A stretch of 59,862 nucleotides of DNA. Origin: an uncultured Pelagibacteraceae bacterium (GTDB taxonomy: Bacteria > Pseudomonadota > Alphaproteobacteria > Pelagibacterales > Pelagibacteraceae). The stretch lies in assembly GCA_902578115.1 (NCBI GenBank), contig CACHBR010000002.1:1-59862 (forward strand), in the 5' to 3' direction. Shown here one piece after another: positions 1-59,862 of this stretch. The position numbers were made by a program, and so were the translations under genes. The notes under the pieces are model-generated. The model did not search any database. It was given only the letters and a program-made list of their open reading frames with translations, and was not told where the DNA came from. Every line of letters starts with the position of its first letter. The stretch's first letter is position 1.

Positions 1-2
1 AA

Positions 3-296
3 GTGGTAAATGAAGGCGATGAAAATGGTGCAAAAGAAGTTATGCACGATGATTTTAAATTTCTTATGCATGCATCTGGAAAAACATTGTCTAAAGACGA
101 TGTAGTTAAATGGGTTGGCATGAAAGATGTCAAACTCGATAAAGAAAGAATTCTATTTGAAAACAACGAAGTAGGATTCATGCACGCTATTGCAAGTTTT
201 GCAGATGGTAATAAAGAAGCGGTTATGTCTTATTATAAGTTTAAAGATGGAAAAATAGTACATCAAGAAACTGGTGCAACTAAGTTACCTAAATAA
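3..296 (+). CDS. NTF2/SnoaL-like small protein, 5' end cut by window
   Basis: The reading frame is open to the left edge of the window, so the GTG at position 3 is probably an internal valine codon and the gene starts upstream. The visible 97 residues have the alternating helix and strand pattern of a SnoaL-like/NTF2-like fold: a helix ending in GAKEVMHDDFKF, then strands ending in AVMSYYKFKDGKIVHQET, which resembles the last strands of that fold. Proteins of this fold can be enzymes or simple ligand binders; no catalytic residue can be assigned. It lies 12 bases before trmD on the same strand. The family call is by pattern only, and the function is unknown. Confidence 0.5.
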   Translation: MVNEGDENGAKEVMHDDFKFLMHASGKTLSKDDVVKWVGMKDVKLDKERILFENNEVGFMHAIASFADGNKEAVMSYYKFKDGKIVHQETGATKLPK

Positions 297-308
297 AGAA
301 AGAAGAAA

Positions 309-1013
309 ATGTGGAAGGCTCGAGTATTTACTTTATATCCTGAAATATTTCCTGGACCATTAAGCAAGGGTCTTTACGGAAAAGCTTTACAAAAAAAAAT
401 TTGGGATTTAGAAGTTATTGATATTCGAGACTCCGCTGAAGATAAACATAAGACAGTAGACGACACACCTTTTGGAGGAGGTAGTGGAATGTTATTGAAA
501 CCAAATGTTTTAGGAAAATCTTTAGACAGTAGATTAAAAAAGAATGAGAGAGTTTTTTATCTTTCTCCAAAAGGTAAAAAGTTTGACCAAAAATTTGCAA
601 AAGATCTCACTAAAGAGAAAACAATAAATTTAATTTGTGGCCATTTTGAAGGAATTGATGCACGTATTTTGAGCACAAGAAATATTGAGGAAATTAGTAT
701 TGGTGATTACGTTTTGTCTGGAGGTGAGTCCGCATCATTTGTTGTTCTAGACTCTGTTTTAAGATTACTTCCAGGTGTTCTAGGTAATGAAAAATCTAAA
801 GACGATGAAACCTTTGAAAATGGTTTACTGGAATATCCTCAATATACAAAACCTCAAATTTGGGAAAAAAAAAGCGTTCCAGAAGTACTATTATCAGGAG
901 ATCATGCAAAAATTAAGGACTGGCGTTTATCACAATCTAAGGATATAACACGTCGCCAGAGACCAGATCTTTGGGAAAAATATTTAAATAATAAAAAAAA
1001 TGAAAAATATTGA
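309..1013 (+). CDS. trmD: tRNA (guanine-N1-)-methyltransferase TrmD
   Basis: This SAM-dependent SPOUT methyltransferase makes m1G37 next to the anticodon of tRNAs that read CNN and some other codons, preventing +1 frameshifting. The 234-residue length fits the family. Typical motifs are visible: [12 protein letters not shown] near the start, YLSPKGK at about 84-90, and the trefoil-knot cofactor region GHFEGIDAR (about 111-119) and [11 protein letters not shown] (about 130-140). The C-terminal half carries YTKPQ and LLSGDHAKI, both usual in TrmD. An A/G-rich stretch precedes the ATG. The 3' end overlaps rplS by 14 bases, and the trmD-rplS pairing is the normal bacterial arrangement. Confidence 0.97.
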
Positions 1014-1533
1014 AGATATAAATAAAGCAAATTTACAAAAACTAATTGCTGGAAAAAAAATTCCTGAATTTTTTCCTGGGGACACAATTAGAGTCGGGGT
1101 AAGAATTGTAGAAGGCAAAAGAGAAAGAGTTCAAAATTTCGAAGGCGTTTGCATTGCAAAAAAAAATAGAGATATAAACTCCTCTTTTAAGGTAAGGAAG
1201 ATTTCCTTTGGCGAAGGTGTAGAGAGGACTTTTGCTCTATATAGCCCCGTAATTAGCTCAATTAAAGTTATCAGATCTGGTAAAGTTAGAAGAGCAAAAC
1301 TTTACTATTTAAGAGATAGAAAAGGTAAATCTGCCAGAATTGCAGAAAAAATGAAAAAAAATATTGGTATTGAAGTTGAGGTTAAAAGTGAAGTTGAAAT
1401 TAAAACAAATGAAAGTTCATCGTCCGATAGCTCAAAAATAAGCTCTAATGAATCAAAAAAAGATATACCTAATCAGCCTAAAAAAGAAACTGATAAAAAA
1501 GAAAATAAAAAACCAGAAAACTTAAAAAAATAA
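1000..1533 (+). CDS. rplS: 50S ribosomal protein L19 with long charged C-terminal tail
   Basis: L19 lies at the 30S-50S interface. Residues 1 to about 125 match the family core: [33 protein letters not shown] and [15 protein letters not shown], followed by [19 protein letters not shown]. The usual protein is about 115-125 residues. Here it is 177, because a roughly 50-residue tail rich in Ser, Lys, Glu and Asn follows. The tail has no recognisable domain and is probably disordered. The start codon lies inside the end of trmD (14-base overlap), implying translational coupling. leuC follows after 5 bases. Confidence 0.97.
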
Positions 1534-1538
1534 TTCTA

Positions 1539-2942
1539 ATGCCAAAAACTTTATACGATAAAATTTGGGATGATCATCTTGTCTTTAAACAAGATGACGG
1601 TACTTCACTGTTATATGTGGATAGACATTTAGTACATGAAGTAACTAGCCCACAAGCTTTTGAAGGACTTAGATTAAATAAAAGAAAAGTAAGAAAACCT
1701 AATTTTACTTTGGCAGTAGCTGACCATAACGTACCTACAACTGATAGAACAAAAGGTATTAACGACCAACAATCAAAAATTCAAGTTGATACACTTAGAA
1801 AAAATTGTAAAGAATTTGGAGTTCCTTTATTTGATATGAATGATAAGAGACAAGGTATTGTTCACATTATTGGACCTGAACAAGGTTTTACTCAACCAGG
1901 AACAATTATTGTTTGTGGCGACAGCCATACTGCTACCCATGGAGCTTTTGGTGCACTTGCTTTTGGAATAGGAACGTCTGAGGTTGAACATGTTTTAGCT
2001 ACTCAAACTCTATTACAAAAAAAATCTAAAAATTTTTTACTTAAGGTAAATGGAAAAATACCATTAGGGGTAACTGCTAAAGATGTTATTTTAAAAATCA
2101 TTGGTACTATAGGAACAGCTGGAGGAACTGGTTTTGTTATTGAGTATTCTGGAGATGTTATTAGAAACTTTAGCATGGAAGAGAGAATGACTGTTTGCAA
2201 CATGACTATTGAAGGGGGGGCTAGAGCAGGATTGATACAACCTGATGAGAAGACTTTCAAATACTTAGAGAACAGACCTTTGTCCCCAAAAAAAGATAAT
2301 TGGAATAAAGCTTTAGATTATTGGAACAATTTAAAATCTGATAACGATTGTAAATTTGATAAAGTAATAGTTCTAAATGGCGATGAAGTTGTTCCACAAG
2401 TTACTTGGGGTACATCTCCACAAGATGTTGTTCCAGTTAATGGATCAGTTCCGGATCCAAAAAAAGAAAAAGATAATGACAGACGTGTGGCTATGGAAAG
2501 ATCATTAGATTATATGGGCTTAAAACCGAATACAAAAATGACAGACATTAAAATTGACAAAGTTTTTATTGGAAGCTGCACTAATGGAAGAATTCAGGAC
2601 TTAAGAGAAGCAGCTAAACTTCTTAAGGATAAAAAAATAGCAGGACATGTAAATGCTATGGTTGTTCCAGGATCGGGTCTTGTAAAAATTCAAGCTGAAC
2701 AAGAAGGTTTAGATAAAGTATTTAAAGACTCCGGTTTTGAGTGGAGAGAACCAGGTTGTTCAATGTGTCTTGGTATGAATGAAGATCAGTTGAAACCAAG
2801 AGAAAGATGTGCATCAACATCAAATAGAAATTTTGAAGGAAGACAAGGTCGTGGTGGAAGGACACATTTAGTAAGTCCAGCTATGGCAGCAGTAGCCGCC
2901 ATTGAAGGGCATTTATCAGATGTGAGAAAATTTAATAATTAG
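1539..2942 (+). CDS. leuC: 3-isopropylmalate dehydratase large subunit
   Basis: LeuC carries the [4Fe-4S] cluster of isopropylmalate isomerase, which converts 2-isopropylmalate to 3-isopropylmalate in leucine synthesis. The 467-residue length is typical of the bacterial LeuC class. The N-terminal aconitase motifs DHNVPTTDR and [27 protein letters not shown] are present. The cluster cysteines sit in IGSCTNGR (near residue 346) and in GCSMCLGMN (near 406-413). It is followed by leuD after one base and then leuB, giving a contiguous leuCDB set. leuA is not in this window. Confidence 0.98.
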
Positions 2943-2943
2943 T

Positions 2944-3540
2944 ATGGAAAAATTTACAAAAATAAAAAGTATACCGGCTCATATTCCTTTAATGAATATA
3001 GATACTGACAAAATTATTCCCAAACAATTTTTAAAAACAATTAAAAGATCAGGTTTGGGCGAAAGCTTATTTTATGAAATGAGGTTTGATGAAAAAGGAA
3101 ATCCAATAAAAGGTTTCATTTTAGATCAGGAACCATTTAATAATTCAAAAATCTTAATAACAGGAAAAAATTTTGGTTGTGGTTCATCAAGAGAACATGC
3201 ACCATGGGCTTTATTGGATTTTGGAATTAGAGTTATCGTCAGTGAAAGTTTTGCTGATATTTTTTACAACAATTGTTTTAAAAATGGAATACTTCCAATT
3301 GTTGCAAATGATGAAATTATAAATGAGCTTAAAGACTATTGCGAGAGAAAAGAAAGTATTGAAGTTAAGCTTCAAGAACAAGAAATTATCTATGGAAATA
3401 AAACTTTTAAATTTCAATTAGACCCATTCAAAAAGAAGTGTTTGTTAGAAGGATTGGACGACATAGCTTTGTCTTTGAAAAAAACTAAAAATATTGAAAG
3501 TTTTGAGAATAAAATGTCTCAAAGTAGACCCTGGTTATAA
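2944..3540 (+). CDS. leuD: 3-isopropylmalate dehydratase small subunit
   Basis: This is the small swivel-domain subunit that pairs with LeuC. It has 198 residues, as expected for the bacterial form. The early motif IPLMNIDTDKIIPKQFLK and the substrate-loop signature GKNFGCGSSREHAPWAL (about 74-90) are diagnostic. The late segment FQLDPFKKKCLLEGLDDIALSL is also typical. The gene begins one base after the leuC stop and its TAA is followed directly by the leuB ATG, so the three genes are almost certainly co-translated from one mRNA. Confidence 0.98.
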   Translation: MEKFTKIKSIPAHIPLMNIDTDKIIPKQFLKTIKRSGLGESLFYEMRFDEKGNPIKGFILDQEPFNNSKILITGKNFGCGSSREHAPWALLDFGIRVIVSESFADIFYNNCFKNGILPIVANDEIINELKDYCERKESIEVKLQEQEIIYGNKTFKFQLDPFKKKCLLEGLDDIALSLKKTKNIESFENKMSQSRPWL

Positions 3541-4644
3541 ATGGCAACAAATCAAAAAAAAATATTTCTTTTACCTGGTGATGGTATTGGTCCGGAGGTA
3601 GTTGGAGAAACCAAAAAAGTTATTGATTGGTTTAATAAAAAAAAATCTCTAGATTTTAAAATTGACCAAGATCTTATTGGTGGAGCTGCAATAGATAAAC
3701 ATGGCGTTCCTATAACTGATGAAGTATTTTATAAAGCTTTAGAGAGCGATGCAGTAATAGTTGGAGCATGCGGTGGACCACAGTACGATAAATTAGAGTT
3801 TTCAAAAAAACCTGAAAGAGCTCTTTTAAAATTAAGAAAAGAATTAAAGTTATTTGCAAATTTAAGACCAGCCATTTGCTTTAAACAACTAGTAGATTCT
3901 TCAACATTAAAACCAGAAATAGTTTCAGGTCTCGATATTTTAATTGTAAGAGAATTAACAGGAGGCATATATTTTGGTGAGCCGAGAGGTGTGAAACCAA
4001 TAGAAAATGGTGAACGAAGAGGAGTTAATACACACGTTTATACAACAAAGGAAATAAAAAGAATTGCCAAAGTAGCTTTTGAACTGGCTGCTAAAAGAAA
4101 TAACAAAGTAACATCTTGTGAAAAATCAAATGTTATGGAGGCAGGTGTTCTATGGAGAGAGGAAGTTCAGTCTTTAAAGGATAAAGATTATAAAAAAATT
4201 GAGCTTAATCATATGTTGGCAGATAACTGTGCAATGCAATTATTGAGAAATCCAAAACAGTTTGATGTTATTTTAGCGGATAATTTATTTGGAGATATGT
4301 TATCTGATGAAGCTGCAATGCTAACAGGTTCACTAGGTTTGCTACCATCTGCATCATTAGGTGATAAAGATAAAAATGGAAGAACGAGATCTTTATATGA
4401 ACCTGTCCATGGTTCAGCGCCAGATATTGCTGGTAAAAATATATCAAACCCTATCGCAACAATATTAAGTTTCTCAATGGCGTTGAAATATTCTTTAGGA
4501 ATGCAAAAAGAGTCTACAATGTTAGATAAGGCTGTTGAAAAAACACTGGAAGACGGTTTAAGAACTCCGGATATAATGTCAAAAGGGAAGAAAAAGGTAT
4601 CAACCTCAGAGATGGGTGATGCAATTATATCAAATTTAAATTAA
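3541..4644 (+). CDS. leuB: 3-isopropylmalate dehydrogenase
   Basis: LeuB oxidises and decarboxylates 3-isopropylmalate with NAD+ to give 2-oxoisocaproate, the last leucine-specific step before transamination. The 367-residue protein starts with [11 protein letters not shown]. It contains the substrate loop [17 protein letters not shown], the REL motif in [15 protein letters not shown], and the metal-binding aspartates in [15 protein letters not shown] (about 246-260). The NAD-binding loop [13 protein letters not shown] follows. This pattern distinguishes it from isocitrate dehydrogenase. The gene abuts leuD with no gap, and asd follows after 11 bases. Confidence 0.98.
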
Positions 4645-4655
4645 AATACTTTCTA

Positions 4656-5657
4656 ATGAATTTAGCTATAATTGGTGCCACCGGCAATGTCGGAAGAAAA
4701 ACTATTGAGATTTTAGAAAAATCTAAAATTGAAATATCTAATTTATTCTTAGTAGCTTCTTCAAAAAGTGCAGGAAAAAAAATTAAATTTAAAGGAAAAG
4801 AGATAGAGATTCAAGATCTTGAAAAATATGATTTTTCAAATGCTAAAATAACTTTCTTTGCAGCTGGAAGTAAAATAGCAGAGCAATGGGCTACAAAAGC
4901 AAGCAAAAAAACTATAGTAATTGATAATTCTAAATTTTTTAGGATGGATAATGATGTTCCATTAATAGTACCAGAGGTTAATTTAGATCAATTACAGAAT
5001 TACAAAAAAAAGAACATTATTGCTAATGCAAACTGCTCTACTATACAAATGGTTGTTGCTTTAAAACCTTTACATGATCATTTTAACATTAAAAGAGTTA
5101 TAGTTTCCACTTATCAATCAGTATCCGGTGCCGGGAAAGCTCCTATGGATGAGTTAATAACTCAATCAAAGGATTTTCTAGAAGGAAAAAAAATTTCATC
5201 AAAAAATTTCACAAAGCAAATTGCATTTAATTTGATACCTCATATCGATGAATTTATTGATGAAGGCTATACAAAAGAAGAGTGGAAAATGATTAATGAA
5301 ACAAAAAAAATTCTTGATTCAAAAATTAAAGTATCCGCAACTTGTGTTAGGGTTCCTGTGATGGTTTCTCATTCAGAGTCTCTCAACGTAGAATTTGAAA
5401 AGCCTTTTGATATTAAAAGTATTAAAAATATTTTAAATCAATCTAATGGTTGTAAAGTTATAGACGAAAGAAAAGATGGAGGTTACATAACGCCACTTGA
5501 AGCTGAAAACAGTTATTTAACTTTTATTTCTAGGATACGAAAAGACAGTTCAAATAATAAAGCAATTAATATGTGGGTCGTTTCTGACAATTTACTTAAA
5601 GGGGCTGCATTGAATACAGTACAGATTGCAGAGCAATTAATTAAAAAAAATGTCTAA
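4656..5657 (+). CDS. asd: Aspartate-semialdehyde dehydrogenase
   Basis: Asd reduces aspartyl-4-phosphate to aspartate semialdehyde with NADPH, the branch point to lysine/diaminopimelate, methionine and threonine. The N-terminal Rossmann motif IIGATGNVGRKTIEIL is followed by the active-site cysteine in NANCSTIQMVVALKPL (near residue 127) and by STYQSVSGAGK. The length of 333 residues fits. Its product feeds lysA and metX, both elsewhere in the window. The 3' end overlaps sdhC by 8 bases, so a biosynthetic gene is coupled to a respiratory operon. Confidence 0.97.
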   Translation: MNLAIIGATGNVGRKTIEILEKSKIEISNLFLVASSKSAGKKIKFKGKEIEIQDLEKYDFSNAKITFFAAGSKIAEQWATKASKKTIVIDNSKFFRMDNDVPLIVPEVNLDQLQNYKKKNIIANANCSTIQMVVALKPLHDHFNIKRVIVSTYQSVSGAGKAPMDELITQSKDFLEGKKISSKNFTKQIAFNLIPHIDEFIDEGYTKEEWKMINETKKILDSKIKVSATCVRVPVMVSHSESLNVEFEKPFDIKSIKNILNQSNGCKVIDERKDGGYITPLEAENSYLTFISRIRKDSSNNKAINMWVVSDNLLKGAALNTVQIAEQLIKKNV

Positions 5658-6027
5658 TAAAAATAATCCATTATCTCCTCATCTACAGGTTTATAAATGG
5701 CATATATCATCTCTTTTATCTATCTCACATAGAATAGTTGGGATAATCAATTTTATTTTTATTATTTTAATTTCTTCAATATTAATTTTTTTAGGAACAG
5801 ACATCCAAATCTTTCAAGTTTTTTCGAAATCTTTAATAGGAAAGTTTTTAATAATTAGTTTATGTTGGTCATTTAGTTTTCAAATTTTAAATGAGATTCG
5901 TCATTTGGCATGGGATATGGGATATGGTTTTGATCTAAAGATATCACGAATTACAGGGATACTTACTATAATTGGATCATTCGTTTTAACAATTTTGTTT
6001 TACTTAATAGGAATAAATTTATTTTAA
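5650..6027 (+). CDS. sdhC: Succinate dehydrogenase cytochrome b556 subunit
   Basis: SdhC is a membrane anchor of complex II that binds heme b and ubiquinone. The 125-residue protein has the conserved N-terminal block PLSPHLQVYKWHISSLLSISHRIVG, whose Ser and Arg line the quinone pocket. Three hydrophobic segments follow. NEIRHLAWDMGYG contains the histidine equivalent to the SdhC axial heme ligand. It overlaps asd by 8 bases and abuts sdhD. The neighbouring sdhD lacks the partner heme ligand (see its entry). Confidence 0.95.
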   Translation: MSNKNNPLSPHLQVYKWHISSLLSISHRIVGIINFIFIILISSILIFLGTDIQIFQVFSKSLIGKFLIISLCWSFSFQILNEIRHLAWDMGYGFDLKISRITGILTIIGSFVLTILFYLIGINLF

Positions 6028-6351
6028 ATGATTAAAGCAGCAAAAAAATGGTTAACAATTAAAGTTACGTCGGGAATTCTAATTCCTTTTCTGATTTGGT
6101 TTATTATAAATTTAGTAGCAATATTAGATGCTAATAATTCTCAATTTGTTTTATTCTTGGAAAGTTTTTCAACTAAAATAATTTTTACATTATTCTTAAT
6201 ATTTGCATCAATTTTTTATACATTAACAATAAGTGAGGTTTTTGAAGATTATATAAGCAATTTTAAACTCAAAAATGCCGCAAATAGATTACTTGTTTTT
6301 TTTAGTATAATAGTCACATTTATATTAATTATTTTTTTATTTAAAACTTAA
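6028..6351 (+). CDS. sdhD: Succinate dehydrogenase membrane anchor SdhD, no histidine or cysteine
   Basis: Position between sdhC and sdhA, three hydrophobic segments and the motif SEVFEDYISN (the EDY of the SdhD quinone-site region) identify this as the second membrane anchor of complex II. It is 107 residues long. In well-studied SdhD proteins a histidine about eleven residues before that Asp is the second axial ligand of heme b. Here the equivalent stretch reads FASIFYTLTIS, with Phe or Tyr at that place. The whole protein contains no His and no Cys. The subunit call is secure from synteny; how heme is ligated, or whether it is, is open. Confidence 0.9.
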   Translation: MIKAAKKWLTIKVTSGILIPFLIWFIINLVAILDANNSQFVLFLESFSTKIIFTLFLIFASIFYTLTISEVFEDYISNFKLKNAANRLLVFFSIIVTFILIIFLFKT

Positions 6352-6354
6352 ATT

Positions 6355-8130
6355 ATGAAAACATACAAAATTATAGATCACGAATATGATGTTGTAGTCC
6401 TTGGAGCAGGTGGTTCAGGATTAAGAGCTGCTGTGGGGCTCTCAGAAGCTGGTCTTAAAACCGCATGTATATCAAAAGTTTTTCCAACAAGAAGTCATAC
6501 GTCAGCTGCACAAGGTGGAATTTCAGCAGCTTTAGGAAATATGGGTGAAGATGATTGGAGATGGCATATGTACGATACAGTTAAAGGATCTGATTGGTTA
6601 GGTGATCAAGATGCAATCGAGCATTTATGTAAAGAAGCTCCTAAAGCTGTAATTGAATTAGAAAAATACGGTGTTCCATTTAGTAGAACAAAAGAGGGAA
6701 AAATTTACCAGAGAGCATTTGGTGGAATGACAAAAAATTATGGTAACGAGTCTGTTCAAAGAACTTGTGCAGCAGCAGATAGAACTGGTCATGCAATACT
6801 TCACACTTTATACGGTCAAGCTTTAAAACATAATACAGAATTTTTTATAGAATACTTTGCTTTAGATCTTTTAATGAAAGATGGTCAGTGTAAAGGTTTG
6901 ATCGCTTGGAATTTAAATGATGGAACAATACATAGATTTAGATCACATATAACTATTATAGCTACAGGCGGTTACGGTAAAGTTTATTACACAGCTACTT
7001 CAGCCCACACATGTACTGGAGATGGAAATGGTATGGCACTAAGAGCAGGATTACCATTACAGGACATGGAATTTGTTCAATTTCATCCAACTGGAATTTA
7101 TGGAGTAGGTACTCTTATTTCAGAAGGTGTTAGAGGAGAAGGTGGTTATCTTTTAAACTCCAAGGGTGAGAGATTTATGGAAAAATACGCACCCAAAGCT
7201 AAAGATTTAGCTTCAAGAGATGTTGTAAGTAGATCTATAGCAGTTGAAATTAATGAAGGTAGAGGAGTTGGTAAAAATAAAGATTATGTCAATTTACACT
7301 TAGCCCATCTTGATCCAAAAGTAATAGAGGAAAGATTGCCTGGAATTGCAGAGTCAGCAAAAACATTTTGTGAAGTTGATGTAAGAAAAGATCCAATACC
7401 AGTAGTTCCAACTGTACATTATAATATGGGTGGGATACCAACTAATTATAAAGCTGAAGTTTTAACATTAAATGGAAAAGAATCTACAGTTCCTGGTTTA
7501 ATGGCTATAGGAGAAGCAGCTTGTGTTTCAGTCCATGGTGCAAATAGATTAGGTTCAAACTCATTAATTGATTTAGTAGTTTTTGGAAAATCAGCAGCAA
7601 ATAGAGCTGCCGAGCTTGTTAAACCTGGAACACCTCACGAAGAAATTTCACAGAGCGAAACAGATAAATGTCTAGATAGATTTGACAAACTTCGTAACGC
7701 TTCAGGTGGAACAAAAACTTCAGAACTAAGATTATCTATGCAAAGAACTATGCAATCAAAATGTGCGGTTTTTAGAACTGAAAAAACACTAAAAGAAGGA
7801 ATGGACCAAATCAGAAAACCTTTTGAAGGAATGTCTGATATTTCAGTTTCAGATAAGTCTTTATTATTTAATACCGATCTTGTTGAAACTTTAGAATTTG
7901 ATAATCTTATTAGACAGGCAATGACAACAATAGACTCGGCTTATCATAGAAAAGAAAGTAGAGGAGCTCATGCAAGAGAAGACTACAAAACTAGAGATGA
8001 TAAGAAATATATGACACATACTTTAGCTTGGCAAAAGGGAAATGAAGTTAAAGTAGCTTATAGACCTGTTCATGCGAAAACATTAACAAACGATGTGCAA
8101 TACTTTCCGCCTAGAGAAAGAGTATATTAA
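6355..8130 (+). CDS. sdhA: Succinate dehydrogenase flavoprotein subunit
   Basis: SdhA oxidises succinate to fumarate with covalently bound FAD on the cytoplasmic face of complex II. The 591-residue length is normal. Visible motifs are the FAD dinucleotide fold [17 protein letters not shown] near the start, and [16 protein letters not shown] (about 45-60) with the FAD-linking histidine. [22 protein letters not shown] and [17 protein letters not shown] are also present. The protein ends in YFPPRERVY, as usual for the family. It begins 3 bases after sdhD, and its stop overlaps the sdhB start by one base. Confidence 0.99.
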
Positions 8131-8906
8131 TGGTTCAATTTAGCCTTCCGCAAAACTCTAAAATTTTGAAAGGCAAATACCACAAAGATAAAACTGGATC
8201 AAACAATTTAAAAAAAGTTAATGTTTATAGATGGAGCCCATCTAGCAACGACAATCCTAGAATCGATACTTTTGAAGTAGATCTTAATGAGTGTGGGCCC
8301 AAAGTATTAGACGTTCTCTTTAAAATTAAAAATGAAATTGATCCTACTTTAACTTTTAGAAGATCTTGTGCACACGGTGTATGTGGTTCATGTGCAATGA
8401 ATGTTGATGGAGTAAACACTTTGTCTTGTATTAAGTCTCACTCAGATATTAAGGGTGAATTAAATATTTATCCATTACCTCATTTGAAAGTAATTAAGGA
8501 TTTAGTTGGTGATTTAACTACATTATATAAACAATATGAGTCTGTGGAACCTTGGCTCAAGTCTAAAGTAGGAGAAAAAACATCTACAGAAATTAAACAG
8601 TCTCAAGAAGATAGAGCAAAACTTGATGGATATTATGAGTGTATACTTTGTGCATGTTGCTCAACTTCATGCCCAAGTTATTGGTGGAATGGAGATAAAT
8701 ATTTAGGACCGGCAGTATTATTACAGGCATATCGTTGGATAACAGATAGTAGAGATGAGGAAAGAAAAGAACGATTAAAAAAAGTTGCAGATGAGCTAAA
8801 ACTTTATAGATGTCATACTATTATGAATTGCACAAATTCTTGTCCAAAAGGTTTAAATCCTGCAAAAGCAATTGGATCTATTAAAAAAATGCTTGCATCA
8901 AGCTGA
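8130..8906 (+). CDS. sdhB: Succinate dehydrogenase iron-sulfur subunit
   Basis: SdhB passes electrons from FAD to quinone through three Fe-S clusters. The 258-residue protein shows the [2Fe-2S] motif [18 protein letters not shown] (about 77-94). A second motif, [16 protein letters not shown] (about 170-185), and a third, [17 protein letters not shown] (about 228-244), bind the [4Fe-4S] and [3Fe-4S] clusters. It completes sdhCDAB in the usual order. A 26-base AT-rich gap then leads to mmsA; no terminator hairpin is seen there. Confidence 0.99.
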
Positions 8907-8932
8907 AAGCTTAATTAATCATTAATAACAAA

Positions 8933-10426
8933 ATGAATTCAATTGAGCATTTTATCAACGGTAAAACTGTAAAAGGTTCATCCAAAAGAACAGCAAAAGT
9001 ATTTAACCCAGCTACAGGCGAGGTAAGTTCTAATGTAAATTTAGCAAACACTAATGATTTAAATAAAGCTGTGGATTCAGCAAACAAAGCCTTTACTAGT
9101 TGGTCTCAAAAAACTCCTTTATTCCGAGCTAGAGTCCTTTTTAAATTTAAAGAACTGATCGAAAAAAATTATGATGAGCTTACAAAAATTATTGTTTCTG
9201 AGCATGGAAAAGTTTATGAAGATGCTAAAGGTTCTTTAACGAGAGGCTTAGAAGTAGTAGAATTTGCTTGCGGCATCCCACAATTACTTAAAGGTGAATT
9301 TACAGAAAATGTTGGTACAAATGTTGACAGTTGGTCTATGAGACAACCTCTTGGAGTTTGCGCAGGTATTACACCTTTTAATTTTCCAGCAATGGTACCC
9401 ATGTGGATGTTTCCTATAGCAATAGCTTGTGGAAACACTTTTGTGCTGAAACCATCTGAGAAAGATCCATCTTGTTCAATGAAACTAGCAGAATTATTTT
9501 TAGAAGCCGGCCTACCTCCTGGTGTTTTTAATGTTGTAAATGGAGATAAAGAGGCTGTTGATGCGATTATTAATAACAAAGATATTTCTGCAGTAAGTTT
9601 CGTTGGTTCAACTCCTATAGCTAAATATATTTATGAAAATTGTGCAAAAAATGAGAAGAGAGTCCAAGCATTAGGAGGTGCAAAAAATCATTGTGTCGTA
9701 ATGCCAGATTGTGATTTAGAGCAAGCAGTAAATGGTTTGATGGGTGCAGCCTATGGATCTGCTGGTGAAAGGTGTATGGCACAATCAGTTGCTGTAGCTG
9801 TTGGGAAAATTGCTGACCCCTTAGTAAAAAGTTTATCCAAAAAAGTTGAGTCTCTTAAGATTGGTCCAGGGTTAGATAAGAAATCTCAAATGGGACCATT
9901 GGTTACTAAGGAGCATTTAGAAAAAGTGAAAGGCTATGTAGATATTGGAGTCAAAGAAGGAGCAAAGCTTGTAGTAGATGGTAGAAATTTAAAACTCCAG
10001 GGTTACGAAAATGGTTTTTATATGGGAGGATGTTTATTTGATAATGTTAAAAAAAATATGAGGATTTATAAAGAGGAAATTTTTGGTCCTGTACTTTCTG
10101 TTGTTAGAGCAAAAGATTACAGTGAAGCATTATCTTTAGTTAACGATCATGAATTTGGAAATGGCACAAGTATATTCACAAGAGATGGAGACACAGGGAG
10201 ATCATTTGCCAGTAATGTAAAAATTGGAATGGTTGGTATAAACATACCAATACCAGTTCCAATGGCTTTCCATAGTTTTGGTGGATGGAAAAGATCCTTA
10301 TTTGGAGATCAAAGCATTCATGGACCTGAAGGTGTTAGGTTCTACACAAAATTAAAAACAATTACGTCTAGATGGCCATCAGGAATTAAATCAGACCCAG
10401 AATTTGTGATGCCTACAATGAAATAA
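8933..10426 (+). CDS. mmsA: Methylmalonate-semialdehyde dehydrogenase (CoA-acylating)
   Basis: This aldehyde dehydrogenase converts methylmalonate semialdehyde or malonate semialdehyde to propionyl-CoA or acetyl-CoA, using NAD+ and CoA, in valine, myo-inositol and beta-alanine breakdown. The 497-residue protein has the family blocks [29 protein letters not shown] and [14 protein letters not shown]. The nucleophile cysteine is in [14 protein letters not shown] (near residue 280), and the MmsA-specific C-terminal [13 protein letters not shown] is present. It sits inside the TCA block between sdhB and mdh (2-base gap to mdh), which suggests a role in feeding CoA esters into central oxidation. 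Confidence 0.94.
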
Positions 10427-10428
10427 AA

Positions 10429-11388
10429 ATGACAAAAAAAATATCGTTAATCGGAGCTGGTCAAATTGGTGGAACATTAGCGCACTTAATTGCAATAAAA
10501 GAACTTGGAGATATTGTCCTTTTTGATGTTGCTGAAGGATTAGCAAAAGGCAAAGCCTTAGACATTGCCCAATCTTCAGGTGTAACTGGTTTTAATGTAA
10601 ATATATCAGGTACAAATGATTATGAAGATACAAAAAATTCTGATGTAATTATAATAACAGCTGGTGTTCCAAGAAAACCTGGAATGTCTAGAGATGACTT
10701 GCTTGGGACTAATCTTAAAATAATCAAACAGGTATCAGATGGAATAAAGAATACATCTCCCAAAGCTTTTGTTATTTGTATAACGAACCCTCTGGATGTA
10801 ATTGTAATGGCTCTGCAGAAATATTCTGGACTACCCTCTAATAAAGTTGTTGGTATGGCAGGAATTTTGGATTCCTCACGATTTAAATATTTTTTATCTA
10901 AGGAATTAAATGAACCTATTAAAAATATAGAGTCTTTAGTTCTCGGTGGTCATGGAGATACAATGGTGCCCATGCCTAAAAAGACAAAAATTAAAAATAA
11001 AACACTAATCGATTTAATAAATGAGAAAAAAATTTCAAAAGATAAATTAGATAGCATTATAAATAGAACTAGAAAAGGTGGAGCTGAAATTGTGAAATTA
11101 TTAGAAAAAGGCTCTGCTTTTTATGCACCAGCTGCGTCAGGTGTTGAAATGGCTGAGTCTTATTTAAAAGATTTAAAGAAAACATTGCCATGCGCAGCTT
11201 TTTTAAATGGAGAGTATGGTTATAAAAATATTTATGCTGGGGTTCCAGTTGTAATTGGTAAAAATGGTGTAGAAAAAATTGTAGAAATGGATCTCGAAAG
11301 TACTGAAAAGTCAAACTTCGATATTTCAATAAAGGCTGTTAAAGAATTATGCGAGTCAGCTGCAAAAATTGACCCAACTTTGTCTTAA
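10429..11388 (+). CDS. mdh: Malate dehydrogenase
   Basis: Mdh oxidises malate to oxaloacetate with NAD+. The 319-residue protein is of the lactate-dehydrogenase-like alphaproteobacterial type. The nucleotide-binding motif is [15 protein letters not shown], the Arg-bearing substrate loop is [14 protein letters not shown], and [14 protein letters not shown] follows. The catalytic histidine is in [10 protein letters not shown] (about 171-180). It starts 2 bases after mmsA and is followed by sucC, the standard mdh-sucC-sucD-sucA order in alphaproteobacteria. Confidence 0.97.
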
Positions 11389-11411
11389 AAATATGAGTGG
11401 TAAATAACTGT

Positions 11412-12569
11412 ATGAATATTCATGAACACCAAGCAAAAGATATTTTAAAAGATTTTGGAGCTCCCACAACAGAAGGAGTAATTATATTTAATTCTGAGGG
11501 TATTATTGATAAGATTAAAGATCTTAATACTGACCAATTGGTTTTAAAAGCTCAAATACATGCTGGTGGAAGAGGAAAAGCCGGAGGGGTAAAATTAGTA
11601 AAAAAAAAAGATATAGTAGATGAAGCAAAAAAGCTATTTGGAAAAGTTTTAGTAACACCACAAACAGGCCCTGATGGACGAGTAGTAAAGAGAATATACA
11701 TTCAAAAAGCTTATGATATAAAAAAAGAATTATACTTATCATGTCTTGTAGATAGACAAAGTTCTAAGATTGCTTTCATAAGTAGCACTGAGGGCGGTGT
11801 TGACATAGAAGCAGTTGCAAAAAAAACCCCTGAAAAAATTATTACAACAAAAGTAGATTTAAAACAGAATTTAAGTCCTGAAGAAATTAAAAATATATTA
11901 CAAATTTACCAATTAGACAAAAACCAAATGAACAGCGCAATAAAATTAGTGAATGCAATGTATAGCGCATTAATTAAAAAAGATGCATCCTTAATTGAAA
12001 TAAATCCATTAGTAATAACAAATAATAACGAAATATTATGCTTAGATGCAAAAATGAATTTTGATGATAATGCGATTTTTAAGCATCCAGAAATATTAGA
12101 ACTTAGAGATTTGAATGAGGAAGATGCATATGAAATAGAAGCCAGTAAGCATGATTTAGCTTATATTAAATTAGATGGATCTATTGGGTGTATGGTCAAC
12201 GGTGCAGGATTAGCAATGGCAACTATGGATATAATAAAACTTTATGGGGAGGAGCCCGCAAATTTTTTAGATGTTGGCGGGGGGGCAAGTAAAGAAAAAG
12301 TTACTGCTGCTTTTAAAATTTTACTAGCAGATAAAAACGTTAAAGGTGTATTGATTAATATATTTGGCGGAATTATGCAGTGTGATGTACTCGCACAAGG
12401 AGTTGTAGATGCAGCGAAAGATGTAAAATTAAATGTTCCTCTTGTGGTACGATTAGCTGGTACTAATTTCAAAAAAGGTAAAAAAATTCTTGATGAGTCT
12501 AATTTAAAAATCTTATCAGCTGATAATCTAAATGATGCTGCAAAAAAAATTGTAGAGGCTATTAAATAA
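11412..12569 (+). CDS. sucC: Succinyl-CoA synthetase beta subunit
   Basis: SucC is the ATP-grasp beta subunit of succinyl-CoA synthetase and makes ATP or GTP from succinyl-CoA. The open frame extends up to a GTG at 11397, but the family N-terminus MNIHEHQAKDILKDFGAP begins at the ATG at 11412, so I chose that start (385 residues). Nucleotide-binding LKAQIHAGGRGKAGGVK and the subunit-interface segment INIFGGIMQCDVLAQG are visible. It follows mdh by 23 bases and is 3 bases before sucD. Confidence 0.96.
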   Translation: MNIHEHQAKDILKDFGAPTTEGVIIFNSEGIIDKIKDLNTDQLVLKAQIHAGGRGKAGGVKLVKKKDIVDEAKKLFGKVLVTPQTGPDGRVVKRIYIQKAYDIKKELYLSCLVDRQSSKIAFISSTEGGVDIEAVAKKTPEKIITTKVDLKQNLSPEEIKNILQIYQLDKNQMNSAIKLVNAMYSALIKKDASLIEINPLVITNNNEILCLDAKMNFDDNAIFKHPEILELRDLNEEDAYEIEASKHDLAYIKLDGSIGCMVNGAGLAMATMDIIKLYGEEPANFLDVGGGASKEKVTAAFKILLADKNVKGVLINIFGGIMQCDVLAQGVVDAAKDVKLNVPLVVRLAGTNFKKGKKILDESNLKILSADNLNDAAKKIVEAIK

Positions 12570-12572
12570 ATA

Positions 12573-13448
12573 ATGTCTATTTTGGTTAGCAAAAGCACAA
12601 AAGTAATTTGTCAGGGATTTACAGGTAAACATGGAACATTTCATTCTGAACAAGCAATAAAATATGGAACACAATTAGTCGGTGGTGTAACGCCGAAAAA
12701 AGGAGGTCAGAAGCATTTGAGTTTGCCAGTTTTTGATACTGTAAAAGATGCCAAAAAAACAACTGGGGCAACAGCCACAATGATATATGTGCCAGCTAAA
12801 TTTACAGCAGCTGCAATTATCGAGGCAATAGATGCACAAATAGAGCTAATAGTTTGCATTACTGAAGGTGTACCAGTTTTAGATATGATAAATGTTAAAA
12901 ACCACCTCAAAAAAAGTAAAAGCAGATTAATTGGTCCTAATTGTCCGGGAATTATAACTCCCGGAGAATGTAAGATTGGAATTATGCCTGGCGAAATTCA
13001 TAAAAAGGGGAATGTTGGAATTGTATCAAGGTCAGGAACTTTAACATACGAGGCTGTTGCTCAAACTACTGAAAATGGTTTGGGACAGTCTACTTGTATT
13101 GGAATTGGGGGTGACCCTATTAACGGAACAAACTTCATAGATTGTCTTGATTTATTTTTTAAGGATCCAGAAACAGAGTCAATTATTATGATTGGTGAAA
13201 TTGGTGGCTCAGCTGAGGAGGAAGCTTCAGAATTTATTAAAAAATCGAAAAATAAAAAGCCAATTGTGGGTTTTATTGCAGGACTTACTGCCCCACCAGG
13301 TAGACGCATGGGCCATGCGGGTGCAATAATTTCTGGAGGACAAGGTGGGGCAGAAAATAAAATTGAATTGATGAAATCTGCAGGCATAACTATTTCAGAA
13401 TCACCAGCAGATATAGGAAAAACATTATATAAAAAACTAAATAGTTAA
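12573..13448 (+). CDS. sucD: Succinyl-CoA synthetase alpha subunit
   Basis: SucD binds CoA and carries the phosphorylated active-site histidine of succinyl-CoA synthetase. The 291 residues show the CoA-binding N-terminus [17 protein letters not shown], then [38 protein letters not shown] contains the catalytic histidine (near residue 247). It starts 3 bases after sucC. The 37-base gap to sucA is AT-rich, with no clear terminator or promoter. Confidence 0.98.
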
Positions 13449-13485
13449 TTTTAAGTTTTTTATGTTAATATAAGCTTAAGAAATA

Positions 13486-16389
13486 ATGTCTACGGTTAAA
13501 AACAATAACATATTTGAAAAAACTTCATTTTTAGGTGGAAATAGTTCTGAATTTATCGAAGAGCTGTATTCTCAATATGTTCAAAATCCAAAAAGTATTT
13601 CAAAAGAATGGAGAGAATTTTTTGATGGTCTAAAAGACAAAAAAGAAGAGATTATTAACACAGCAAACGGACCAAGCTGGTCAAGAAAAAAAAGTAAAAT
13701 AAATTTATATAAAAATAGTGAAGAACTTGAAAATAATGATAAAGGATTAAAAGATATAAATTTTGATGCTTCGAACATTAAACAAAACTCAAAAGATTCA
13801 ATAAGGGCGAGCACTTTGATACGAGCATATAGAATAAGAGGACATCTACTTTCAAATCTAGATCCTTTAGGACTCCAAAAACGTCAAGAACATCCCGAAC
13901 TAAATGCAGAAACTTATGGATTTAATGATCAATATAAGAACAAAAAAATTTTTCTTGATGGTACTTTAGGATTTGAATTTGCAGATATAAATAAACTCAT
14001 TAATGAAGCAAAAAATATCTATTGTGGAAATATTGGTTATGAGTTTATGCATATGTCAGATCCAGTTGAAAGATCTTGGATAAGAGAAAGGATAGAAGGA
14101 AAAGAAAAAGGAATTAAATTTACGGAAAATGGTAAGAAGGCAATTCTAAATAAACTTATAGAAGCAGAGGGATTTGAAAAATTTCTACACGTAAAATTTG
14201 TAGGCACAAAAAGATTTGGTCTCGACGGAGCAGAGTCACTTATACCAGCGTTGGAGCAAATTATAAAAAGAGGAGGTCATTTAGGTGTAAAAGAAGTAAA
14301 AATTGGAATGCCACATAGAGGAAGATTAAATGTGCTTGCAAACATGATGCAAAAACCATTTAAATTAATCTTTAAAGAATTTTTTGGAGAAAAAATTGAC
14401 TCTAAAAAAGATTTTGAGGGTGACGTTAAATATCATTTAGGTGCATCAGCAAATAGAGAATTTGATGGAAATTTAGTTCATATCAGTCTTACCGACAATC
14501 CTTCTCATTTAGAAGCTGTAAATCCAATTGTTCTAGGCCAAGTGAGAGCTAAACAATTTTTTCATAAAGACAAAGAAAGAAAAAAAGTTATTCCTGTTCT
14601 TATACATGGGGATGCTGCATTTGCTGGCCAAGGTGTAGTAGCAGAGTGTTTTGCTATGTCAGGGTTACCTGGTCACAACACAGGTGGCACGATACATATA
14701 ATTGTAAATAATCAAATTGGTTTTACTACAGCACCAAGATTTGCTAGATCTTCGCCGTATCCATCAGATCTTGCAAAAATGGTGGAAGCTCCAATACTTC
14801 ATGTTAACGGTGATGATCCAGAGGCAGTAGTTCATTGCGCAAAGATTGCTACAGAATTTAGGCAAAAATTTAAAAGCGATGTTGTCATTGATATGGTTTG
14901 TTATAGACGTTTTGGTCATAACGAAGGTGATGAGCCATCATTCACACAACCTCTTATGTACAAAAAAATTCGAAGTCACCCTACAACTTTACAAATCTAC
15001 GGAAAAAAACTTATTAGCCAAGGCTTAATTTCACAACAAGATTTTGATGAAAGAAAAAATAAACTTAAAGATTTTTTGAATACTGAATTTAAAAATGCGA
15101 AAAGTTTTAAACAGAAAATGACATGGTTTGATGGAGTTTGGTCGAGATTTAAGCCTGAAATAGGAAAAGATAAAAGAGGAAAAACTGGTGTTGAAAAAAA
15201 AGAATTGATCAATATAGGTAAAAAAATTACTGAAGTGCCAAATAATTTTAATATTCACAAAACACTTATAAAAATTTTAGAAAATAAAAGAAAAATGTTT
15301 ACAGATGACAAACCCATAGATTGGTCAACAGCTGAGCTTTTAGCATTTGGCACTTTACTCAATGAGGGTTTTTCAGTAAGACTTTCTGGACAGGACTCAG
15401 GACGAGGAACTTTTAGTCAAAGACACGCAGTATTAAGAAATCAAGATAGTCACGATAGATATGTGCCTTTGCACAATATATCTAAGAAACAAAAAAGCTT
15501 TGAAGTTATTGATAGTTTATTGTCAGAGCTTGGTGTTCTAGGTTTTGAATTTGGATATTCTCTTTCCGAGCCTGAGACCCTTGTTCTTTGGGAAGCACAA
15601 TTTGGAGATTTTTCAAATGGTGCGCAAGTTGTTATAGATCAATTTATTTCTTCTGGTGAGTCTAAGTGGTCACGAGCAAGTGGCCTAGTGATGCTTCTTC
15701 CTCATGGTTATGAAGGTCAAGGACCAGAACATTCGTCAGCAAGATTAGAGAGGTTTTTACAATTATGTGCACAAGAAAATTTACAGGTTGTCAATTGTAC
15801 AACTCCAGCTAATTATTTTCATGTCCTTAGAAGACAAATGAGAAGAGATTTTAGAAAACCTTTAATTGTTATGACTCCTAAATCCTTATTGAGACATAAG
15901 AGATGTATTTCTTATCTTGAAGACTTTACAAGAAAAACAAGATTTCACAGAATTTTGGAAGATCATGCTTATCTTAATCAAAGTAAACTTATAAAACTTA
16001 AAAAAAATAATAATATAAAAAAGGTTATTATGTGCTCAGGTAAAATATATTTTGATCTGTTAGAGGCTAGAGAAAAAAATAAAAATGATGAAATAGTCTT
16101 CATAAGAATTGAGCAACTTTATCCTTTCCCTGTAAAACATTTGGGAAGAGAGCTACAAAAGTATAAAAATGCAGAATTTATTTGGTGTCAAGAAGAGCCA
16201 ATGAACATGGGAGCATGGAATACTGTTAAATATTATATAGATAGAACACTAGAAATCATTAAAATTAAAGGTGAAAAAGTAAAATATATTGGAAGAAATG
16301 CTGCGGCATCACCAGCAACTGGAAACTTAAACAAACACCTTGCAGAACAAAAAGAAATATTAGAAAAGGTTGTAGGTAGGTTAAATTAA
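13486..16389 (+). CDS. sucA: 2-oxoglutarate dehydrogenase E1 component
   Basis: SucA is the thiamine-diphosphate-dependent decarboxylase of the 2-oxoglutarate dehydrogenase complex. At 967 residues it is close to the usual length. The N-terminal segment FLGGNSSEFIEELYSQY is the E1o arm thought to contact E2. The core shows GMPHRGRLNVLANMM, HGDAAFAGQGVVAECF and the ThDP/Mg site IVNNQIGFTT. RRFGHNEGDEPSFTQP and FSQRHAVL follow. The C-terminal block WCQEEPMNMGAW is typical. sucB follows after 4 bases. Confidence 0.99.
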   Translation: MSTVKNNNIFEKTSFLGGNSSEFIEELYSQYVQNPKSISKEWREFFDGLKDKKEEIINTANGPSWSRKKSKINLYKNSEELENNDKGLKDINFDASNIKQNSKDSIRASTLIRAYRIRGHLLSNLDPLGLQKRQEHPELNAETYGFNDQYKNKKIFLDGTLGFEFADINKLINEAKNIYCGNIGYEFMHMSDPVERSWIRERIEGKEKGIKFTENGKKAILNKLIEAEGFEKFLHVKFVGTKRFGLDGAESLIPALEQIIKRGGHLGVKEVKIGMPHRGRLNVLANMMQKPFKLIFKEFFGEKIDSKKDFEGDVKYHLGASANREFDGNLVHISLTDNPSHLEAVNPIVLGQVRAKQFFHKDKERKKVIPVLIHGDAAFAGQGVVAECFAMSGLPGHNTGGTIHIIVNNQIGFTTAPRFARSSPYPSDLAKMVEAPILHVNGDDPEAVVHCAKIATEFRQKFKSDVVIDMVCYRRFGHNEGDEPSFTQPLMYKKIRSHPTTLQIYGKKLISQGLISQQDFDERKNKLKDFLNTEFKNAKSFKQKMTWFDGVWSRFKPEIGKDKRGKTGVEKKELINIGKKITEVPNNFNIHKTLIKILENKRKMFTDDKPIDWSTAELLAFGTLLNEGFSVRLSGQDSGRGTFSQRHAVLRNQDSHDRYVPLHNISKKQKSFEVIDSLLSELGVLGFEFGYSLSEPETLVLWEAQFGDFSNGAQVVIDQFISSGESKWSRASGLVMLLPHGYEGQGPEHSSARLERFLQLCAQENLQVVNCTTPANYFHVLRRQMRRDFRKPLIVMTPKSLLRHKRCISYLEDFTRKTRFHRILEDHAYLNQSKLIKLKKNNNIKKVIMCSGKIYFDLLEAREKNKNDEIVFIRIEQLYPFPVKHLGRELQKYKNAEFIWCQEEPMNMGAWNTVKYYIDRTLEIIKIKGEKVKYIGRNAAASPATGNLNKHLAEQKEILEKVVGRLN

Positions 16390-16393
16390 TTAA

Positions 16394-17683
16394 ATGTCAG
16401 AAAAAATAGTTGTACCAGCTTTAGGTGAGTCAGTAACAGAGGCAACAGTTTCCAAATGGCTTAAAACTGTTGGAGAAAAGGTTGACTCGGATGAGCCTGT
16501 TGTTGAGCTTGAGACAGATAAAGTGAATGTCGAAGTCCCCTCACCATCAGATGGTGTTTTAGAAAATATTTCAGTTAAAGAAGGGGATACAGTAGAAGTA
16601 GGTGCTCTACTTGGAAGTATAGGAGCAAAGAAAGTTCAAAAGATTGAAAAAGAAGAAAAAAAATATACACCTCCACCAAAAAAAGAAGAAGTTGTTCCTA
16701 AAATTTTTGAAAAGCCAGCTGAAAAAAAACATAAAAAGGTGGAACAAAAACTTATTTTAAAGGAAACTCCAATAGAACCACCACTTATTTTATCAAAAGA
16801 GATTAAAAGTGATAAGCAAGTTGATGAACAAACTCTTTCTCCATCCGCAAGAAAAATTGCCAGTGAAAAGAATATTGACTTAAGCAAAATCGCAGGGTCA
16901 GGAAAAAATGGAGTTATACTCAAAGAAGATTTATTAAATTTAATGGGATCCAAACCAGCTCCTAACAAAAGAAAAATAACACATGGACCTGAAGAAAAAA
17001 TTAAAATGACTAGATTAAGAATGACAATAGCCAAAAGATTAAAAGAAGCACAAAATAATGCTGCAATGCTTACTACTTTTAATGAAGTGGATATGTCAAA
17101 AGTAATACAAATGAAAAATGATTATAAAAATGAATTTATTAAAAAATACTCAACTAAACTTGGCTTTATGTCTTTTTTTGTCAAAGCCTGTGTAGCAGCA
17201 TTGAAAAATTATCCAGCTATTAACGCAGAAATTCAAGGAGACTCAATAGTTTATAAAAATTATTACAATATTAGTTTTGCTGTTGGAACTGACAAAGGAC
17301 TTGTAGTTCCAGTACTTAGAAGTCCAGATGAGATGTCCTTCGCCGAAATTGAAAAAAATATTTTATCTTTAGGTGAAAAAGCAAGAGACGGAAAAATAAG
17401 TATAGAAGATCTTCAGGGAGGAACGTTTACTATTACTAATGGTGGAATTTATGGCTCTATGCTTTCAACTCCAATATTAAATCCTCCACAGTCTGGAGTT
17501 CTCGGTATGCACAATATAATTGAAAGAGCAGTTGTTAAAAATGGACAGATCATAATCAGACCGATGATGTATCTCGCTTTATCCTATGATCATAGAATCG
17601 TAGATGGAAAAGAAGCAGTTTCATTTTTAAAAAATATTAAAGATTCTTTAGAAGAGCCACAAAGGCTTTTCTTAAATGTATAA
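16394..17683 (+). CDS. sucB: Dihydrolipoyllysine succinyltransferase (E2 of 2-oxoglutarate dehydrogenase)
   Basis: SucB forms the core of the 2-oxoglutarate dehydrogenase complex and transfers succinyl groups to CoA. Domains in order are one lipoyl domain (about 1-77, lipoyl lysine in [14 protein letters not shown]), a Lys/Pro/Glu-rich linker (about 78-145), and a peripheral-subunit-binding domain ([19 protein letters not shown], about 148-185). The catalytic acyltransferase domain ends with [16 protein letters not shown], where His and Asp are catalytic. The total is 429 residues. Context between sucA and lpdA fixes it as the succinyl rather than the acetyl enzyme; the acetyl counterpart is at 56308-57561. 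Confidence 0.97.
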
Positions 17684-17689
17684 ATAGAT

Positions 17690-19093
17690 ATGAGCGAACA
17701 ATTTGATTTATTGGTAATTGGCGGTGGACCAGGAGGATATGTTTGTGCCATACGCGCAGCTCAATTAGGTTTAAAAACAGGTTGTATAGAGTCGAGAGGA
17801 ACACTAGGAGGAACTTGTCTTAATGTGGGGTGCATTCCATCTAAAAGTCTTCTTAATTTATCAGATATGTATAAAAAAGCACAAAAAGATTATAACAATC
17901 TCGGTATAGAAGTTGGAGAAGTAAAATTAAATCTTAAAAAAATAATGATGAATAAGAGCAAATCAGTTCAAGTTCTAACAAAAGGTGTGGAGTTTTTATT
18001 TAAAAAAAATAAAGTTACATACATCAAAGGCAAGGGAGTTTTGTTTTCAAAAAACGATGTAGTTGTATACGAAAATGGAAAAAAAACTTCTTATAAATCA
18101 AAAAATATTGTTATAGCTACTGGCTCGTCATCAACTTCTGTTCCAGGAATTGAAATTAATGAAAAAAATATAATTTCTTCAACGGGGGCTATATCTTTAG
18201 AAAAGGTTCCAAAAAGTCTAGTTGTTATTGGAGGAGGTTATATCGGTCTTGAGATGGGCTCAGTATGGTCTAGATTAGGCTCAGAAGTTACAGTAATTGA
18301 ATATTTAGATCATATTACACCAGGAATGGACAGAGAAGTTTCAAAAGAGTTTCAAAAGATTTTAACAAAACAAGGATTAAAATTTTTATTAAATAACAAA
18401 GTTACAAAAGTAAAAGATGAAAATAATAAAGTTACCGTTGAATTTAGCGATAACTCTACTAAAGCAAAAAATATAATTGAATGTGAGAAAGTCCTGGTTT
18501 CTGTAGGTAGGAAGCCTTATACGGATGGCTTAAATCTGTCAAAGATTGGTATCAATAAAGATAAACAAGGTAGAATAGATATTGATAAAGAATTTAGGAC
18601 ATCTGTAAAAAATATATTTGCAATTGGTGATGTAATAAAAGGACCAATGTTAGCACATAAAGCTGAAGAAGAGGGAATAGCCGTGGCAGAAATTCTTGCA
18701 GGTCAATCTGGGCATGTAAATTACGATGTAATTCCCGGAGTAATTTATACATCACCAGAAGTCGCTGCTGTTGGAAAAACTGAGGAAGAATTAAAAAAGC
18801 TAAATATAAGTTACAAAATTGGGAAATTTCCTTTTCTGGCAAACTCTAGAGCAAAAGTTAATAATGAAACGGAAGGATTTGTAAAAATATTAGCGGACTC
18901 AAAAACTGACAAGGTTTTAGGAGTGCATATAATAGGTCCACATAGTGGAGACATGATTGCTGAAATGGCAATCGCAATGGAATTTGGTGCAAGTGCAGAA
19001 GATATTGCTAGAACATGCCATGCTCATCCAACACATACAGAAGCTATAAAAGAAGCTGCTTTAGCAGTTGAAAAGAGACCAATTCATTTTTAA
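17690..19093 (+). CDS. lpdA: Dihydrolipoyl dehydrogenase (E3)
   Basis: This flavoprotein reoxidises dihydrolipoamide with NAD+. The 467 residues begin with the FAD fold LLVIGGGPGGYVCAIRAAQLG. The redox-active disulfide is in GGTCLNVGCIPSK (about 41-53) and the NAD fold is in VVIGGGYIGLEMGSVW. The C-terminal catalytic His-Glu pair lies in CHAHPTHTEAIKEAA. It ends the sucAB-lpdA set. No second E3 gene lies beside aceEF in the window, so it may serve both complexes. Confidence 0.97.
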   Translation: MSEQFDLLVIGGGPGGYVCAIRAAQLGLKTGCIESRGTLGGTCLNVGCIPSKSLLNLSDMYKKAQKDYNNLGIEVGEVKLNLKKIMMNKSKSVQVLTKGVEFLFKKNKVTYIKGKGVLFSKNDVVVYENGKKTSYKSKNIVIATGSSSTSVPGIEINEKNIISSTGAISLEKVPKSLVVIGGGYIGLEMGSVWSRLGSEVTVIEYLDHITPGMDREVSKEFQKILTKQGLKFLLNNKVTKVKDENNKVTVEFSDNSTKAKNIIECEKVLVSVGRKPYTDGLNLSKIGINKDKQGRIDIDKEFRTSVKNIFAIGDVIKGPMLAHKAEEEGIAVAEILAGQSGHVNYDVIPGVIYTSPEVAAVGKTEEELKKLNISYKIGKFPFLANSRAKVNNETEGFVKILADSKTDKVLGVHIIGPHSGDMIAEMAIAMEFGASAEDIARTCHAHPTHTEAIKEAALAVEKRPIHF

Positions 19094-19114
19094 GTAAATT
19101 TATTTTTTAAAACA

Positions 19115-21067
19115 ATGAAAGTACCAGTTCTTATACCAAGAATTTTTGATCATCCACATACTTATTTATCTGAAAAATATGGAAAATTAAAAACAGGGTC
19201 CATTGTTTCAGTACCGTTTGGTAAAGAAGAGGAAATCGGAGTTGTATGGGATAAAGAGGAAAATACAAATAAGAATTTTAAATTAAAAAATATTAAAGAA
19301 AAAAAAGGTGTTTCATTAAGTCACAATTTAGTTAAATTTATTAACTGGTTTTCTTTATATAATTTAGCACCAAAGGGCATGGTTCTTAAGATGTGCTTGG
19401 GAGATGAATCATTTTTTTCAAAAAAAAAAGAAACTTTTAATAACATAATAAAAACAAAAAATAATTTTATTCTAAATGATGAACAAAAAAATTGTTTACA
19501 GGAAATAAATAAATTAGGTAGTAAATTTAGTACAACTTTATTACAAGGTATTACTGGATCAGGTAAAACAATAGTATATTTTGAAAAAATAAAACAAAAT
19601 ATTTTAAAAGGAAGGCAATCATTAGTTTTACTACCTGAAATTTTTTTGACAAACCAATTTAATAAAAGGTTTGAAGATTATTTTGGTTTTAAACCAGCAA
19701 TTTGGCATTCAAAGATAACTAAAAAAAACAAACGAATTATTTGGAAAAATATTATTAATGGTGAAATTAAATTAGTAGTCGGAGCAAGATCATCATTATT
19801 TTTACCATTTAAAAACTTAGGATTAATTGTTGTTGATGAAGAGCACGACTCCTCTTACAAACAAGACGAGGGTATTAGATATAATGCTAGAGATATGGCA
19901 ATCTCAAGAGCTTCAATAGAAAACATTCCAGTTTTACTATCTACCTCTATTCCGTCATTGGAAACATTCAATAATGTTAAAAATAAAAAATACAATCTTA
20001 CTAAATTAAAAAAAAGATATAAAAACTTTTCTCTGCCTCAAGCTGAGGTAATTGATCTCAAATTGGATAGAAAGAAAAAAAATATATGGATAGATCCAAA
20101 AACAATTATGCTTGTTAAAAAATATCTCGAAAAAAAAGATCAAGTACTTTTTTTTCTTAATAGAAGAGGTTATGCACCATTTATGATTTGCAAGGCTTGT
20201 GGATCAAAACTTGACTGCCCAAATTGCTCAATCTTCTTAACTTTTCATAAACATATAAATAAAGCTATGTGTCATCATTGTGGATATAAATCTAGTGTAA
20301 ATTCTAAATGTATAAAGACTGATCATAGTTGTGATTATCAAATGTACGGCCCAGGCGTAGAGAAAATTTATGCTGAACTTAAACAAATTTTTCCTGAGAA
20401 AAAAATTAAAATATTATCAAGTGATTTTCTAAATAAGCAGAAGGAAACAAAAAACGTACTTACTGACATAGAAAATAATAAAATAGATATACTTGTAGGT
20501 ACTCAATTAATTTCAAAAGGATTTAACTTTCCTAATTTAAACTGTATTGTAGTTGTAGACGCAGATTTTTCTGGAATGGGTTTTGATCTAAGGTCAACAG
20601 AAAAAAATATTCAGCTATATAATCAATTGAGTGGGAGAGCTGGCAGATTTAGTAAAGACTCTCTTGTTATTTATCAGACTTTTAATCCATCAGATGAGAC
20701 CTTAAAAAACATACTAGAAAATGACCCTACCAAGTTTTTAGAAGATGAAATCATCTTAAGAAGAGAAAAAAATCTTCCACCTTTTACAAGACTCATTGCT
20801 TTAATAATTTCATCAAAAAATGAAAAAGAGGGAATTTTTGAGGCGCAAAAAATAAAAAAAAATTTATCTGCACTTAAATATTTGGAGATTATGGGTCCAG
20901 TTAGTTCTCCTATATTTAAAATAAAAAATAATTATAGAACTAGATTGCTTCTAAGATCTAAAAATAATCTTTTTGTACAAAAGCATATTGCTAAAATACT
21001 TAAAAAAATTAATTTATCAAAAAAAATTAAACTTACAGTTGATGTTGACCCTCTAAATTTTAGCTAA
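19115..21067 (+). CDS. priA: Primosomal protein N' (replication restart helicase PriA), short and divergent
   Basis: PriA recognises abandoned forks and reloads the replicative helicase. At 650 residues it is shorter than the 732-residue E. coli protein. Walker A is GITGSGKT (about 146-153), the DEAH-type box is VVDEEHDSSYKQDEG (about 239-253), and later helicase motifs are ILVGTQLISKGFNFPN and QLSGRAGRF. The zinc-binding insertion is present near 359-408 as CKAC, CPNC and CHHC, but the fourth pair is CIKTDHSC (six residues between) instead of CxxC. The motif normally read as GSATPSLE is STSIPSLE. It lies between lpdA and atpH, as in many alphaproteobacteria. Confidence 0.93.
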   Translation: MKVPVLIPRIFDHPHTYLSEKYGKLKTGSIVSVPFGKEEEIGVVWDKEENTNKNFKLKNIKEKKGVSLSHNLVKFINWFSLYNLAPKGMVLKMCLGDESFFSKKKETFNNIIKTKNNFILNDEQKNCLQEINKLGSKFSTTLLQGITGSGKTIVYFEKIKQNILKGRQSLVLLPEIFLTNQFNKRFEDYFGFKPAIWHSKITKKNKRIIWKNIINGEIKLVVGARSSLFLPFKNLGLIVVDEEHDSSYKQDEGIRYNARDMAISRASIENIPVLLSTSIPSLETFNNVKNKKYNLTKLKKRYKNFSLPQAEVIDLKLDRKKKNIWIDPKTIMLVKKYLEKKDQVLFFLNRRGYAPFMICKACGSKLDCPNCSIFLTFHKHINKAMCHHCGYKSSVNSKCIKTDHSCDYQMYGPGVEKIYAELKQIFPEKKIKILSSDFLNKQKETKNVLTDIENNKIDILVGTQLISKGFNFPNLNCIVVVDADFSGMGFDLRSTEKNIQLYNQLSGRAGRFSKDSLVIYQTFNPSDETLKNILENDPTKFLEDEIILRREKNLPPFTRLIALIISSKNEKEGIFEAQKIKKNLSALKYLEIMGPVSSPIFKIKNNYRTRLLLRSKNNLFVQKHIAKILKKINLSKKIKLTVDVDPLNFS

Positions 21068-21152
21068 TATGCGTTTCAATCGCACTTGAAGAGAGCATTT
21101 TCCTATGATACGAAATCTCAATAAATCTAACAGAATTCTTTAAGGAACTAAT

Positions 21153-21710
21153 TTGACTAAAAACAGATCATTCTCAGGCGGTATATCAGAAAGATACGCT
21201 TTTGCTTTGTTAGAGCTTTCTAACGAAGCAAATAAAACAGATGAGTATGTATCTATTTTAAGCTCATTTATGACAATTTATAATTCTGATGATAATTTGA
21301 AAAACTATATAAAAAATCCAACTAATACCAACCAAAATCAAAAAGAAGTGTTTGATAAAATTTTAAATATAATGAAAGCAGATAAAATAATTAAAAACTT
21401 TTTCTTTATACTAATAATAAAAAAAAGAATATTTTTTGTAGCTGAGATTATCGAAGAATTTTTAAGAAAAGTGTCATCTAAAAAAGGCGAAGTGAGTGCA
21501 AATCTGTTTTCATCAAAAAAATTAGATGAAAAAACTATTTCCGAAATTGAGAAAGAAATTTCTGAAAATGTAAATGGAACTATAAAATTAAAATCAAAAG
21601 TTGATGAAACTTTAATCGGTGGAATAGTGCTCCAGATTGGAAGTTTAATGATCGATACATCAATCAAAAACAAATTAGCAAATTATAAAAAAGTATTAAT
21701 GGAGAACTAA
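21153..21710 (+). CDS. atpH: ATP synthase F1 delta subunit (TTG start)
   Basis: The delta subunit links F1 to the peripheral stalk of ATP synthase. The 185 residues include the typical N-terminal GGISERYAFALLELS and the C-terminal SKVDETLIGGIVLQIGSLMIDTSIKNKL. Translation starts at a TTG, supported by an AAGGA ribosome-binding site 6 bases upstream; no closer ATG preserves the conserved N-terminus. The 85-base gap after priA probably contains the operon promoter, but I could not find a well-spaced -35/-10 pair. F0 genes (atpB, E, F) are not in the window. Confidence 0.95.
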   Translation: MTKNRSFSGGISERYAFALLELSNEANKTDEYVSILSSFMTIYNSDDNLKNYIKNPTNTNQNQKEVFDKILNIMKADKIIKNFFFILIIKKRIFFVAEIIEEFLRKVSSKKGEVSANLFSSKKLDEKTISEIEKEISENVNGTIKLKSKVDETLIGGIVLQIGSLMIDTSIKNKLANYKKVLMEN

Positions 21711-23251
21711 ATGGATATTAACCCCTCAGAAATTACAAAAATTTTAAAAGAGCAAATAAAAAATTTAGGTGACAAAGCTGAGGTTTCAGAAATTGGTAAA
21801 GTCCTTTCCGTTGGTGATGGAATTGCAAGAGTTTATGGATTAGATAACGTCCAGGCTGGTGAAATGGTAGAATTTCAAGACAACTCTAAAGGAATGGCAC
21901 TAAATTTAGAAAGCGACAACGTTGGAATTGTAATTTTTGGAGATGATAAATCTATAAAAGAAGGTGATACAGTTAAAAGAACTGGGTCAATTGTTGACGT
22001 TCCTGTGGGAAAAGAGTTACTTGGCAGAGTTGTTGATGCACTAGGTAATCCGATTGATGGTAAAGAAAATTTAGAAAAGAATATAAAAAGAAAAAGAGTT
22101 GAAGTTAAGGCTCCAGGAATTATACCAAGAAAGTCAGTTGGTGAACCTATGCAAACTGGTTTGAAGGCAATTGACAGTTTAATACCAGTAGGAAGAGGGC
22201 AAAGAGAATTGATTATTGGAGACAGGCAAACTGGAAAAACAGCAGTTGCTATAGATACTATTATAAACCAAAAAAAAATAAATGAGTCAGACGATGAAAA
22301 AAAGAAACTCTATTGTATTTATGTTGCGATTGGTCAAAAAAGGTCAACCGTAGCTCAAATTGTAAAAACTTTACAAGACGCAGGTGCAATGGATTATACA
22401 ATTGTAGTTTCTGCTACGGCATCTGACCCTGCTCCATTACAATTTTTAGCACCATATACAGGATGTACTTTTGGTGAATTTTTTAGAGATAATGGAATGC
22501 ACGCTCTAATAATTTATGATGATTTATCTAAACAAGCTGTTGCATACAGACAAATGTCTCTTTTATTAAGACGACCCCCGGGTAGAGAAGCATACCCAGG
22601 AGATGTATTTTATTTGCACAGTAGATTACTTGAGCGATCAGCAAAATTAAATGATGACAATGGTGGTGGTTCATTAACAGCTTTACCTATTATTGAAACA
22701 CAAGCCGGTGACGTATCTGCATACATTCCAACAAACGTAATTTCAATAACTGATGGTCAAATTTTTTTAGAAACAGAACTTTTTAATCAAGGAATAAGAC
22801 CTGCAGTAAACGTTGGTCTATCTGTTTCTAGAGTTGGTTCCGCAGCCCAAACCAAAGCCATGAAAAAAGTAGCAGGTTCAATCAAATTAGAATTAGCACA
22901 ATACCGTGAAATGGCAGCTTTTGCTCAATTTGGATCTGATTTAGATGCTTCAACTCAAAAATTATTGAATAGAGGATCTAAACTTACTGAGTTATTAAAA
23001 CAAGATCAATATAGTCCAATGACAGTAGCGGAACAGGTAGTGTCAGTTTATTCCGGTGTAAAAGGTTATTTAGATACTATTGAAAATAATCAAATTCGAT
23101 CATTCGAAAAAGGTTTATTAGACTTAATTAAAAATGAAAAACCCGAAATATTAGAATCAATTCAAAAAAGTGGAAAGATCGAAGAGGATACTGAAAAGCT
23201 CTTAATAGAAGTTATAACAAATTATAAAAAATCAAATTTTGAGAAAAAATA

Positions 23252-23252
<1 letters not shown>
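21711..23252 (+). CDS. atpA: ATP synthase F1 alpha subunit
   Basis: This is the non-catalytic nucleotide-binding subunit of F1. The 513 residues contain Walker A GDRQTGKT (about 170-177), the DCCD-insensitive alpha signature [21 protein letters not shown], and the catalytic-site arginine region in [15 protein letters not shown]. The start codon follows the atpH stop without a gap. The last base of its stop is shared with the start of atpG. Confidence 0.99.
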
Positions 23253-25553
<2,301 letters not shown>

Positions 25554-25943
25554 ATGGAAAAAAACTTTAATCTTGAAATAATTTCCCCAGAAAAAATTAT
25601 ACTTTCTGAGAAGGTAAATTCTGTAACAATACCCTCTTTCGAAGGTGAAATGACTATCCTACTGGATCATATACCACTCATAACTTTTCTAAGACCAGGA
25701 ATCTTAAGAATTGAGGGCAGTAAGGAAAGTGAATATTTTGTGGAGGAAGGTACCGTAGAATTTTCAAATAATACTTTAATAATATTATCATCGACAATTA
25801 TACCTTTAGAGAATGTTAAAGGTGAAAATATATCTAAAATGATTGAGGATAGTAAAGTACTTCTTGCTAAAGAAAATTTAAGTGATAAAGCAAAATATAT
25901 TGTGTCACATAAAATAGATACTCTATCTAAAATTAACCAATAA
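25554..25943 (+). CDS. atpC: ATP synthase F1 epsilon subunit
   Basis: Epsilon binds the rotor and can inhibit ATP hydrolysis. The 129 residues comprise the N-terminal beta-sandwich (FNLEIISPEKIILSEKVNSVTIPS, GEMTILLDHIPLITFLRPG) and a short helical tail. Beginning immediately after atpD, it closes the atpHAGDC operon. Its last 11 bases overlap the 3' end of the convergent rppH gene, and I see no hairpin terminator in the junction. Confidence 0.95.
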   Translation: MEKNFNLEIISPEKIILSEKVNSVTIPSFEGEMTILLDHIPLITFLRPGILRIEGSKESEYFVEEGTVEFSNNTLIILSSTIIPLENVKGENISKMIEDSKVLLAKENLSDKAKYIVSHKIDTLSKINQ

Positions 25944-26403
25944 TTAGTTTAATTTTTGGAAGCAATTTTTCGTAAAGTTTTTTTTTAAAGTCCACTATCA
26001 TACCTGGAAGATCATCAAGATTTGCCCATTTCCACTCAATGAATTCAGGTTTGCTTGTGTTTAAATTAATCTCGTTATCGTTCCCTAAAAACCTAACAAC
26101 AAACCATTTTTGTTTTTGACCTCTGTACCTGCCTTTCCAAATTTTTCCTAAAAGGTAATCAGGCAGCTCATACTCTGTCATGCCCTCAATTTCTTTAACT
26201 AGTTCGAAGTTTTTGATACCAGTTTCTTCAAAAAGCTCTCTTTTCATCGCTTCGAGATATTTTTCTCCATCATCAACTCCACCTTGAGGCATTTGCCAAA
26301 ATTTCCCAGGGTTATCAATTCTCTTTCCAACAAAAACTTGGTTATTTTTATTCAACACAATAGCTCCGACACCGTTCCTTAATGGCAATATTTTCTCATT
26401 CAT
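25933..26403 (-). CDS. rppH: RNA pyrophosphohydrolase RppH (Nudix)
   Basis: RppH removes pyrophosphate from 5'-triphosphate RNAs and starts mRNA decay. The 156-residue protein matches the RppH/IalA subgroup: an early LRNGVGAIVLN, FWQMPQGGVDDGE, then a Nudix box from about residue 41 to 63 with the key REL-EE-G pattern in KRELFEETGI. The tail PEFIEWKWANLDDLPGMIVDFKK is typical. It abuts ctpA upstream, an arrangement common in alphaproteobacteria, and converges with atpC. Confidence 0.92.
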   Translation of the reverse strand: MNEKILPLRNGVGAIVLNKNNQVFVGKRIDNPGKFWQMPQGGVDDGEKYLEAMKRELFEETGIKNFELVKEIEGMTEYELPDYLLGKIWKGRYRGQKQKWFVVRFLGNDNEINLNTSKPEFIEWKWANLDDLPGMIVDFKKKLYEKLLPKIKLIIG

Positions 26404-27540
26404 TTAAGTGGTCAATAGTTTAAGGGCGTAATTTAGTTGATCATCTGTTTTTGTGTCGATTTTAAAATCATCTGACTCATCGTCCACAAAAATATCTGGT
26501 TTTACTCCTACCTCTGAAATAGATTTCCCAGACGGCAAATAATATTTAGAAATTGTAATTCTTATACCGCCACCATTATTTAAAGGTATTATTGATTGAA
26601 CAGATCCTTTACCATAAGTAGGACTTCCTAAAATAATAGCTCTTTTATGATCTTTAAGGGCACCAGCAACTATTTCTGATGCAGATGCAGATCCGTTATT
26701 TATCAAAACTATGAGGGGCTTGCCTTTTACTTTATCTCCTTTTTTTGCAAAGAAGCGTCTGTTTTCCGTTATCTTTCTTCCTCTTGTAGATAAAATTTCA
26801 CCTTCATCCAAAAAGAAATCAGTTACTTGAATAGCTTGGGTTAATAATCCTCCAGGGTTATTTCTTAAATCAAGTATGTATCCAAGTGGTTTTTTACTCT
26901 TCTCAAAATCTGAAATATTTTTTACAAGTTGTTTGCTACTATTTTCATTAAAAGCTTTTAACCTTAGATAACCAATTTTATTTTCTATAATTTTTGCTTC
27001 TACAGATTTGATTTCAATGATTTCCCTTTTAATAGTTTTTATAAATGCTTTTTTCTTACCTTTTCTCCTAATAGTTAAATCTATTTCTGATCCAACCGGT
27101 CCTCTCATCAATTTTACAGCTTCCATTAAAGATTTACCTTGCACCTGTGTTCCATTGATCTTTATAATATAGTCACCAGCTTTTATGCCAGCTTTCGAGG
27201 CCGGTGTATCGTCTATTGGTGAAATTACTTTGACAACGCCCGCCTCCATACCAACCTCAATTCCCAAACCACCAAATTCACCCCTCGTATCAGTTTGCAT
27301 GCTGTCAAAAAATTCAGGGTTCATATAAGCAGAGTATGGATCTAAAGATTGAAGAGCACCATTGATTGCATCATCAATAAGCTCAGATTGATCAACTTTA
27401 TCAACATACTCCTTCTTTATTTTGTCTAATACTTCAGCAAACAAATCTATTTTTTTGTAAAGAGCATCATTATTAGTACTTCCAAAAAGATTTGAAACAG
27501 TTAGAAAAGAAATTAATATTAAAACAAATATTTTTTTCAT
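26404..27540 (-). CDS. ctpA: Carboxy-terminal processing protease (S41 family)
   Basis: This periplasmic serine protease trims C-termini of envelope proteins. Residues 1-21 form a signal peptide (MKKIFVLILISFLTVSNLFG). A PDZ domain spans about 90-165 (GGLGIEVGMEAGVVKVISP, AGIKAGDYIIKINGTQV). The protease domain follows, with the catalytic Ser286 in NNGSASASEIVAGA and Lys311 in TYGKGSVQ, the Ser-Lys spacing of 25 seen in the tail-specific protease family. It is 378 residues long. It overlaps the start of rppH's upstream neighbour by 4 bases (rsfS stop), showing tight operon packing. The M23 peptidase (EnvC-like) often found beside it is absent. Confidence 0.95.
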   Translation of the reverse strand: MKKIFVLILISFLTVSNLFGSTNNDALYKKIDLFAEVLDKIKKEYVDKVDQSELIDDAINGALQSLDPYSAYMNPEFFDSMQTDTRGEFGGLGIEVGMEAGVVKVISPIDDTPASKAGIKAGDYIIKINGTQVQGKSLMEAVKLMRGPVGSEIDLTIRRKGKKKAFIKTIKREIIEIKSVEAKIIENKIGYLRLKAFNENSSKQLVKNISDFEKSKKPLGYILDLRNNPGGLLTQAIQVTDFFLDEGEILSTRGRKITENRRFFAKKGDKVKGKPLIVLINNGSASASEIVAGALKDHKRAIILGSPTYGKGSVQSIIPLNNGGGIRITISKYYLPSGKSISEVGVKPDIFVDDESDDFKIDTKTDDQLNYALKLLTT

Positions 27541-27884
27541 ACACTTAATCTATCCTTTGCAATTGGTTCAGACCACATTTTTTCTAGGTCATAAAACTTA
27601 CGTTTATCTGGGTGAAAAATATGAATAATAATATCAATAGCATCGATAAGTTTCCAATCACTACTAGTTCTACCTTCAATTTTGCATTTGTTAATACCGT
27701 TATTTTGTAATTCTTTTAACAATATTTCTGAAAGAGATTGGATATGCCTTGATGAAGTACCTGAGGCAATTACCATGTAGTCAGCTATAGATGTTTTTCC
27801 TCTTAAATTTATTGAAACAATATTTAATGCTTTATTTTGATTTAAAGTTTTTTCGACAATTTTTTTAATTTTAGGGATTTCCAC
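27537..27884 (-). CDS. rsfS: Ribosomal silencing factor RsfS
   Basis: RsfS binds L14 and blocks subunit joining in starvation. The 115 residues contain the family core LNIVSINLRGKTSIADYMVIASGTSSRHIQSL, then EGRTSSDWKLIDAIDIIIHIFHPDKRKFYDLEKMW. In many alphaproteobacteria rlmH follows rsfS, but here ctpA follows directly with a 4-base overlap. The start shares one base with the nadD stop. Confidence 0.95.
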   Translation of the reverse strand: MEIPKIKKIVEKTLNQNKALNIVSINLRGKTSIADYMVIASGTSSRHIQSLSEILLKELQNNGINKCKIEGRTSSDWKLIDAIDIIIHIFHPDKRKFYDLEKMWSEPIAKDRLSV

Positions 27885-28429
27885 TATCTATATATTAAAT
27901 AATTTTTTCTTATTTTGGAAGATGAAATATCGGCTATTTTTGACTTAAGAAATATTAATTTATCTTTTTTAATCAGTCTGTAAGCCTTAGATACCAACAT
28001 TTTTTTTAAGTATCCTTTTCTTGGGAACACCACAATGGTACAATATTTTTGAAATTTTTTCCATCCGTGCCATTTATGTAAATTAATAATATTATCGGAG
28101 CCCATAATGAAATATAACTTTGAATTTTTAAGTTTTTTTTTTGAAAACTTAATTAATTCGATCGTTTTATTTGTCTTTAGCCGTTCATCTAAATTTTGAA
28201 TTTTAATTCTTTTATTTTTACCTACTAATTTTTTAGAAAGTAGAATTCTACTTTTTAATGATAACATAGGTTTTTCTTTGAGGGGATTTCTTTTTGTTAT
28301 TGCCCAAATTAAATATTTTAACTTAAGTTTTTTTAAAGAAAGCTTTGCTATTTGAATATGTCCTTTGTGAGGTGGATCAAAGCTTCCCCCAAATATACCA
28401 ATTTTTTTTTCGATATTTTTATTACTCAT
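27884..28429 (-). CDS. nadD: Nicotinate-nucleotide adenylyltransferase
   Basis: NadD makes nicotinate adenine dinucleotide from nicotinate mononucleotide and ATP in NAD synthesis. The 181-residue protein carries the nucleotidyltransferase motif GIFGGSFDPPHKGHIQIAKLSL near the N-terminus. It also has LKYLIWAITKRNPLK, YFIMGSDNIINLHKWHGWKKF and the C-terminal ISSSKIRKN (the SSTxIR-type motif). It lies between proA and rsfS as in other alphaproteobacteria. Confidence 0.95.
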   Translation of the reverse strand: MSNKNIEKKIGIFGGSFDPPHKGHIQIAKLSLKKLKLKYLIWAITKRNPLKEKPMLSLKSRILLSKKLVGKNKRIKIQNLDERLKTNKTIELIKFSKKKLKNSKLYFIMGSDNIINLHKWHGWKKFQKYCTIVVFPRKGYLKKMLVSKAYRLIKKDKLIFLKSKIADISSSKIRKNYLIYR

Positions 28430-28431
28430 TA

Positions 28432-29676
28432 CTACGGTCTGATAGTTCCTTTTCCTGTGACCATATATTTGTAAGAAGTAAGTTGATTTATCCCAACAGG
28501 ACCTCTTGGAGGTAATTTATTTGTTGATATACCGATTTCTCCGCCAAATCCAAACTCACCTCCATCTGCAAATTGAGTTGAAGCATTATGAACAGCAATA
28601 GAACTGTTTATTCCATTTAAAAAGATTTTTGCCGTTTTAATATTTCGAGTTATAATAGCATCAGTATGCATAGTTCCATATTTTAATATATGGGCAATAG
28701 CGTCATTAACTCCATTTACACTCTTTATAGATATTTTAGGTGATAAATATTCAGTTCTCCAATCATTCTCATTTGCTAATTTTAATTTATTTTTGAAATA
28801 TTTATTAATTTTTTTATCCACTAATACATCACATCCTTTTAAGATTAATTCTCTAATAATTGGAAGTGAGTGAGACCTTAAACATTTATCATGAATCAAT
28901 AAAGTTTCTGCTGCGCCACAAATTGAAGTTCTTCGCATTTTTGAATTTAAAACAACTTTTTTTGCCATATTAAGATCAGCATCTTTATCAACATATACAT
29001 GGCAGTTTCCTTCCAAATGCCCAATTACATTCACATTGGAAAGCTGCTTTACTTTTTTAACTAAGCCTTTGCCACCTCTTGGAACTATAACATCAATATA
29101 ATCAGACATTTTTGATAAAAGAAAATCTACAATTTTTCTATTTTTTTTATCAATAAACTGAATACAATTTTTATCAACGTTGTTACTAGAAAGTGAATTT
29201 CTAAAAAGATTAGCTAAAATTCTATTTGAATTCAAAGACTCCGAACCACCTCTTAAAATCGCAACATTACCTGATTTAAGACATAAAGATGATACGTCAC
29301 TGGTTACATCAGGTCTACTTTCATAAATAATTCCTATTACACCAATTGGTACAGTAACTTTTTTAATTAACAAATTGTTTGGTCTTTTCCATTTTTCAAG
29401 TACTTTTCCTAAAGGATCTTTAAATTTTACGATTTCATAAATTGAGCTTCTCATATTCTCAATTTTTTTATTATCAATAATTAGTCTATCTATTAACTCT
29501 TCACGCTTACAAAGTTTTATGTCTTTTAAATTTTCTTTAATAATTTTATTTTTGTTACTTTTTAAAGATTTTAAATAAGTCTCTAACACATTATTTCTTT
29601 TCTTTAGGACTACATGACCTAAATTTTTAAATGCATTTTTAGATTTAATACCAATATTATTTAAATAATTTTTCAT
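28432..29676 (-). CDS. proA: Gamma-glutamyl phosphate reductase
   Basis: ProA reduces gamma-glutamyl phosphate to glutamate semialdehyde with NADPH in proline synthesis. The 414 residues include PIGVIGIIYESRPDVTSDVSSLCLKSGN, IVPRGGKGLVKKV and the catalytic cysteine in MRRTSICGAAETLLIH. The C-terminal HNASTQFADGGEFGFGGEIGISTNKL is the family signature. Its start codon overlaps the proB stop by one base. Confidence 0.98.
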   Translation of the reverse strand: MKNYLNNIGIKSKNAFKNLGHVVLKKRNNVLETYLKSLKSNKNKIIKENLKDIKLCKREELIDRLIIDNKKIENMRSSIYEIVKFKDPLGKVLEKWKRPNNLLIKKVTVPIGVIGIIYESRPDVTSDVSSLCLKSGNVAILRGGSESLNSNRILANLFRNSLSSNNVDKNCIQFIDKKNRKIVDFLLSKMSDYIDVIVPRGGKGLVKKVKQLSNVNVIGHLEGNCHVYVDKDADLNMAKKVVLNSKMRRTSICGAAETLLIHDKCLRSHSLPIIRELILKGCDVLVDKKINKYFKNKLKLANENDWRTEYLSPKISIKSVNGVNDAIAHILKYGTMHTDAIITRNIKTAKIFLNGINSSIAVHNASTQFADGGEFGFGGEIGISTNKLPPRGPVGINQLTSYKYMVTGKGTIRP

Positions 29677-30770
29677 TATAATTTAACCATATCATCTCTA
29701 TGAATTATTTCTGATTTAGTTGGATAACCCAAAATACTTTCTAGTTGATCACTTTTTAAACCTTTAACTTTATTAATTTCATCAGAAGAAAATGACACTA
29801 TACCTCTAGCACAGTCATTACCATTCTGGTCAACTATAAGTATATTATCTCCTTTAAAAAATTCTCCATCAATTTTTATAATTCCTGCTGGAAGTAAACT
29901 TTTACCATTTTTTAAAGCTTTTACAGCACCATTATCAATATATATTTTTCCATTTGATCCAATAGAACTAACAATCCATTTCTTTCTTGCATCAAGACTA
30001 GACACTTTTGGTAAAAACCAAGTACAAATATTTGTTTTTAATAATTTATCTAAAGGATTTATTTGTTTTCCATTTGCGATAGCCATATAACAACCAGAGT
30101 TCATACAAATCTTTGCAGCATCAAGCTTTGTGACCATTCCACCTGAACCATAGACACTCTTTTTACTGTCAGCAAGCGCATATATTTCATCATTTATATT
30201 TTTTACCTCGCTAATTACTTGTTTAGTCTTTGAAGACTTATACAAACCATTTACATCTGAAAAATTAATTAAAACATCAGCACTTATTATTTGCGCAACT
30301 CTCGCTGCTAAACGGTCGTTATCTCCATACTTAATCTCACTTGTTGCTGTCGTATCATTTTCATTTACCACAGGTATAGCTTTGAGTTTAAAAAGATTTT
30401 CAAAAGTTCTTTTTATATTTATCGCCCTTCTTCTTTGTTCAGTATCATCAGGTGATATCAAAATTTGACCTATATTAATTTTTTTCTTTTTAAAAATTTC
30501 TTTATAGATGTTTGTTAAATGAATTTGTCCTACCGAGGCAAGAGCTTGGCTCATTTCAATTTTAAGCCTCTTTTTTTTCACTTTTAAATGATTTTGACCT
30601 AGGGCAATTGCTCCAGAGGAAACAATAACAAATTCTTTTCCCTTCCTTCTAAGTTTTTCAATGTCTGTTACTAAACTTTTAAGCCATTTTTCTTTAAGCT
30701 TACCTTGTTTATCAACTAAATTTGATGAACCTATCTTTAAAACGATTTTTTTAGCTTTATTTATATACAT
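29676..30770 (-). CDS. proB: Glutamate 5-kinase with PUA domain
   Basis: ProB phosphorylates glutamate in the first step of proline synthesis. The 364 residues form an amino-acid kinase domain (about 1-255; KIVLKIGSSNLVD, IVSSGAIALGQNHLK, VNENDTTATSEIKYGDNDRLAARVA, YGSGGMVTKLDAA) followed by a PUA domain (about 275-360; NGKIYIDNGAVKALKNGKSLLPAGI). This is the full-length architecture. Its 5' end overlaps the obgE 3' end by 10 bases. Confidence 0.97.
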   Translation of the reverse strand: MYINKAKKIVLKIGSSNLVDKQGKLKEKWLKSLVTDIEKLRRKGKEFVIVSSGAIALGQNHLKVKKKRLKIEMSQALASVGQIHLTNIYKEIFKKKKINIGQILISPDDTEQRRRAINIKRTFENLFKLKAIPVVNENDTTATSEIKYGDNDRLAARVAQIISADVLINFSDVNGLYKSSKTKQVISEVKNINDEIYALADSKKSVYGSGGMVTKLDAAKICMNSGCYMAIANGKQINPLDKLLKTNICTWFLPKVSSLDARKKWIVSSIGSNGKIYIDNGAVKALKNGKSLLPAGIIKIDGEFFKGDNILIVDQNGNDCARGIVSFSSDEINKVKGLKSDQLESILGYPTKSEIIHRDDMVKL

Positions 30771-31744
30771 TTACTATGAATTATTTTTTTTACTTTTTCA
30801 AAATTTTCTTTAGAAACTAATGAGATTATTTGAAAATCTTTTTTTGTTTCTTTTTTAAAATTCTTTAGCTTCTTTGTAATTAAATCCATATTCACTAAAT
30901 CTGATTTATTAAATATAACTATTTCCTTCTTTTTTAAGATACTCTTATCATATTTAGACAATTCGTTTCTTATTTTCAAATAATTTCCAATTATATCCTT
31001 TTCAGAGATATCAATTAAATGAATTAAAACTTTACATCTTTCTATATGTCTCAAAAATTTATCACCAAGACCAATTCCTTTATGTGATCCCTCTATTAAA
31101 CCAGGGATATCAGCAAGAATTACCTCTTTGTGATTAATATTTAAAACACCTAAATTTGGATTTATTGTTGTAAATGGATAATTTGCTATTTTTGGTTTTG
31201 CCCTTGTACATCTTGATAACAAACTAGATTTACCAGCATTTGGTAGTCCAATAATTCCAGCATCTGCAATTACCTTAAGTTGTAACCACACCCAAAACTC
31301 TTCACCTTTCTTTCCCAACGTTTTTTTTCTTGGAGCTCTATTAGTAGAGCTCTTAAATCTTGTATTTCCTAAACCACCCTCACCACCAGTAGCCACAACA
31401 AATCTTTCCTTATCTTTTGTAAAGTCATAAATTAAAGTGTTGTTATCATCTTCAAATATTTGTGTTCCAGTTGGTACTTGTAAAATTAAGTCTTTTCCAC
31501 CACCACCAGTTTTATTTTTTTTGCTGCCAGATTTACCATGTTCTGCATTGAAATGTTGTTTGTATCTGAAATCAATTAAAGTATTCAAATTTCTTTCAGA
31601 CTCAAAAATAACTGATCCGCCAGTACCTCCATCACCCCCATCTGGCCCACCAAATTCAACGAATTTTTCTCTTCTGAAACTAGAGGAACCTGATCCACCA
31701 TTACCAGCTTTAACATATATCTTTGCTTGATCTAAAAACTTCAT
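30761..31744 (-). CDS. obgE: GTPase Obg/CgtA
   Basis: Obg is an essential GTPase acting in late 50S assembly. The 327 residues start with the glycine-rich Obg fold (about 1-158; KAGNGGSGSSSFRREKFVEFGGPDGGDGG). The GTPase domain follows, with P-loop GLPNAGKSSLL, G3 in LADIPGLIEG and G4 in FNKSDL. The poorly conserved C-terminal OCT domain is absent, as in most alphaproteobacteria. It sits 29 bases downstream of rpmA in the common rplU-rpmA-obgE order. Confidence 0.97.
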   Translation of the reverse strand: MKFLDQAKIYVKAGNGGSGSSSFRREKFVEFGGPDGGDGGTGGSVIFESERNLNTLIDFRYKQHFNAEHGKSGSKKNKTGGGGKDLILQVPTGTQIFEDDNNTLIYDFTKDKERFVVATGGEGGLGNTRFKSSTNRAPRKKTLGKKGEEFWVWLQLKVIADAGIIGLPNAGKSSLLSRCTRAKPKIANYPFTTINPNLGVLNINHKEVILADIPGLIEGSHKGIGLGDKFLRHIERCKVLIHLIDISEKDIIGNYLKIRNELSKYDKSILKKKEIVIFNKSDLVNMDLITKKLKNFKKETKKDFQIISLVSKENFEKVKKIIHSKCI

Positions 31745-31773
31745 TCTAATAAGTGAGTTTAATTAAATTTAAT

Positions 31774-32028
31774 TTATTTAGGAAATACAGATACAAGAGT
31801 TCTGTTAGACTTAGATTTTTTAAATTTTACTTTCCCATTAATTAAAGAAAAAATTGAGTGATCTTTGCCCATTCCCACATTTGTACCTGGGTGTATTCTG
31901 GTACCTCTTTGACGAACTATAATATTTCCAGGCTGAACTATTTGATCACCATATCTCTTAACTCCTAACCTACGGCCAGCACTATCTCGGCCGTTTTTGG
32001 ATGATCCACCTGCTTTTTTTGTTGCCAT
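31774..32028 (-). CDS. rpmA: 50S ribosomal protein L27
   Basis: L27 reaches toward the peptidyl transferase centre. The 84 residues match the family from end to end: [40 protein letters not shown] and [20 protein letters not shown]. The N-terminus starts directly with the mature-type ATKKAGG, with no firmicute-style leader. It follows rplU by 6 bases. Confidence 0.98.
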
Positions 32029-32034
32029 AATATT

Positions 32035-32481
32035 TTATTTTTTCTCTTTATTTTTAACTACTTTTTTAACATTTTTTGTTTTTTTAGAAGATAATTTCTT
32101 TTCTACAACTTTTCCAGAAGATAATTTAATTTGATCGTTACTAATTTGAGCAACAACTTTACCATTTTTAGACATTATCTTAGTAATCTGAACTTTAGAT
32201 AGGGGCTGTCTGTGCCCGTAACGTTTTCTTGAATTCTGTCTTCGTCTTTTTTTAAAAACTATAACTTTCCTGTCTTTAATATTATCAAGCAACATACCTT
32301 CGACAACTGCACCACTTACAGTTGGATCTCCTATTTCAACTGTTTTATCATCGTTCACAAGTAGGACTTTTTTAAACTCAACTTTATTTCCTTTTTTAAT
32401 ATCAAGTTTTTCAACCTTCAAAATATTACTTGCAGAAACCTTATACTGTTTTCCACCTGTTTCTATAATTGCAAAAGACAT
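32035..32481 (-). CDS. rplU: 50S ribosomal protein L21 with Lys-rich C-terminal tail
   Basis: Residues 1-103 are a normal L21: FAIIETGGKQYKVSASNILKVEKLD, FKKVLLVNDD and the C-terminal KRRRQNSRKRYGHRQPLSKVQITKI. A further 45 residues form a low-complexity Lys/Val/Ser tail (VEKKLSSKKTKNVKKVVKNK) not found in the E. coli protein. An AAGGA site lies upstream of the ATG. The gene leads the rplU-rpmA-obgE-proB-proA set and has its own promoter at 32509-32536. Confidence 0.97.
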   Translation of the reverse strand: MSFAIIETGGKQYKVSASNILKVEKLDIKKGNKVEFKKVLLVNDDKTVEIGDPTVSGAVVEGMLLDNIKDRKVIVFKKRRRQNSRKRYGHRQPLSKVQITKIMSKNGKVVAQISNDQIKLSSGKVVEKKLSSKKTKNVKKVVKNKEKK

Positions 32482-32508
32482 AAAATAATCCTTGTTAAAA
32501 TTTATGGC

Positions 32509-32536
32509 AATATAACCCTGTACTCAACCAAGTCAA
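32509..32536 (-). promoter_or_regulatory. Putative promoter of rplU-rpmA-obgE operon
   Basis: On the minus strand TTGACT (32531-32536) and TATATT (32509-32514) are separated by 16 bases. Each matches the sigma70 consensus at five of six positions. The predicted start falls near 32502, giving a leader of about 20 bases with an AAGGA ribosome-binding site. It lies in the 66-base gap just after the gloB stop, so the ribosomal genes need not depend on transcription from metX. Confidence 0.6.
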
Positions 32537-32547
32537 GATATATGGCA

Positions 32548-33312
32548 CTAAAATTGATCTTTTAAATTCCTTAATTTTGTAAAAACTTCTAATTTTGAGG
32601 CATTATGCATTTGAAGTTTGCTTTTAATTTTTTCATTTTCACATCTTAAAAAAATATTTGTATCCAATTCTTCTTTTAAACTCACAGGTATAGATGGAAG
32701 ACCTTGTTCAATTTTACTTGCTACATTTTTAATTTTTTCTTTTAATACTTTATTTTGGTCATCAATACTAATTGCAAATTCTCCATTTTTTTCTGTGTAT
32801 TCATGTCCACAGTAAATCAACGTATCAGGCGGCAAATTTTTAATTTTTTCAATTGAGCTAAACATTTGCTCAAATGATCCTTCAAAAATTCTTCCGCATC
32901 CTAATGAAAAAAGGGTATCACCAGAAAATATAACTTTGGCATTTTTGGAATAAAAAGCAACATGACCAAGTGTATGGCCCGGTATATGTATTACCCGGAA
33001 ATCAGTTTTACCAAATGAAAATATCTCCCCGTCTTTTAAATTTATATCTGTATTTTTAATGATCCCTTTGTCATGAAATGAACATACAATTTTAGACTTA
33101 TACTTTTCTTTTAATTCTAAATTACCACCGACATGATCATCATGGTGATGCGTATTAATAATAAAATCTAATTTTTTATATTTTTTTTCGATCTCTTTGT
33201 CTACAGTTGCGAACTCTGATGGATCAACAATACCAACTATATTTGTAGTTTCATCTTTTAATAAATAACTGTAATTATCAGATAAACATTTTATAATTGA
33301 CACATTCAGCAT
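32548..33312 (-). CDS. gloB: Hydroxyacylglutathione hydrolase (glyoxalase II)
   Basis: GloB hydrolyses S-lactoylglutathione, the second step of methylglyoxal detoxification. The 254-residue metallo-beta-lactamase-fold protein has the metal motif INTHHHDDHVGGN, then IHIPGHTLGHVAFYS and IFSGDTLFSLGCGRIFEG. YCGHEYTEKNGEFA is the glyoxalase II substrate region. The C-terminal FLRCENEKIKSKLQ is also typical. It directly follows metW on the same strand. Confidence 0.93.
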   Translation of the reverse strand: MLNVSIIKCLSDNYSYLLKDETTNIVGIVDPSEFATVDKEIEKKYKKLDFIINTHHHDDHVGGNLELKEKYKSKIVCSFHDKGIIKNTDINLKDGEIFSFGKTDFRVIHIPGHTLGHVAFYSKNAKVIFSGDTLFSLGCGRIFEGSFEQMFSSIEKIKNLPPDTLIYCGHEYTEKNGEFAISIDDQNKVLKEKIKNVASKIEQGLPSIPVSLKEELDTNIFLRCENEKIKSKLQMHNASKLEVFTKLRNLKDQF

Positions 33313-33906
33313 TTATTTTAATAAAAAAATTCCAACCTTTGAAAAAAGGTTTTTTATTTCAAGATTACTTTTCTTTATTTCTGAAGTAGACTCCTCATTC
33401 ACACCTACAACCTTACTAATATTAATTTTTTTCTCGATACAAAAATCAAAAAAGTCCTTAATTGTGCACATATGTAAATTAGGAGTGTTATACCATGAAT
33501 TTGGTAAAGTCTTTGTTACCGGCATTTTACCAAAAAAAAGTAAACTGGTTCTTACTTTCCAGTACCCAAAATTTGGAATTGATATAATTACAGATTTTCC
33601 AATTCTCAATAAGTCTTTTAGAACTTTTTCAGGATTATAAAATGCCTGCAATGTTTGACTTAGTATAACAAAATCAAATGATTTAGTTGGAAATTGGTGT
33701 AGTTCAGTTTCTGCATTACCTTCAATAACAGATAGTCCTTTATAAATACACTTTTTTACATTTTCTTCTACAATCTCCAAACCTCTTACCTCAATATTTT
33801 TTTCTTTAATAAGGTGACTCATTAAAGATCCATCACCACAACCAACGTCAAGAACTCTAATATTTTTAGGCAGTAAATCTGCAATTACTCTAAATTCTTT
33901 TTTCAT
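33313..33906 (-). CDS. metW: MetW, methyltransferase-like methionine biosynthesis protein
   Basis: MetW is a small class I SAM-methyltransferase-fold protein found next to metX in proteobacteria, and it has been reported to cooperate with MetX. The 197 residues contain RVLDVGCGDGSLMSHL (about 17-32) and FDFVILSQTLQAFYNPEKVL. The MetW-typical ISIPNFGYWKVRTSLLFFGKMPVTKTLPNSWY and TIKDFFDFC also occur. Its start overlaps the metX stop by 4 bases. I infer it is under the same riboswitch as metX. Confidence 0.95.
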   Translation of the reverse strand: MKKEFRVIADLLPKNIRVLDVGCGDGSLMSHLIKEKNIEVRGLEIVEENVKKCIYKGLSVIEGNAETELHQFPTKSFDFVILSQTLQAFYNPEKVLKDLLRIGKSVIISIPNFGYWKVRTSLLFFGKMPVTKTLPNSWYNTPNLHMCTIKDFFDFCIEKKINISKVVGVNEESTSEIKKSNLEIKNLFSKVGIFLLK

Positions 33907-35030
33907 TTTTTTTCATTTTTAAATTTAATATGCATTGAGTCTATAAAACCTTTTAAAGTTTTAAGAAATTCAGGTTCATTTACTAAAAAAGAGTCATGCC
34001 CTTTATCTGTTTTAATTTCAGCAAAAGATACATCAGCCCCAGCAGAATTGAGTGCAATTACAGTATCCTTATTTTCTTTTGTTGTATAAAGCCAATCAGA
34101 TGAAAAAGATATAACCAGGAATTTTGTTTTTTGATTTTTAAATGCTTCCACTAACCCACCTTTAAATTGTTTAGAAAGATCAAAATAATCCATTGCTCTA
34201 GTAATATACAATATTGAATTTGCGTCGAATCTTTCAACAAAAGCAAATCCTTGATGTCTAAGATAGCTTTCAACCTGAAAGTCAGCATCAAAACTAAATT
34301 CGTAGTCAGCTTTTTCCTGAAGTTTTCTCCCAAACTTCTCTTGCATACCTTTCTCAGATAAATAACTTATATGTCCAACCATTCTAGCTACTGCCAAACC
34401 GTTTTTTGGCTGAATATTTTTTTTATAATATTTACCTTTTTCCCAGACAGGATCTGCCATTATAGCTTGTCTAGCTAACTCATTAAGTGCAATGTTTTGA
34501 GCGCTGTGATTTGTGCTGCATGCTATTGGAACAGCTGAAAAAGTCCTATTTGGAAATGTTGCACAAAATTGAAGTAACTGCATTCCTCCCATAGATCCAC
34601 CAGTGGCACAAAGTAGTTTTTTTATTCCTAAATGGTCTAATAGTGTTTCTTGTACTTTAACCATGTCTTTGATTGTTATTACAGGAAAATTTAAACCATA
34701 AGGTTCATTAGTTCTTTTGTTTATTTCTTTCGGACCCCATGAACCCATACATCCACCAATAACATTAGCACAAATTACAAAATATTTATTTGTATCTATA
34801 GCTTTACCTGGCCCGACCGCTGTTACCCACCAACCATCTTTATTAGTTATAGGATTTGTTCCACTCGCATACTGGTCGCCTGTCAGTGCGTGAAAAACTA
34901 AAATAGCGTTATCTTTATCTTTGTTTAATTTTCCATAAGTTTCGTATGCCAAAGAGAAATCTTTGACTGTTTGTTTGCAGTCAAGGAGGATGGACTTAGA
35001 GATATTTAATCTTTTAATTTTTTCACTCAT
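33903..35030 (-). CDS. metX: Homoserine O-acetyltransferase (or succinyltransferase) MetX
   Basis: MetX acylates homoserine to open methionine synthesis. The alpha/beta-hydrolase-fold protein shows NAILVFHALTGDQYASG, GGCMGSWGPKEINKR, the nucleophile serine in CATGGSMGGMQLLQF, the catalytic Asp in SFSSDWLYTT, and the His in DKGHDSFLV. An open frame runs up to a TTG at 35060, but those ten extra residues would be encoded by the terminator hairpin. I therefore start at the ATG at 35030 (375 residues). That ATG has no Shine-Dalgarno sequence, because the terminator U-tract ends 2 bases before it. MetX family members may use acetyl- or succinyl-CoA, which cannot be told from sequence reading alone. 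Confidence 0.95.
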   Translation of the reverse strand: MSEKIKRLNISKSILLDCKQTVKDFSLAYETYGKLNKDKDNAILVFHALTGDQYASGTNPITNKDGWWVTAVGPGKAIDTNKYFVICANVIGGCMGSWGPKEINKRTNEPYGLNFPVITIKDMVKVQETLLDHLGIKKLLCATGGSMGGMQLLQFCATFPNRTFSAVPIACSTNHSAQNIALNELARQAIMADPVWEKGKYYKKNIQPKNGLAVARMVGHISYLSEKGMQEKFGRKLQEKADYEFSFDADFQVESYLRHQGFAFVERFDANSILYITRAMDYFDLSKQFKGGLVEAFKNQKTKFLVISFSSDWLYTTKENKDTVIALNSAGADVSFAEIKTDKGHDSFLVNEPEFLKTLKGFIDSMHIKFKNEKK

Positions 35031-35032
35031 AT

Positions 35033-35058
35033 AAAAAAAAAGCCCAGCTATACTGGGC
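35033..35058 (-). terminator. Intrinsic terminator in the metX leader
   Basis: On the minus strand GCCCAG-TATAG-CTGGGC forms a 6-bp GC-rich stem with a 5-base loop, followed by nine T residues. It lies 5 bases after the end of the SAM-II aptamer and ends 2 bases before the metX ATG. The layout fits SAM-dependent premature termination. The GGG at the aptamer's 3' end could pair with the CCC of the terminator's first arm as an alternative fold; that is inferred. Confidence 0.85.
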
Positions 35059-35063
35059 AAAAA

Positions 35064-35115
35064 CCCTGTTTAGCTGCATTTACTCAGCGCTCGCAATTCG
35101 GTTAAATCAGCGCAA
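35064..35115 (-). ncRNA. SAM-II riboswitch aptamer
   Basis: The minus-strand sequence strongly resembles the SAM-II aptamer known upstream of metX/metA in alphaproteobacteria and marine metagenomes. It starts TTGCGCTGATTTAACC and ends AAATGCAGCTAAACAGGG, 52 bases in all. Stem P1 is GCGCT (35109-35113) with AGCGC (35087-35091). Pseudoknot pairing ATTTA (35103-35107) with TAAAT (35078-35082) is available. It controls metX and probably metW, closing expression when SAM is abundant. Identification is by recall of the motif and not by covariance search. Confidence 0.92.
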
Positions 35116-35121
35116 TGCGAA

Positions 35122-35150
35122 TGTATACTAAATCGTCATAAACATGTCAA
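35122..35150 (-). promoter_or_regulatory. Promoter of the SAM-II/metX transcript
   Basis: The minus strand has a perfect TTGACA (35145-35150), a 17-base spacer and TATACA (35122-35127). Transcription is predicted to begin near 35115, which is the first base of the SAM-II aptamer. The agreement between predicted start and aptamer edge supports both calls. Confidence 0.65.
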
Positions 35151-35217
35151 ATTATTCAAATAATTTATTTTCCATTATAGAAATAGAAATACTTGTAATA
35201 TAAGTCTTGTAAATATT

Positions 35218-36300
35218 ATGAAATTACCTCAACCAAGAAAAATAATTGCTGAAAAATATGTTGCTGGTCTAAGTCTTTTTAAAAGCAGAAGAAGTCCAAT
35301 TAAACTCTCTGCAAATGAGTCAGCATTAGGCCCAAGTCCAAAGGCTGTAAAATCCTACAGTTCAATTGGAAAAGGTTTTGTAAGGTATCCTGACTCAGAT
35401 GGTACATATTTCAGAAAAGTGTTAGCAAAAAAGTTTAAACTAAAAAGAGATAGAATTATTTTAGGATCAGGTTCTGACCAGATTTTTGAATTAGTTTGTA
35501 AGCTTTTCTTAAATAAAGGAGATGAAGTTGTCGTACCTGAATATAGTTTTATAATTTACAGAATTTATAGTCGTATGTTTGGTGCTAAAGTGAGATATGC
35601 TAAAGAGGAAAATTTTGTTGCATCAGTGGATTCAATTATGAATTGTGTTAACAAAAAAACAAAAATTGTTTTTTTGGCTAACCCTAACAACCCTACTGGA
35701 ACTTATTTAAATAAGAATGATGTTTTAAATTTAAGAAAAAAACTTAGAAGTGATATTTTACTTGTAATAGATGATGCATATTTTGAATATATCAAAGACC
35801 CAGAATACGCATCAGGTATTGATTTGTTTTCAAAATCAGAAAATGTGATTACAACAAGAACGTTTTCAAAAATTTATGGTTTAGCTGGATTAAGGATTGG
35901 TTGGGGATATGGTCCAAAAAAATTAATAAAAAAACTATACGAAATTAAACCCCCTTTTAATGTAAGTAGGCCAGCTCTATTTGCTGCAACACAAGCTGTG
36001 CTTGATACAAAATGGCTTAATAAAGCCATTCAACATAATAATTTTTGGGCTGAAAAAATATTTAGTGTAATTGATGAAATTGGAATTTCTACAAACAGAA
36101 CTAATGTAAACTTCTTTCTTCTTAATTTTGATTTTGTAAATAAATCTGCCTCTCAAGTATTCAACAAATTAGCAAATTCAGGAATATTAGTAAGGCAAAT
36201 GGATGTTTATGGTATAAAAAATTCACTCAGAGTCACAATAGGTAATAGCAAAGAAAACAAAAAATTTATTTCGGTTTTAAGAAAGATTTTTAATGTTTGA
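35218..36300 (+). CDS. hisC: Histidinol-phosphate aminotransferase (HisC family)
   Basis: This PLP aminotransferase of the fold-type I HisC family converts histidinol phosphate/2-oxoglutarate in histidine synthesis; some members also act on aromatic amino acids. The 360 residues show KLSANESALGPSPKAV, GSGSDQIFELVCKLF, FLANPNNPTGTY and IDDAYFEY. The PLP lysine is in TRTFSKIYGLAGLRIGWGYG (near residue 219). The gene overlaps tyrC by 8 bases; hisC-tyrC pairing in proteobacteria suggests aromatic transamination as a second role. The divergent metX promoter lies upstream. Confidence 0.9.
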   Translation: MKLPQPRKIIAEKYVAGLSLFKSRRSPIKLSANESALGPSPKAVKSYSSIGKGFVRYPDSDGTYFRKVLAKKFKLKRDRIILGSGSDQIFELVCKLFLNKGDEVVVPEYSFIIYRIYSRMFGAKVRYAKEENFVASVDSIMNCVNKKTKIVFLANPNNPTGTYLNKNDVLNLRKKLRSDILLVIDDAYFEYIKDPEYASGIDLFSKSENVITTRTFSKIYGLAGLRIGWGYGPKKLIKKLYEIKPPFNVSRPALFAATQAVLDTKWLNKAIQHNNFWAEKIFSVIDEIGISTNRTNVNFFLLNFDFVNKSASQVFNKLANSGILVRQMDVYGIKNSLRVTIGNSKENKKFISVLRKIFNV

Positions 36301-37192
36301 TCAAATTTCAATAATAGGATGTGGTTTAATTGGATCTTCAATTTTTAAAAGGTTAAAAAAAAATGGATCAATTAAAAAAATAATTACTTATGATAATAAT
36401 AAGTCTGTAAATGAAATAATTAAGAAAGATAAACTCTCTGATGAAACATTTAATAGCGCAGGTGAAGCAGTAAAAAATTCTGATTTAGTTATTATAGCAA
36501 CACCTATAAGTAGTTTTGAGAACGTATTAAGTTCTATCAAAGACAATTTGAAGGCTGGTTCAATTTTAACAGACACTTGTTCAGTAAAAACAGGAGTGGG
36601 TAAAACATTTGAAAAAATGAATTTAAAAAATTCTATTTGTATTCCTGGGCATCCTGTTGCTGGAATAGAAAATAGTGGACCAAAAGCAGGTTTTGCTGAA
36701 CTATTTGAAGGTAGGTGGACTATACTTACACCTAATAAAAAAATAGATGAAAAGGAAATTAAAAAAGTTTCTAATTTTTGGGAGTCTATGGGAAGTAAAG
36801 TTAAAATAATGTCTGACGAAGATCATGATAAAATATTAACTTTTACCAGTCATCTACCTCACGTAGTAGCATACAATATTGTAAAAACATCTATGTCCAA
36901 TGATGAGAAAGTAAAAGGTGATATTATAAAATACAGTGCTGGAGGATTACGAGATTTTACCAGAATTGCTGCTTCCGACCCTATTATGTGGAGAGATATT
37001 TTTATTGATAATAGCGCTTTAATTATTCAGGCTATTGATAAGTTTATTAAAAATTTAGATGAGTTTAAAAAAGCAATTTCAGAGAAAGATAGCAAAAAAC
37101 TTATAGAAATTTTTGAGAAATCAAAAGATTTTAGAAAATCAGTTATAAAAGCTGGCCAGGATACTGATGAGCCTGACTTTGGAAGAAAATAA
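36293..37192 (+). CDS. tyrC: Prephenate/arogenate (cyclohexadienyl) dehydrogenase
   Basis: This enzyme oxidatively decarboxylates prephenate or arogenate on the way to tyrosine. The 299 residues begin with the NAD fold ISIIGCGLIGSSIFKRL. They include TDTCSVKTGV, CIPGHPVAGIENSGPKAGFAELFEGRWTILTP and the substrate histidines in DHDKILTFTSHLPHVVAY. The C-terminal GGLRDFTRIAASDPIMWRDI is characteristic. No chorismate mutase or ACT domain is present. It overlaps hisC by 8 bases and abuts the convergent plsC without spacing. The naming tyrC versus tyrA depends on substrate, which I cannot determine. Confidence 0.9.
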   Translation: MFDQISIIGCGLIGSSIFKRLKKNGSIKKIITYDNNKSVNEIIKKDKLSDETFNSAGEAVKNSDLVIIATPISSFENVLSSIKDNLKAGSILTDTCSVKTGVGKTFEKMNLKNSICIPGHPVAGIENSGPKAGFAELFEGRWTILTPNKKIDEKEIKKVSNFWESMGSKVKIMSDEDHDKILTFTSHLPHVVAYNIVKTSMSNDEKVKGDIIKYSAGGLRDFTRIAASDPIMWRDIFIDNSALIIQAIDKFIKNLDEFKKAISEKDSKKLIEIFEKSKDFRKSVIKAGQDTDEPDFGRK

Positions 37193-37900
37193 TCAATCCA
37201 GAAAATCAATTTCTTTATAAATAATATTTTGTAACTTTTTTAAAAAATCCTCTTTACTTAAACCAGGTTCAATTGGACTAAGAAATGATATTGTTATGTT
37301 CCCTGGATATTTATTAAAACTATTTTTAGGCCATACCTTTCCGGTATTAAGGGCTACTGGAACACAAGGTAATTTTAAAGCTTCATAAATTCTTGCAACT
37401 CCTTTTTTAAAATCAGGCCTTTCTTTATAAGGTACTCTCGTACCTTGAGGGAAAATTAGCAAAGGTCTTTTGCTACTGTTTGTTTGGTCAAGAATTCGAT
37501 CAAAAAAATTTAAGTTTTCTTTTGTGGCAGTGTCTCTAACAATTGCAATTGCACCAATTTTTTTTAAACACCAACCAAAAAAAGGTATTTTCATTAATCC
37601 TTTTTTCAAAACAAAAATTGGACCTGATATAACTGTTTGAAGTGCAAAAGTTTCGAACATAGATTGATGAGCGGAAGCAACAAAATATTTTTCAAATTTT
37701 TTTAGATTTTCGGTACCTTTAAAATCAATTTTAACATCAATAAATATCTTCAATAAAAATCCAACATATTTTGAAAGAATTTTTCCAGCACAAATCATAT
37801 GCTTATCTTTGAGAAATAGAAGAGGAAATACAATTATACAAGCAACAGCTATCCCTCCAAATAAAAAAATATTAAAAAATAATGATCTTAAAAATATCAT
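37193..37900 (-). CDS. plsC: 1-acyl-sn-glycerol-3-phosphate acyltransferase
   Basis: PlsC makes phosphatidate from lysophosphatidate at the inner membrane. The 235-residue protein has an N-terminal hydrophobic segment (about 7-29). The catalytic motif is AHQSMFET, so the usual HX4D is HX4E here (His78, Glu83). The later FPQGTRVPY corresponds to the FPEGTR block, and VPVALNTGKVWPKN is also present. It starts 3 bases after the lysA stop, as the last gene of the argH-lipoprotein-lysA-plsC run. Confidence 0.9.
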   Translation of the reverse strand: MIFLRSLFFNIFLFGGIAVACIIVFPLLFLKDKHMICAGKILSKYVGFLLKIFIDVKIDFKGTENLKKFEKYFVASAHQSMFETFALQTVISGPIFVLKKGLMKIPFFGWCLKKIGAIAIVRDTATKENLNFFDRILDQTNSSKRPLLIFPQGTRVPYKERPDFKKGVARIYEALKLPCVPVALNTGKVWPKNSFNKYPGNITISFLSPIEPGLSKEDFLKKLQNIIYKEIDFLD

Positions 37901-37903
37901 TTA

Positions 37904-39124
37904 CTAAATGATTTCAGAAATTTTTTGTCTTTTTCTGATTATTTTTATTTTGCCTTTTTTTACAATAATTTCAGAGGCCAATGGTCTAGTATTGTAATTC
38001 GATGAAAGTGTTGAGCCATAAGCACCAACATTAGTTATAGCTACATATTCTCCTTCTTTTAAAAGAGGAAAATTTTTATATTTTAGAAAAGTATCAGTGC
38101 TTTCACAAATTGGTCCAACAAATTCAATATTCCCATCAATTCTTTTTTTAGATTTTGATACAGAAGTAATTTCATGTTTTGCATCGTATAAAGCTGGTCT
38201 CATAAAGTCATTCATACCAGCGTCCAAAATAATAAAATATTTATTACCATTTTTTTTAATAAATATAATTTTTGAAACTAATGAACCTGTATTACCAACA
38301 ATGTATCTACCTGGTTCAAATATAATTTTACAATTAGTCTCTTTTTGAAATTTTTGAACCAAATTAGAATAATTTTTTATATCAATTTTTTTATCTTTAT
38401 TTTTGTATTGAATACCAAATCCACCACCAAGATCGATATAATTAAAATTTATTTTACTTAATTTAATAATTTTTCTTATAGCATTTAAAGTCCTTCTGTA
38501 TGGCGCTATTGATGTAATTTGACTTCCAATGTGAACGCTAATTGCACTAATTTTAATATTTTTTAAATTTTGAGATCTTTTACAAAATCTTAAAAAATTT
38601 TTATTTAATAGACCAAATTTACTATCAAGTTTACCAGTTGAAATTTTTGAAAGAGTATTTGCATCAACATTTGGATTTAATCTAATCCCAATAGGTGTAA
38701 CTCTATTCATTTTTTTTGATATTTTGTTTATTAATAGTGCCTCACTTTCAGACTCAATATTAATAAGTAAAACTCTTTTTTTAATTGCTAACCGCAATTC
38801 GCTATCTGTTTTCCCAACACCAGAAAAAACAATTTTTTTTGGATTAATCTTTGCTTTTAGTGCTTTTAATAATTCACCCTCTGAAACTACGTCAGCACCA
38901 GATCCTAATTTGCCTAACTCTGTCAAAATAGAAACATTCGAGTTAGATTTTACAGAAAAACAAACAAGGGGGCTTACTTTTTTAAAATAATTACAAAAAG
39001 TTTCAAAATTATCTTTAATTTTTTTGTAAGAATATACATAAAAAGGTGTAATGTTTTTATTTGCAATACCTTTAATAGATATGTTGTCAATAAATAGGTT
39101 TTGTCCTTTATAATTTAGGCTCAT
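37904..39124 (-). CDS. lysA: Diaminopimelate decarboxylase
   Basis: LysA makes L-lysine from meso-diaminopimelate. The 406-residue PLP barrel protein has NITPFYVYSYKKIKDNF, the PLP lysine in CFSVKSNSNVSIL (usually AVKAN), and SAISVHIGSQIT. YIDLGGGFGIQY, FEPGRYIVGNTG, GPICESTDTF and AYGSTLSSNYNTRPLASE follow. It begins 4 bases after the small lipoprotein gene, the classic argH-lptM-lysA arrangement of proteobacteria. Confidence 0.96.
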   Translation of the reverse strand: MSLNYKGQNLFIDNISIKGIANKNITPFYVYSYKKIKDNFETFCNYFKKVSPLVCFSVKSNSNVSILTELGKLGSGADVVSEGELLKALKAKINPKKIVFSGVGKTDSELRLAIKKRVLLINIESESEALLINKISKKMNRVTPIGIRLNPNVDANTLSKISTGKLDSKFGLLNKNFLRFCKRSQNLKNIKISAISVHIGSQITSIAPYRRTLNAIRKIIKLSKINFNYIDLGGGFGIQYKNKDKKIDIKNYSNLVQKFQKETNCKIIFEPGRYIVGNTGSLVSKIIFIKKNGNKYFIILDAGMNDFMRPALYDAKHEITSVSKSKKRIDGNIEFVGPICESTDTFLKYKNFPLLKEGEYVAITNVGAYGSTLSSNYNTRPLASEIIVKKGKIKIIRKRQKISEII

Positions 39125-39128
39125 AAGT

Positions 39129-39245
39129 TTATGAAATTAAAATTATATTTTCTTTAAGATTTTCAGATTTATATACAGGCGTAGATTTTTTTCCGCAACC
39201 AGATAAAATCACAGTAACAATAATTATAAATATAATCCTGCTCAT
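39129..39245 (-). CDS. lptM: Small LptM/YifL-like lipoprotein (38 aa)
   Basis: An ATG at 39245 opens a 38-codon frame beginning MSRIIFIIIVTVILSGCGKK. The first 16 residues are a signal peptide ending in the lipobox LSGC, so a mature lipoprotein of about 22 residues with the Cys anchor is predicted. The start overlaps the argH stop in an ATGA, and lysA begins 4 bases after its stop. Small lipoproteins lie in the same place between argH and lysA in other proteobacteria; E. coli LptM (YifL) binds the LptD-BamA machinery. The role is inferred from position and the lipobox only. Confidence 0.82.
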   Translation of the reverse strand: MSRIIFIIIVTVILSGCGKKSTPVYKSENLKENIILIS

Positions 39246-40630
39246 TTTACCTCTTTTCTGTATTTTCTAATCATATTTTTAATATTTTTAGTTGCTGTTC
39301 CCCCATAAGATGTTTTGGAGTTCATTGAACCTAATACATCAAATATTTTGATATTATCAACTTTAACTCTTTTCAAAAATTTATTTATTTCCTCAAGAGA
39401 AAGTTCGTCTAATCTTACTTTTTTTTTCTCAGCATAGTTCACAAGTTTAGATGAAGTTACATATGCTTCCCTAAATGCAAAGTTTTTTTTCTTTACTAAG
39501 TAATCAGCAAAATCAGTTGCTGTTGTATAACCTTTTTGAGCCATTTGTTTCATATTTATTTTATTTACATTAAGGTTCAAAATAAGTTCGTTTGCCATAA
39601 GCAACGTATCTTTTAAAGTGTCGTAACTGTCAAACACAAGAGATTTATCGTCCTGTAAATCTTTATAATAAGAAATTGGCAACCCTTTCATAATTGTTAG
39701 CATCGAGTTTAATTTTCCATAATTAATAGCAGTTTTACCTCTAATTAATTCTGCAGGATCAGGATTCTTCTTTTGAGGCATTATTGATGAACCAGTTAGT
39801 ACATTATCGCTGAATTTTAAAAAATTAAAAGCTTCAGAATTAAATATAATAAAGTCTTCAGCTAATCTTGACATATGCATTGCACATGTAGCTGCTGCTG
39901 ATAAAAAATCTATTGCAAAATCTCTATCACAAACTGCATCAATAGAATTACCAGTAGGTTTTTTAAAACCAAGTTTCTTCGCAGTAAATTGTCTATCTAT
40001 CTTGTAAGATGTTCCAGCTAATGCTGCAGATCCTAAAGGACATTCGTCAATTAACTCAATATTATTTAAAAATCTTTTTTTATCTCTGTTGAGCATTTCT
40101 ACATAGGCTAATAAGTAATGTGCAAAAGAAATAGGTTGTGCATTTTTTAAATGGGTAAAACCAGGCATAACAGTATCGATATTTTTTTCTGCTTTTTTCA
40201 AAATAGATTTAATTAATAAATTTAAAGTATCATTAATATCTAGTGATGCTTTTTTTACCCAAATTTTAAAATCTGTTACAACTTGGTCGTTTCTTGATCT
40301 TGCAGTATGGAGATATCCTGCAGATTGACCAATAATTTCAAACAGTCTTTTTTCAATGTTAAGATGAATATCTTCAAATTTTTCTTTAAATTTAAATCTA
40401 TTTTTTTCAATTTCTTTTTCTATTTTTTTAAGACCCTTTATTATTTTGACTCCATCTTTTCTTGGAATAATTCTTTGCTTAATAAGCATTTGAGCGTGAA
40501 TAATTGATGCAAATATGTCCTCTTTATAAAGTCTTTTATCAATATTTATTGACGACCCAATCCTTTGAAAATTTCTAGAATTTCCTTTACTAAATCTATT
40601 AGACCAAACCGTCTTATTTTTATTTTTCAT
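39242..40630 (-). CDS. argH: Argininosuccinate lyase
   Basis: ArgH splits argininosuccinate into arginine and fumarate, the last step of arginine synthesis. The 462 residues show WSNRFSKGNSRNFQRIGSS at the start, LHTARSRNDQVVTDFKIW and MPGFTHLKNAQPISFAHYLLAY. The fumarase-superfamily signature GSSIMPQKKNPDPAELIRGK holds the catalytic serine. TATDFADYLV is near the end. It is 25 bases from the divergent thioredoxin gene. Confidence 0.97.
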   Translation of the reverse strand: MKNKNKTVWSNRFSKGNSRNFQRIGSSINIDKRLYKEDIFASIIHAQMLIKQRIIPRKDGVKIIKGLKKIEKEIEKNRFKFKEKFEDIHLNIEKRLFEIIGQSAGYLHTARSRNDQVVTDFKIWVKKASLDINDTLNLLIKSILKKAEKNIDTVMPGFTHLKNAQPISFAHYLLAYVEMLNRDKKRFLNNIELIDECPLGSAALAGTSYKIDRQFTAKKLGFKKPTGNSIDAVCDRDFAIDFLSAAATCAMHMSRLAEDFIIFNSEAFNFLKFSDNVLTGSSIMPQKKNPDPAELIRGKTAINYGKLNSMLTIMKGLPISYYKDLQDDKSLVFDSYDTLKDTLLMANELILNLNVNKINMKQMAQKGYTTATDFADYLVKKKNFAFREAYVTSSKLVNYAEKKKVRLDELSLEEINKFLKRVKVDNIKIFDVLGSMNSKTSYGGTATKNIKNMIRKYRKEVK

Positions 40631-40655
40631 TTTATATGTTAAACCTTTTTATATT

Positions 40656-41183
40656 ATGAATATTTCAAGGTTTTTCTTGTTCCAACTATTTTTTTTTACT
40701 TTTTTTAAGCTCAATTTTTTATATGCAGCCGAACCTTTACCATTCAATAATATAGTTCTTCACAAAAATCCATTACAAGTTTCTCAAGTAAAATTTAAGG
40801 ATTTTGACTCAAAAGATATTGTACTGAATAAAAATGATGGCAAGATTAAGATACTAAACTTCTGGGCAACATGGTGCGCTCCTTGTAAAGCTGAAATGCC
40901 ATCACTAGATAAATTTACTTTAAAAAATCCAGATTTTCTGGTTTTTCCAATTAATTTAGAAAAAATAAATCAAAATAAAACGATGAAATTTTACAATGAT
41001 TTAAATATTAAAAATTTAAAGATCTTTTTTGACCCAGAGTTTAAATTAGCAAAACAATTCAAATTAAGAGGAGTTCCAACTACAGTTTTTATAAATCAAA
41101 AAGGACAAGAATTTGCTAGGGTATTAGGTGACATAGATTTTAATGACAAAAATTTTATTAAATGGTTAAATAGTTATAGGTAA
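40656..41183 (+). CDS. TlpA/ResA-like periplasmic thioredoxin
   Basis: This predicted envelope thiol-disulfide protein has a hydrophobic signal or anchor at residues 4-24 (FFLFQLFFFTFFKLNFLYAA). A thioredoxin-like domain follows, with the active site NFWATWCAPCKAEMPSLDKF (Cys74, Cys77) and the cis-proline loop RGVPTTVFI. The 175-residue length suits the TlpA/ResA/CcmG group. Such proteins reduce apocytochromes or copper-site cysteines, but the partner cannot be named. It is divergent from argH and 5 bases before an esterase gene. A DsbB oxidase is encoded at 42994-43479. Confidence 0.85.
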   Translation: MNISRFFLFQLFFFTFFKLNFLYAAEPLPFNNIVLHKNPLQVSQVKFKDFDSKDIVLNKNDGKIKILNFWATWCAPCKAEMPSLDKFTLKNPDFLVFPINLEKINQNKTMKFYNDLNIKNLKIFFDPEFKLAKQFKLRGVPTTVFINQKGQEFARVLGDIDFNDKNFIKWLNSYR

Positions 41184-41188
41184 TATTT

Positions 41189-41845
41189 ATGAGCCATACT
41201 TTAAATTCTGTAATAATAAATCCAAGTTCAAAATCCTCTCCAAAAAATGCTGTCATACTTTGTCATGGATATGGCGGAGATGGAAATGATATATCTATAC
41301 TTGCAAATTATTGGAAAACATTTTTGCCTGACACATTATTTGTATGTCCTGATGCTCCAGAAGTTTGCAAAGTTAATCCCACAGGTTTTCAATGGTTTGA
41401 CCTTATGGATCAAACTGATGACGAAATCCTATCTAAATCTTTAATAGCAGAAAATAAGTTGGATAATTTTATTAATGAGATCACCAATCAAAATAAACTT
41501 AGTTTTAAGGACATAGCTCTTGTCGGCTTTAGTCAAGGTTGTATGATATCCTTACAAACAGCGTTAAAAAAGAAAGATCAAATTAAATGTTTAGTTGGTT
41601 ATTCTGGTAAGATTTTAAATATAAAACATTTAAATCAAAACATAAATTCTAAGCCAGAAATTTTTTTAATGCATGGTGATAAAGATGCGGTTGTACCAGT
41701 AAATTTTTTACTCGAAGCTAAAGAGTTTTTTAATCAAAACAGTTATAAAATTCAAACAAAAATCTTCAACAATTGTGAACATAGAATTCCTACAGAGGGA
41801 TCCAGCCTTGGTTTAGAATTTTTAAAAAAAAATCTATATAAATAA
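41189..41845 (+). CDS. Phospholipase/carboxylesterase family alpha/beta hydrolase
   Basis: The 218 residues match the small cytosolic carboxylesterase family (Abhydrolase_2): AVILCHGYGGDGNDISILANYW, the nucleophile serine in ALVGFSQGCMISLQTAL (near residue 116), the acid in LMHGDKDAVVPVNFL, and the histidine in NCEHRIPTEG. No signal peptide is seen. Substrates in this family range from lysophospholipids to acyl-thioester proteins, so the substrate is unknown. It is probably co-transcribed with the thioredoxin gene just upstream. Confidence 0.85.
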   Translation: MSHTLNSVIINPSSKSSPKNAVILCHGYGGDGNDISILANYWKTFLPDTLFVCPDAPEVCKVNPTGFQWFDLMDQTDDEILSKSLIAENKLDNFINEITNQNKLSFKDIALVGFSQGCMISLQTALKKKDQIKCLVGYSGKILNIKHLNQNINSKPEIFLMHGDKDAVVPVNFLLEAKEFFNQNSYKIQTKIFNNCEHRIPTEGSSLGLEFLKKNLYK

Positions 41846-41872
41846 AACATTTAAGTGTAACAAAATTATAAC

Positions 41873-41901
41873 TTGATAAATATTTTTCTTTAAGTTAGCA
41901 T
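41873..41901 (+). promoter_or_regulatory. Possible promoter of the HNH gene
   Basis: TTGATA (41873-41878), a 17-base spacer and TAGCAT (41896-41901) lie just before the HNH gene. The predicted start (about 41908) coincides with the ATG at 41907, so the mRNA might be leaderless. The -10 match is modest (four of six). Confidence 0.35.
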
Positions 41902-41906
41902 TAAAT

Positions 41907-42476
41907 ATGATCATAGCTTCCAGTGATAGAGTTCCTTTGGAAAAATGTCCGGCACTTGTATTAAATGCCGACTTTAGACCTTTAAGCTATTATCCTTTAT
42001 CTTTGTGGTGTTGGCAGGATGCTATTAAATCTGTTTTTTTAAATAGGGTAAGTATTGTCTCAACTTACGAGAGGAAAGTTAGAAGTCCATCATTTGAAAT
42101 GAGTTTACCAAGTGTAATCGCGCTTAAAAGTTTTGTAAAACCTTCGACTCACCCAAATTTCACACGTTTTAATGTTTTTTTAAGAGATAAGTTTTCTTGT
42201 CAATATTGTGGGGACAAAAATGATTTAACCTTTGATCATTTGCTTCCAAAGTCTAAAGGTGGCTTAACTGATTGGGAAAATGTGGTAACTGCTTGCTCTA
42301 CTTGTAATGTTAAAAAAGGTGGAAAACTGTATAATAACTGTGACTTAAAATTAAAAAAATTACCTTTTATCCCAACTGTTGATGATCTCCACAAAAATGG
42401 AAGACACTTCCCACCAAATTTTTTACACGAGAGTTGGATGGATTATCTATATTGGGATATTGAATTAGAGCCTTAA
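41907..42476 (+). CDS. HNH endonuclease-family protein
   Basis: The 189-residue protein has an N-terminal segment (ALVLNADFRPLSYYPLSLW) typical of a chromosomal HNH family widespread in alphaproteobacteria. A zinc-stabilised HNH domain follows: CQYCG (Cys98, Cys101), LTFDHLLPKSKGG (Asp110, His111), NVVTACSTCNVKKG (Asn126, Cys130, Cys133). The metal site appears complete, so it could be an active nuclease. No partner methylase, toxin or phage gene lies nearby, which argues against a restriction or defence role, and the biological role of the family is unclear. It converges with coq7 with no gap. Confidence 0.88.
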   Translation: MIIASSDRVPLEKCPALVLNADFRPLSYYPLSLWCWQDAIKSVFLNRVSIVSTYERKVRSPSFEMSLPSVIALKSFVKPSTHPNFTRFNVFLRDKFSCQYCGDKNDLTFDHLLPKSKGGLTDWENVVTACSTCNVKKGGKLYNNCDLKLKKLPFIPTVDDLHKNGRHFPPNFLHESWMDYLYWDIELEP

Positions 42477-43010
42477 TTATATTTTTTCTGAAACTTTTAT
42501 AGCTGCTTTTGATGTCGTCTGAATAATTTTGTCTAATACGAAATACAATCCTTTTTTTGATGCACCCTCATTGTAAGCCAAGTTTTTATGGTCAATTTCG
42601 TCCTGTCTAAATTTTGTGATTGATTTTTTTAAAGATTTTTCATCATCCCCAAGTTTATCTAGTTGGCTTTTATAGTGACCATCTATAACTTCCTCAACTG
42701 AAGCAGTGCAAAGCATAGCTGCTTTTTCTCCTAACATAGTTGTTCCAAAACCAAGCGTTACTCCGAGAAGATCCCAAATAGGCAGAAAAATTGTAGGTTT
42801 AATATTTCTATCCTTTATAGCCTTATCAAAATATTCGAAATGTTCTTTTTCATGCTCTTTCATTTCTTCAATTAGTTTTTTTAATTTTTCGTTCTTTCTA
42901 AAAGTATTAAGAGCTAGGAGTTGACCTTCATAAATTTTAATGGCACCACGCTCCCCAGCATGATCAACTCTTATAATTTCTTCTAAAGTTTTCTTATTTG
43001 TTATTTTCAT
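42477..43010 (-). CDS. coq7: 3-demethoxyubiquinol 3-hydroxylase Coq7
   Basis: Coq7 is the di-iron hydroxylase of a late ubiquinone ring modification. The 177 residues carry the carboxylate-bridged iron ligands in order: Glu20 in VDHAGERGA, Glu54 and His57 in EHEKEHF, Glu107 in SVEEVIDGHY, and Glu138 and His141 in RQDEIDHKN. Its start overlaps the end of the dsbB-like gene by 17 bases. Ubiquinone is the electron acceptor for both complex II (sdh genes here) and DsbB. Confidence 0.95.
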   Translation of the reverse strand: MKITNKKTLEEIIRVDHAGERGAIKIYEGQLLALNTFRKNEKLKKLIEEMKEHEKEHFEYFDKAIKDRNIKPTIFLPIWDLLGVTLGFGTTMLGEKAAMLCTASVEEVIDGHYKSQLDKLGDDEKSLKKSITKFRQDEIDHKNLAYNEGASKKGLYFVLDKIIQTTSKAAIKVSEKI

Positions 43011-43479
43011 ATTTTTTGAATATTTTAAAGAATATATACGATAAAATTAATGAAAAAATGGTATTTATTGAAGCAAGGGACAAACCCAAAAACCTGAATG
43101 TGACTTCCTTACAACTTATAGTATTTTGCTTTAATTCCTTTAATATATCCTCTTTTGATAAAATTTGATTTAAATTTTTTGTTTCGCAAACAACCGACTC
43201 ATTAAAAAAACCTTGTTCAATACCAAAATGATAAAACGCAACAATTGAACCTAATAAAGATACTACACTTAAAATAAGTAAATGGATTTTGATATTTTTT
43301 TTTATAACAAAAATACTTGTTAATAGTATAATCGATAGGTAATAAGGATATCTCTGGTATAAACATAGTTTACAAGGTTCATGACCGAGACCATACTCAA
43401 TTACGAAAGCTAAAATTAAGGAAAAAGAAATTAAAAGAAATACTATCTTTAAAACGGTGTCATGATTTTTTTCTATCAT
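42994..43479 (-). CDS. dsbB: DsbB-family disulfide bond formation protein
   Basis: DsbB passes electrons from DsbA-type oxidases to quinone. The open frame extends to 43644, but the residues before MIEKNHDTVLKIVF lie inside the upstream gene. The ATG at 43479 overlaps that gene's stop as ATGA, so I take 161 residues. Four hydrophobic segments are present. The first redox pair is in HEPCKLCLYQRYPYYLS (Cys36, Cys39), the hallmark CxLCxxQRxP pattern. A second pair is Cys98 and Cys123 in the periplasmic loop. Confidence 0.88.
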   Translation of the reverse strand: MIEKNHDTVLKIVFLLISFSLILAFVIEYGLGHEPCKLCLYQRYPYYLSIILLTSIFVIKKNIKIHLLILSVVSLLGSIVAFYHFGIEQGFFNESVVCETKNLNQILSKEDILKELKQNTISCKEVTFRFLGLSLASINTIFSLILSYIFFKIFKKYENNK

Positions 43480-44075
43480 TTCATTAAGTAGAGATATATT
43501 AGTCCTAAAACTATAAGTATAAATGCCGTTATTATTAGAGACCATTTTGTCCCATGTTTTTCTAGAAATGGCCCAAATTTTTGACCAAATTTGTAAGTCA
43601 AAAAAGCAACTAAGAAAAATCTTGAGCCTCTTGTTAAAATACAAATAATAATAAAGAAAAATATATTAAAATTTATAAAACCACTTGATATTGTTAAAAG
43701 CTTAAATGGAAGAGGTGTAAAACCTGCAGTGACTAAAATACCAAGCCAAGAAAAAAAACCTCCAGTCGTTGAAAACCTTTCTTTTAAAAAATTTGGATCT
43801 TGATAACCATAAAGCTCAAAAATTTTAATACCAATTTCATTAAAAAAAACATATCCAATCAGGTATCCAAAAAGCGCACCAAGAACAGAAAAAATAGTTG
43901 CAATTAAGGCTATTTTTAAAAACTCGTTTTTTTTTGCAATAACCATCGGAATAATCATTACGTCTGGCGGAATGGGAAAAAAAGAACTCTCTATAAAAGA
44001 CTCAAATGCTAAAAAAGGTTTAGCATATTTTTTTCCTGCCCAATAAACACATTTATCGTATAATTTTTTGATCAT
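43476..44075 (-). CDS. YqaA/DedA-like membrane protein (VTT domain)
   Basis: The 199 residues form a VTT/SNARE-associated-type membrane protein: AFESFIESSFFPIPPDVMIIPMVIAK is a re-entrant-loop segment, then GALFGYLIGYVFF, TAGFTPLPFKLLTISSGFINF and a GSRFFLVAFL segment. This is the YqaA branch of the DedA superfamily, some of whose members move lipids across the membrane. Its stop overlaps the dsbB start as ATGA, and yqaA-dsbB-coq7 forms one operon. The substrate is unknown. Confidence 0.85.
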   Translation of the reverse strand: MIKKLYDKCVYWAGKKYAKPFLAFESFIESSFFPIPPDVMIIPMVIAKKNEFLKIALIATIFSVLGALFGYLIGYVFFNEIGIKIFELYGYQDPNFLKERFSTTGGFFSWLGILVTAGFTPLPFKLLTISSGFINFNIFFFIIICILTRGSRFFLVAFLTYKFGQKFGPFLEKHGTKWSLIITAFILIVLGLIYLYLMK

Positions 44076-44083
44076 TTTTTTAG

Positions 44084-44112
44084 TTGCGTCTTAAATTAAT
44101 TCAAAACATAAT
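44084..44112 (+). promoter_or_regulatory. Possible promoter of tRNA-Leu/acyl-CoA ligase transcript
   Basis: TTGCGT (44084-44089) and CATAAT (44107-44112) are separated by 17 bases. The -10 matches at five of six, while the -35 is weak. Predicted start near 44119 would place the mature tRNA 5' end about 26 bases downstream. The downstream ligase gene has no promoter of its own in the 4-base gap after the tRNA. Confidence 0.4.
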
Positions 44113-44144
44113 GATTGTACAAATAAAAATTAATACGGAGATAT

Positions 44145-44231
44145 GGGCGAATGGTGGAACTGGTAGACGCGTTGGACTCAAAATCCAATGGTAGCAATAC
44201 CTTGAGAGTTCGAGTCTCTCTTCGCCCACCA
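44145..44231 (+). tRNA. tRNA-Leu (anticodon CAA)
   Basis: An 87-base gene includes an encoded CCA. Acceptor stem GGGCGAA (44145-44151) pairs with TTCGCCC (44221-44227), followed by discriminator A and CCA (44229-44231). The anticodon stem-loop TTGGA-CTCAAAA-TCCAA places anticodon CAA at 44179-44181, reading UUG. A long variable arm precedes the T arm with GTTCGAGTC, as expected for tRNA-Leu. The CCA is only 4 bases before the ATG of the acyl-CoA ligase gene. Confidence 0.97.
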
Positions 44232-44235
44232 ATTT

Positions 44236-45915
44236 ATGGAAATAAAAAAACTAAATAGTTTAGTTGAACTATATTTTGAAAAATTAAATGAAATAGATAA
44301 GGACAAACCTTTTTTAAAGTGGTTAAAGCCTAATAAGACAACATATACTTGGTCACAGGTTTCTGAGAGAATTTTTAAATTAACCAATAAAATTAAATCA
44401 ATTATAAAAGATGGCGATAGATGTTTAATACTTTCTGAAAACCGTCCCTATTGGTTAATGTCAGATATAGCCGTCATGAATGCGGGAGGGATATCAGTGC
44501 CAATATTTACTACCTACTCTTCAAATGATTATAAATATATTCTTAATGACTGTAAACCAACAGTAATAATTGTATCAAATAATGATCAGTTTAAAAAAAT
44601 TAAAAATTTTATAAATCCCGAGGTAAAGGAGATTATTTCTTTTGAAGATATAGAGCATAAAAATTTATCAATTACTCAAATTTTAAAATCTGATGATAAT
44701 AAACAAGTTATAAATAAAAGTTTAAAAAGACATATGCCTGCATGTATAATTTATACATCTGGTACATCTGGAAATCCGAAAGGTGTTGTACTGAGTCATG
44801 GAGGTATTTTAGCAAACTGTGAGGGCGCGCTAGATTTACTCGATCCTTTAATTAAAAAAAAGAGCCCAGTATTTCTCACATGGCTACCACTTTCGCATTC
44901 TTATGAACATGCCGTTCAGTTCATTCAAATTTTGACTGGAGCAAAAGTTTTCTATGCAGAAAGTTTAGAAAAACTTCTATCAAATATGTCTGTAGCAAAA
45001 CCAACAATAATGACTGCTGTTCCAAGATTTTATCAGAACTTATACAATAAAATTAACAATAATTTAAAAAAACAAAAAGGTTTTAAAAAATATCTAATAA
45101 ATAAAACTATTGATTTAGGTATTAAATCTCTTAAAAAACAAAATCTTAAAATTCACGAAAAACTACTTAATTTTATTTGTCAGATTTTGGTAAGAAAAAA
45201 AATTCAAAAACAATTTGGCGGGAATCTTCAAACTTTTGTATCTGGAGGAGGAGCTCTTGATAAAAATATAGGTGAGTTTTTAAATGCAGTTGGATTACCA
45301 ACTTTACAAGGCTATGGCCTCACAGAAACTTCTCCAGTTGTAAGTTGTAATTTGCCGGGCAATATTAAAGTCGAAACGGTTGGACCCCCCTTTAAAACTA
45401 ATAAAGTTAAAATTGCCCAAGATGGGGAAATTCTTGTAAAGGGAGAAAATGTTATGCTGGGTTATTGGAACAAAGAAAAAGAAACTAATGAAACTATTAA
45501 AAATGGATGGCTTCATACTGGTGATATTGGAGAGTTTGATAATAATGGCTATCTAAAAATTACTGATAGAAAAAAAGACATTATTGTTAATCTTGGTGGA
45601 GATAATATATCTCCAACTAAAGTTGAAAACCATTTTTGTAATCATGAATTAATAAAACAATGTTTAGTTTACGGAGACAAAAAAAATTATCTTGTTGCAT
45701 TAATTGTCGTTGAGTCAAAAGATAAAGATAATTCAACTATAGGAAGTATAATTGAAAATTTAAATAAAGATTTAACTTTAATCGAAAAAATTAAAAAATT
45801 TATTTTAATTGAAGATGAATTTACAATTGAAAATGGTTTAATGACTCCAACTTTAAAGTTAAAAAGAAAAAAAATAATTGAAAAGTATCAACAGGAACTT
45901 GAAAAACTTTATTAA
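44236..45915 (+). CDS. AMP-dependent long-chain acyl-CoA ligase (FadD-like)
   Basis: This 559-residue adenylate-forming enzyme probably activates fatty acids to acyl-CoA. The P-loop-like motif ACIIYTSGTSGNPKGVVLSHGG lies near residue 170. LTWLPLSHSYEH, VSGGGALDKNIGEFL, the A5 motif LQGYGLTETSPVV, and WLHTGDIGEFDNNGYLKITDRKKD follow. The C-terminal lysine is in LMTPTLKLKRKKI. This matches the long-chain group rather than acetyl-CoA synthetase. The start at 44236 fits the family N-terminus, yet it lies only 4 bases after the tRNA CCA end, leaving no room for a Shine-Dalgarno sequence outside the tRNA. Confidence 0.9.
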   Translation: MEIKKLNSLVELYFEKLNEIDKDKPFLKWLKPNKTTYTWSQVSERIFKLTNKIKSIIKDGDRCLILSENRPYWLMSDIAVMNAGGISVPIFTTYSSNDYKYILNDCKPTVIIVSNNDQFKKIKNFINPEVKEIISFEDIEHKNLSITQILKSDDNKQVINKSLKRHMPACIIYTSGTSGNPKGVVLSHGGILANCEGALDLLDPLIKKKSPVFLTWLPLSHSYEHAVQFIQILTGAKVFYAESLEKLLSNMSVAKPTIMTAVPRFYQNLYNKINNNLKKQKGFKKYLINKTIDLGIKSLKKQNLKIHEKLLNFICQILVRKKIQKQFGGNLQTFVSGGGALDKNIGEFLNAVGLPTLQGYGLTETSPVVSCNLPGNIKVETVGPPFKTNKVKIAQDGEILVKGENVMLGYWNKEKETNETIKNGWLHTGDIGEFDNNGYLKITDRKKDIIVNLGGDNISPTKVENHFCNHELIKQCLVYGDKKNYLVALIVVESKDKDNSTIGSIIENLNKDLTLIEKIKKFILIEDEFTIENGLMTPTLKLKRKKIIEKYQQELEKLY

Positions 45916-46036
45916 TTAAATTTAATTCTTTTATTAAAAAAGTGTTGATATTACTTACTTTTTTTAAATAAATTTAAAATTTTACACTTAAATAATAAAT
46001 TTAATTTATTTTAAAATTTTGAGAATTAATTAGTGT

Positions 46037-46064
46037 TTGACATCAATAAAGAAAGAAATAAAGT
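46037..46064 (+). promoter_or_regulatory. Putative promoter of the basic-peptide gene
   Basis: A perfect TTGACA (46037-46042) is followed by 16 bases and TAAAGT (46059-46064; four of six). Upstream, about 100 bases consist almost wholly of A/T runs, which could act as an UP element or bent DNA. This fills most of the 199-base gap after the acyl-CoA ligase. The remaining gap contains no other ORF I can support. Confidence 0.45.
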
Positions 46065-46114
46065 TTAAATAACAAACGAATCATTAAGATTTGTTTTAAA
46101 AAAAGGGAGATATA

Positions 46115-46186
46115 ATGGCTAAAAGACGTAAAAAAGCTAAAAAGAAAAAAAAGAAGGCTAAAAAAAGAAGAAGAAGAAGAAGATAA
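46115..46186 (+). CDS. 23-residue polybasic peptide
   Basis: An ATG at 46115 with a strong GGGAG ribosome-binding site five bases upstream opens a 23-codon frame. The product begins MAKRRKKA, continues with lysine runs broken by a second Ala, and ends in six arginines. Apart from Met and three Ala it is entirely Lys and Arg, so it should bind RNA or DNA tightly. A good promoter precedes it and a 14-bp-stem terminator follows within 14 bases, so it looks like a dedicated transcription unit rather than chance sequence. Possible roles are a ribosome-bound peptide or a nucleoid peptide; neither is shown. It is unlike bTHX or other small ribosomal proteins I know. Confidence 0.75.
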   Translation: MAKRRKKAKKKKKKAKKRRRRRR

Positions 46187-46199
46187 ATAGTTTTCTACT

Positions 46200-46238
46200 A
46201 AAACGCCCTTTCCAAATCTCACGGAAAGGGCGTTTTTT
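46200..46238. terminator. Bidirectional intrinsic terminator
   Basis: AAAACGCCCTTTCC (46200-46213) pairs perfectly with GGAAAGGGCGTTTT (46223-46236) around a 9-base loop, with six T residues at 46233-46238. It ends the polybasic-peptide transcript and, from the other strand, the carD operon; the carD stop codon begins within the T-run. It is one of only three clear terminators in the window. Confidence 0.92.
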
Positions 46239-46887
46239 ATTGTTCCATCTCTACAATTTGATTTCTTCCCAAGGCTTTATCCATCTTCTTTTTCGTGTCC
46301 TCGGCTGATATTTTAAGAACTGCCTCAAACTCACTTTGCAATCTATCATAAGCTTGTTCAAAAAGTTGTCGCTCACTATAAGATTGATCAGCAATGGTAT
46401 TTGATGTCTTGTTTAAATCCTTCACAACTTCTGCAAGTTCGTATATTTTTCCAGAATTTATTTTTTGCTCATATTCTTGTGCTCTTCTACTCCACATAGT
46501 TCTTTTAATTTTCGGTTTTGTTTTTAAAATTGAAACACATTTATTTATCTGATTTATCGAGGATATTGGTCTTAAATGGCTTTGCTGATTAATAGGTATT
46601 GTTAAAGTTAATTTATCACGCTCAATTAATATTTTATAAAAATTTATCCCTATATCTCCAATGGTAGCTTTTTCTACTGCAGTAATTTTACCAACACCAT
46701 GTTTCGGATAAACAACGTAATCGTTAATATTATACTGTTTTTTTTCAGTAGGTTGTTTTTTAATCTTTTTAATTTCTATTTTTTGATCAGCAATATTTAT
46801 TTTTTTTGGCGCGACTACTTTTTTAAGATCTTTAGATTTTTCTAATTTCTGTTTTATTTTTTTTTTCTTTTTAATTTTTTTCGGCAC
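46237..46887 (-). CDS. carD: CarD/CdnL-family RNA polymerase-binding regulator
   Basis: CarD-type proteins bind the RNA polymerase beta subunit and stabilise open complexes at promoters. The 216 residues consist of a very basic N-terminal extension (about 1-50, mostly Lys and Ile) and then the RNAP-interaction Tudor-like fold (YNINDYVVYPKHGVGKITAVE and following). A helical DNA-binding domain comes after it (RTMWSRRAQEYEQKINSG and SYSERQLFEQAYDRL). Usual CarD proteins are about 160-170 residues, so the extension is the odd part. It follows fdxA by 2 bases and ends in the shared terminator. Confidence 0.92.
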   Translation of the reverse strand: MPKKIKKKKKIKQKLEKSKDLKKVVAPKKINIADQKIEIKKIKKQPTEKKQYNINDYVVYPKHGVGKITAVEKATIGDIGINFYKILIERDKLTLTIPINQQSHLRPISSINQINKCVSILKTKPKIKRTMWSRRAQEYEQKINSGKIYELAEVVKDLNKTSNTIADQSYSERQLFEQAYDRLQSEFEAVLKISAEDTKKKMDKALGRNQIVEMEQ

Positions 46888-46889
46888 AA

Positions 46890-47231
46890 TTACTCCCCTG
46901 GTTTCTCTGAAAAATACTTGTCCAATTTATTTCTAACATTTTTGAACTTATCAGCATCCTTTGGAGGATCCTTTTTCACAGAAATGTTTGGCCATAATTT
47001 AGAATATTTTTCATTTATCTCAAGCCATTTCTGTTTGTCATCTTTTTCATAACTTGTGTCAGAAACTATTGCATCTACTGGACATTCTGGTTCACAAACT
47101 CCACAATCAATACATTCTTCCGGACTGATTACAAGCATATTTTCCCCCTCATAAAAACAATCTACTGGGCATACCTCTACACAGTCCATTAGTTTACATT
47201 TAATACATTCATCTTTTACTATGTAAGTCAT
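46890..47231 (-). CDS. fdxA: Seven-iron ferredoxin FdxA
   Basis: This small electron carrier has Cys at 9, 12, 17, 21, 25, 40, 43, 46 and 50 in [19 protein letters not shown] and [17 protein letters not shown]. The pattern matches 7Fe ([3Fe-4S][4Fe-4S]) ferredoxins of alphaproteobacteria. The C-terminal half ([15 protein letters not shown]) is the usual extension. At 113 residues the length is normal. Its start overlaps the upstream TerB-like gene as ATGA. The fdxA-carD pair is conserved in the class. Confidence 0.95.
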
Positions 47232-47671
47232 TTATTTTTTTCTTTTATAATATCCAATTTTATTTCTCCACTTAATTTATCTGGTAAATAAAGCAATCCG
47301 CAAATTCGCCTCATTAAAGTATTCTCATATATATCTGATTTATCATCTGATAAAATAATTTTCCATAAAAACCTAAGAACTAGTTTTTTACTATCCGAGT
47401 CCATTTTTTTAACTTCTTGGGTATATTCTAAAATTTGATTGGAATTTTTTTCGTATTCCTCTGCACTTTTAATAATTGATAAGATTTGTTCTCTATTTAA
47501 TTTTTCCTTTGAAGACATTTCTGCAAAATTTATAATTAATTCTTTTTCTTCATCAGAATAATTTTCATCTATTTTAGCTGCATGTATTAGCAAAGCTAAC
47601 ATTTTCATTAAATTTTCATTTGTATCTTTAGGATTATTTTTTTTACTTTTATCAAGAAAATTTATTATCAT
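47228..47671 (-). CDS. TerB-like (tellurite-resistance fold) protein
   Basis: The 147-residue all-helical protein contains [22 protein letters not shown] and [26 protein letters not shown]. The acidic loops resemble the metal-binding repeats of the TerB/DjlA-N fold. No J domain, signal peptide or membrane segment is present. It overlaps both neighbours by 4 bases (Suv3-like helicase upstream, fdxA downstream), so it belongs to that operon. In many other alphaproteobacteria an S4 RNA-binding gene occupies this place. The role is unknown. Confidence 0.75.
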
Positions 47672-50145
47672 TTAATATTAAGTTCTGTTAATTTTTGAAA
47701 AGGATTATCTTTTTTACGAATTTTGCCCAAAAATTGGTCTCTTCTTCTTTTTTGACTATCTCCAGTATAATAAAATATATCTTTATCTTTATCTTTTTTT
47801 CTGTAGTTCATAAGACTTAATAATTTATAAAAATTTTCTTTTGAAGACCCTAAAAGATTCATCATTTCGGCATTAACCTCGAAATCGTTTTTTTTAGTGT
47901 TTTCAATAATTTTCAAAAATAACTTTTCAAGAATATCCACTCTAACATAGAAATTTTTGAATTTTTCAAATCCACATAATAAAAGAAATTTTGAATTTAA
48001 TTTAAGATTATCATCTACTAAAAAGTTAAGACCAGATTTTGGTACTGAGTGGTCATTAATAATATTATTATGAAATTTCCACAGAGAGATTCTCAAATTC
48101 ACAGCTTTAGGTTTTAACATTCTAGGCAAAAATATATGGTATCGACCAATTTTAATTCCCAAATTTCTCAATTGTCTTCGGTCTTCCTTTGATATCGAGC
48201 TAACAATTTCTTTAACCTCATTTCTTTTTAATACACCATTACTCTCATAAAGTTGAAAGGCTAGTGCTCTAAGATATTGATTTTTATTTTTTAATTTTAT
48301 TAAGCTAATTAAATCTTTTAATTCAACTGATATTAGGTTTTTAATCCAAGAATTAAGTTCAAAAACTAAATTCTTTCTAAAATTTATATCTAGTGCTTCA
48401 TCTGCTATAACTTCAATCTCGGGCGATAAATAATTAATTCCTTTTTTAATTTTCGCAATCGGATTATTTTTCCAATAAACTTTATAATCATTTTTCAATT
48501 CAAGATCCTTTTTTTCTATAATTTCTTTAGCTCTACTTATTAACTCATTTGCAATACCCTGTCTTGCAGCTTTTTTAAGTGATTTGATATCTGTATCTAG
48601 TGTACCTTTAGTAAACTCTAAATTAAGTTTAAGACCCTTAAGATTTCCGATTAATTGTTTGTTTATGATCACATCGTTATTGTCTTTTATAGTTGTTGCT
48701 AATTTAAAATCTTGTTTTAAATCTCTTGAAAGAGCAGTTATTCTTTTATCGATGAAACTTTTAGTTAATTCTTGGTGCAATCTTTCAGATAAGAAATCCT
48801 CAATATTTTTACTCGCTTCAATCCAATAATCTGAATTTTCTACCCAATTTTTTTTATTAGCTACGTATGACCATGTTCTGACATTTGAAATTTTATTTGA
48901 AATTACATCAATGTTACCATGATATTTATCTAAACCCTTAAGCTGATTCTTCATATACTCATTTGGTATCCGATTTTTATTAGAATTTAAAAAATTAAAA
49001 ACTTTAGTAACAACATCTATGTGATTAAAAGCCTTTTTTTGAAAGTCAGGTATTTGACAACATTCCCAAAGCAATTCAAGATTGTTTGAAGAAACTTTTA
49101 TTTTTTTATCTCTTATCAAATATTTCAAAATATTTTCGTCTATTGAGTCAGAAATTCTGTGTAGATTTCTATCTCCTGATTTTTTTTCAAGTGAGTTTAT
49201 TAAACTTTCTGGATCAGAAAAATCTAGATCTGAATTTCTCCAATATAAAAATCTTATATCATCTAAATTATGTTTTTCTATTCTTTCTATCTCATCAGGC
49301 TCTAAAGTTTCACAGTCTCCTGTTATTCCAAAATATCCATCATTTTTAAATCTTCCTGCTCTACCAGCAATTTGTGAAATCTCTGTCATCCTTAATCTTC
49401 TTCTTTTCTTTCCATCAAATTTTCTAAGACTTGAAAAATTAATTTGTTCAATGTCCATATTAATACCCATTCCAATTGCATCGGTTGCTACTAAGTAGTC
49501 TACGTCTCCAGACTGATAAAGTTCTACTTGGGAGTTTCTTGTTTTAGGACTTAAAGAACCCATTATTACGGCAGACCCACCCTTTTGTCTTCTTACTAAT
49601 TCTGCCAAGGCATAAACTTCCTCAATAGAAAAAGCTATAATTGCACTTTTTCTATTTAATCGGGATATTTTTTTTGATCCATTATAGGATAATTTTGAAA
49701 ATCGTTCTTGATTAATAAATTCTACATTTTTTAAAAGTTGGGAGATAATACTTTTCATAATTTGAGAACCTAAAAACATAGTCAAAACTTCACCTCTAAA
49801 ATTTATAAGGCGGTCGGTAAAAATGTGGCCTCTCTCTGTATCGCCACACATTTGAATTTCATCGACTGCTACAAAATCGACAACTTTATCTTTTGGCATC
49901 GACTCTACGGTACAAATAAAGTATTTAGCAGAGTTAGGAATTATTTTTTCTTCTCCAGTAATTAAAGCAACCTTCTCAGTTCCTAATTTTAAAACACATT
50001 TATCATAGACTTCTCTAGCCAAAAGTCTCAAAGGTAAACCAAAAATTCCTGAATTAAATTCCAACATCTTCTCTATAGCCATATAAGTTTTTCCGGTGTT
50101 TGTTGGTCCCAGAATAGCTAAAATTTTATTTTCGGTATGTTTCAT
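47668..50145 (-). CDS. Suv3-type superfamily 2 RNA/DNA helicase
   Basis: The 825-residue protein has an N-terminal helicase core like mitochondrial SUV3: motif I LGPTNTGKTYMAIEKML (about 11-27), motif II FVAVDEIQMCGDTERGHIF, IMGSLSPKTRNSQVELYQSGDVDYLVATDAIGMGIN, and the motif VI region EISQIAGRAGRFKNDGYFG. The long C-terminal half (about 330-825) is Lys/Asn/Leu-rich and has no domain I can name. It ends in a basic stretch, SQKRRRDQFLGKIRKK. Alphaproteobacterial homologues sit upstream of fdxA and carD, as here. RNA turnover is the likely role by homology to SUV3. Confidence 0.88.
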   Translation of the reverse strand: MKHTENKILAILGPTNTGKTYMAIEKMLEFNSGIFGLPLRLLAREVYDKCVLKLGTEKVALITGEEKIIPNSAKYFICTVESMPKDKVVDFVAVDEIQMCGDTERGHIFTDRLINFRGEVLTMFLGSQIMKSIISQLLKNVEFINQERFSKLSYNGSKKISRLNRKSAIIAFSIEEVYALAELVRRQKGGSAVIMGSLSPKTRNSQVELYQSGDVDYLVATDAIGMGINMDIEQINFSSLRKFDGKKRRRLRMTEISQIAGRAGRFKNDGYFGITGDCETLEPDEIERIEKHNLDDIRFLYWRNSDLDFSDPESLINSLEKKSGDRNLHRISDSIDENILKYLIRDKKIKVSSNNLELLWECCQIPDFQKKAFNHIDVVTKVFNFLNSNKNRIPNEYMKNQLKGLDKYHGNIDVISNKISNVRTWSYVANKKNWVENSDYWIEASKNIEDFLSERLHQELTKSFIDKRITALSRDLKQDFKLATTIKDNNDVIINKQLIGNLKGLKLNLEFTKGTLDTDIKSLKKAARQGIANELISRAKEIIEKKDLELKNDYKVYWKNNPIAKIKKGINYLSPEIEVIADEALDINFRKNLVFELNSWIKNLISVELKDLISLIKLKNKNQYLRALAFQLYESNGVLKRNEVKEIVSSISKEDRRQLRNLGIKIGRYHIFLPRMLKPKAVNLRISLWKFHNNIINDHSVPKSGLNFLVDDNLKLNSKFLLLCGFEKFKNFYVRVDILEKLFLKIIENTKKNDFEVNAEMMNLLGSSKENFYKLLSLMNYRKKDKDKDIFYYTGDSQKRRRDQFLGKIRKKDNPFQKLTELNIK

Positions 50146-50172
50146 TAATTTGTGCTATAATTTTTTTTAAAC

Positions 50173-50200
50173 ACTATATATAGACTTGGTTAGAGAACAA
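50173..50200 (-). promoter_or_regulatory. Possible promoter of helicase-terB-fdxA-carD operon
   Basis: On the minus strand TTGTTC (50195-50200), a 16-base spacer and TATAGT (50173-50178; five of six) point toward the helicase gene, whose ATG is at 50145. Predicted start is near 50166. The -35 is only a partial match. Confidence 0.4.
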
Positions 50201-50228
50201 AAGATGATTAAACCATGACCGAATCACT

Positions 50229-50257
50229 TTGTCAAACGTTCTATTTTAATAAATAAT
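50229..50257 (+). promoter_or_regulatory. Putative promoter of the aminotransferase gene
   Basis: TTGTCA (50229-50234) and AATAAT (50252-50257) are separated by 17 bases; each matches the consensus at five of six positions. The predicted start near 50264 leaves a leader of about 17 bases before the GTG start at 50281. Confidence 0.5.
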
Positions 50258-50280
50258 TTCTGTAGTACTATCGAAAGTCA

Positions 50281-51516
50281 GTGGACGATCATATAAAAAA
50301 AAATATCGCTGGTTTAAAACCATCTGCTACTTTAGCAATAAATGAAAAAGTAAAACAATTGTTAAAAGATGGAAAGAAAGTATTTAACTTTGGATTTGGT
50401 CAATCTCCTTTTCCAGTTCCAGAAAAAATAGTTTCAGTTCTAAGAGATAACGCCCATAAAAAAGATTATTTGCCAATGCAGGGACTTCCTGAATTAAGAG
50501 AAGCAATTTCAAAATACTTATTTAAAAGGACAGGTGTTGATTATAAAAAAGAAAATATAATTATAACCCCTGGTTCAAAAGAAGCAATGTTGTTAATGCA
50601 TGTAGTATTTAATGGGGAAATAATTTTGCCTGCCCCAAGTTGGGTTTCATATGAACCTCAAGCTGAAATAGCTAATAATAAAGTTCATTGGATTGAAACA
50701 ACAATAGATAATAATTGGTTTCCAACCGCAAAACAACTCGAGGATAAAATAAAATCTATTGGAAAAAAAAATATTATTTTAATACTAAATTCTCCAAATA
50801 ATCCATCTGGCTCAGTTTGTAATAATTTAAATGAGATCGCTAATGTTGCTAAACAGAACAATGTAAAAATTCTATCTGACGAAATATATACAGACTTAAC
50901 TTTTGATAATAATTATGAATCTATTTCAAAATTTAGTCCTGAAAACACTTTCATAAGTGGTGGATTAAGTAAATGGTGTGGCGCAGGAGGTTGGCGATTA
51001 GGTTTTTTTGCAGTACCAAATAGTCAATTAGATTTTTTAAATGCATTAAAAACTTTAGCTAGTGAATCATATTCAACTGTTAATAGTCCTTTGCAATTTG
51101 CAGCAGTTGAAGCCTATAAAGGGGACTATAGTGATTATTTAAACAAAACTAAATCTATTTTAAAGCTTGTAGGAAATTATGTTTGTAATAATTTAAAATC
51201 CAACAAAGTTTTAATTAATCCCCCTAAAGGGGCATTTTATTTAATGCCCGAGTTTTTAAATTCTAAATTTAAAAACTCTACCGAAATGTGCGAGGATATA
51301 ATCAACAAAACTGGTGTAGCACTTTTGCCTGGTTCAGACTTTGGTTTTAAATCAAAAAAAATGTTAGCAAGGCTCAGCTATACTGATTTTGACGGGGATA
51401 TTTTTCTTAAAAATATAAATAGTGGTAAAAAACTAGATGATGATCTTGTTAAAAAATATGCTCCAAATGTTGTTGAAGGAACCCATAAATTAGTTGAGTG
51501 GTCTAAAACACTATAG
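50281..51516 (+). CDS. Class I/II PLP aminotransferase (GTG start)
   Basis: This 411-residue fold-type I aminotransferase begins at a GTG: the family N-terminus (LKPSATLAINEKVKQLLKDGKKVFNFGFGQSPFP) starts right after it and no usable ATG is near. The core shows YLPMQGLPELREAISKYL, ITPGSKEAMLLMHVVF, LNSPNNPSGSV and LSDEIYTDLTF. The PLP lysine is in SGGLSKWCGAGGWRLGFF. The C-terminal Arg lies in LARLSYTDFDG, where a carboxylate-binding arginine is expected. It resembles aspartate/tyrosine-type enzymes, but the substrate cannot be assigned. It precedes a TAXI-TRAP transporter by about 100 bases. Confidence 0.85.
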   Translation: MDDHIKKNIAGLKPSATLAINEKVKQLLKDGKKVFNFGFGQSPFPVPEKIVSVLRDNAHKKDYLPMQGLPELREAISKYLFKRTGVDYKKENIIITPGSKEAMLLMHVVFNGEIILPAPSWVSYEPQAEIANNKVHWIETTIDNNWFPTAKQLEDKIKSIGKKNIILILNSPNNPSGSVCNNLNEIANVAKQNNVKILSDEIYTDLTFDNNYESISKFSPENTFISGGLSKWCGAGGWRLGFFAVPNSQLDFLNALKTLASESYSTVNSPLQFAAVEAYKGDYSDYLNKTKSILKLVGNYVCNNLKSNKVLINPPKGAFYLMPEFLNSKFKNSTEMCEDIINKTGVALLPGSDFGFKSKKMLARLSYTDFDGDIFLKNINSGKKLDDDLVKKYAPNVVEGTHKLVEWSKTL

Positions 51517-51572
51517 ATACGTTATAAAAATTAACGTCCAAATTAAGTTATTTAGTTTTACAACGCCCTAAG

Positions 51573-51584
51573 CGTATTGATACG
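51573..51584. promoter_or_regulatory. 12-base palindrome upstream of TRAP receptor gene
   Basis: CGTATTGATACG is an inverted repeat (CGTAT-TG-ATACG). It overlaps a possible -35 element TTGATA (51577-51582); a TACAAT -10 candidate lies at 51598-51603, though the spacing of 15 is short. A second inverted repeat, ACGTTA/TAACGT, lies at 51519-51537. The arrangement would suit an operator, but no regulator gene is adjacent. Confidence 0.35.
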
Positions 51585-51620
51585 ATTTATCTAATTGTAC
51601 AATTAAGACTAGGGGGAAAA

Positions 51621-52625
51621 ATGAAGAGAATAATCTCTACTATCTCAGCTATAGCAATGTTGTTTGCATTATCTTTACCGATGATGTCAGTGGCAAAAGC
51701 TGCTGAGTTTTTTACAATTGGAACAGGTGGACCAACTGGAGTTTATTTCCAAACTGGTAACGCCATTTGTAAAATGTTACACAAACAAGCGATAAGTGCT
51801 GAGCACGGAAGAAAAAAGGGTACAGCTAAAGCTTATAGATGTACTGCGCCTTCAACAGGTGGTTCTAACTACAATATTGGACAAATCAAAGATGGTGAGT
51901 TTCAATTTGGTGTTGCTCAATCTGACTGGCAGTTCCATGCTTATAATGGTTCAAGCAAATGGGAAGGAAAGCAGTTTAGCGATTTAAGAGCTGTATTTTC
52001 TGTTCACAATGAACCTTTCCAAATTTGGGCTAGTAAAAAATCTAAAATTAAAGATTTTAAAGGCTTAAAAGGAAAGACAGTTAACATTGGTAATCCAGGT
52101 TCTGGCCAAAGAGGAACTATGGAAGAATTAATGAAAGCTATGGGAGCAGATATGAGTATGTTCAAAGCAACTACAGAACTTACTTCATCTGAACAAGTAA
52201 AAGCTCTTTGTGACGGAAAAATAGATGCATTCGGATATTCAGTAGGATTTCCAAATGGTGCTATGGAGCAGGCAGCAACTTGTAAAGCAAAAGCAAGCCC
52301 GATTAATTTGACTGGCGCACCAGTTCAAGGTTTAATTGATGGAGCTGACTATTATGCTAAAGCGGTAATACCAGCAGGTACTTACTCAAATCAGAAAAAA
52401 GACGCTACAACATTCGGTGTAAAAGCTACTGTTGTAACAAGCGCAAATGTTTCTGAAGAGCTTGTATACTTAGTAACAAAAGCGGTTATGGAAAACTTTG
52501 ATGATTTCAGAGCTCAACATCCAGCTTTTGGACCACTGGAAAAGAAAAATATGATAGCTGATGGTTTATCAGCTCCATTACATCCAGGTGCTGTTAAGTA
52601 TTATAAAGAAGCTGGATTAATGTAA
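51621..52625 (+). CDS. TAXI-family TRAP transporter substrate-binding protein
   Basis: This periplasmic receptor captures substrate for the TRAP permease encoded downstream. Residues 1-28 are a signal peptide (MKRIISTISAIAMLFALSLP, then a cleavage site near AKAAEF). The mature N-terminus FFTIGTGGPTGVYFQTGNAIC is the TAXI signature. GSNYNIGQIKDGEFQFGVAQSDW, KGLKGKTVNIGNPGSGQRGTMEEL and the C-terminal HPGAVKYYKEAGL follow. It has 334 residues. A strong AGGGGG ribosome-binding site precedes the ATG. TAXI substrates include dicarboxylates and amino acids; this one is unknown. Confidence 0.95.
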   Translation: MKRIISTISAIAMLFALSLPMMSVAKAAEFFTIGTGGPTGVYFQTGNAICKMLHKQAISAEHGRKKGTAKAYRCTAPSTGGSNYNIGQIKDGEFQFGVAQSDWQFHAYNGSSKWEGKQFSDLRAVFSVHNEPFQIWASKKSKIKDFKGLKGKTVNIGNPGSGQRGTMEELMKAMGADMSMFKATTELTSSEQVKALCDGKIDAFGYSVGFPNGAMEQAATCKAKASPINLTGAPVQGLIDGADYYAKAVIPAGTYSNQKKDATTFGVKATVVTSANVSEELVYLVTKAVMENFDDFRAQHPAFGPLEKKNMIADGLSAPLHPGAVKYYKEAGLM

Positions 52626-52645
52626 TCTTAATACATAATTAAATT

Positions 52646-52679
52646 AAAAAGGCCCAATATTTATTGGGCCTTTTTTTTT
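52646..52679 (+). terminator. Intrinsic terminator between TRAP receptor and permease genes
   Basis: GGCCCAA (52651-52657) pairs with TTGGGCC (52664-52670), with additional AT pairing in the loop, followed by nine T residues. It lies 25 bases after the receptor stop and 23 bases before the permease start, and should let only part of the transcripts continue into the permease gene. Confidence 0.88.
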
Positions 52680-52701
52680 ATAATAATGTATCTTAACTAT
52701 A

Positions 52702-55029
52702 ATGAATCAAAATGTTCAGAGTAAGATTAAAGACAAAATTCAAGAAGATATTTCTCCAACTCGTAATTTAACAGGAATTCATTTAAAAATAGTTTTTAGT
52801 ATTGCCATTCTCTGGACGTTCTTCCAACTTTGGTATGCTTCTCCATTTCCTTTTTGGTTTAATTTCGGAATGTTTAAAGGTTTACCGGCAAGAGCTATCC
52901 ATTTAGGTTTTGCTTTAACTTTAGCTTTTTTGATTTTTCCAGCAGTTAGAGGAAAAAAAATTTCAGTATTTGATATTTTAATTAGTATAGTTGGAGCGTT
53001 CTGTTGTTTATATATCTATTTTTTTTATGATGATTTAGTTAATAGAGGTGGAATACTTTTAGTAAAAGAAATATTTGGATTTAAGATTCCAGTAGAACTC
53101 ATAATAGGTGCAATTGGTATTTTAATACTTTTAGAAGCTACAAGACGGGCAATTGGGTTACCTTTGGTTATTATTGCAGTTTGTTTTTTACTCTTTTCTT
53201 ATTTTGGCAAATATGCTCCAGATATAATTTCTCATGGTGGTCTTTCAGTCAAAAGATTAGTCGGTTTCCAGTGGTTTGATCAAGAGGCAATTTTTGGAAT
53301 ACCAATTGGAGTATCCGTGGACTTTATATTTTTATTTGTTTTATTTGGAGCCTTGTTAGAAACTGCTGGTGGAGGAAAATATTTTTTAGATTTAGCTTTT
53401 GCTATGGTTGGTAAAATGCGTGGAGGTCCAGCTAAGGCTGCAATATTAGGGTCTGGAATGACAGGTATGATTTCAGGCTCATCTATAGCTAACACTGTTA
53501 CAACTGGAACTTTCACAATTCCAATTATGAAAAAAACTGGGTTTTCCCAGGAAAAAGCAGGAGCCATCGAGGTTTCCTCTTCAGTTAATGGACAAATAAT
53601 GCCACCAGTAATGGGAGCTGCTGCTTTTGTAATGGCTAGTTTTATTGGAGTAACTTATTTTGAAGTTGTTAAACATGCTTTTTTGCCAGCTATTATTTCT
53701 TACATTGCTTTGTTTTACATATCTCATTTAGAGGCTCTTAAATTAGGTCTAAAAGGTATGGACGATGCTGATGTTCCGCATCTTAAGAAAACTTTTTTAT
53801 CAGGATTACATTTTTTAATACCAATTTTTGTACTAATTTTTTTACTTGTTTATATGAGATATACTGCTGGCTTTTCAATTTTTTATGCTACTCTTTCTTT
53901 AGTTTTAGTAAATTTAGTAAGCCGTATTATTAAAAATTCAGATTTTAAAACTGGTTTAATTGATTGGTATAATCAAACAATTATTGGTCTTCAGAAAGGC
54001 GCAATCAACATGGTGGCAGTTGGAATTGCGATTGCTACTGCTGGTATAATAGTTGGAGCTGTTGGCTCTACAGGACTGAGTACTAACCTGATTATAGTTA
54101 TAGAGACAATAGCTAGAGACAATGTAATAATATTAATACTACTTACCATTATACTTTGTTTACTTTTAGGAATGGGTCTTCCAACTACTGCAAATTATGT
54201 TGTAGTAGCATCGCTTATGGCCACTGTCCTTGTTGATGTTGGAAATGCTTCAGGCTTTATTTTTCCACTAATAGCAGTCCATTTATTTGTATTTTATTTT
54301 GGTTTAATGGCTGATGTAACACCACCAGTTGGATTAGCTTCTTACGCAGCTGCAGCAATTTCAGGCGGCGACCCTTTAAGAACCGGACTTCAGGCAATTT
54401 GGTATAGCTTAAGAACAGGAATTTTACCTATCGTATTTTTATTTAATCATGAACTATTGTTAATCGGTGTAGATAGTTTTTGGCAGGCTCTAATTGTAAT
54501 AGCTACTTCTTTAACAGGAATATTAATTTTTACTGCTGCTACTCAACAATGGTTTATAAACAAATTAAAATGGTATGAAACTATTGCATTTTTAATAATT
54601 TCCTTATCATTTTTGGCTCCTGATTATGTTTTAAGTAAATTTTATCCAAAATTTAATGAGCAAAAACTTTCAGCAGAAACTATTCAAAATCTCTATTTTG
54701 ATCCTGCTAAAGAAGTTCACATTAAAGTAACCAGGGTTTCTGAGTACGGAGAAAGATATAAGTTATTTGTTATTGATAAAAGAAAATTTGAAAAAGAATA
54801 TAATTTAGAGGAATACGGTATAACTTTGATGGATCAAAACGATCAAGTTACTGTCGATAAATTAAACTGGAAAGGGGAGGCAAAAAAATCTGGAATGCAG
54901 ATGGGTGATATTATAAGTAATTTTAAAATTGAAAATCCAGAAAGACCAAATAAAGCAATTGTTTATCCTTTCGCATTTTTTGGCTTATTAATATTTGGGT
55001 ATTTAAATTATAGAAGAAAAAATATTTAA
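52702..55029 (+). CDS. TRAP transporter fused permease (4TM-12TM) with C-terminal soluble domain
   Basis: The 775 residues fuse the small DctQ-like (first four membrane helices, to about residue 150) and large DctM-like subunits, as expected for TAXI-type TRAP systems. Hallmarks are GMTGMISGSSIANTVTTGTFTIP, SSVNGQIMPPVMGAAAFVMASF, LLGMGLPTTANYVVVASL and LMADVTPPVGLASYAAAAISGGDP. After the last bundle helix, about 110 residues (LSAETIQNLYFDPAKEVHIK onward) form a soluble DUF3394-like region containing a PDZ-like stretch, KKSGMQMGDIISNFKI, and then a final membrane helix. Uptake would be sodium-driven. No Shine-Dalgarno is visible. Confidence 0.95.
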   Translation: MNQNVQSKIKDKIQEDISPTRNLTGIHLKIVFSIAILWTFFQLWYASPFPFWFNFGMFKGLPARAIHLGFALTLAFLIFPAVRGKKISVFDILISIVGAFCCLYIYFFYDDLVNRGGILLVKEIFGFKIPVELIIGAIGILILLEATRRAIGLPLVIIAVCFLLFSYFGKYAPDIISHGGLSVKRLVGFQWFDQEAIFGIPIGVSVDFIFLFVLFGALLETAGGGKYFLDLAFAMVGKMRGGPAKAAILGSGMTGMISGSSIANTVTTGTFTIPIMKKTGFSQEKAGAIEVSSSVNGQIMPPVMGAAAFVMASFIGVTYFEVVKHAFLPAIISYIALFYISHLEALKLGLKGMDDADVPHLKKTFLSGLHFLIPIFVLIFLLVYMRYTAGFSIFYATLSLVLVNLVSRIIKNSDFKTGLIDWYNQTIIGLQKGAINMVAVGIAIATAGIIVGAVGSTGLSTNLIIVIETIARDNVIILILLTIILCLLLGMGLPTTANYVVVASLMATVLVDVGNASGFIFPLIAVHLFVFYFGLMADVTPPVGLASYAAAAISGGDPLRTGLQAIWYSLRTGILPIVFLFNHELLLIGVDSFWQALIVIATSLTGILIFTAATQQWFINKLKWYETIAFLIISLSFLAPDYVLSKFYPKFNEQKLSAETIQNLYFDPAKEVHIKVTRVSEYGERYKLFVIDKRKFEKEYNLEEYGITLMDQNDQVTVDKLNWKGEAKKSGMQMGDIISNFKIENPERPNKAIVYPFAFFGLLIFGYLNYRRKNI

Positions 55030-55031
55030 TT

Positions 55032-55433
55032 TTATTTATTTATTTTTAAAATTTTCCAAACACCAGATGTGACTGCCACTATGCCTTCAGCATTTATAAT
55101 TTCACATGTTAGAAAAACTAGTGTCTTAGTTTTTTTTTGAACCTTAACCTTGGCTACTAATTTATCTCCAAGTTTAGCTGCAGATATAAACTTCATTTCT
55201 AAAGATATTGTTACACATCTTTTATTATCAGCTGATTGATGTGCTGCATTTCCCATTCCAGTATCTGCAATAAAAGTAAGAAATCCTCCGTGTGCCATCC
55301 CGGCAGTATTGAGATGTATTTCTTTAACTTCAGTTTCGTACTCAAAAGTAGCGCTATCTATTTTTTTACCTTTAAGTCCACCTACTTGTTTTGCGTAGCC
55401 TGAATTAGTTTCGTCCATATCTTCTTTTATCAT
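55032..55433 (-). CDS. PaaI-like hotdog thioesterase
   Basis: The 133-residue hotdog-fold protein has the substrate-site motif LNTAGMAHGGFLTFIADTGMGNAA, then KRCVTISLEMKFISAAKLGDKL. This pattern is typical of PaaI/YbdB-type acyl-CoA thioesterases, but the acyl group is unknown. The start could be the ATG at 55433 or at 55418; both overlap the end of the upstream EamA gene (29 or 14 bases). It converges with the TRAP permease gene with a 2-base gap. Confidence 0.82.
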   Translation of the reverse strand: MIKEDMDETNSGYAKQVGGLKGKKIDSATFEYETEVKEIHLNTAGMAHGGFLTFIADTGMGNAAHQSADNKRCVTISLEMKFISAAKLGDKLVAKVKVQKKTKTLVFLTCEIINAEGIVAVTSGVWKILKINK

Positions 55434-56307
55434 ACAAAGGAGCCAGTTGTGAAAAAATAACAGCCGATAAAATAATTATAATTCCCATGATTTTATATTC
55501 GTTGAGATATTGGTCTAATATTATCCATGCAGCTACTGATCCAAATACACCTTCTAAAGAAAAAATAATTGCAGCTGGAGCAGGAGAAATATTTTGTAGA
55601 GCAAGAATCTGAAGCATAAAAGCAATTCCACTAGATAAAACACCTGCATAAAGTAATTCAGCTGCTTCTAATGATAAAACTTTTAATGAGACATATTCGT
55701 AAGCAAACATCGGAACAGAAGAAAATATTGCAGCAGCAAGACATTGAAAAGAAGCAATAGTAATCGGAAAATTGAAAACTTTTAAAAATTTAGAAATATA
55801 AACAATATGAAAGGCCCAGAAAAAAGCCCCAATTACTACAAGTGTGTCACCAAACCTAACTCTAAGATTACCCAATTCACTAAGAAGAAAACCACCTATT
55901 AAACACATCATTACTGATGGCCAAACAGATTTATGAATTTTTTTTGAAAAAAGAAAAAAAGCAATTATTGGAACTATAACTACATACAAAACTGTAAACA
56001 CAGCTGAGTTTGCTACATCAGTATAAATTAGAGAAATCTGCTGTAAAATATTTCCTCCAGCTAATAAAAAACCTAAAAAAAATATATAACCTGCAACAAA
56101 TTTATAATTTAATTTTGTCTCTTTGATTTTTTTATACTCAAAAATAAAAAAAAACGGTAGTAGTGCTAAGAAGCCTAAAATTAAACGAGCCGCAGAGAAT
56201 GTCCAAGGGCCAATATAATCCATTCCCATATCTTGGGCCACAAAAGCTGTACCCCAAAGAAAAGAGCATCCTACCGCACAAATTAATGAAAATATTTTTT
56301 TATCCAT
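55405..56307 (-). CDS. EamA/DMT-family membrane transporter
   Basis: The 300 residues form about ten hydrophobic helices in two EamA repeats: ICAVGCSFLWGTAFVAQDMG and PWTFSAARLILGFLALLPF in the first, and VVIGAFFWAFHIVYISKF and SPAPAAIIFSLEGVFGSVAAWIIL in the second. Members export amino acids or other metabolites, or take up small molecules. The substrate is unknown. It directly follows aceF with no gap, so it is probably co-transcribed with the pyruvate dehydrogenase genes. Confidence 0.88.
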   Translation of the reverse strand: MDKKIFSLICAVGCSFLWGTAFVAQDMGMDYIGPWTFSAARLILGFLALLPFFFIFEYKKIKETKLNYKFVAGYIFFLGFLLAGGNILQQISLIYTDVANSAVFTVLYVVIVPIIAFFLFSKKIHKSVWPSVMMCLIGGFLLSELGNLRVRFGDTLVVIGAFFWAFHIVYISKFLKVFNFPITIASFQCLAAAIFSSVPMFAYEYVSLKVLSLEAAELLYAGVLSSGIAFMLQILALQNISPAPAAIIFSLEGVFGSVAAWIILDQYLNEYKIMGIIIILSAVIFSQLAPLYDKRRYGRN

Positions 56308-57561
56308 TTAAACTGCAAGCTTGAATGCAAAATCTTTACCTAGACTTTTAGATAAATGTACGCAAAATCTTGCGCCTTCAGCACCATCAATTACTCTATG
56401 ATCATAAGAGAGAGATATTGGAAGCATCTTTCTCACAATAAATTGACCGTTAACTTTTTTAATTTTATCAAAAGTTTTACCAACACCTAAAATAGCTACT
56501 TCTGGAGGATTAATAATTGGTGTGAAAAAATTTCCTCCAATACCTCCTAAGCTTGAAATTGTCATTGAACCCCCAAAAAATTCTTTCTTATCTATTTTAA
56601 GCTCTTTACATTGTTTACTTACTTTTCTTAATTCTTCATAAATTTCCTTTAATCCTAATTGATCAACATTTCTAATTTTTGGAACCATCAAACCGTGCGG
56701 AGTATCAACCGCAAAACCAACATGGTAATACTTTTTAAAAATTAATTTATTGTTCTCAGGATCTATAGAAGAATTAAAATTTGGATACTCTTTAAGTGCG
56801 TTTACTACAGCTCTAGTTATAAATGCCAATGGACTTATTCTTATTCTATCACCAGAATAATTATCGATTAATGTTGTTCTAAACTGTTCCATTTCAGTAA
56901 TATCTATCTCATCATGTTGAGTAACGTGTGGAATCTCAGTCCAAGATCTAACAAGTTGAGGACCAGATAACTTTTTCACTCTGGGAAGATCTTTTTTTTC
57001 TATTTCTCCGAATGCTTCATGAGGATATTCATCTTTGTAAACTTTCTTTTCAACCTTTCCTTCATTAACTGACACCTGGGATCTTACAAATTTTTTCACA
57101 TCATCTTCAGTTACTCTACCAGCTCTTTGTGATCCAGGTATCTGAACGATATCAGCACCTAATTCTCTTGCAAATTTTCTTACTTTTGGACTTGCAGATG
57201 ATACACCGTCTTTACTCAATTTTTTTACTACAGGAGCTATTTCTTTTGGAGTTTCAGTTACTATTTTCTTTTCAGGGATATTTTCTTTTACCTTAACTGC
57301 TTTTTTACTTTCCTCCTTTTTACTAACAGAATCTAACGATAATATTTCACTTCCTTCTGAAACTTTGTCACCAACTTTAACAATAATCTCATTGATTTTT
57401 CCTTCATCAGTTGCAGGAACTTCTACACTTGATTTATCACTTTCTAAAGTTATCAGGGGATCATTTTTTTTGATCTGTTGTCCTGACTTAACTAATACCT
57501 CAATCACCTCAACATTTTTAAAATCTCCGATATTTGGAACTAATAATTTTTTTTCAGCCAT
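56308..57561 (-). CDS. aceF: Dihydrolipoyllysine acetyltransferase (E2 of pyruvate dehydrogenase)
   Basis: AceF forms the pyruvate dehydrogenase core. Domains in order: a single lipoyl domain (about 1-75, lipoyl lysine in LESDKSSVEVPATDEG), a charged linker, and a peripheral-subunit-binding domain (SASPKVRKFARELGADIVQI, about 122-160). The catalytic domain contains GVGKTFDKIKKVNGQ and SLSYDHRVIDGAEGARF. With 417 residues it has one lipoyl domain where E. coli has three. Position just downstream of aceE fixes the substrate as acetyl. Confidence 0.95.
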   Translation of the reverse strand: MAEKKLLVPNIGDFKNVEVIEVLVKSGQQIKKNDPLITLESDKSSVEVPATDEGKINEIIVKVGDKVSEGSEILSLDSVSKKEESKKAVKVKENIPEKKIVTETPKEIAPVVKKLSKDGVSSASPKVRKFARELGADIVQIPGSQRAGRVTEDDVKKFVRSQVSVNEGKVEKKVYKDEYPHEAFGEIEKKDLPRVKKLSGPQLVRSWTEIPHVTQHDEIDITEMEQFRTTLIDNYSGDRIRISPLAFITRAVVNALKEYPNFNSSIDPENNKLIFKKYYHVGFAVDTPHGLMVPKIRNVDQLGLKEIYEELRKVSKQCKELKIDKKEFFGGSMTISSLGGIGGNFFTPIINPPEVAILGVGKTFDKIKKVNGQFIVRKMLPISLSYDHRVIDGAEGARFCVHLSKSLGKDFAFKLAV

Positions 57562-57567
57562 TAAACT

Positions 57568-59862
57568 CTATAATTTTGTTGGAAATACCTTTTCTTGATC
57601 TATATCGTATTTCTTAATCGCTTTTTCTGCATGTTTACTTGCTAGTAATTGCTCTTTTGCTAAAGCACTTAAAGTGTATGTAACAATATGTTTTTTATCA
57701 ACTTCAAAAAATTTTCTTAGCTTTTTCCTTGTATCACTTCTTCCAAAACCATCAGTTCCTAATGTGTAAAAAGGTTTGTTCGTATAAGGTCTTATTTGAT
57801 CAGCATAGGATCTAATATAGTCAGATGCTGCAAATATAATACCATCTTGTGAACCTAAGCATGTTTCAACATAGCTTTTTTTTGCTTTTTCTCCTGGATT
57901 TAATAAATTTTTCCTTTCAACTTCCATGCCATTTTTTTTCAATTCGTTAAAACTAGTAACACTCCAAACATCACAATCAATTCCATATTCATCAGACAAA
58001 ACTTCAGCTGCTTTTATAATTTCTCTTAAAATTGATCCAGATCCTAACATCTGTACTTTTGCTTTTCCTTTTCCCCCATAACTTTTAAACAAATACATCC
58101 CTTTCAAAATTCCTTGATCTGCACCAACAGGTTTTTCTGGATGAGTATAATTTTCGTTCATTGCAGTTATATAGTAGTAAATATTTTCTTTTTTCTCGTG
58201 CATCCTTTTCAATCCATCTCTAAAAATCACTGCCATCTCATATGAAAATGTAGGATCATAACTCACACAGTTAGGTATCGCAGATGCCATGAGAAGACTA
58301 TGTCCATCCTGGTGTTGTAGTCCTTCACCAGCTAAAGTTGTTTTTCCAGATGTTGCTCCAATTAAAAAACCTCTTGTCTGAGAGTCTGCTGCGGCCCAAG
58401 CCAAGTCCCCAATTCTTTGAAAACCAAACATAGAGTAAAACAAATAAATAGGAACCATTTCTAAATCATGATTAGTGTAAGAGGTTCCAGCAGCAATCCA
58501 TGATGACATTGCTCCTGCTTCAGTAATACCTTCTTGTAAAACTTGTCCGCTCTTGTCTTCTCTATAAGAACTTAATTGTTCAGAGTCGACTGGTTCGTAT
58601 TTTTGGCCTTCGTGTGCATAAATTCCAATCTTTTGAAAAAAACCCTCCATACCAAAAGTTCTAGCCTCATCAGCAATTATAGGCACTAATCTTGGGGCAA
58701 CATTTTTGTCTCTTAGTAAATTCGCAAGCATTCTTACAAGAGCCATTGTAGTAGACATTTCCTTATCACCAGTGGACTTCATAAAACTTTCAAATATATC
58801 TTGAGGAGGTGTTTTAACTGATTTTGCAAAAGTAGTTCTCTCAGGAATGTGTCCACCAAGCTTAACTCTGCAATTTTTTAAATACTTTATTTCTGGTGAA
58901 TTTTCTGCTGGTTTGTAATATTCAATATTTTTAACCTGCTTATCAGTAAGCGGCACGTTAAATCTATCTCTGTAAAATAATAAATCTTCCTCGTCTAATT
59001 TCTTTTGTTGGTGTGTTGTATTTATACTCTCACCAGATTTACCCATTCCATAACCTTTAATTGTTTTAGCTATTATGACAGTCGGCTTACCTTTGCATTG
59101 AACAGCAGCATGATAAGCTGAGTAAACTTTATGAGGATCGTGTCCACCTCTATTTAATTTCCAAATATCCGCATCAGTCATATTTGCTACTAAGTCTTTT
59201 AATTCAGGATACTTACCAAAAAATTTCTCTCTTACGTAAGACCCACCTTTTGCTTTGAATGCCTGATATTCTCCATCAACTGCTTCGGTCATTCTTTTAA
59301 CTAGTAAACCAGTTTTATCTTTAGACAAAAGCTGATCCCAGTAAGATCCCCAAATTACTTTAATCACATTCCAACCTGACCCTCTAAATCTTCCTTCAAG
59401 TTCTTGAATAATTTTTCCATTTCCTCTTACAGGTCCATCTAATCTTTGAAGGTTACAATTAATTACAAAAATCAAATTATCTAATTTCTCTCTTGCTGCT
59501 AGCCCTACAGCCCCAAAACTTTCAGGTTCATCCATTTCACCATCACCTAGATGACACCAAATTTTCCTATCTTGATCTTTTAAAAGACCTCTATTTATTA
59601 AATACTTAGTAAACCTAGCTTGATAGATTGCCATCATAGGACCAAGTCCCATGGACACAGTTGGGAACTGCCAAAATTTAGGCATTAACCAAGGATGTGG
59701 GTAAGAAGATAATCCGCCTTTCTCAACTTCTTGTCTAAATTTATCTAATTGTTTTTCTGTAATTCTTCCTTCTAAAAATGCTCTTGCATACATTCCTGGT
59801 GCGCTATGACCTTGAAAATAAACTAAATCACCACCAAACTTATTATTTTTTGCTCTCCAAAA
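57568..59862 (-). CDS. aceE: Pyruvate dehydrogenase E1 component, homodimeric AceE type (5' end cut)
   Basis: AceE decarboxylates pyruvate with thiamine diphosphate. The frame stays open from the internal Met at 59793 to the window edge; the extra 23 codons read FWRAKNN and then GGDLVYFQGHSAPG, as in E. coli AceE, so the gene continues outside. About 764 of the expected near-890 residues are visible. Motifs include LGDGEMDEPESFGAVGLAAREKLDNLIFVINCNLQRLDGPVRGN (ThDP site), GFQRIGDLAWAAADSQTRGF and GEGLQHQDGHS. The C-terminal FYTLGTDGFGRSDTRKKLRKFFE is typical. It leads aceF on the same strand (6-base gap). Confidence 0.97.
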   Translation of the reverse strand, partial: FWRAKNNKFGGDLVYFQGHSAPGMYARAFLEGRITEKQLDKFRQEVEKGGLSSYPHPWLMPKFWQFPTVSMGLGPMMAIYQARFTKYLINRGLLKDQDRKIWCHLGDGEMDEPESFGAVGLAAREKLDNLIFVINCNLQRLDGPVRGNGKIIQELEGRFRGSGWNVIKVIWGSYWDQLLSKDKTGLLVKRMTEAVDGEYQAFKAKGGSYVREKFFGKYPELKDLVANMTDADIWKLNRGGHDPHKVYSAYHAAVQCKGKPTVIIAKTIKGYGMGKSGESINTTHQQKKLDEEDLLFYRDRFNVPLTDKQVKNIEYYKPAENSPEIKYLKNCRVKLGGHIPERTTFAKSVKTPPQDIFESFMKSTGDKEMSTTMALVRMLANLLRDKNVAPRLVPIIADEARTFGMEGFFQKIGIYAHEGQKYEPVDSEQLSSYREDKSGQVLQEGITEAGAMSSWIAAGTSYTNHDLEMVPIYLFYSMFGFQRIGDLAWAAADSQTRGFLIGATSGKTTLAGEGLQHQDGHSLLMASAIPNCVSYDPTFSYEMAVIFRDGLKRMHEKKENIYYYITAMNENYTHPEKPVGADQGILKGMYLFKSYGGKGKAKVQMLGSGSILREIIKAAEVLSDEYGIDCDVWSVTSFNELKKNGMEVERKNLLNPGEKAKKSYVETCLGSQDGIIFAASDYIRSYADQIRPYTNKPFYTLGTDGFGRSDTRKKLRKFFEVDKKHIVTYTLSALAKEQLLASKHAEKAIKKYDIDQEKVFPTKL

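Follow-up and report, generated by a model that had tools for sequence, protein, structure and literature searches.

What does a SAR11 cell gain from a stand-alone gene of 23 codons whose product is almost entirely lysine and arginine? The gene lies in the window (the whole stretch of DNA that we analysed, 59,862 nucleotides) of a Pelagibacteraceae genome of ~0.96 Mb (G000), in the gap between a gene for a FadD-like long-chain acyl-CoA ligase and carD. Its product, MAKRRKKAKKKKKKAKKRRRRRR, consists of Met, three Ala and otherwise exclusively Lys and Arg, with six Arg at the C-terminal end. A sequence-only reading had proposed a self-contained transcription unit at this position, and the parts that it named (a TTGACA box, an AT-rich flank, a GGGAG ribosome-binding site and the Lys/Arg frame) are all present when the DNA is read directly. 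The 14-bp-stem terminator that it described is also there, except that the stem begins 13 nt past the stop codon of the peptide gene and not 14, a trivial difference. Folding added a feature absent from that reading, a 5′-UTR hairpin that is probably located at the 5′ end of the transcript. Promoter, 5′-end hairpin, ribosome-binding site, frame and terminator thus form a compact cassette, and the peptide gene has a transcription unit of its own, convergent with carD, whose stop codon is overlapped by the T run of the terminator (Table 1). Folding of the whole unit is more favourable than that of 200 shuffled versions (z -3.84). Its frame is the sole ATG frame in the window with 15–60 codons and a Lys plus Arg content (K+R) of at least 60%, and 60 first-order Markov randomisations of the window yielded 0 frames with a K+R of at least 75%.

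Table 1. Parts of the peptide transcription unit and its neighbours, in window coordinates.
Feature	Position	Strand	Comment
−35 box TTGACA	46037..46042	+	read directly; AT-rich flank
Possible −10 box TAAAGT	46059..46064	+	16-nt spacer; weak match in scan, conservation not strict; exact −10 uncertain
5′-UTR hairpin AAACGAATC-ATTAA-GATTTGTTT	46074..46096	+	9-bp; from folding
Ribosome-binding site GGGAG	46105..46109	+	5 nt ahead of ATG at 46115
Peptide ORF, 23 codons	46115..46186	+	TAA stop at 46184-46186
Intrinsic terminator	46200..46238	+	14-bp stem (46200-46213 / 46223-46236), 9-nt loop, T run
Long-chain acyl-CoA ligase (FadD-like)	44236..45915	+	upstream neighbour, same strand as peptide gene
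carD	46237..46887	-	convergent neighbour; Lys-rich N-terminal tail
fdxA ferredoxin	46890..47231	-	next in carD operon

Pooling all sources (Pelagibacterales and two outgroup genomes) gave at least 120 distinct units, and a handful beyond these were also read. DNA searches matched the whole unit in 20 of 30 genomes of the same genus, as well as in many further Pelagibacteraceae genera. Wherever a Pelagibacteraceae locus is assembled across the FadD/carD gap, the gap contains an intact K/R frame. Its length is 21–24 residues in the first 31 loci, 22–24 in the window's genus and its sister genus, and 19–58 family-wide. The frame is therefore kept at the same locus, as the sequence-only reading had anticipated, and the frame-disrupting indels that we looked for in the Lys/Arg run of relatives were not seen. 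Throughout Pelagibacterales carD is the constant neighbour of the peptide gene; the FadD-like upstream neighbour is common to the other Pelagibacteraceae loci checked and is absent from the sister family, f2. Relatives without the peptide are also without carD and, with one exception, without a true fdxA, such that the whole block is missing, which in incomplete genomes is probably assembly loss. Five genomes of 90–98% completeness (G026, G046, G086, G102 and G116) have no peptide, no carD and no true fdxA, reflecting either real loss in a sublineage or a shared assembly gap.

Where checked, the gene is single copy: no second copies were found within genomes, and BLAST matches elsewhere proved to be the acetyl-CoA synthetase gene. 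On one contig (L067; G057:C6:2500-9624) the peptide-carD block occurs twice, as identical copies in inverted orientation; chimerism during amplification or an assembly error is the likeliest cause. Searches of viral contigs returned one and 24 pattern matches, none of which was the unit, and no phage copy was found. Among other Alphaproteobacteria, no carD-adjacent homologue was present within 1.5 kb at 28 loci, and none that was convincing within about 8 kb of carD at 20 further loci. Pattern matches in other f2 genomes were rejected on account of their unrelated start, MAKQQK.

The pattern of change within the frame indicates that it is selected as a protein-coding sequence. In codon-region alignments from two genera, 12 of 12 distinct gaps in the ORF are multiples of three, compared to 4 of 29 for gaps in the UTRs on either side (Fisher p 2.3e-7; this value, like the codon statistics that follow, derives from related sequences that are not independent samples and is strong but not exact). 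Slippage on AGA repeats would by itself also yield triplet multiples for some indels. Synonymous-biased substitution, which the sequence-only reading had put forward as a check, is apparent at codons 4 and 5, where Arg is retained through exchange of the synonyms AGA, CGT and CGA by changes that need two substitutions. Lys codons in the peptide genes are AAG in 27% of cases, as against 13% in the long ORFs of the window and 14% in the ribosomal-protein cluster, and AGG is absent among 657 Arg codons. On average the longest A-run measures 7.3; random placement at the same AAG content would give 9.5, and the AAG content of the genome 10.6. The codon usage is not a plain copy of that of the ribosomal-protein genes, which are without the GCT, AAG and AGG pattern; a straightforward codon signature of high expression was accordingly rejected, and the high expression suggested by the sequence-only reading is no more than possible. 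Open frames, triplet gaps, synonymous Arg changes and A-run-breaking codons support the proposal of a selected, translated gene; on this comparative evidence the unit reads as a real protein-coding gene, and the peptide is very probably translated.

The same observations bear on two rival explanations. According to one, the functional product is a structured small RNA, and the K/R frame is incidental or merely loads ribosomes. The 5′ hairpin and the terminator are indeed conserved, the latter with compensatory changes at 6 of its 14 pairs across relatives, but the middle of the transcript is an unstructured purine run whose length changes in triplets only and whose codons change synonymously, with Lys codons that break up A-runs, all marks of a selected frame. 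Relatives, moreover, hold a frame of 76–99 codons between the same two hairpins, and an Rfam scan of the window identified tRNA-Leu only, with no match to the unit. We consider a small RNA very improbable. According to the other, the frame has a regulatory task: as a leader peptide or nascent-chain sensor, it would control the expression of a neighbour through poly-Arg/Lys stalling. Runs of Lys and Arg codons slow ribosomes, and a terminator follows the frame, as such a leader would have it. The downstream gene, however, is carD, which is convergent and shares the terminator region from the opposite strand, leaving a leader peptide with no same-strand target. The long A-runs that would favour stalling or slippage are avoided, and in f2 the frame reaches 99 codons. 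This makes a leader peptide most improbable.

Conservation extends to the flanks of the frame. The 5′ hairpin occurs in all units, and it persists in genera in which the register of the stem is shifted by several bases (g5, g7/g9 and g12). The motif CGAATC is found in 118 of 120 distinct units, in f1 and f2 alike, and TTGAC starts 39–42 nt upstream of it in all 118 units having both. The GAATC within the hairpin is a GANTC site. GcrA is encoded in 14 of 14 genomes tested and a single N6/N4 methyltransferase gene of CcrM-like length in 13 of the 14, the exception having only a degraded weak match; in the source genome the loci listed for GcrA and the CcrM-like methyltransferase are G000:C13:3959-4390 and G000:C20:1392-2051. 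GANTC is depleted in the window (99 observed, 163.5 expected), as would be expected if GANTC were methylated. Yet the site has A as its N in every case and is part of a longer motif, CGAATCA, so that a role in the RNA or in initiation fits it at least as well. A published analysis inferred that few conserved orthologues in Pelagibacter are likely to be GcrA targets (PMC7987155), an inference that could not cover an unannotated gene such as this one. We note that the GcrA family scores above cut-off in an archaeal control genome, Sulfolobus acidocaldarius, which is odd for an alphaproteobacterial family.

Two further structural observations concern this cassette and the window. In deeper lineages (g7/g9 and g12; L055, L061, L066 and L282-L286) the leader carries CUCC opposite GGGAG or GGAG, and f2 leaders (L132-L140) show a CCC...GGGG pairing that adjoins the start; these candidate ribosome-binding-site switches are absent from the window's genus. 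Such pairings may represent translational control that was lost in the short forms. Elsewhere, the right third of the window contains a symmetric hairpin of 13 bp at 52646-52675 (AAAAAGGCCCAATA/TATTGGGCCTTTTT) that resembles a terminator, was scored on both strands and ranks among the strongest there.

Longer relatives at the same locus suggest where the peptide came from. In f2, which belongs to the same order, the same cassette (TTGAC, CGAATC hairpin, GGGG or GGAG ribosome-binding site and GC-rich terminator) lies just 3′ of carD, convergent with it and oriented as in the window, and encodes clear histone H1-like proteins of 76–99 aa, such as MEELKVIFAKARKKAKKKAAPKKK... and MEELKVIFAKARKKAKKKAAPKKKRKAAKRKPAKKK.... 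Within Pelagibacteraceae, genus g12 has PAKK-rich forms of 34–58 aa. Two genomes of the outgroup family f32 encode an H1-like protein of 124 or 144 codons (MAVKKKKAAKKKAAPKKK...) at the other end of the carD operon, divergent from a helicase gene (helicase - 144-aa gene - fdxA - carD), with a TTGAC box and a 5′ hairpin and without CGAATC. In a tree of carD and fdxA rooted on f32, the f2 clade has products of 76–99 aa (support 0.987), Pelagibacteraceae have 19–58 aa (0.989) and the window's subclade has 20–24 aa (0.983), so that length along the tree runs 124–144, 76–99, 19–58 aa. Composition shifts alongside: the K+R fraction is 0.56 in f32, 0.59 in f2, 0.64 in g12, 0.72 in g3, 0.80 in g4 and 0.83 in g1, and over the same series Ala plus Pro (A+P) drops from 0.38 to 0.11, and net charge, +76 at the start, ends at +19.

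Because sequences of such low complexity (a K/R/A 23-mer against an 85-mer) cannot prove homology by their residues alone, we argue descent from locus, orientation and shared cassette. On this basis the case for shared descent with the f2 form is strong, and we hold it highly likely that the peptide descends from an H1-like protein. Orthology of the f32 gene is suggestive, and weaker because that gene occupies the opposite operon end and has no CGAATC. A class-wide protein search with the f2 form yielded mostly chance Lys/Ala-rich tails, and only the matches in G202 and G489 held, by locus. The N-terminal tail of CarD itself is 57–128 aa long with 32–43% K+R across Pelagibacterales and f32 (L132, L133, L171 and L172); like the peptide, it shortens between f2, where it is at its longest, and the window's genus, where it is at its shortest. 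In four other Alphaproteobacteria checked it measures 14–51 aa with 7–29% K+R.

How closely does the peptide resemble known H1-like proteins of bacteria? Chlamydial Hc2 (HctB), Bordetella BpH1 and the tails of Pseudomonas AlgP and PhaF are Lys-rich, nearly free of acidic residues and disordered, as is the peptide line, and their kind varies in length through in-frame gain and loss of basic repeats, as documented for Hc2 (PMC2848022), which is a further likeness to the line studied here (PMC2848022, PMC9239181). The f2 and f32 relatives are of the Hc2/BpH1/AlgP type (K+R 56–59%, A+P 32–38%), and with g12 included a Lys/Ala/Pro-rich composition with hardly any acidic residues still holds (K+R 56–64%, A+P 28–38%). 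The window peptide shares the charge of this group but not its Ala/Pro content (A+P 11% in its genus). It differs also in its size of only 23 residues, in having three Ala but no Pro, in lacking both a repeat unit and a folded partner domain, in the 83% K+R of its genus, in an Arg share of 41% among basic residues and in being encoded by one gene that is linked to carD. Basic repeats in tandem (KKAAPKK, KPAA, pentamers) are found in f2 and f32 and are absent from the 23-mer; by sequence the peptide is thus no member of the group, and we regard it only as probably descended from H1-like proteins.

Animal sperm protamines are very short, highly charged proteins without a fold and with an Arg-rich end, and they arose from H1-like proteins by shortening and Arg enrichment. 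The window peptide is like them in shortness, charge, Arg-rich end and lack of fold; it differs in being bacterial, in its constitutive locus, in belonging to a growing cell with HU/IHF, in having no Cys and in its majority of Lys. The likeness would be convergent at best.

What, then, might the peptide do? We think it fairly probable that it is a disordered polycation that binds nucleic acid, most likely a nucleoid peptide, descended from an H1-like protein. The nature of the longer relatives at the same locus strengthens the nucleic-acid-binding part of this reading. The common ancestor of Pelagibacterales would have had an H1-like, Lys/Ala/Pro-rich protein in the same cassette next to carD; the most streamlined lineages would then have lost the N-terminal segment and the KKAAPKK repeats, leaving a remainder with denser charge (83% K+R, net about +19) and more Arg. 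Met-Ala starts usually lose their Met, and the mature peptide would therefore have 22 residues and a charge of about +19. Once translated, it would be stable and would bind nucleic acid by charge, acting mainly on the chromosome, by compaction or charge neutralisation, rather than on RNA or the ribosome. These genomes have 2–3 HU/IHF-family genes each, and the peptide would thus work alongside HU/IHF and not as a replacement for HU. Precedents exist in that bacterial H1-like proteins rich in Lys, Ala and Pro bind DNA; in Chlamydia, Hc1 and Hc2 compact the nucleoid and act as transcriptional repressors (PMC2848022).

The choice of target is the least secure part of the nucleoid reading. Poly-cations bind any polyanion, so that the sequence favours no one target among DNA, rRNA, mRNA and polyphosphate, and we put the chromosome as main target at slightly better than even. 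The main rival reading places the target in RNA or the ribosome: the same gene with the same ancestry would bind rRNA or the ribosome, or serve as an RNA chaperone, in the manner of a small accessory ribosomal protein. The short, ribosome-associated basic proteins bTHX and Sra (bS22) resemble the peptide in size and charge, and the peptide's extreme basicity and freedom from acidic residues would suit such a role, as would the presence of an RNA-helicase-like gene and carD among its neighbours; the chlamydial protein Hc2 binds RNA with high affinity and acts as a translational repressor (PMC2848022). Against this, a PDB sequence search, which covered many ribosomes and has low power for a 23-mer because short low-complexity queries rarely score, found no chain that matches. 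The peptide has no aromatic or fixed motif, unlike bTHX and Sra, and its line spans a fivefold range of length within one order (19–99 aa), which is not what one expects of a ribosomal protein that fills a defined pocket; H1-like ancestry, too, favours DNA first. We consider an RNA target possible but rather unlikely. It is highly unlikely, by analogy with AlgP, that the peptide titrates polyphosphate or other intracellular polyanions: the KPAA tail of that H1-like protein of Pseudomonas binds DNA, organises polyphosphate granules and is required for AlgP to locate to them (PMC9239181), but nothing at the peptide locus is linked to polyphosphate.

A bolder form of the nucleoid reading, which we regard as doubtful, is that this is the shortest chromosomal protein known from bacteria, H1-like by origin, which was reduced along with the genome to a protamine-like polycation of 19–25 residues and compacts the nucleoid in the smallest of free-living cells, and that the near-invariant GAATC (GANTC) just inside the transcript may let CcrM methylation and GcrA time its expression to replication.

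We found no description of the peptide gene in the non-subscription literature, and a survey of SAR11 RNAs (PMC2704228) makes no mention of carD or a Lys-rich peptide. Pfam and NCBIfam searches with short and long forms gave nothing above chance, curated H1-like models being few and low-complexity queries scoring badly. Trypsin, the usual enzyme of proteomics, would shred a Lys/Arg peptide, which may explain the lack of proteomics reports. The gene would represent an H1-like line cut to protamine-like size, and the natural series from 124–144 through 76–99 to 19–58 residues shows how much of an H1-like protein can be dispensed with. Few cells on Earth are as numerous as those of SAR11, whose genomes are very small and streamlined; a 23-codon gene that has survived order-wide streamlining in its own regulated unit is very likely important to them, and it bears on how DNA is packed in a tiny cell.
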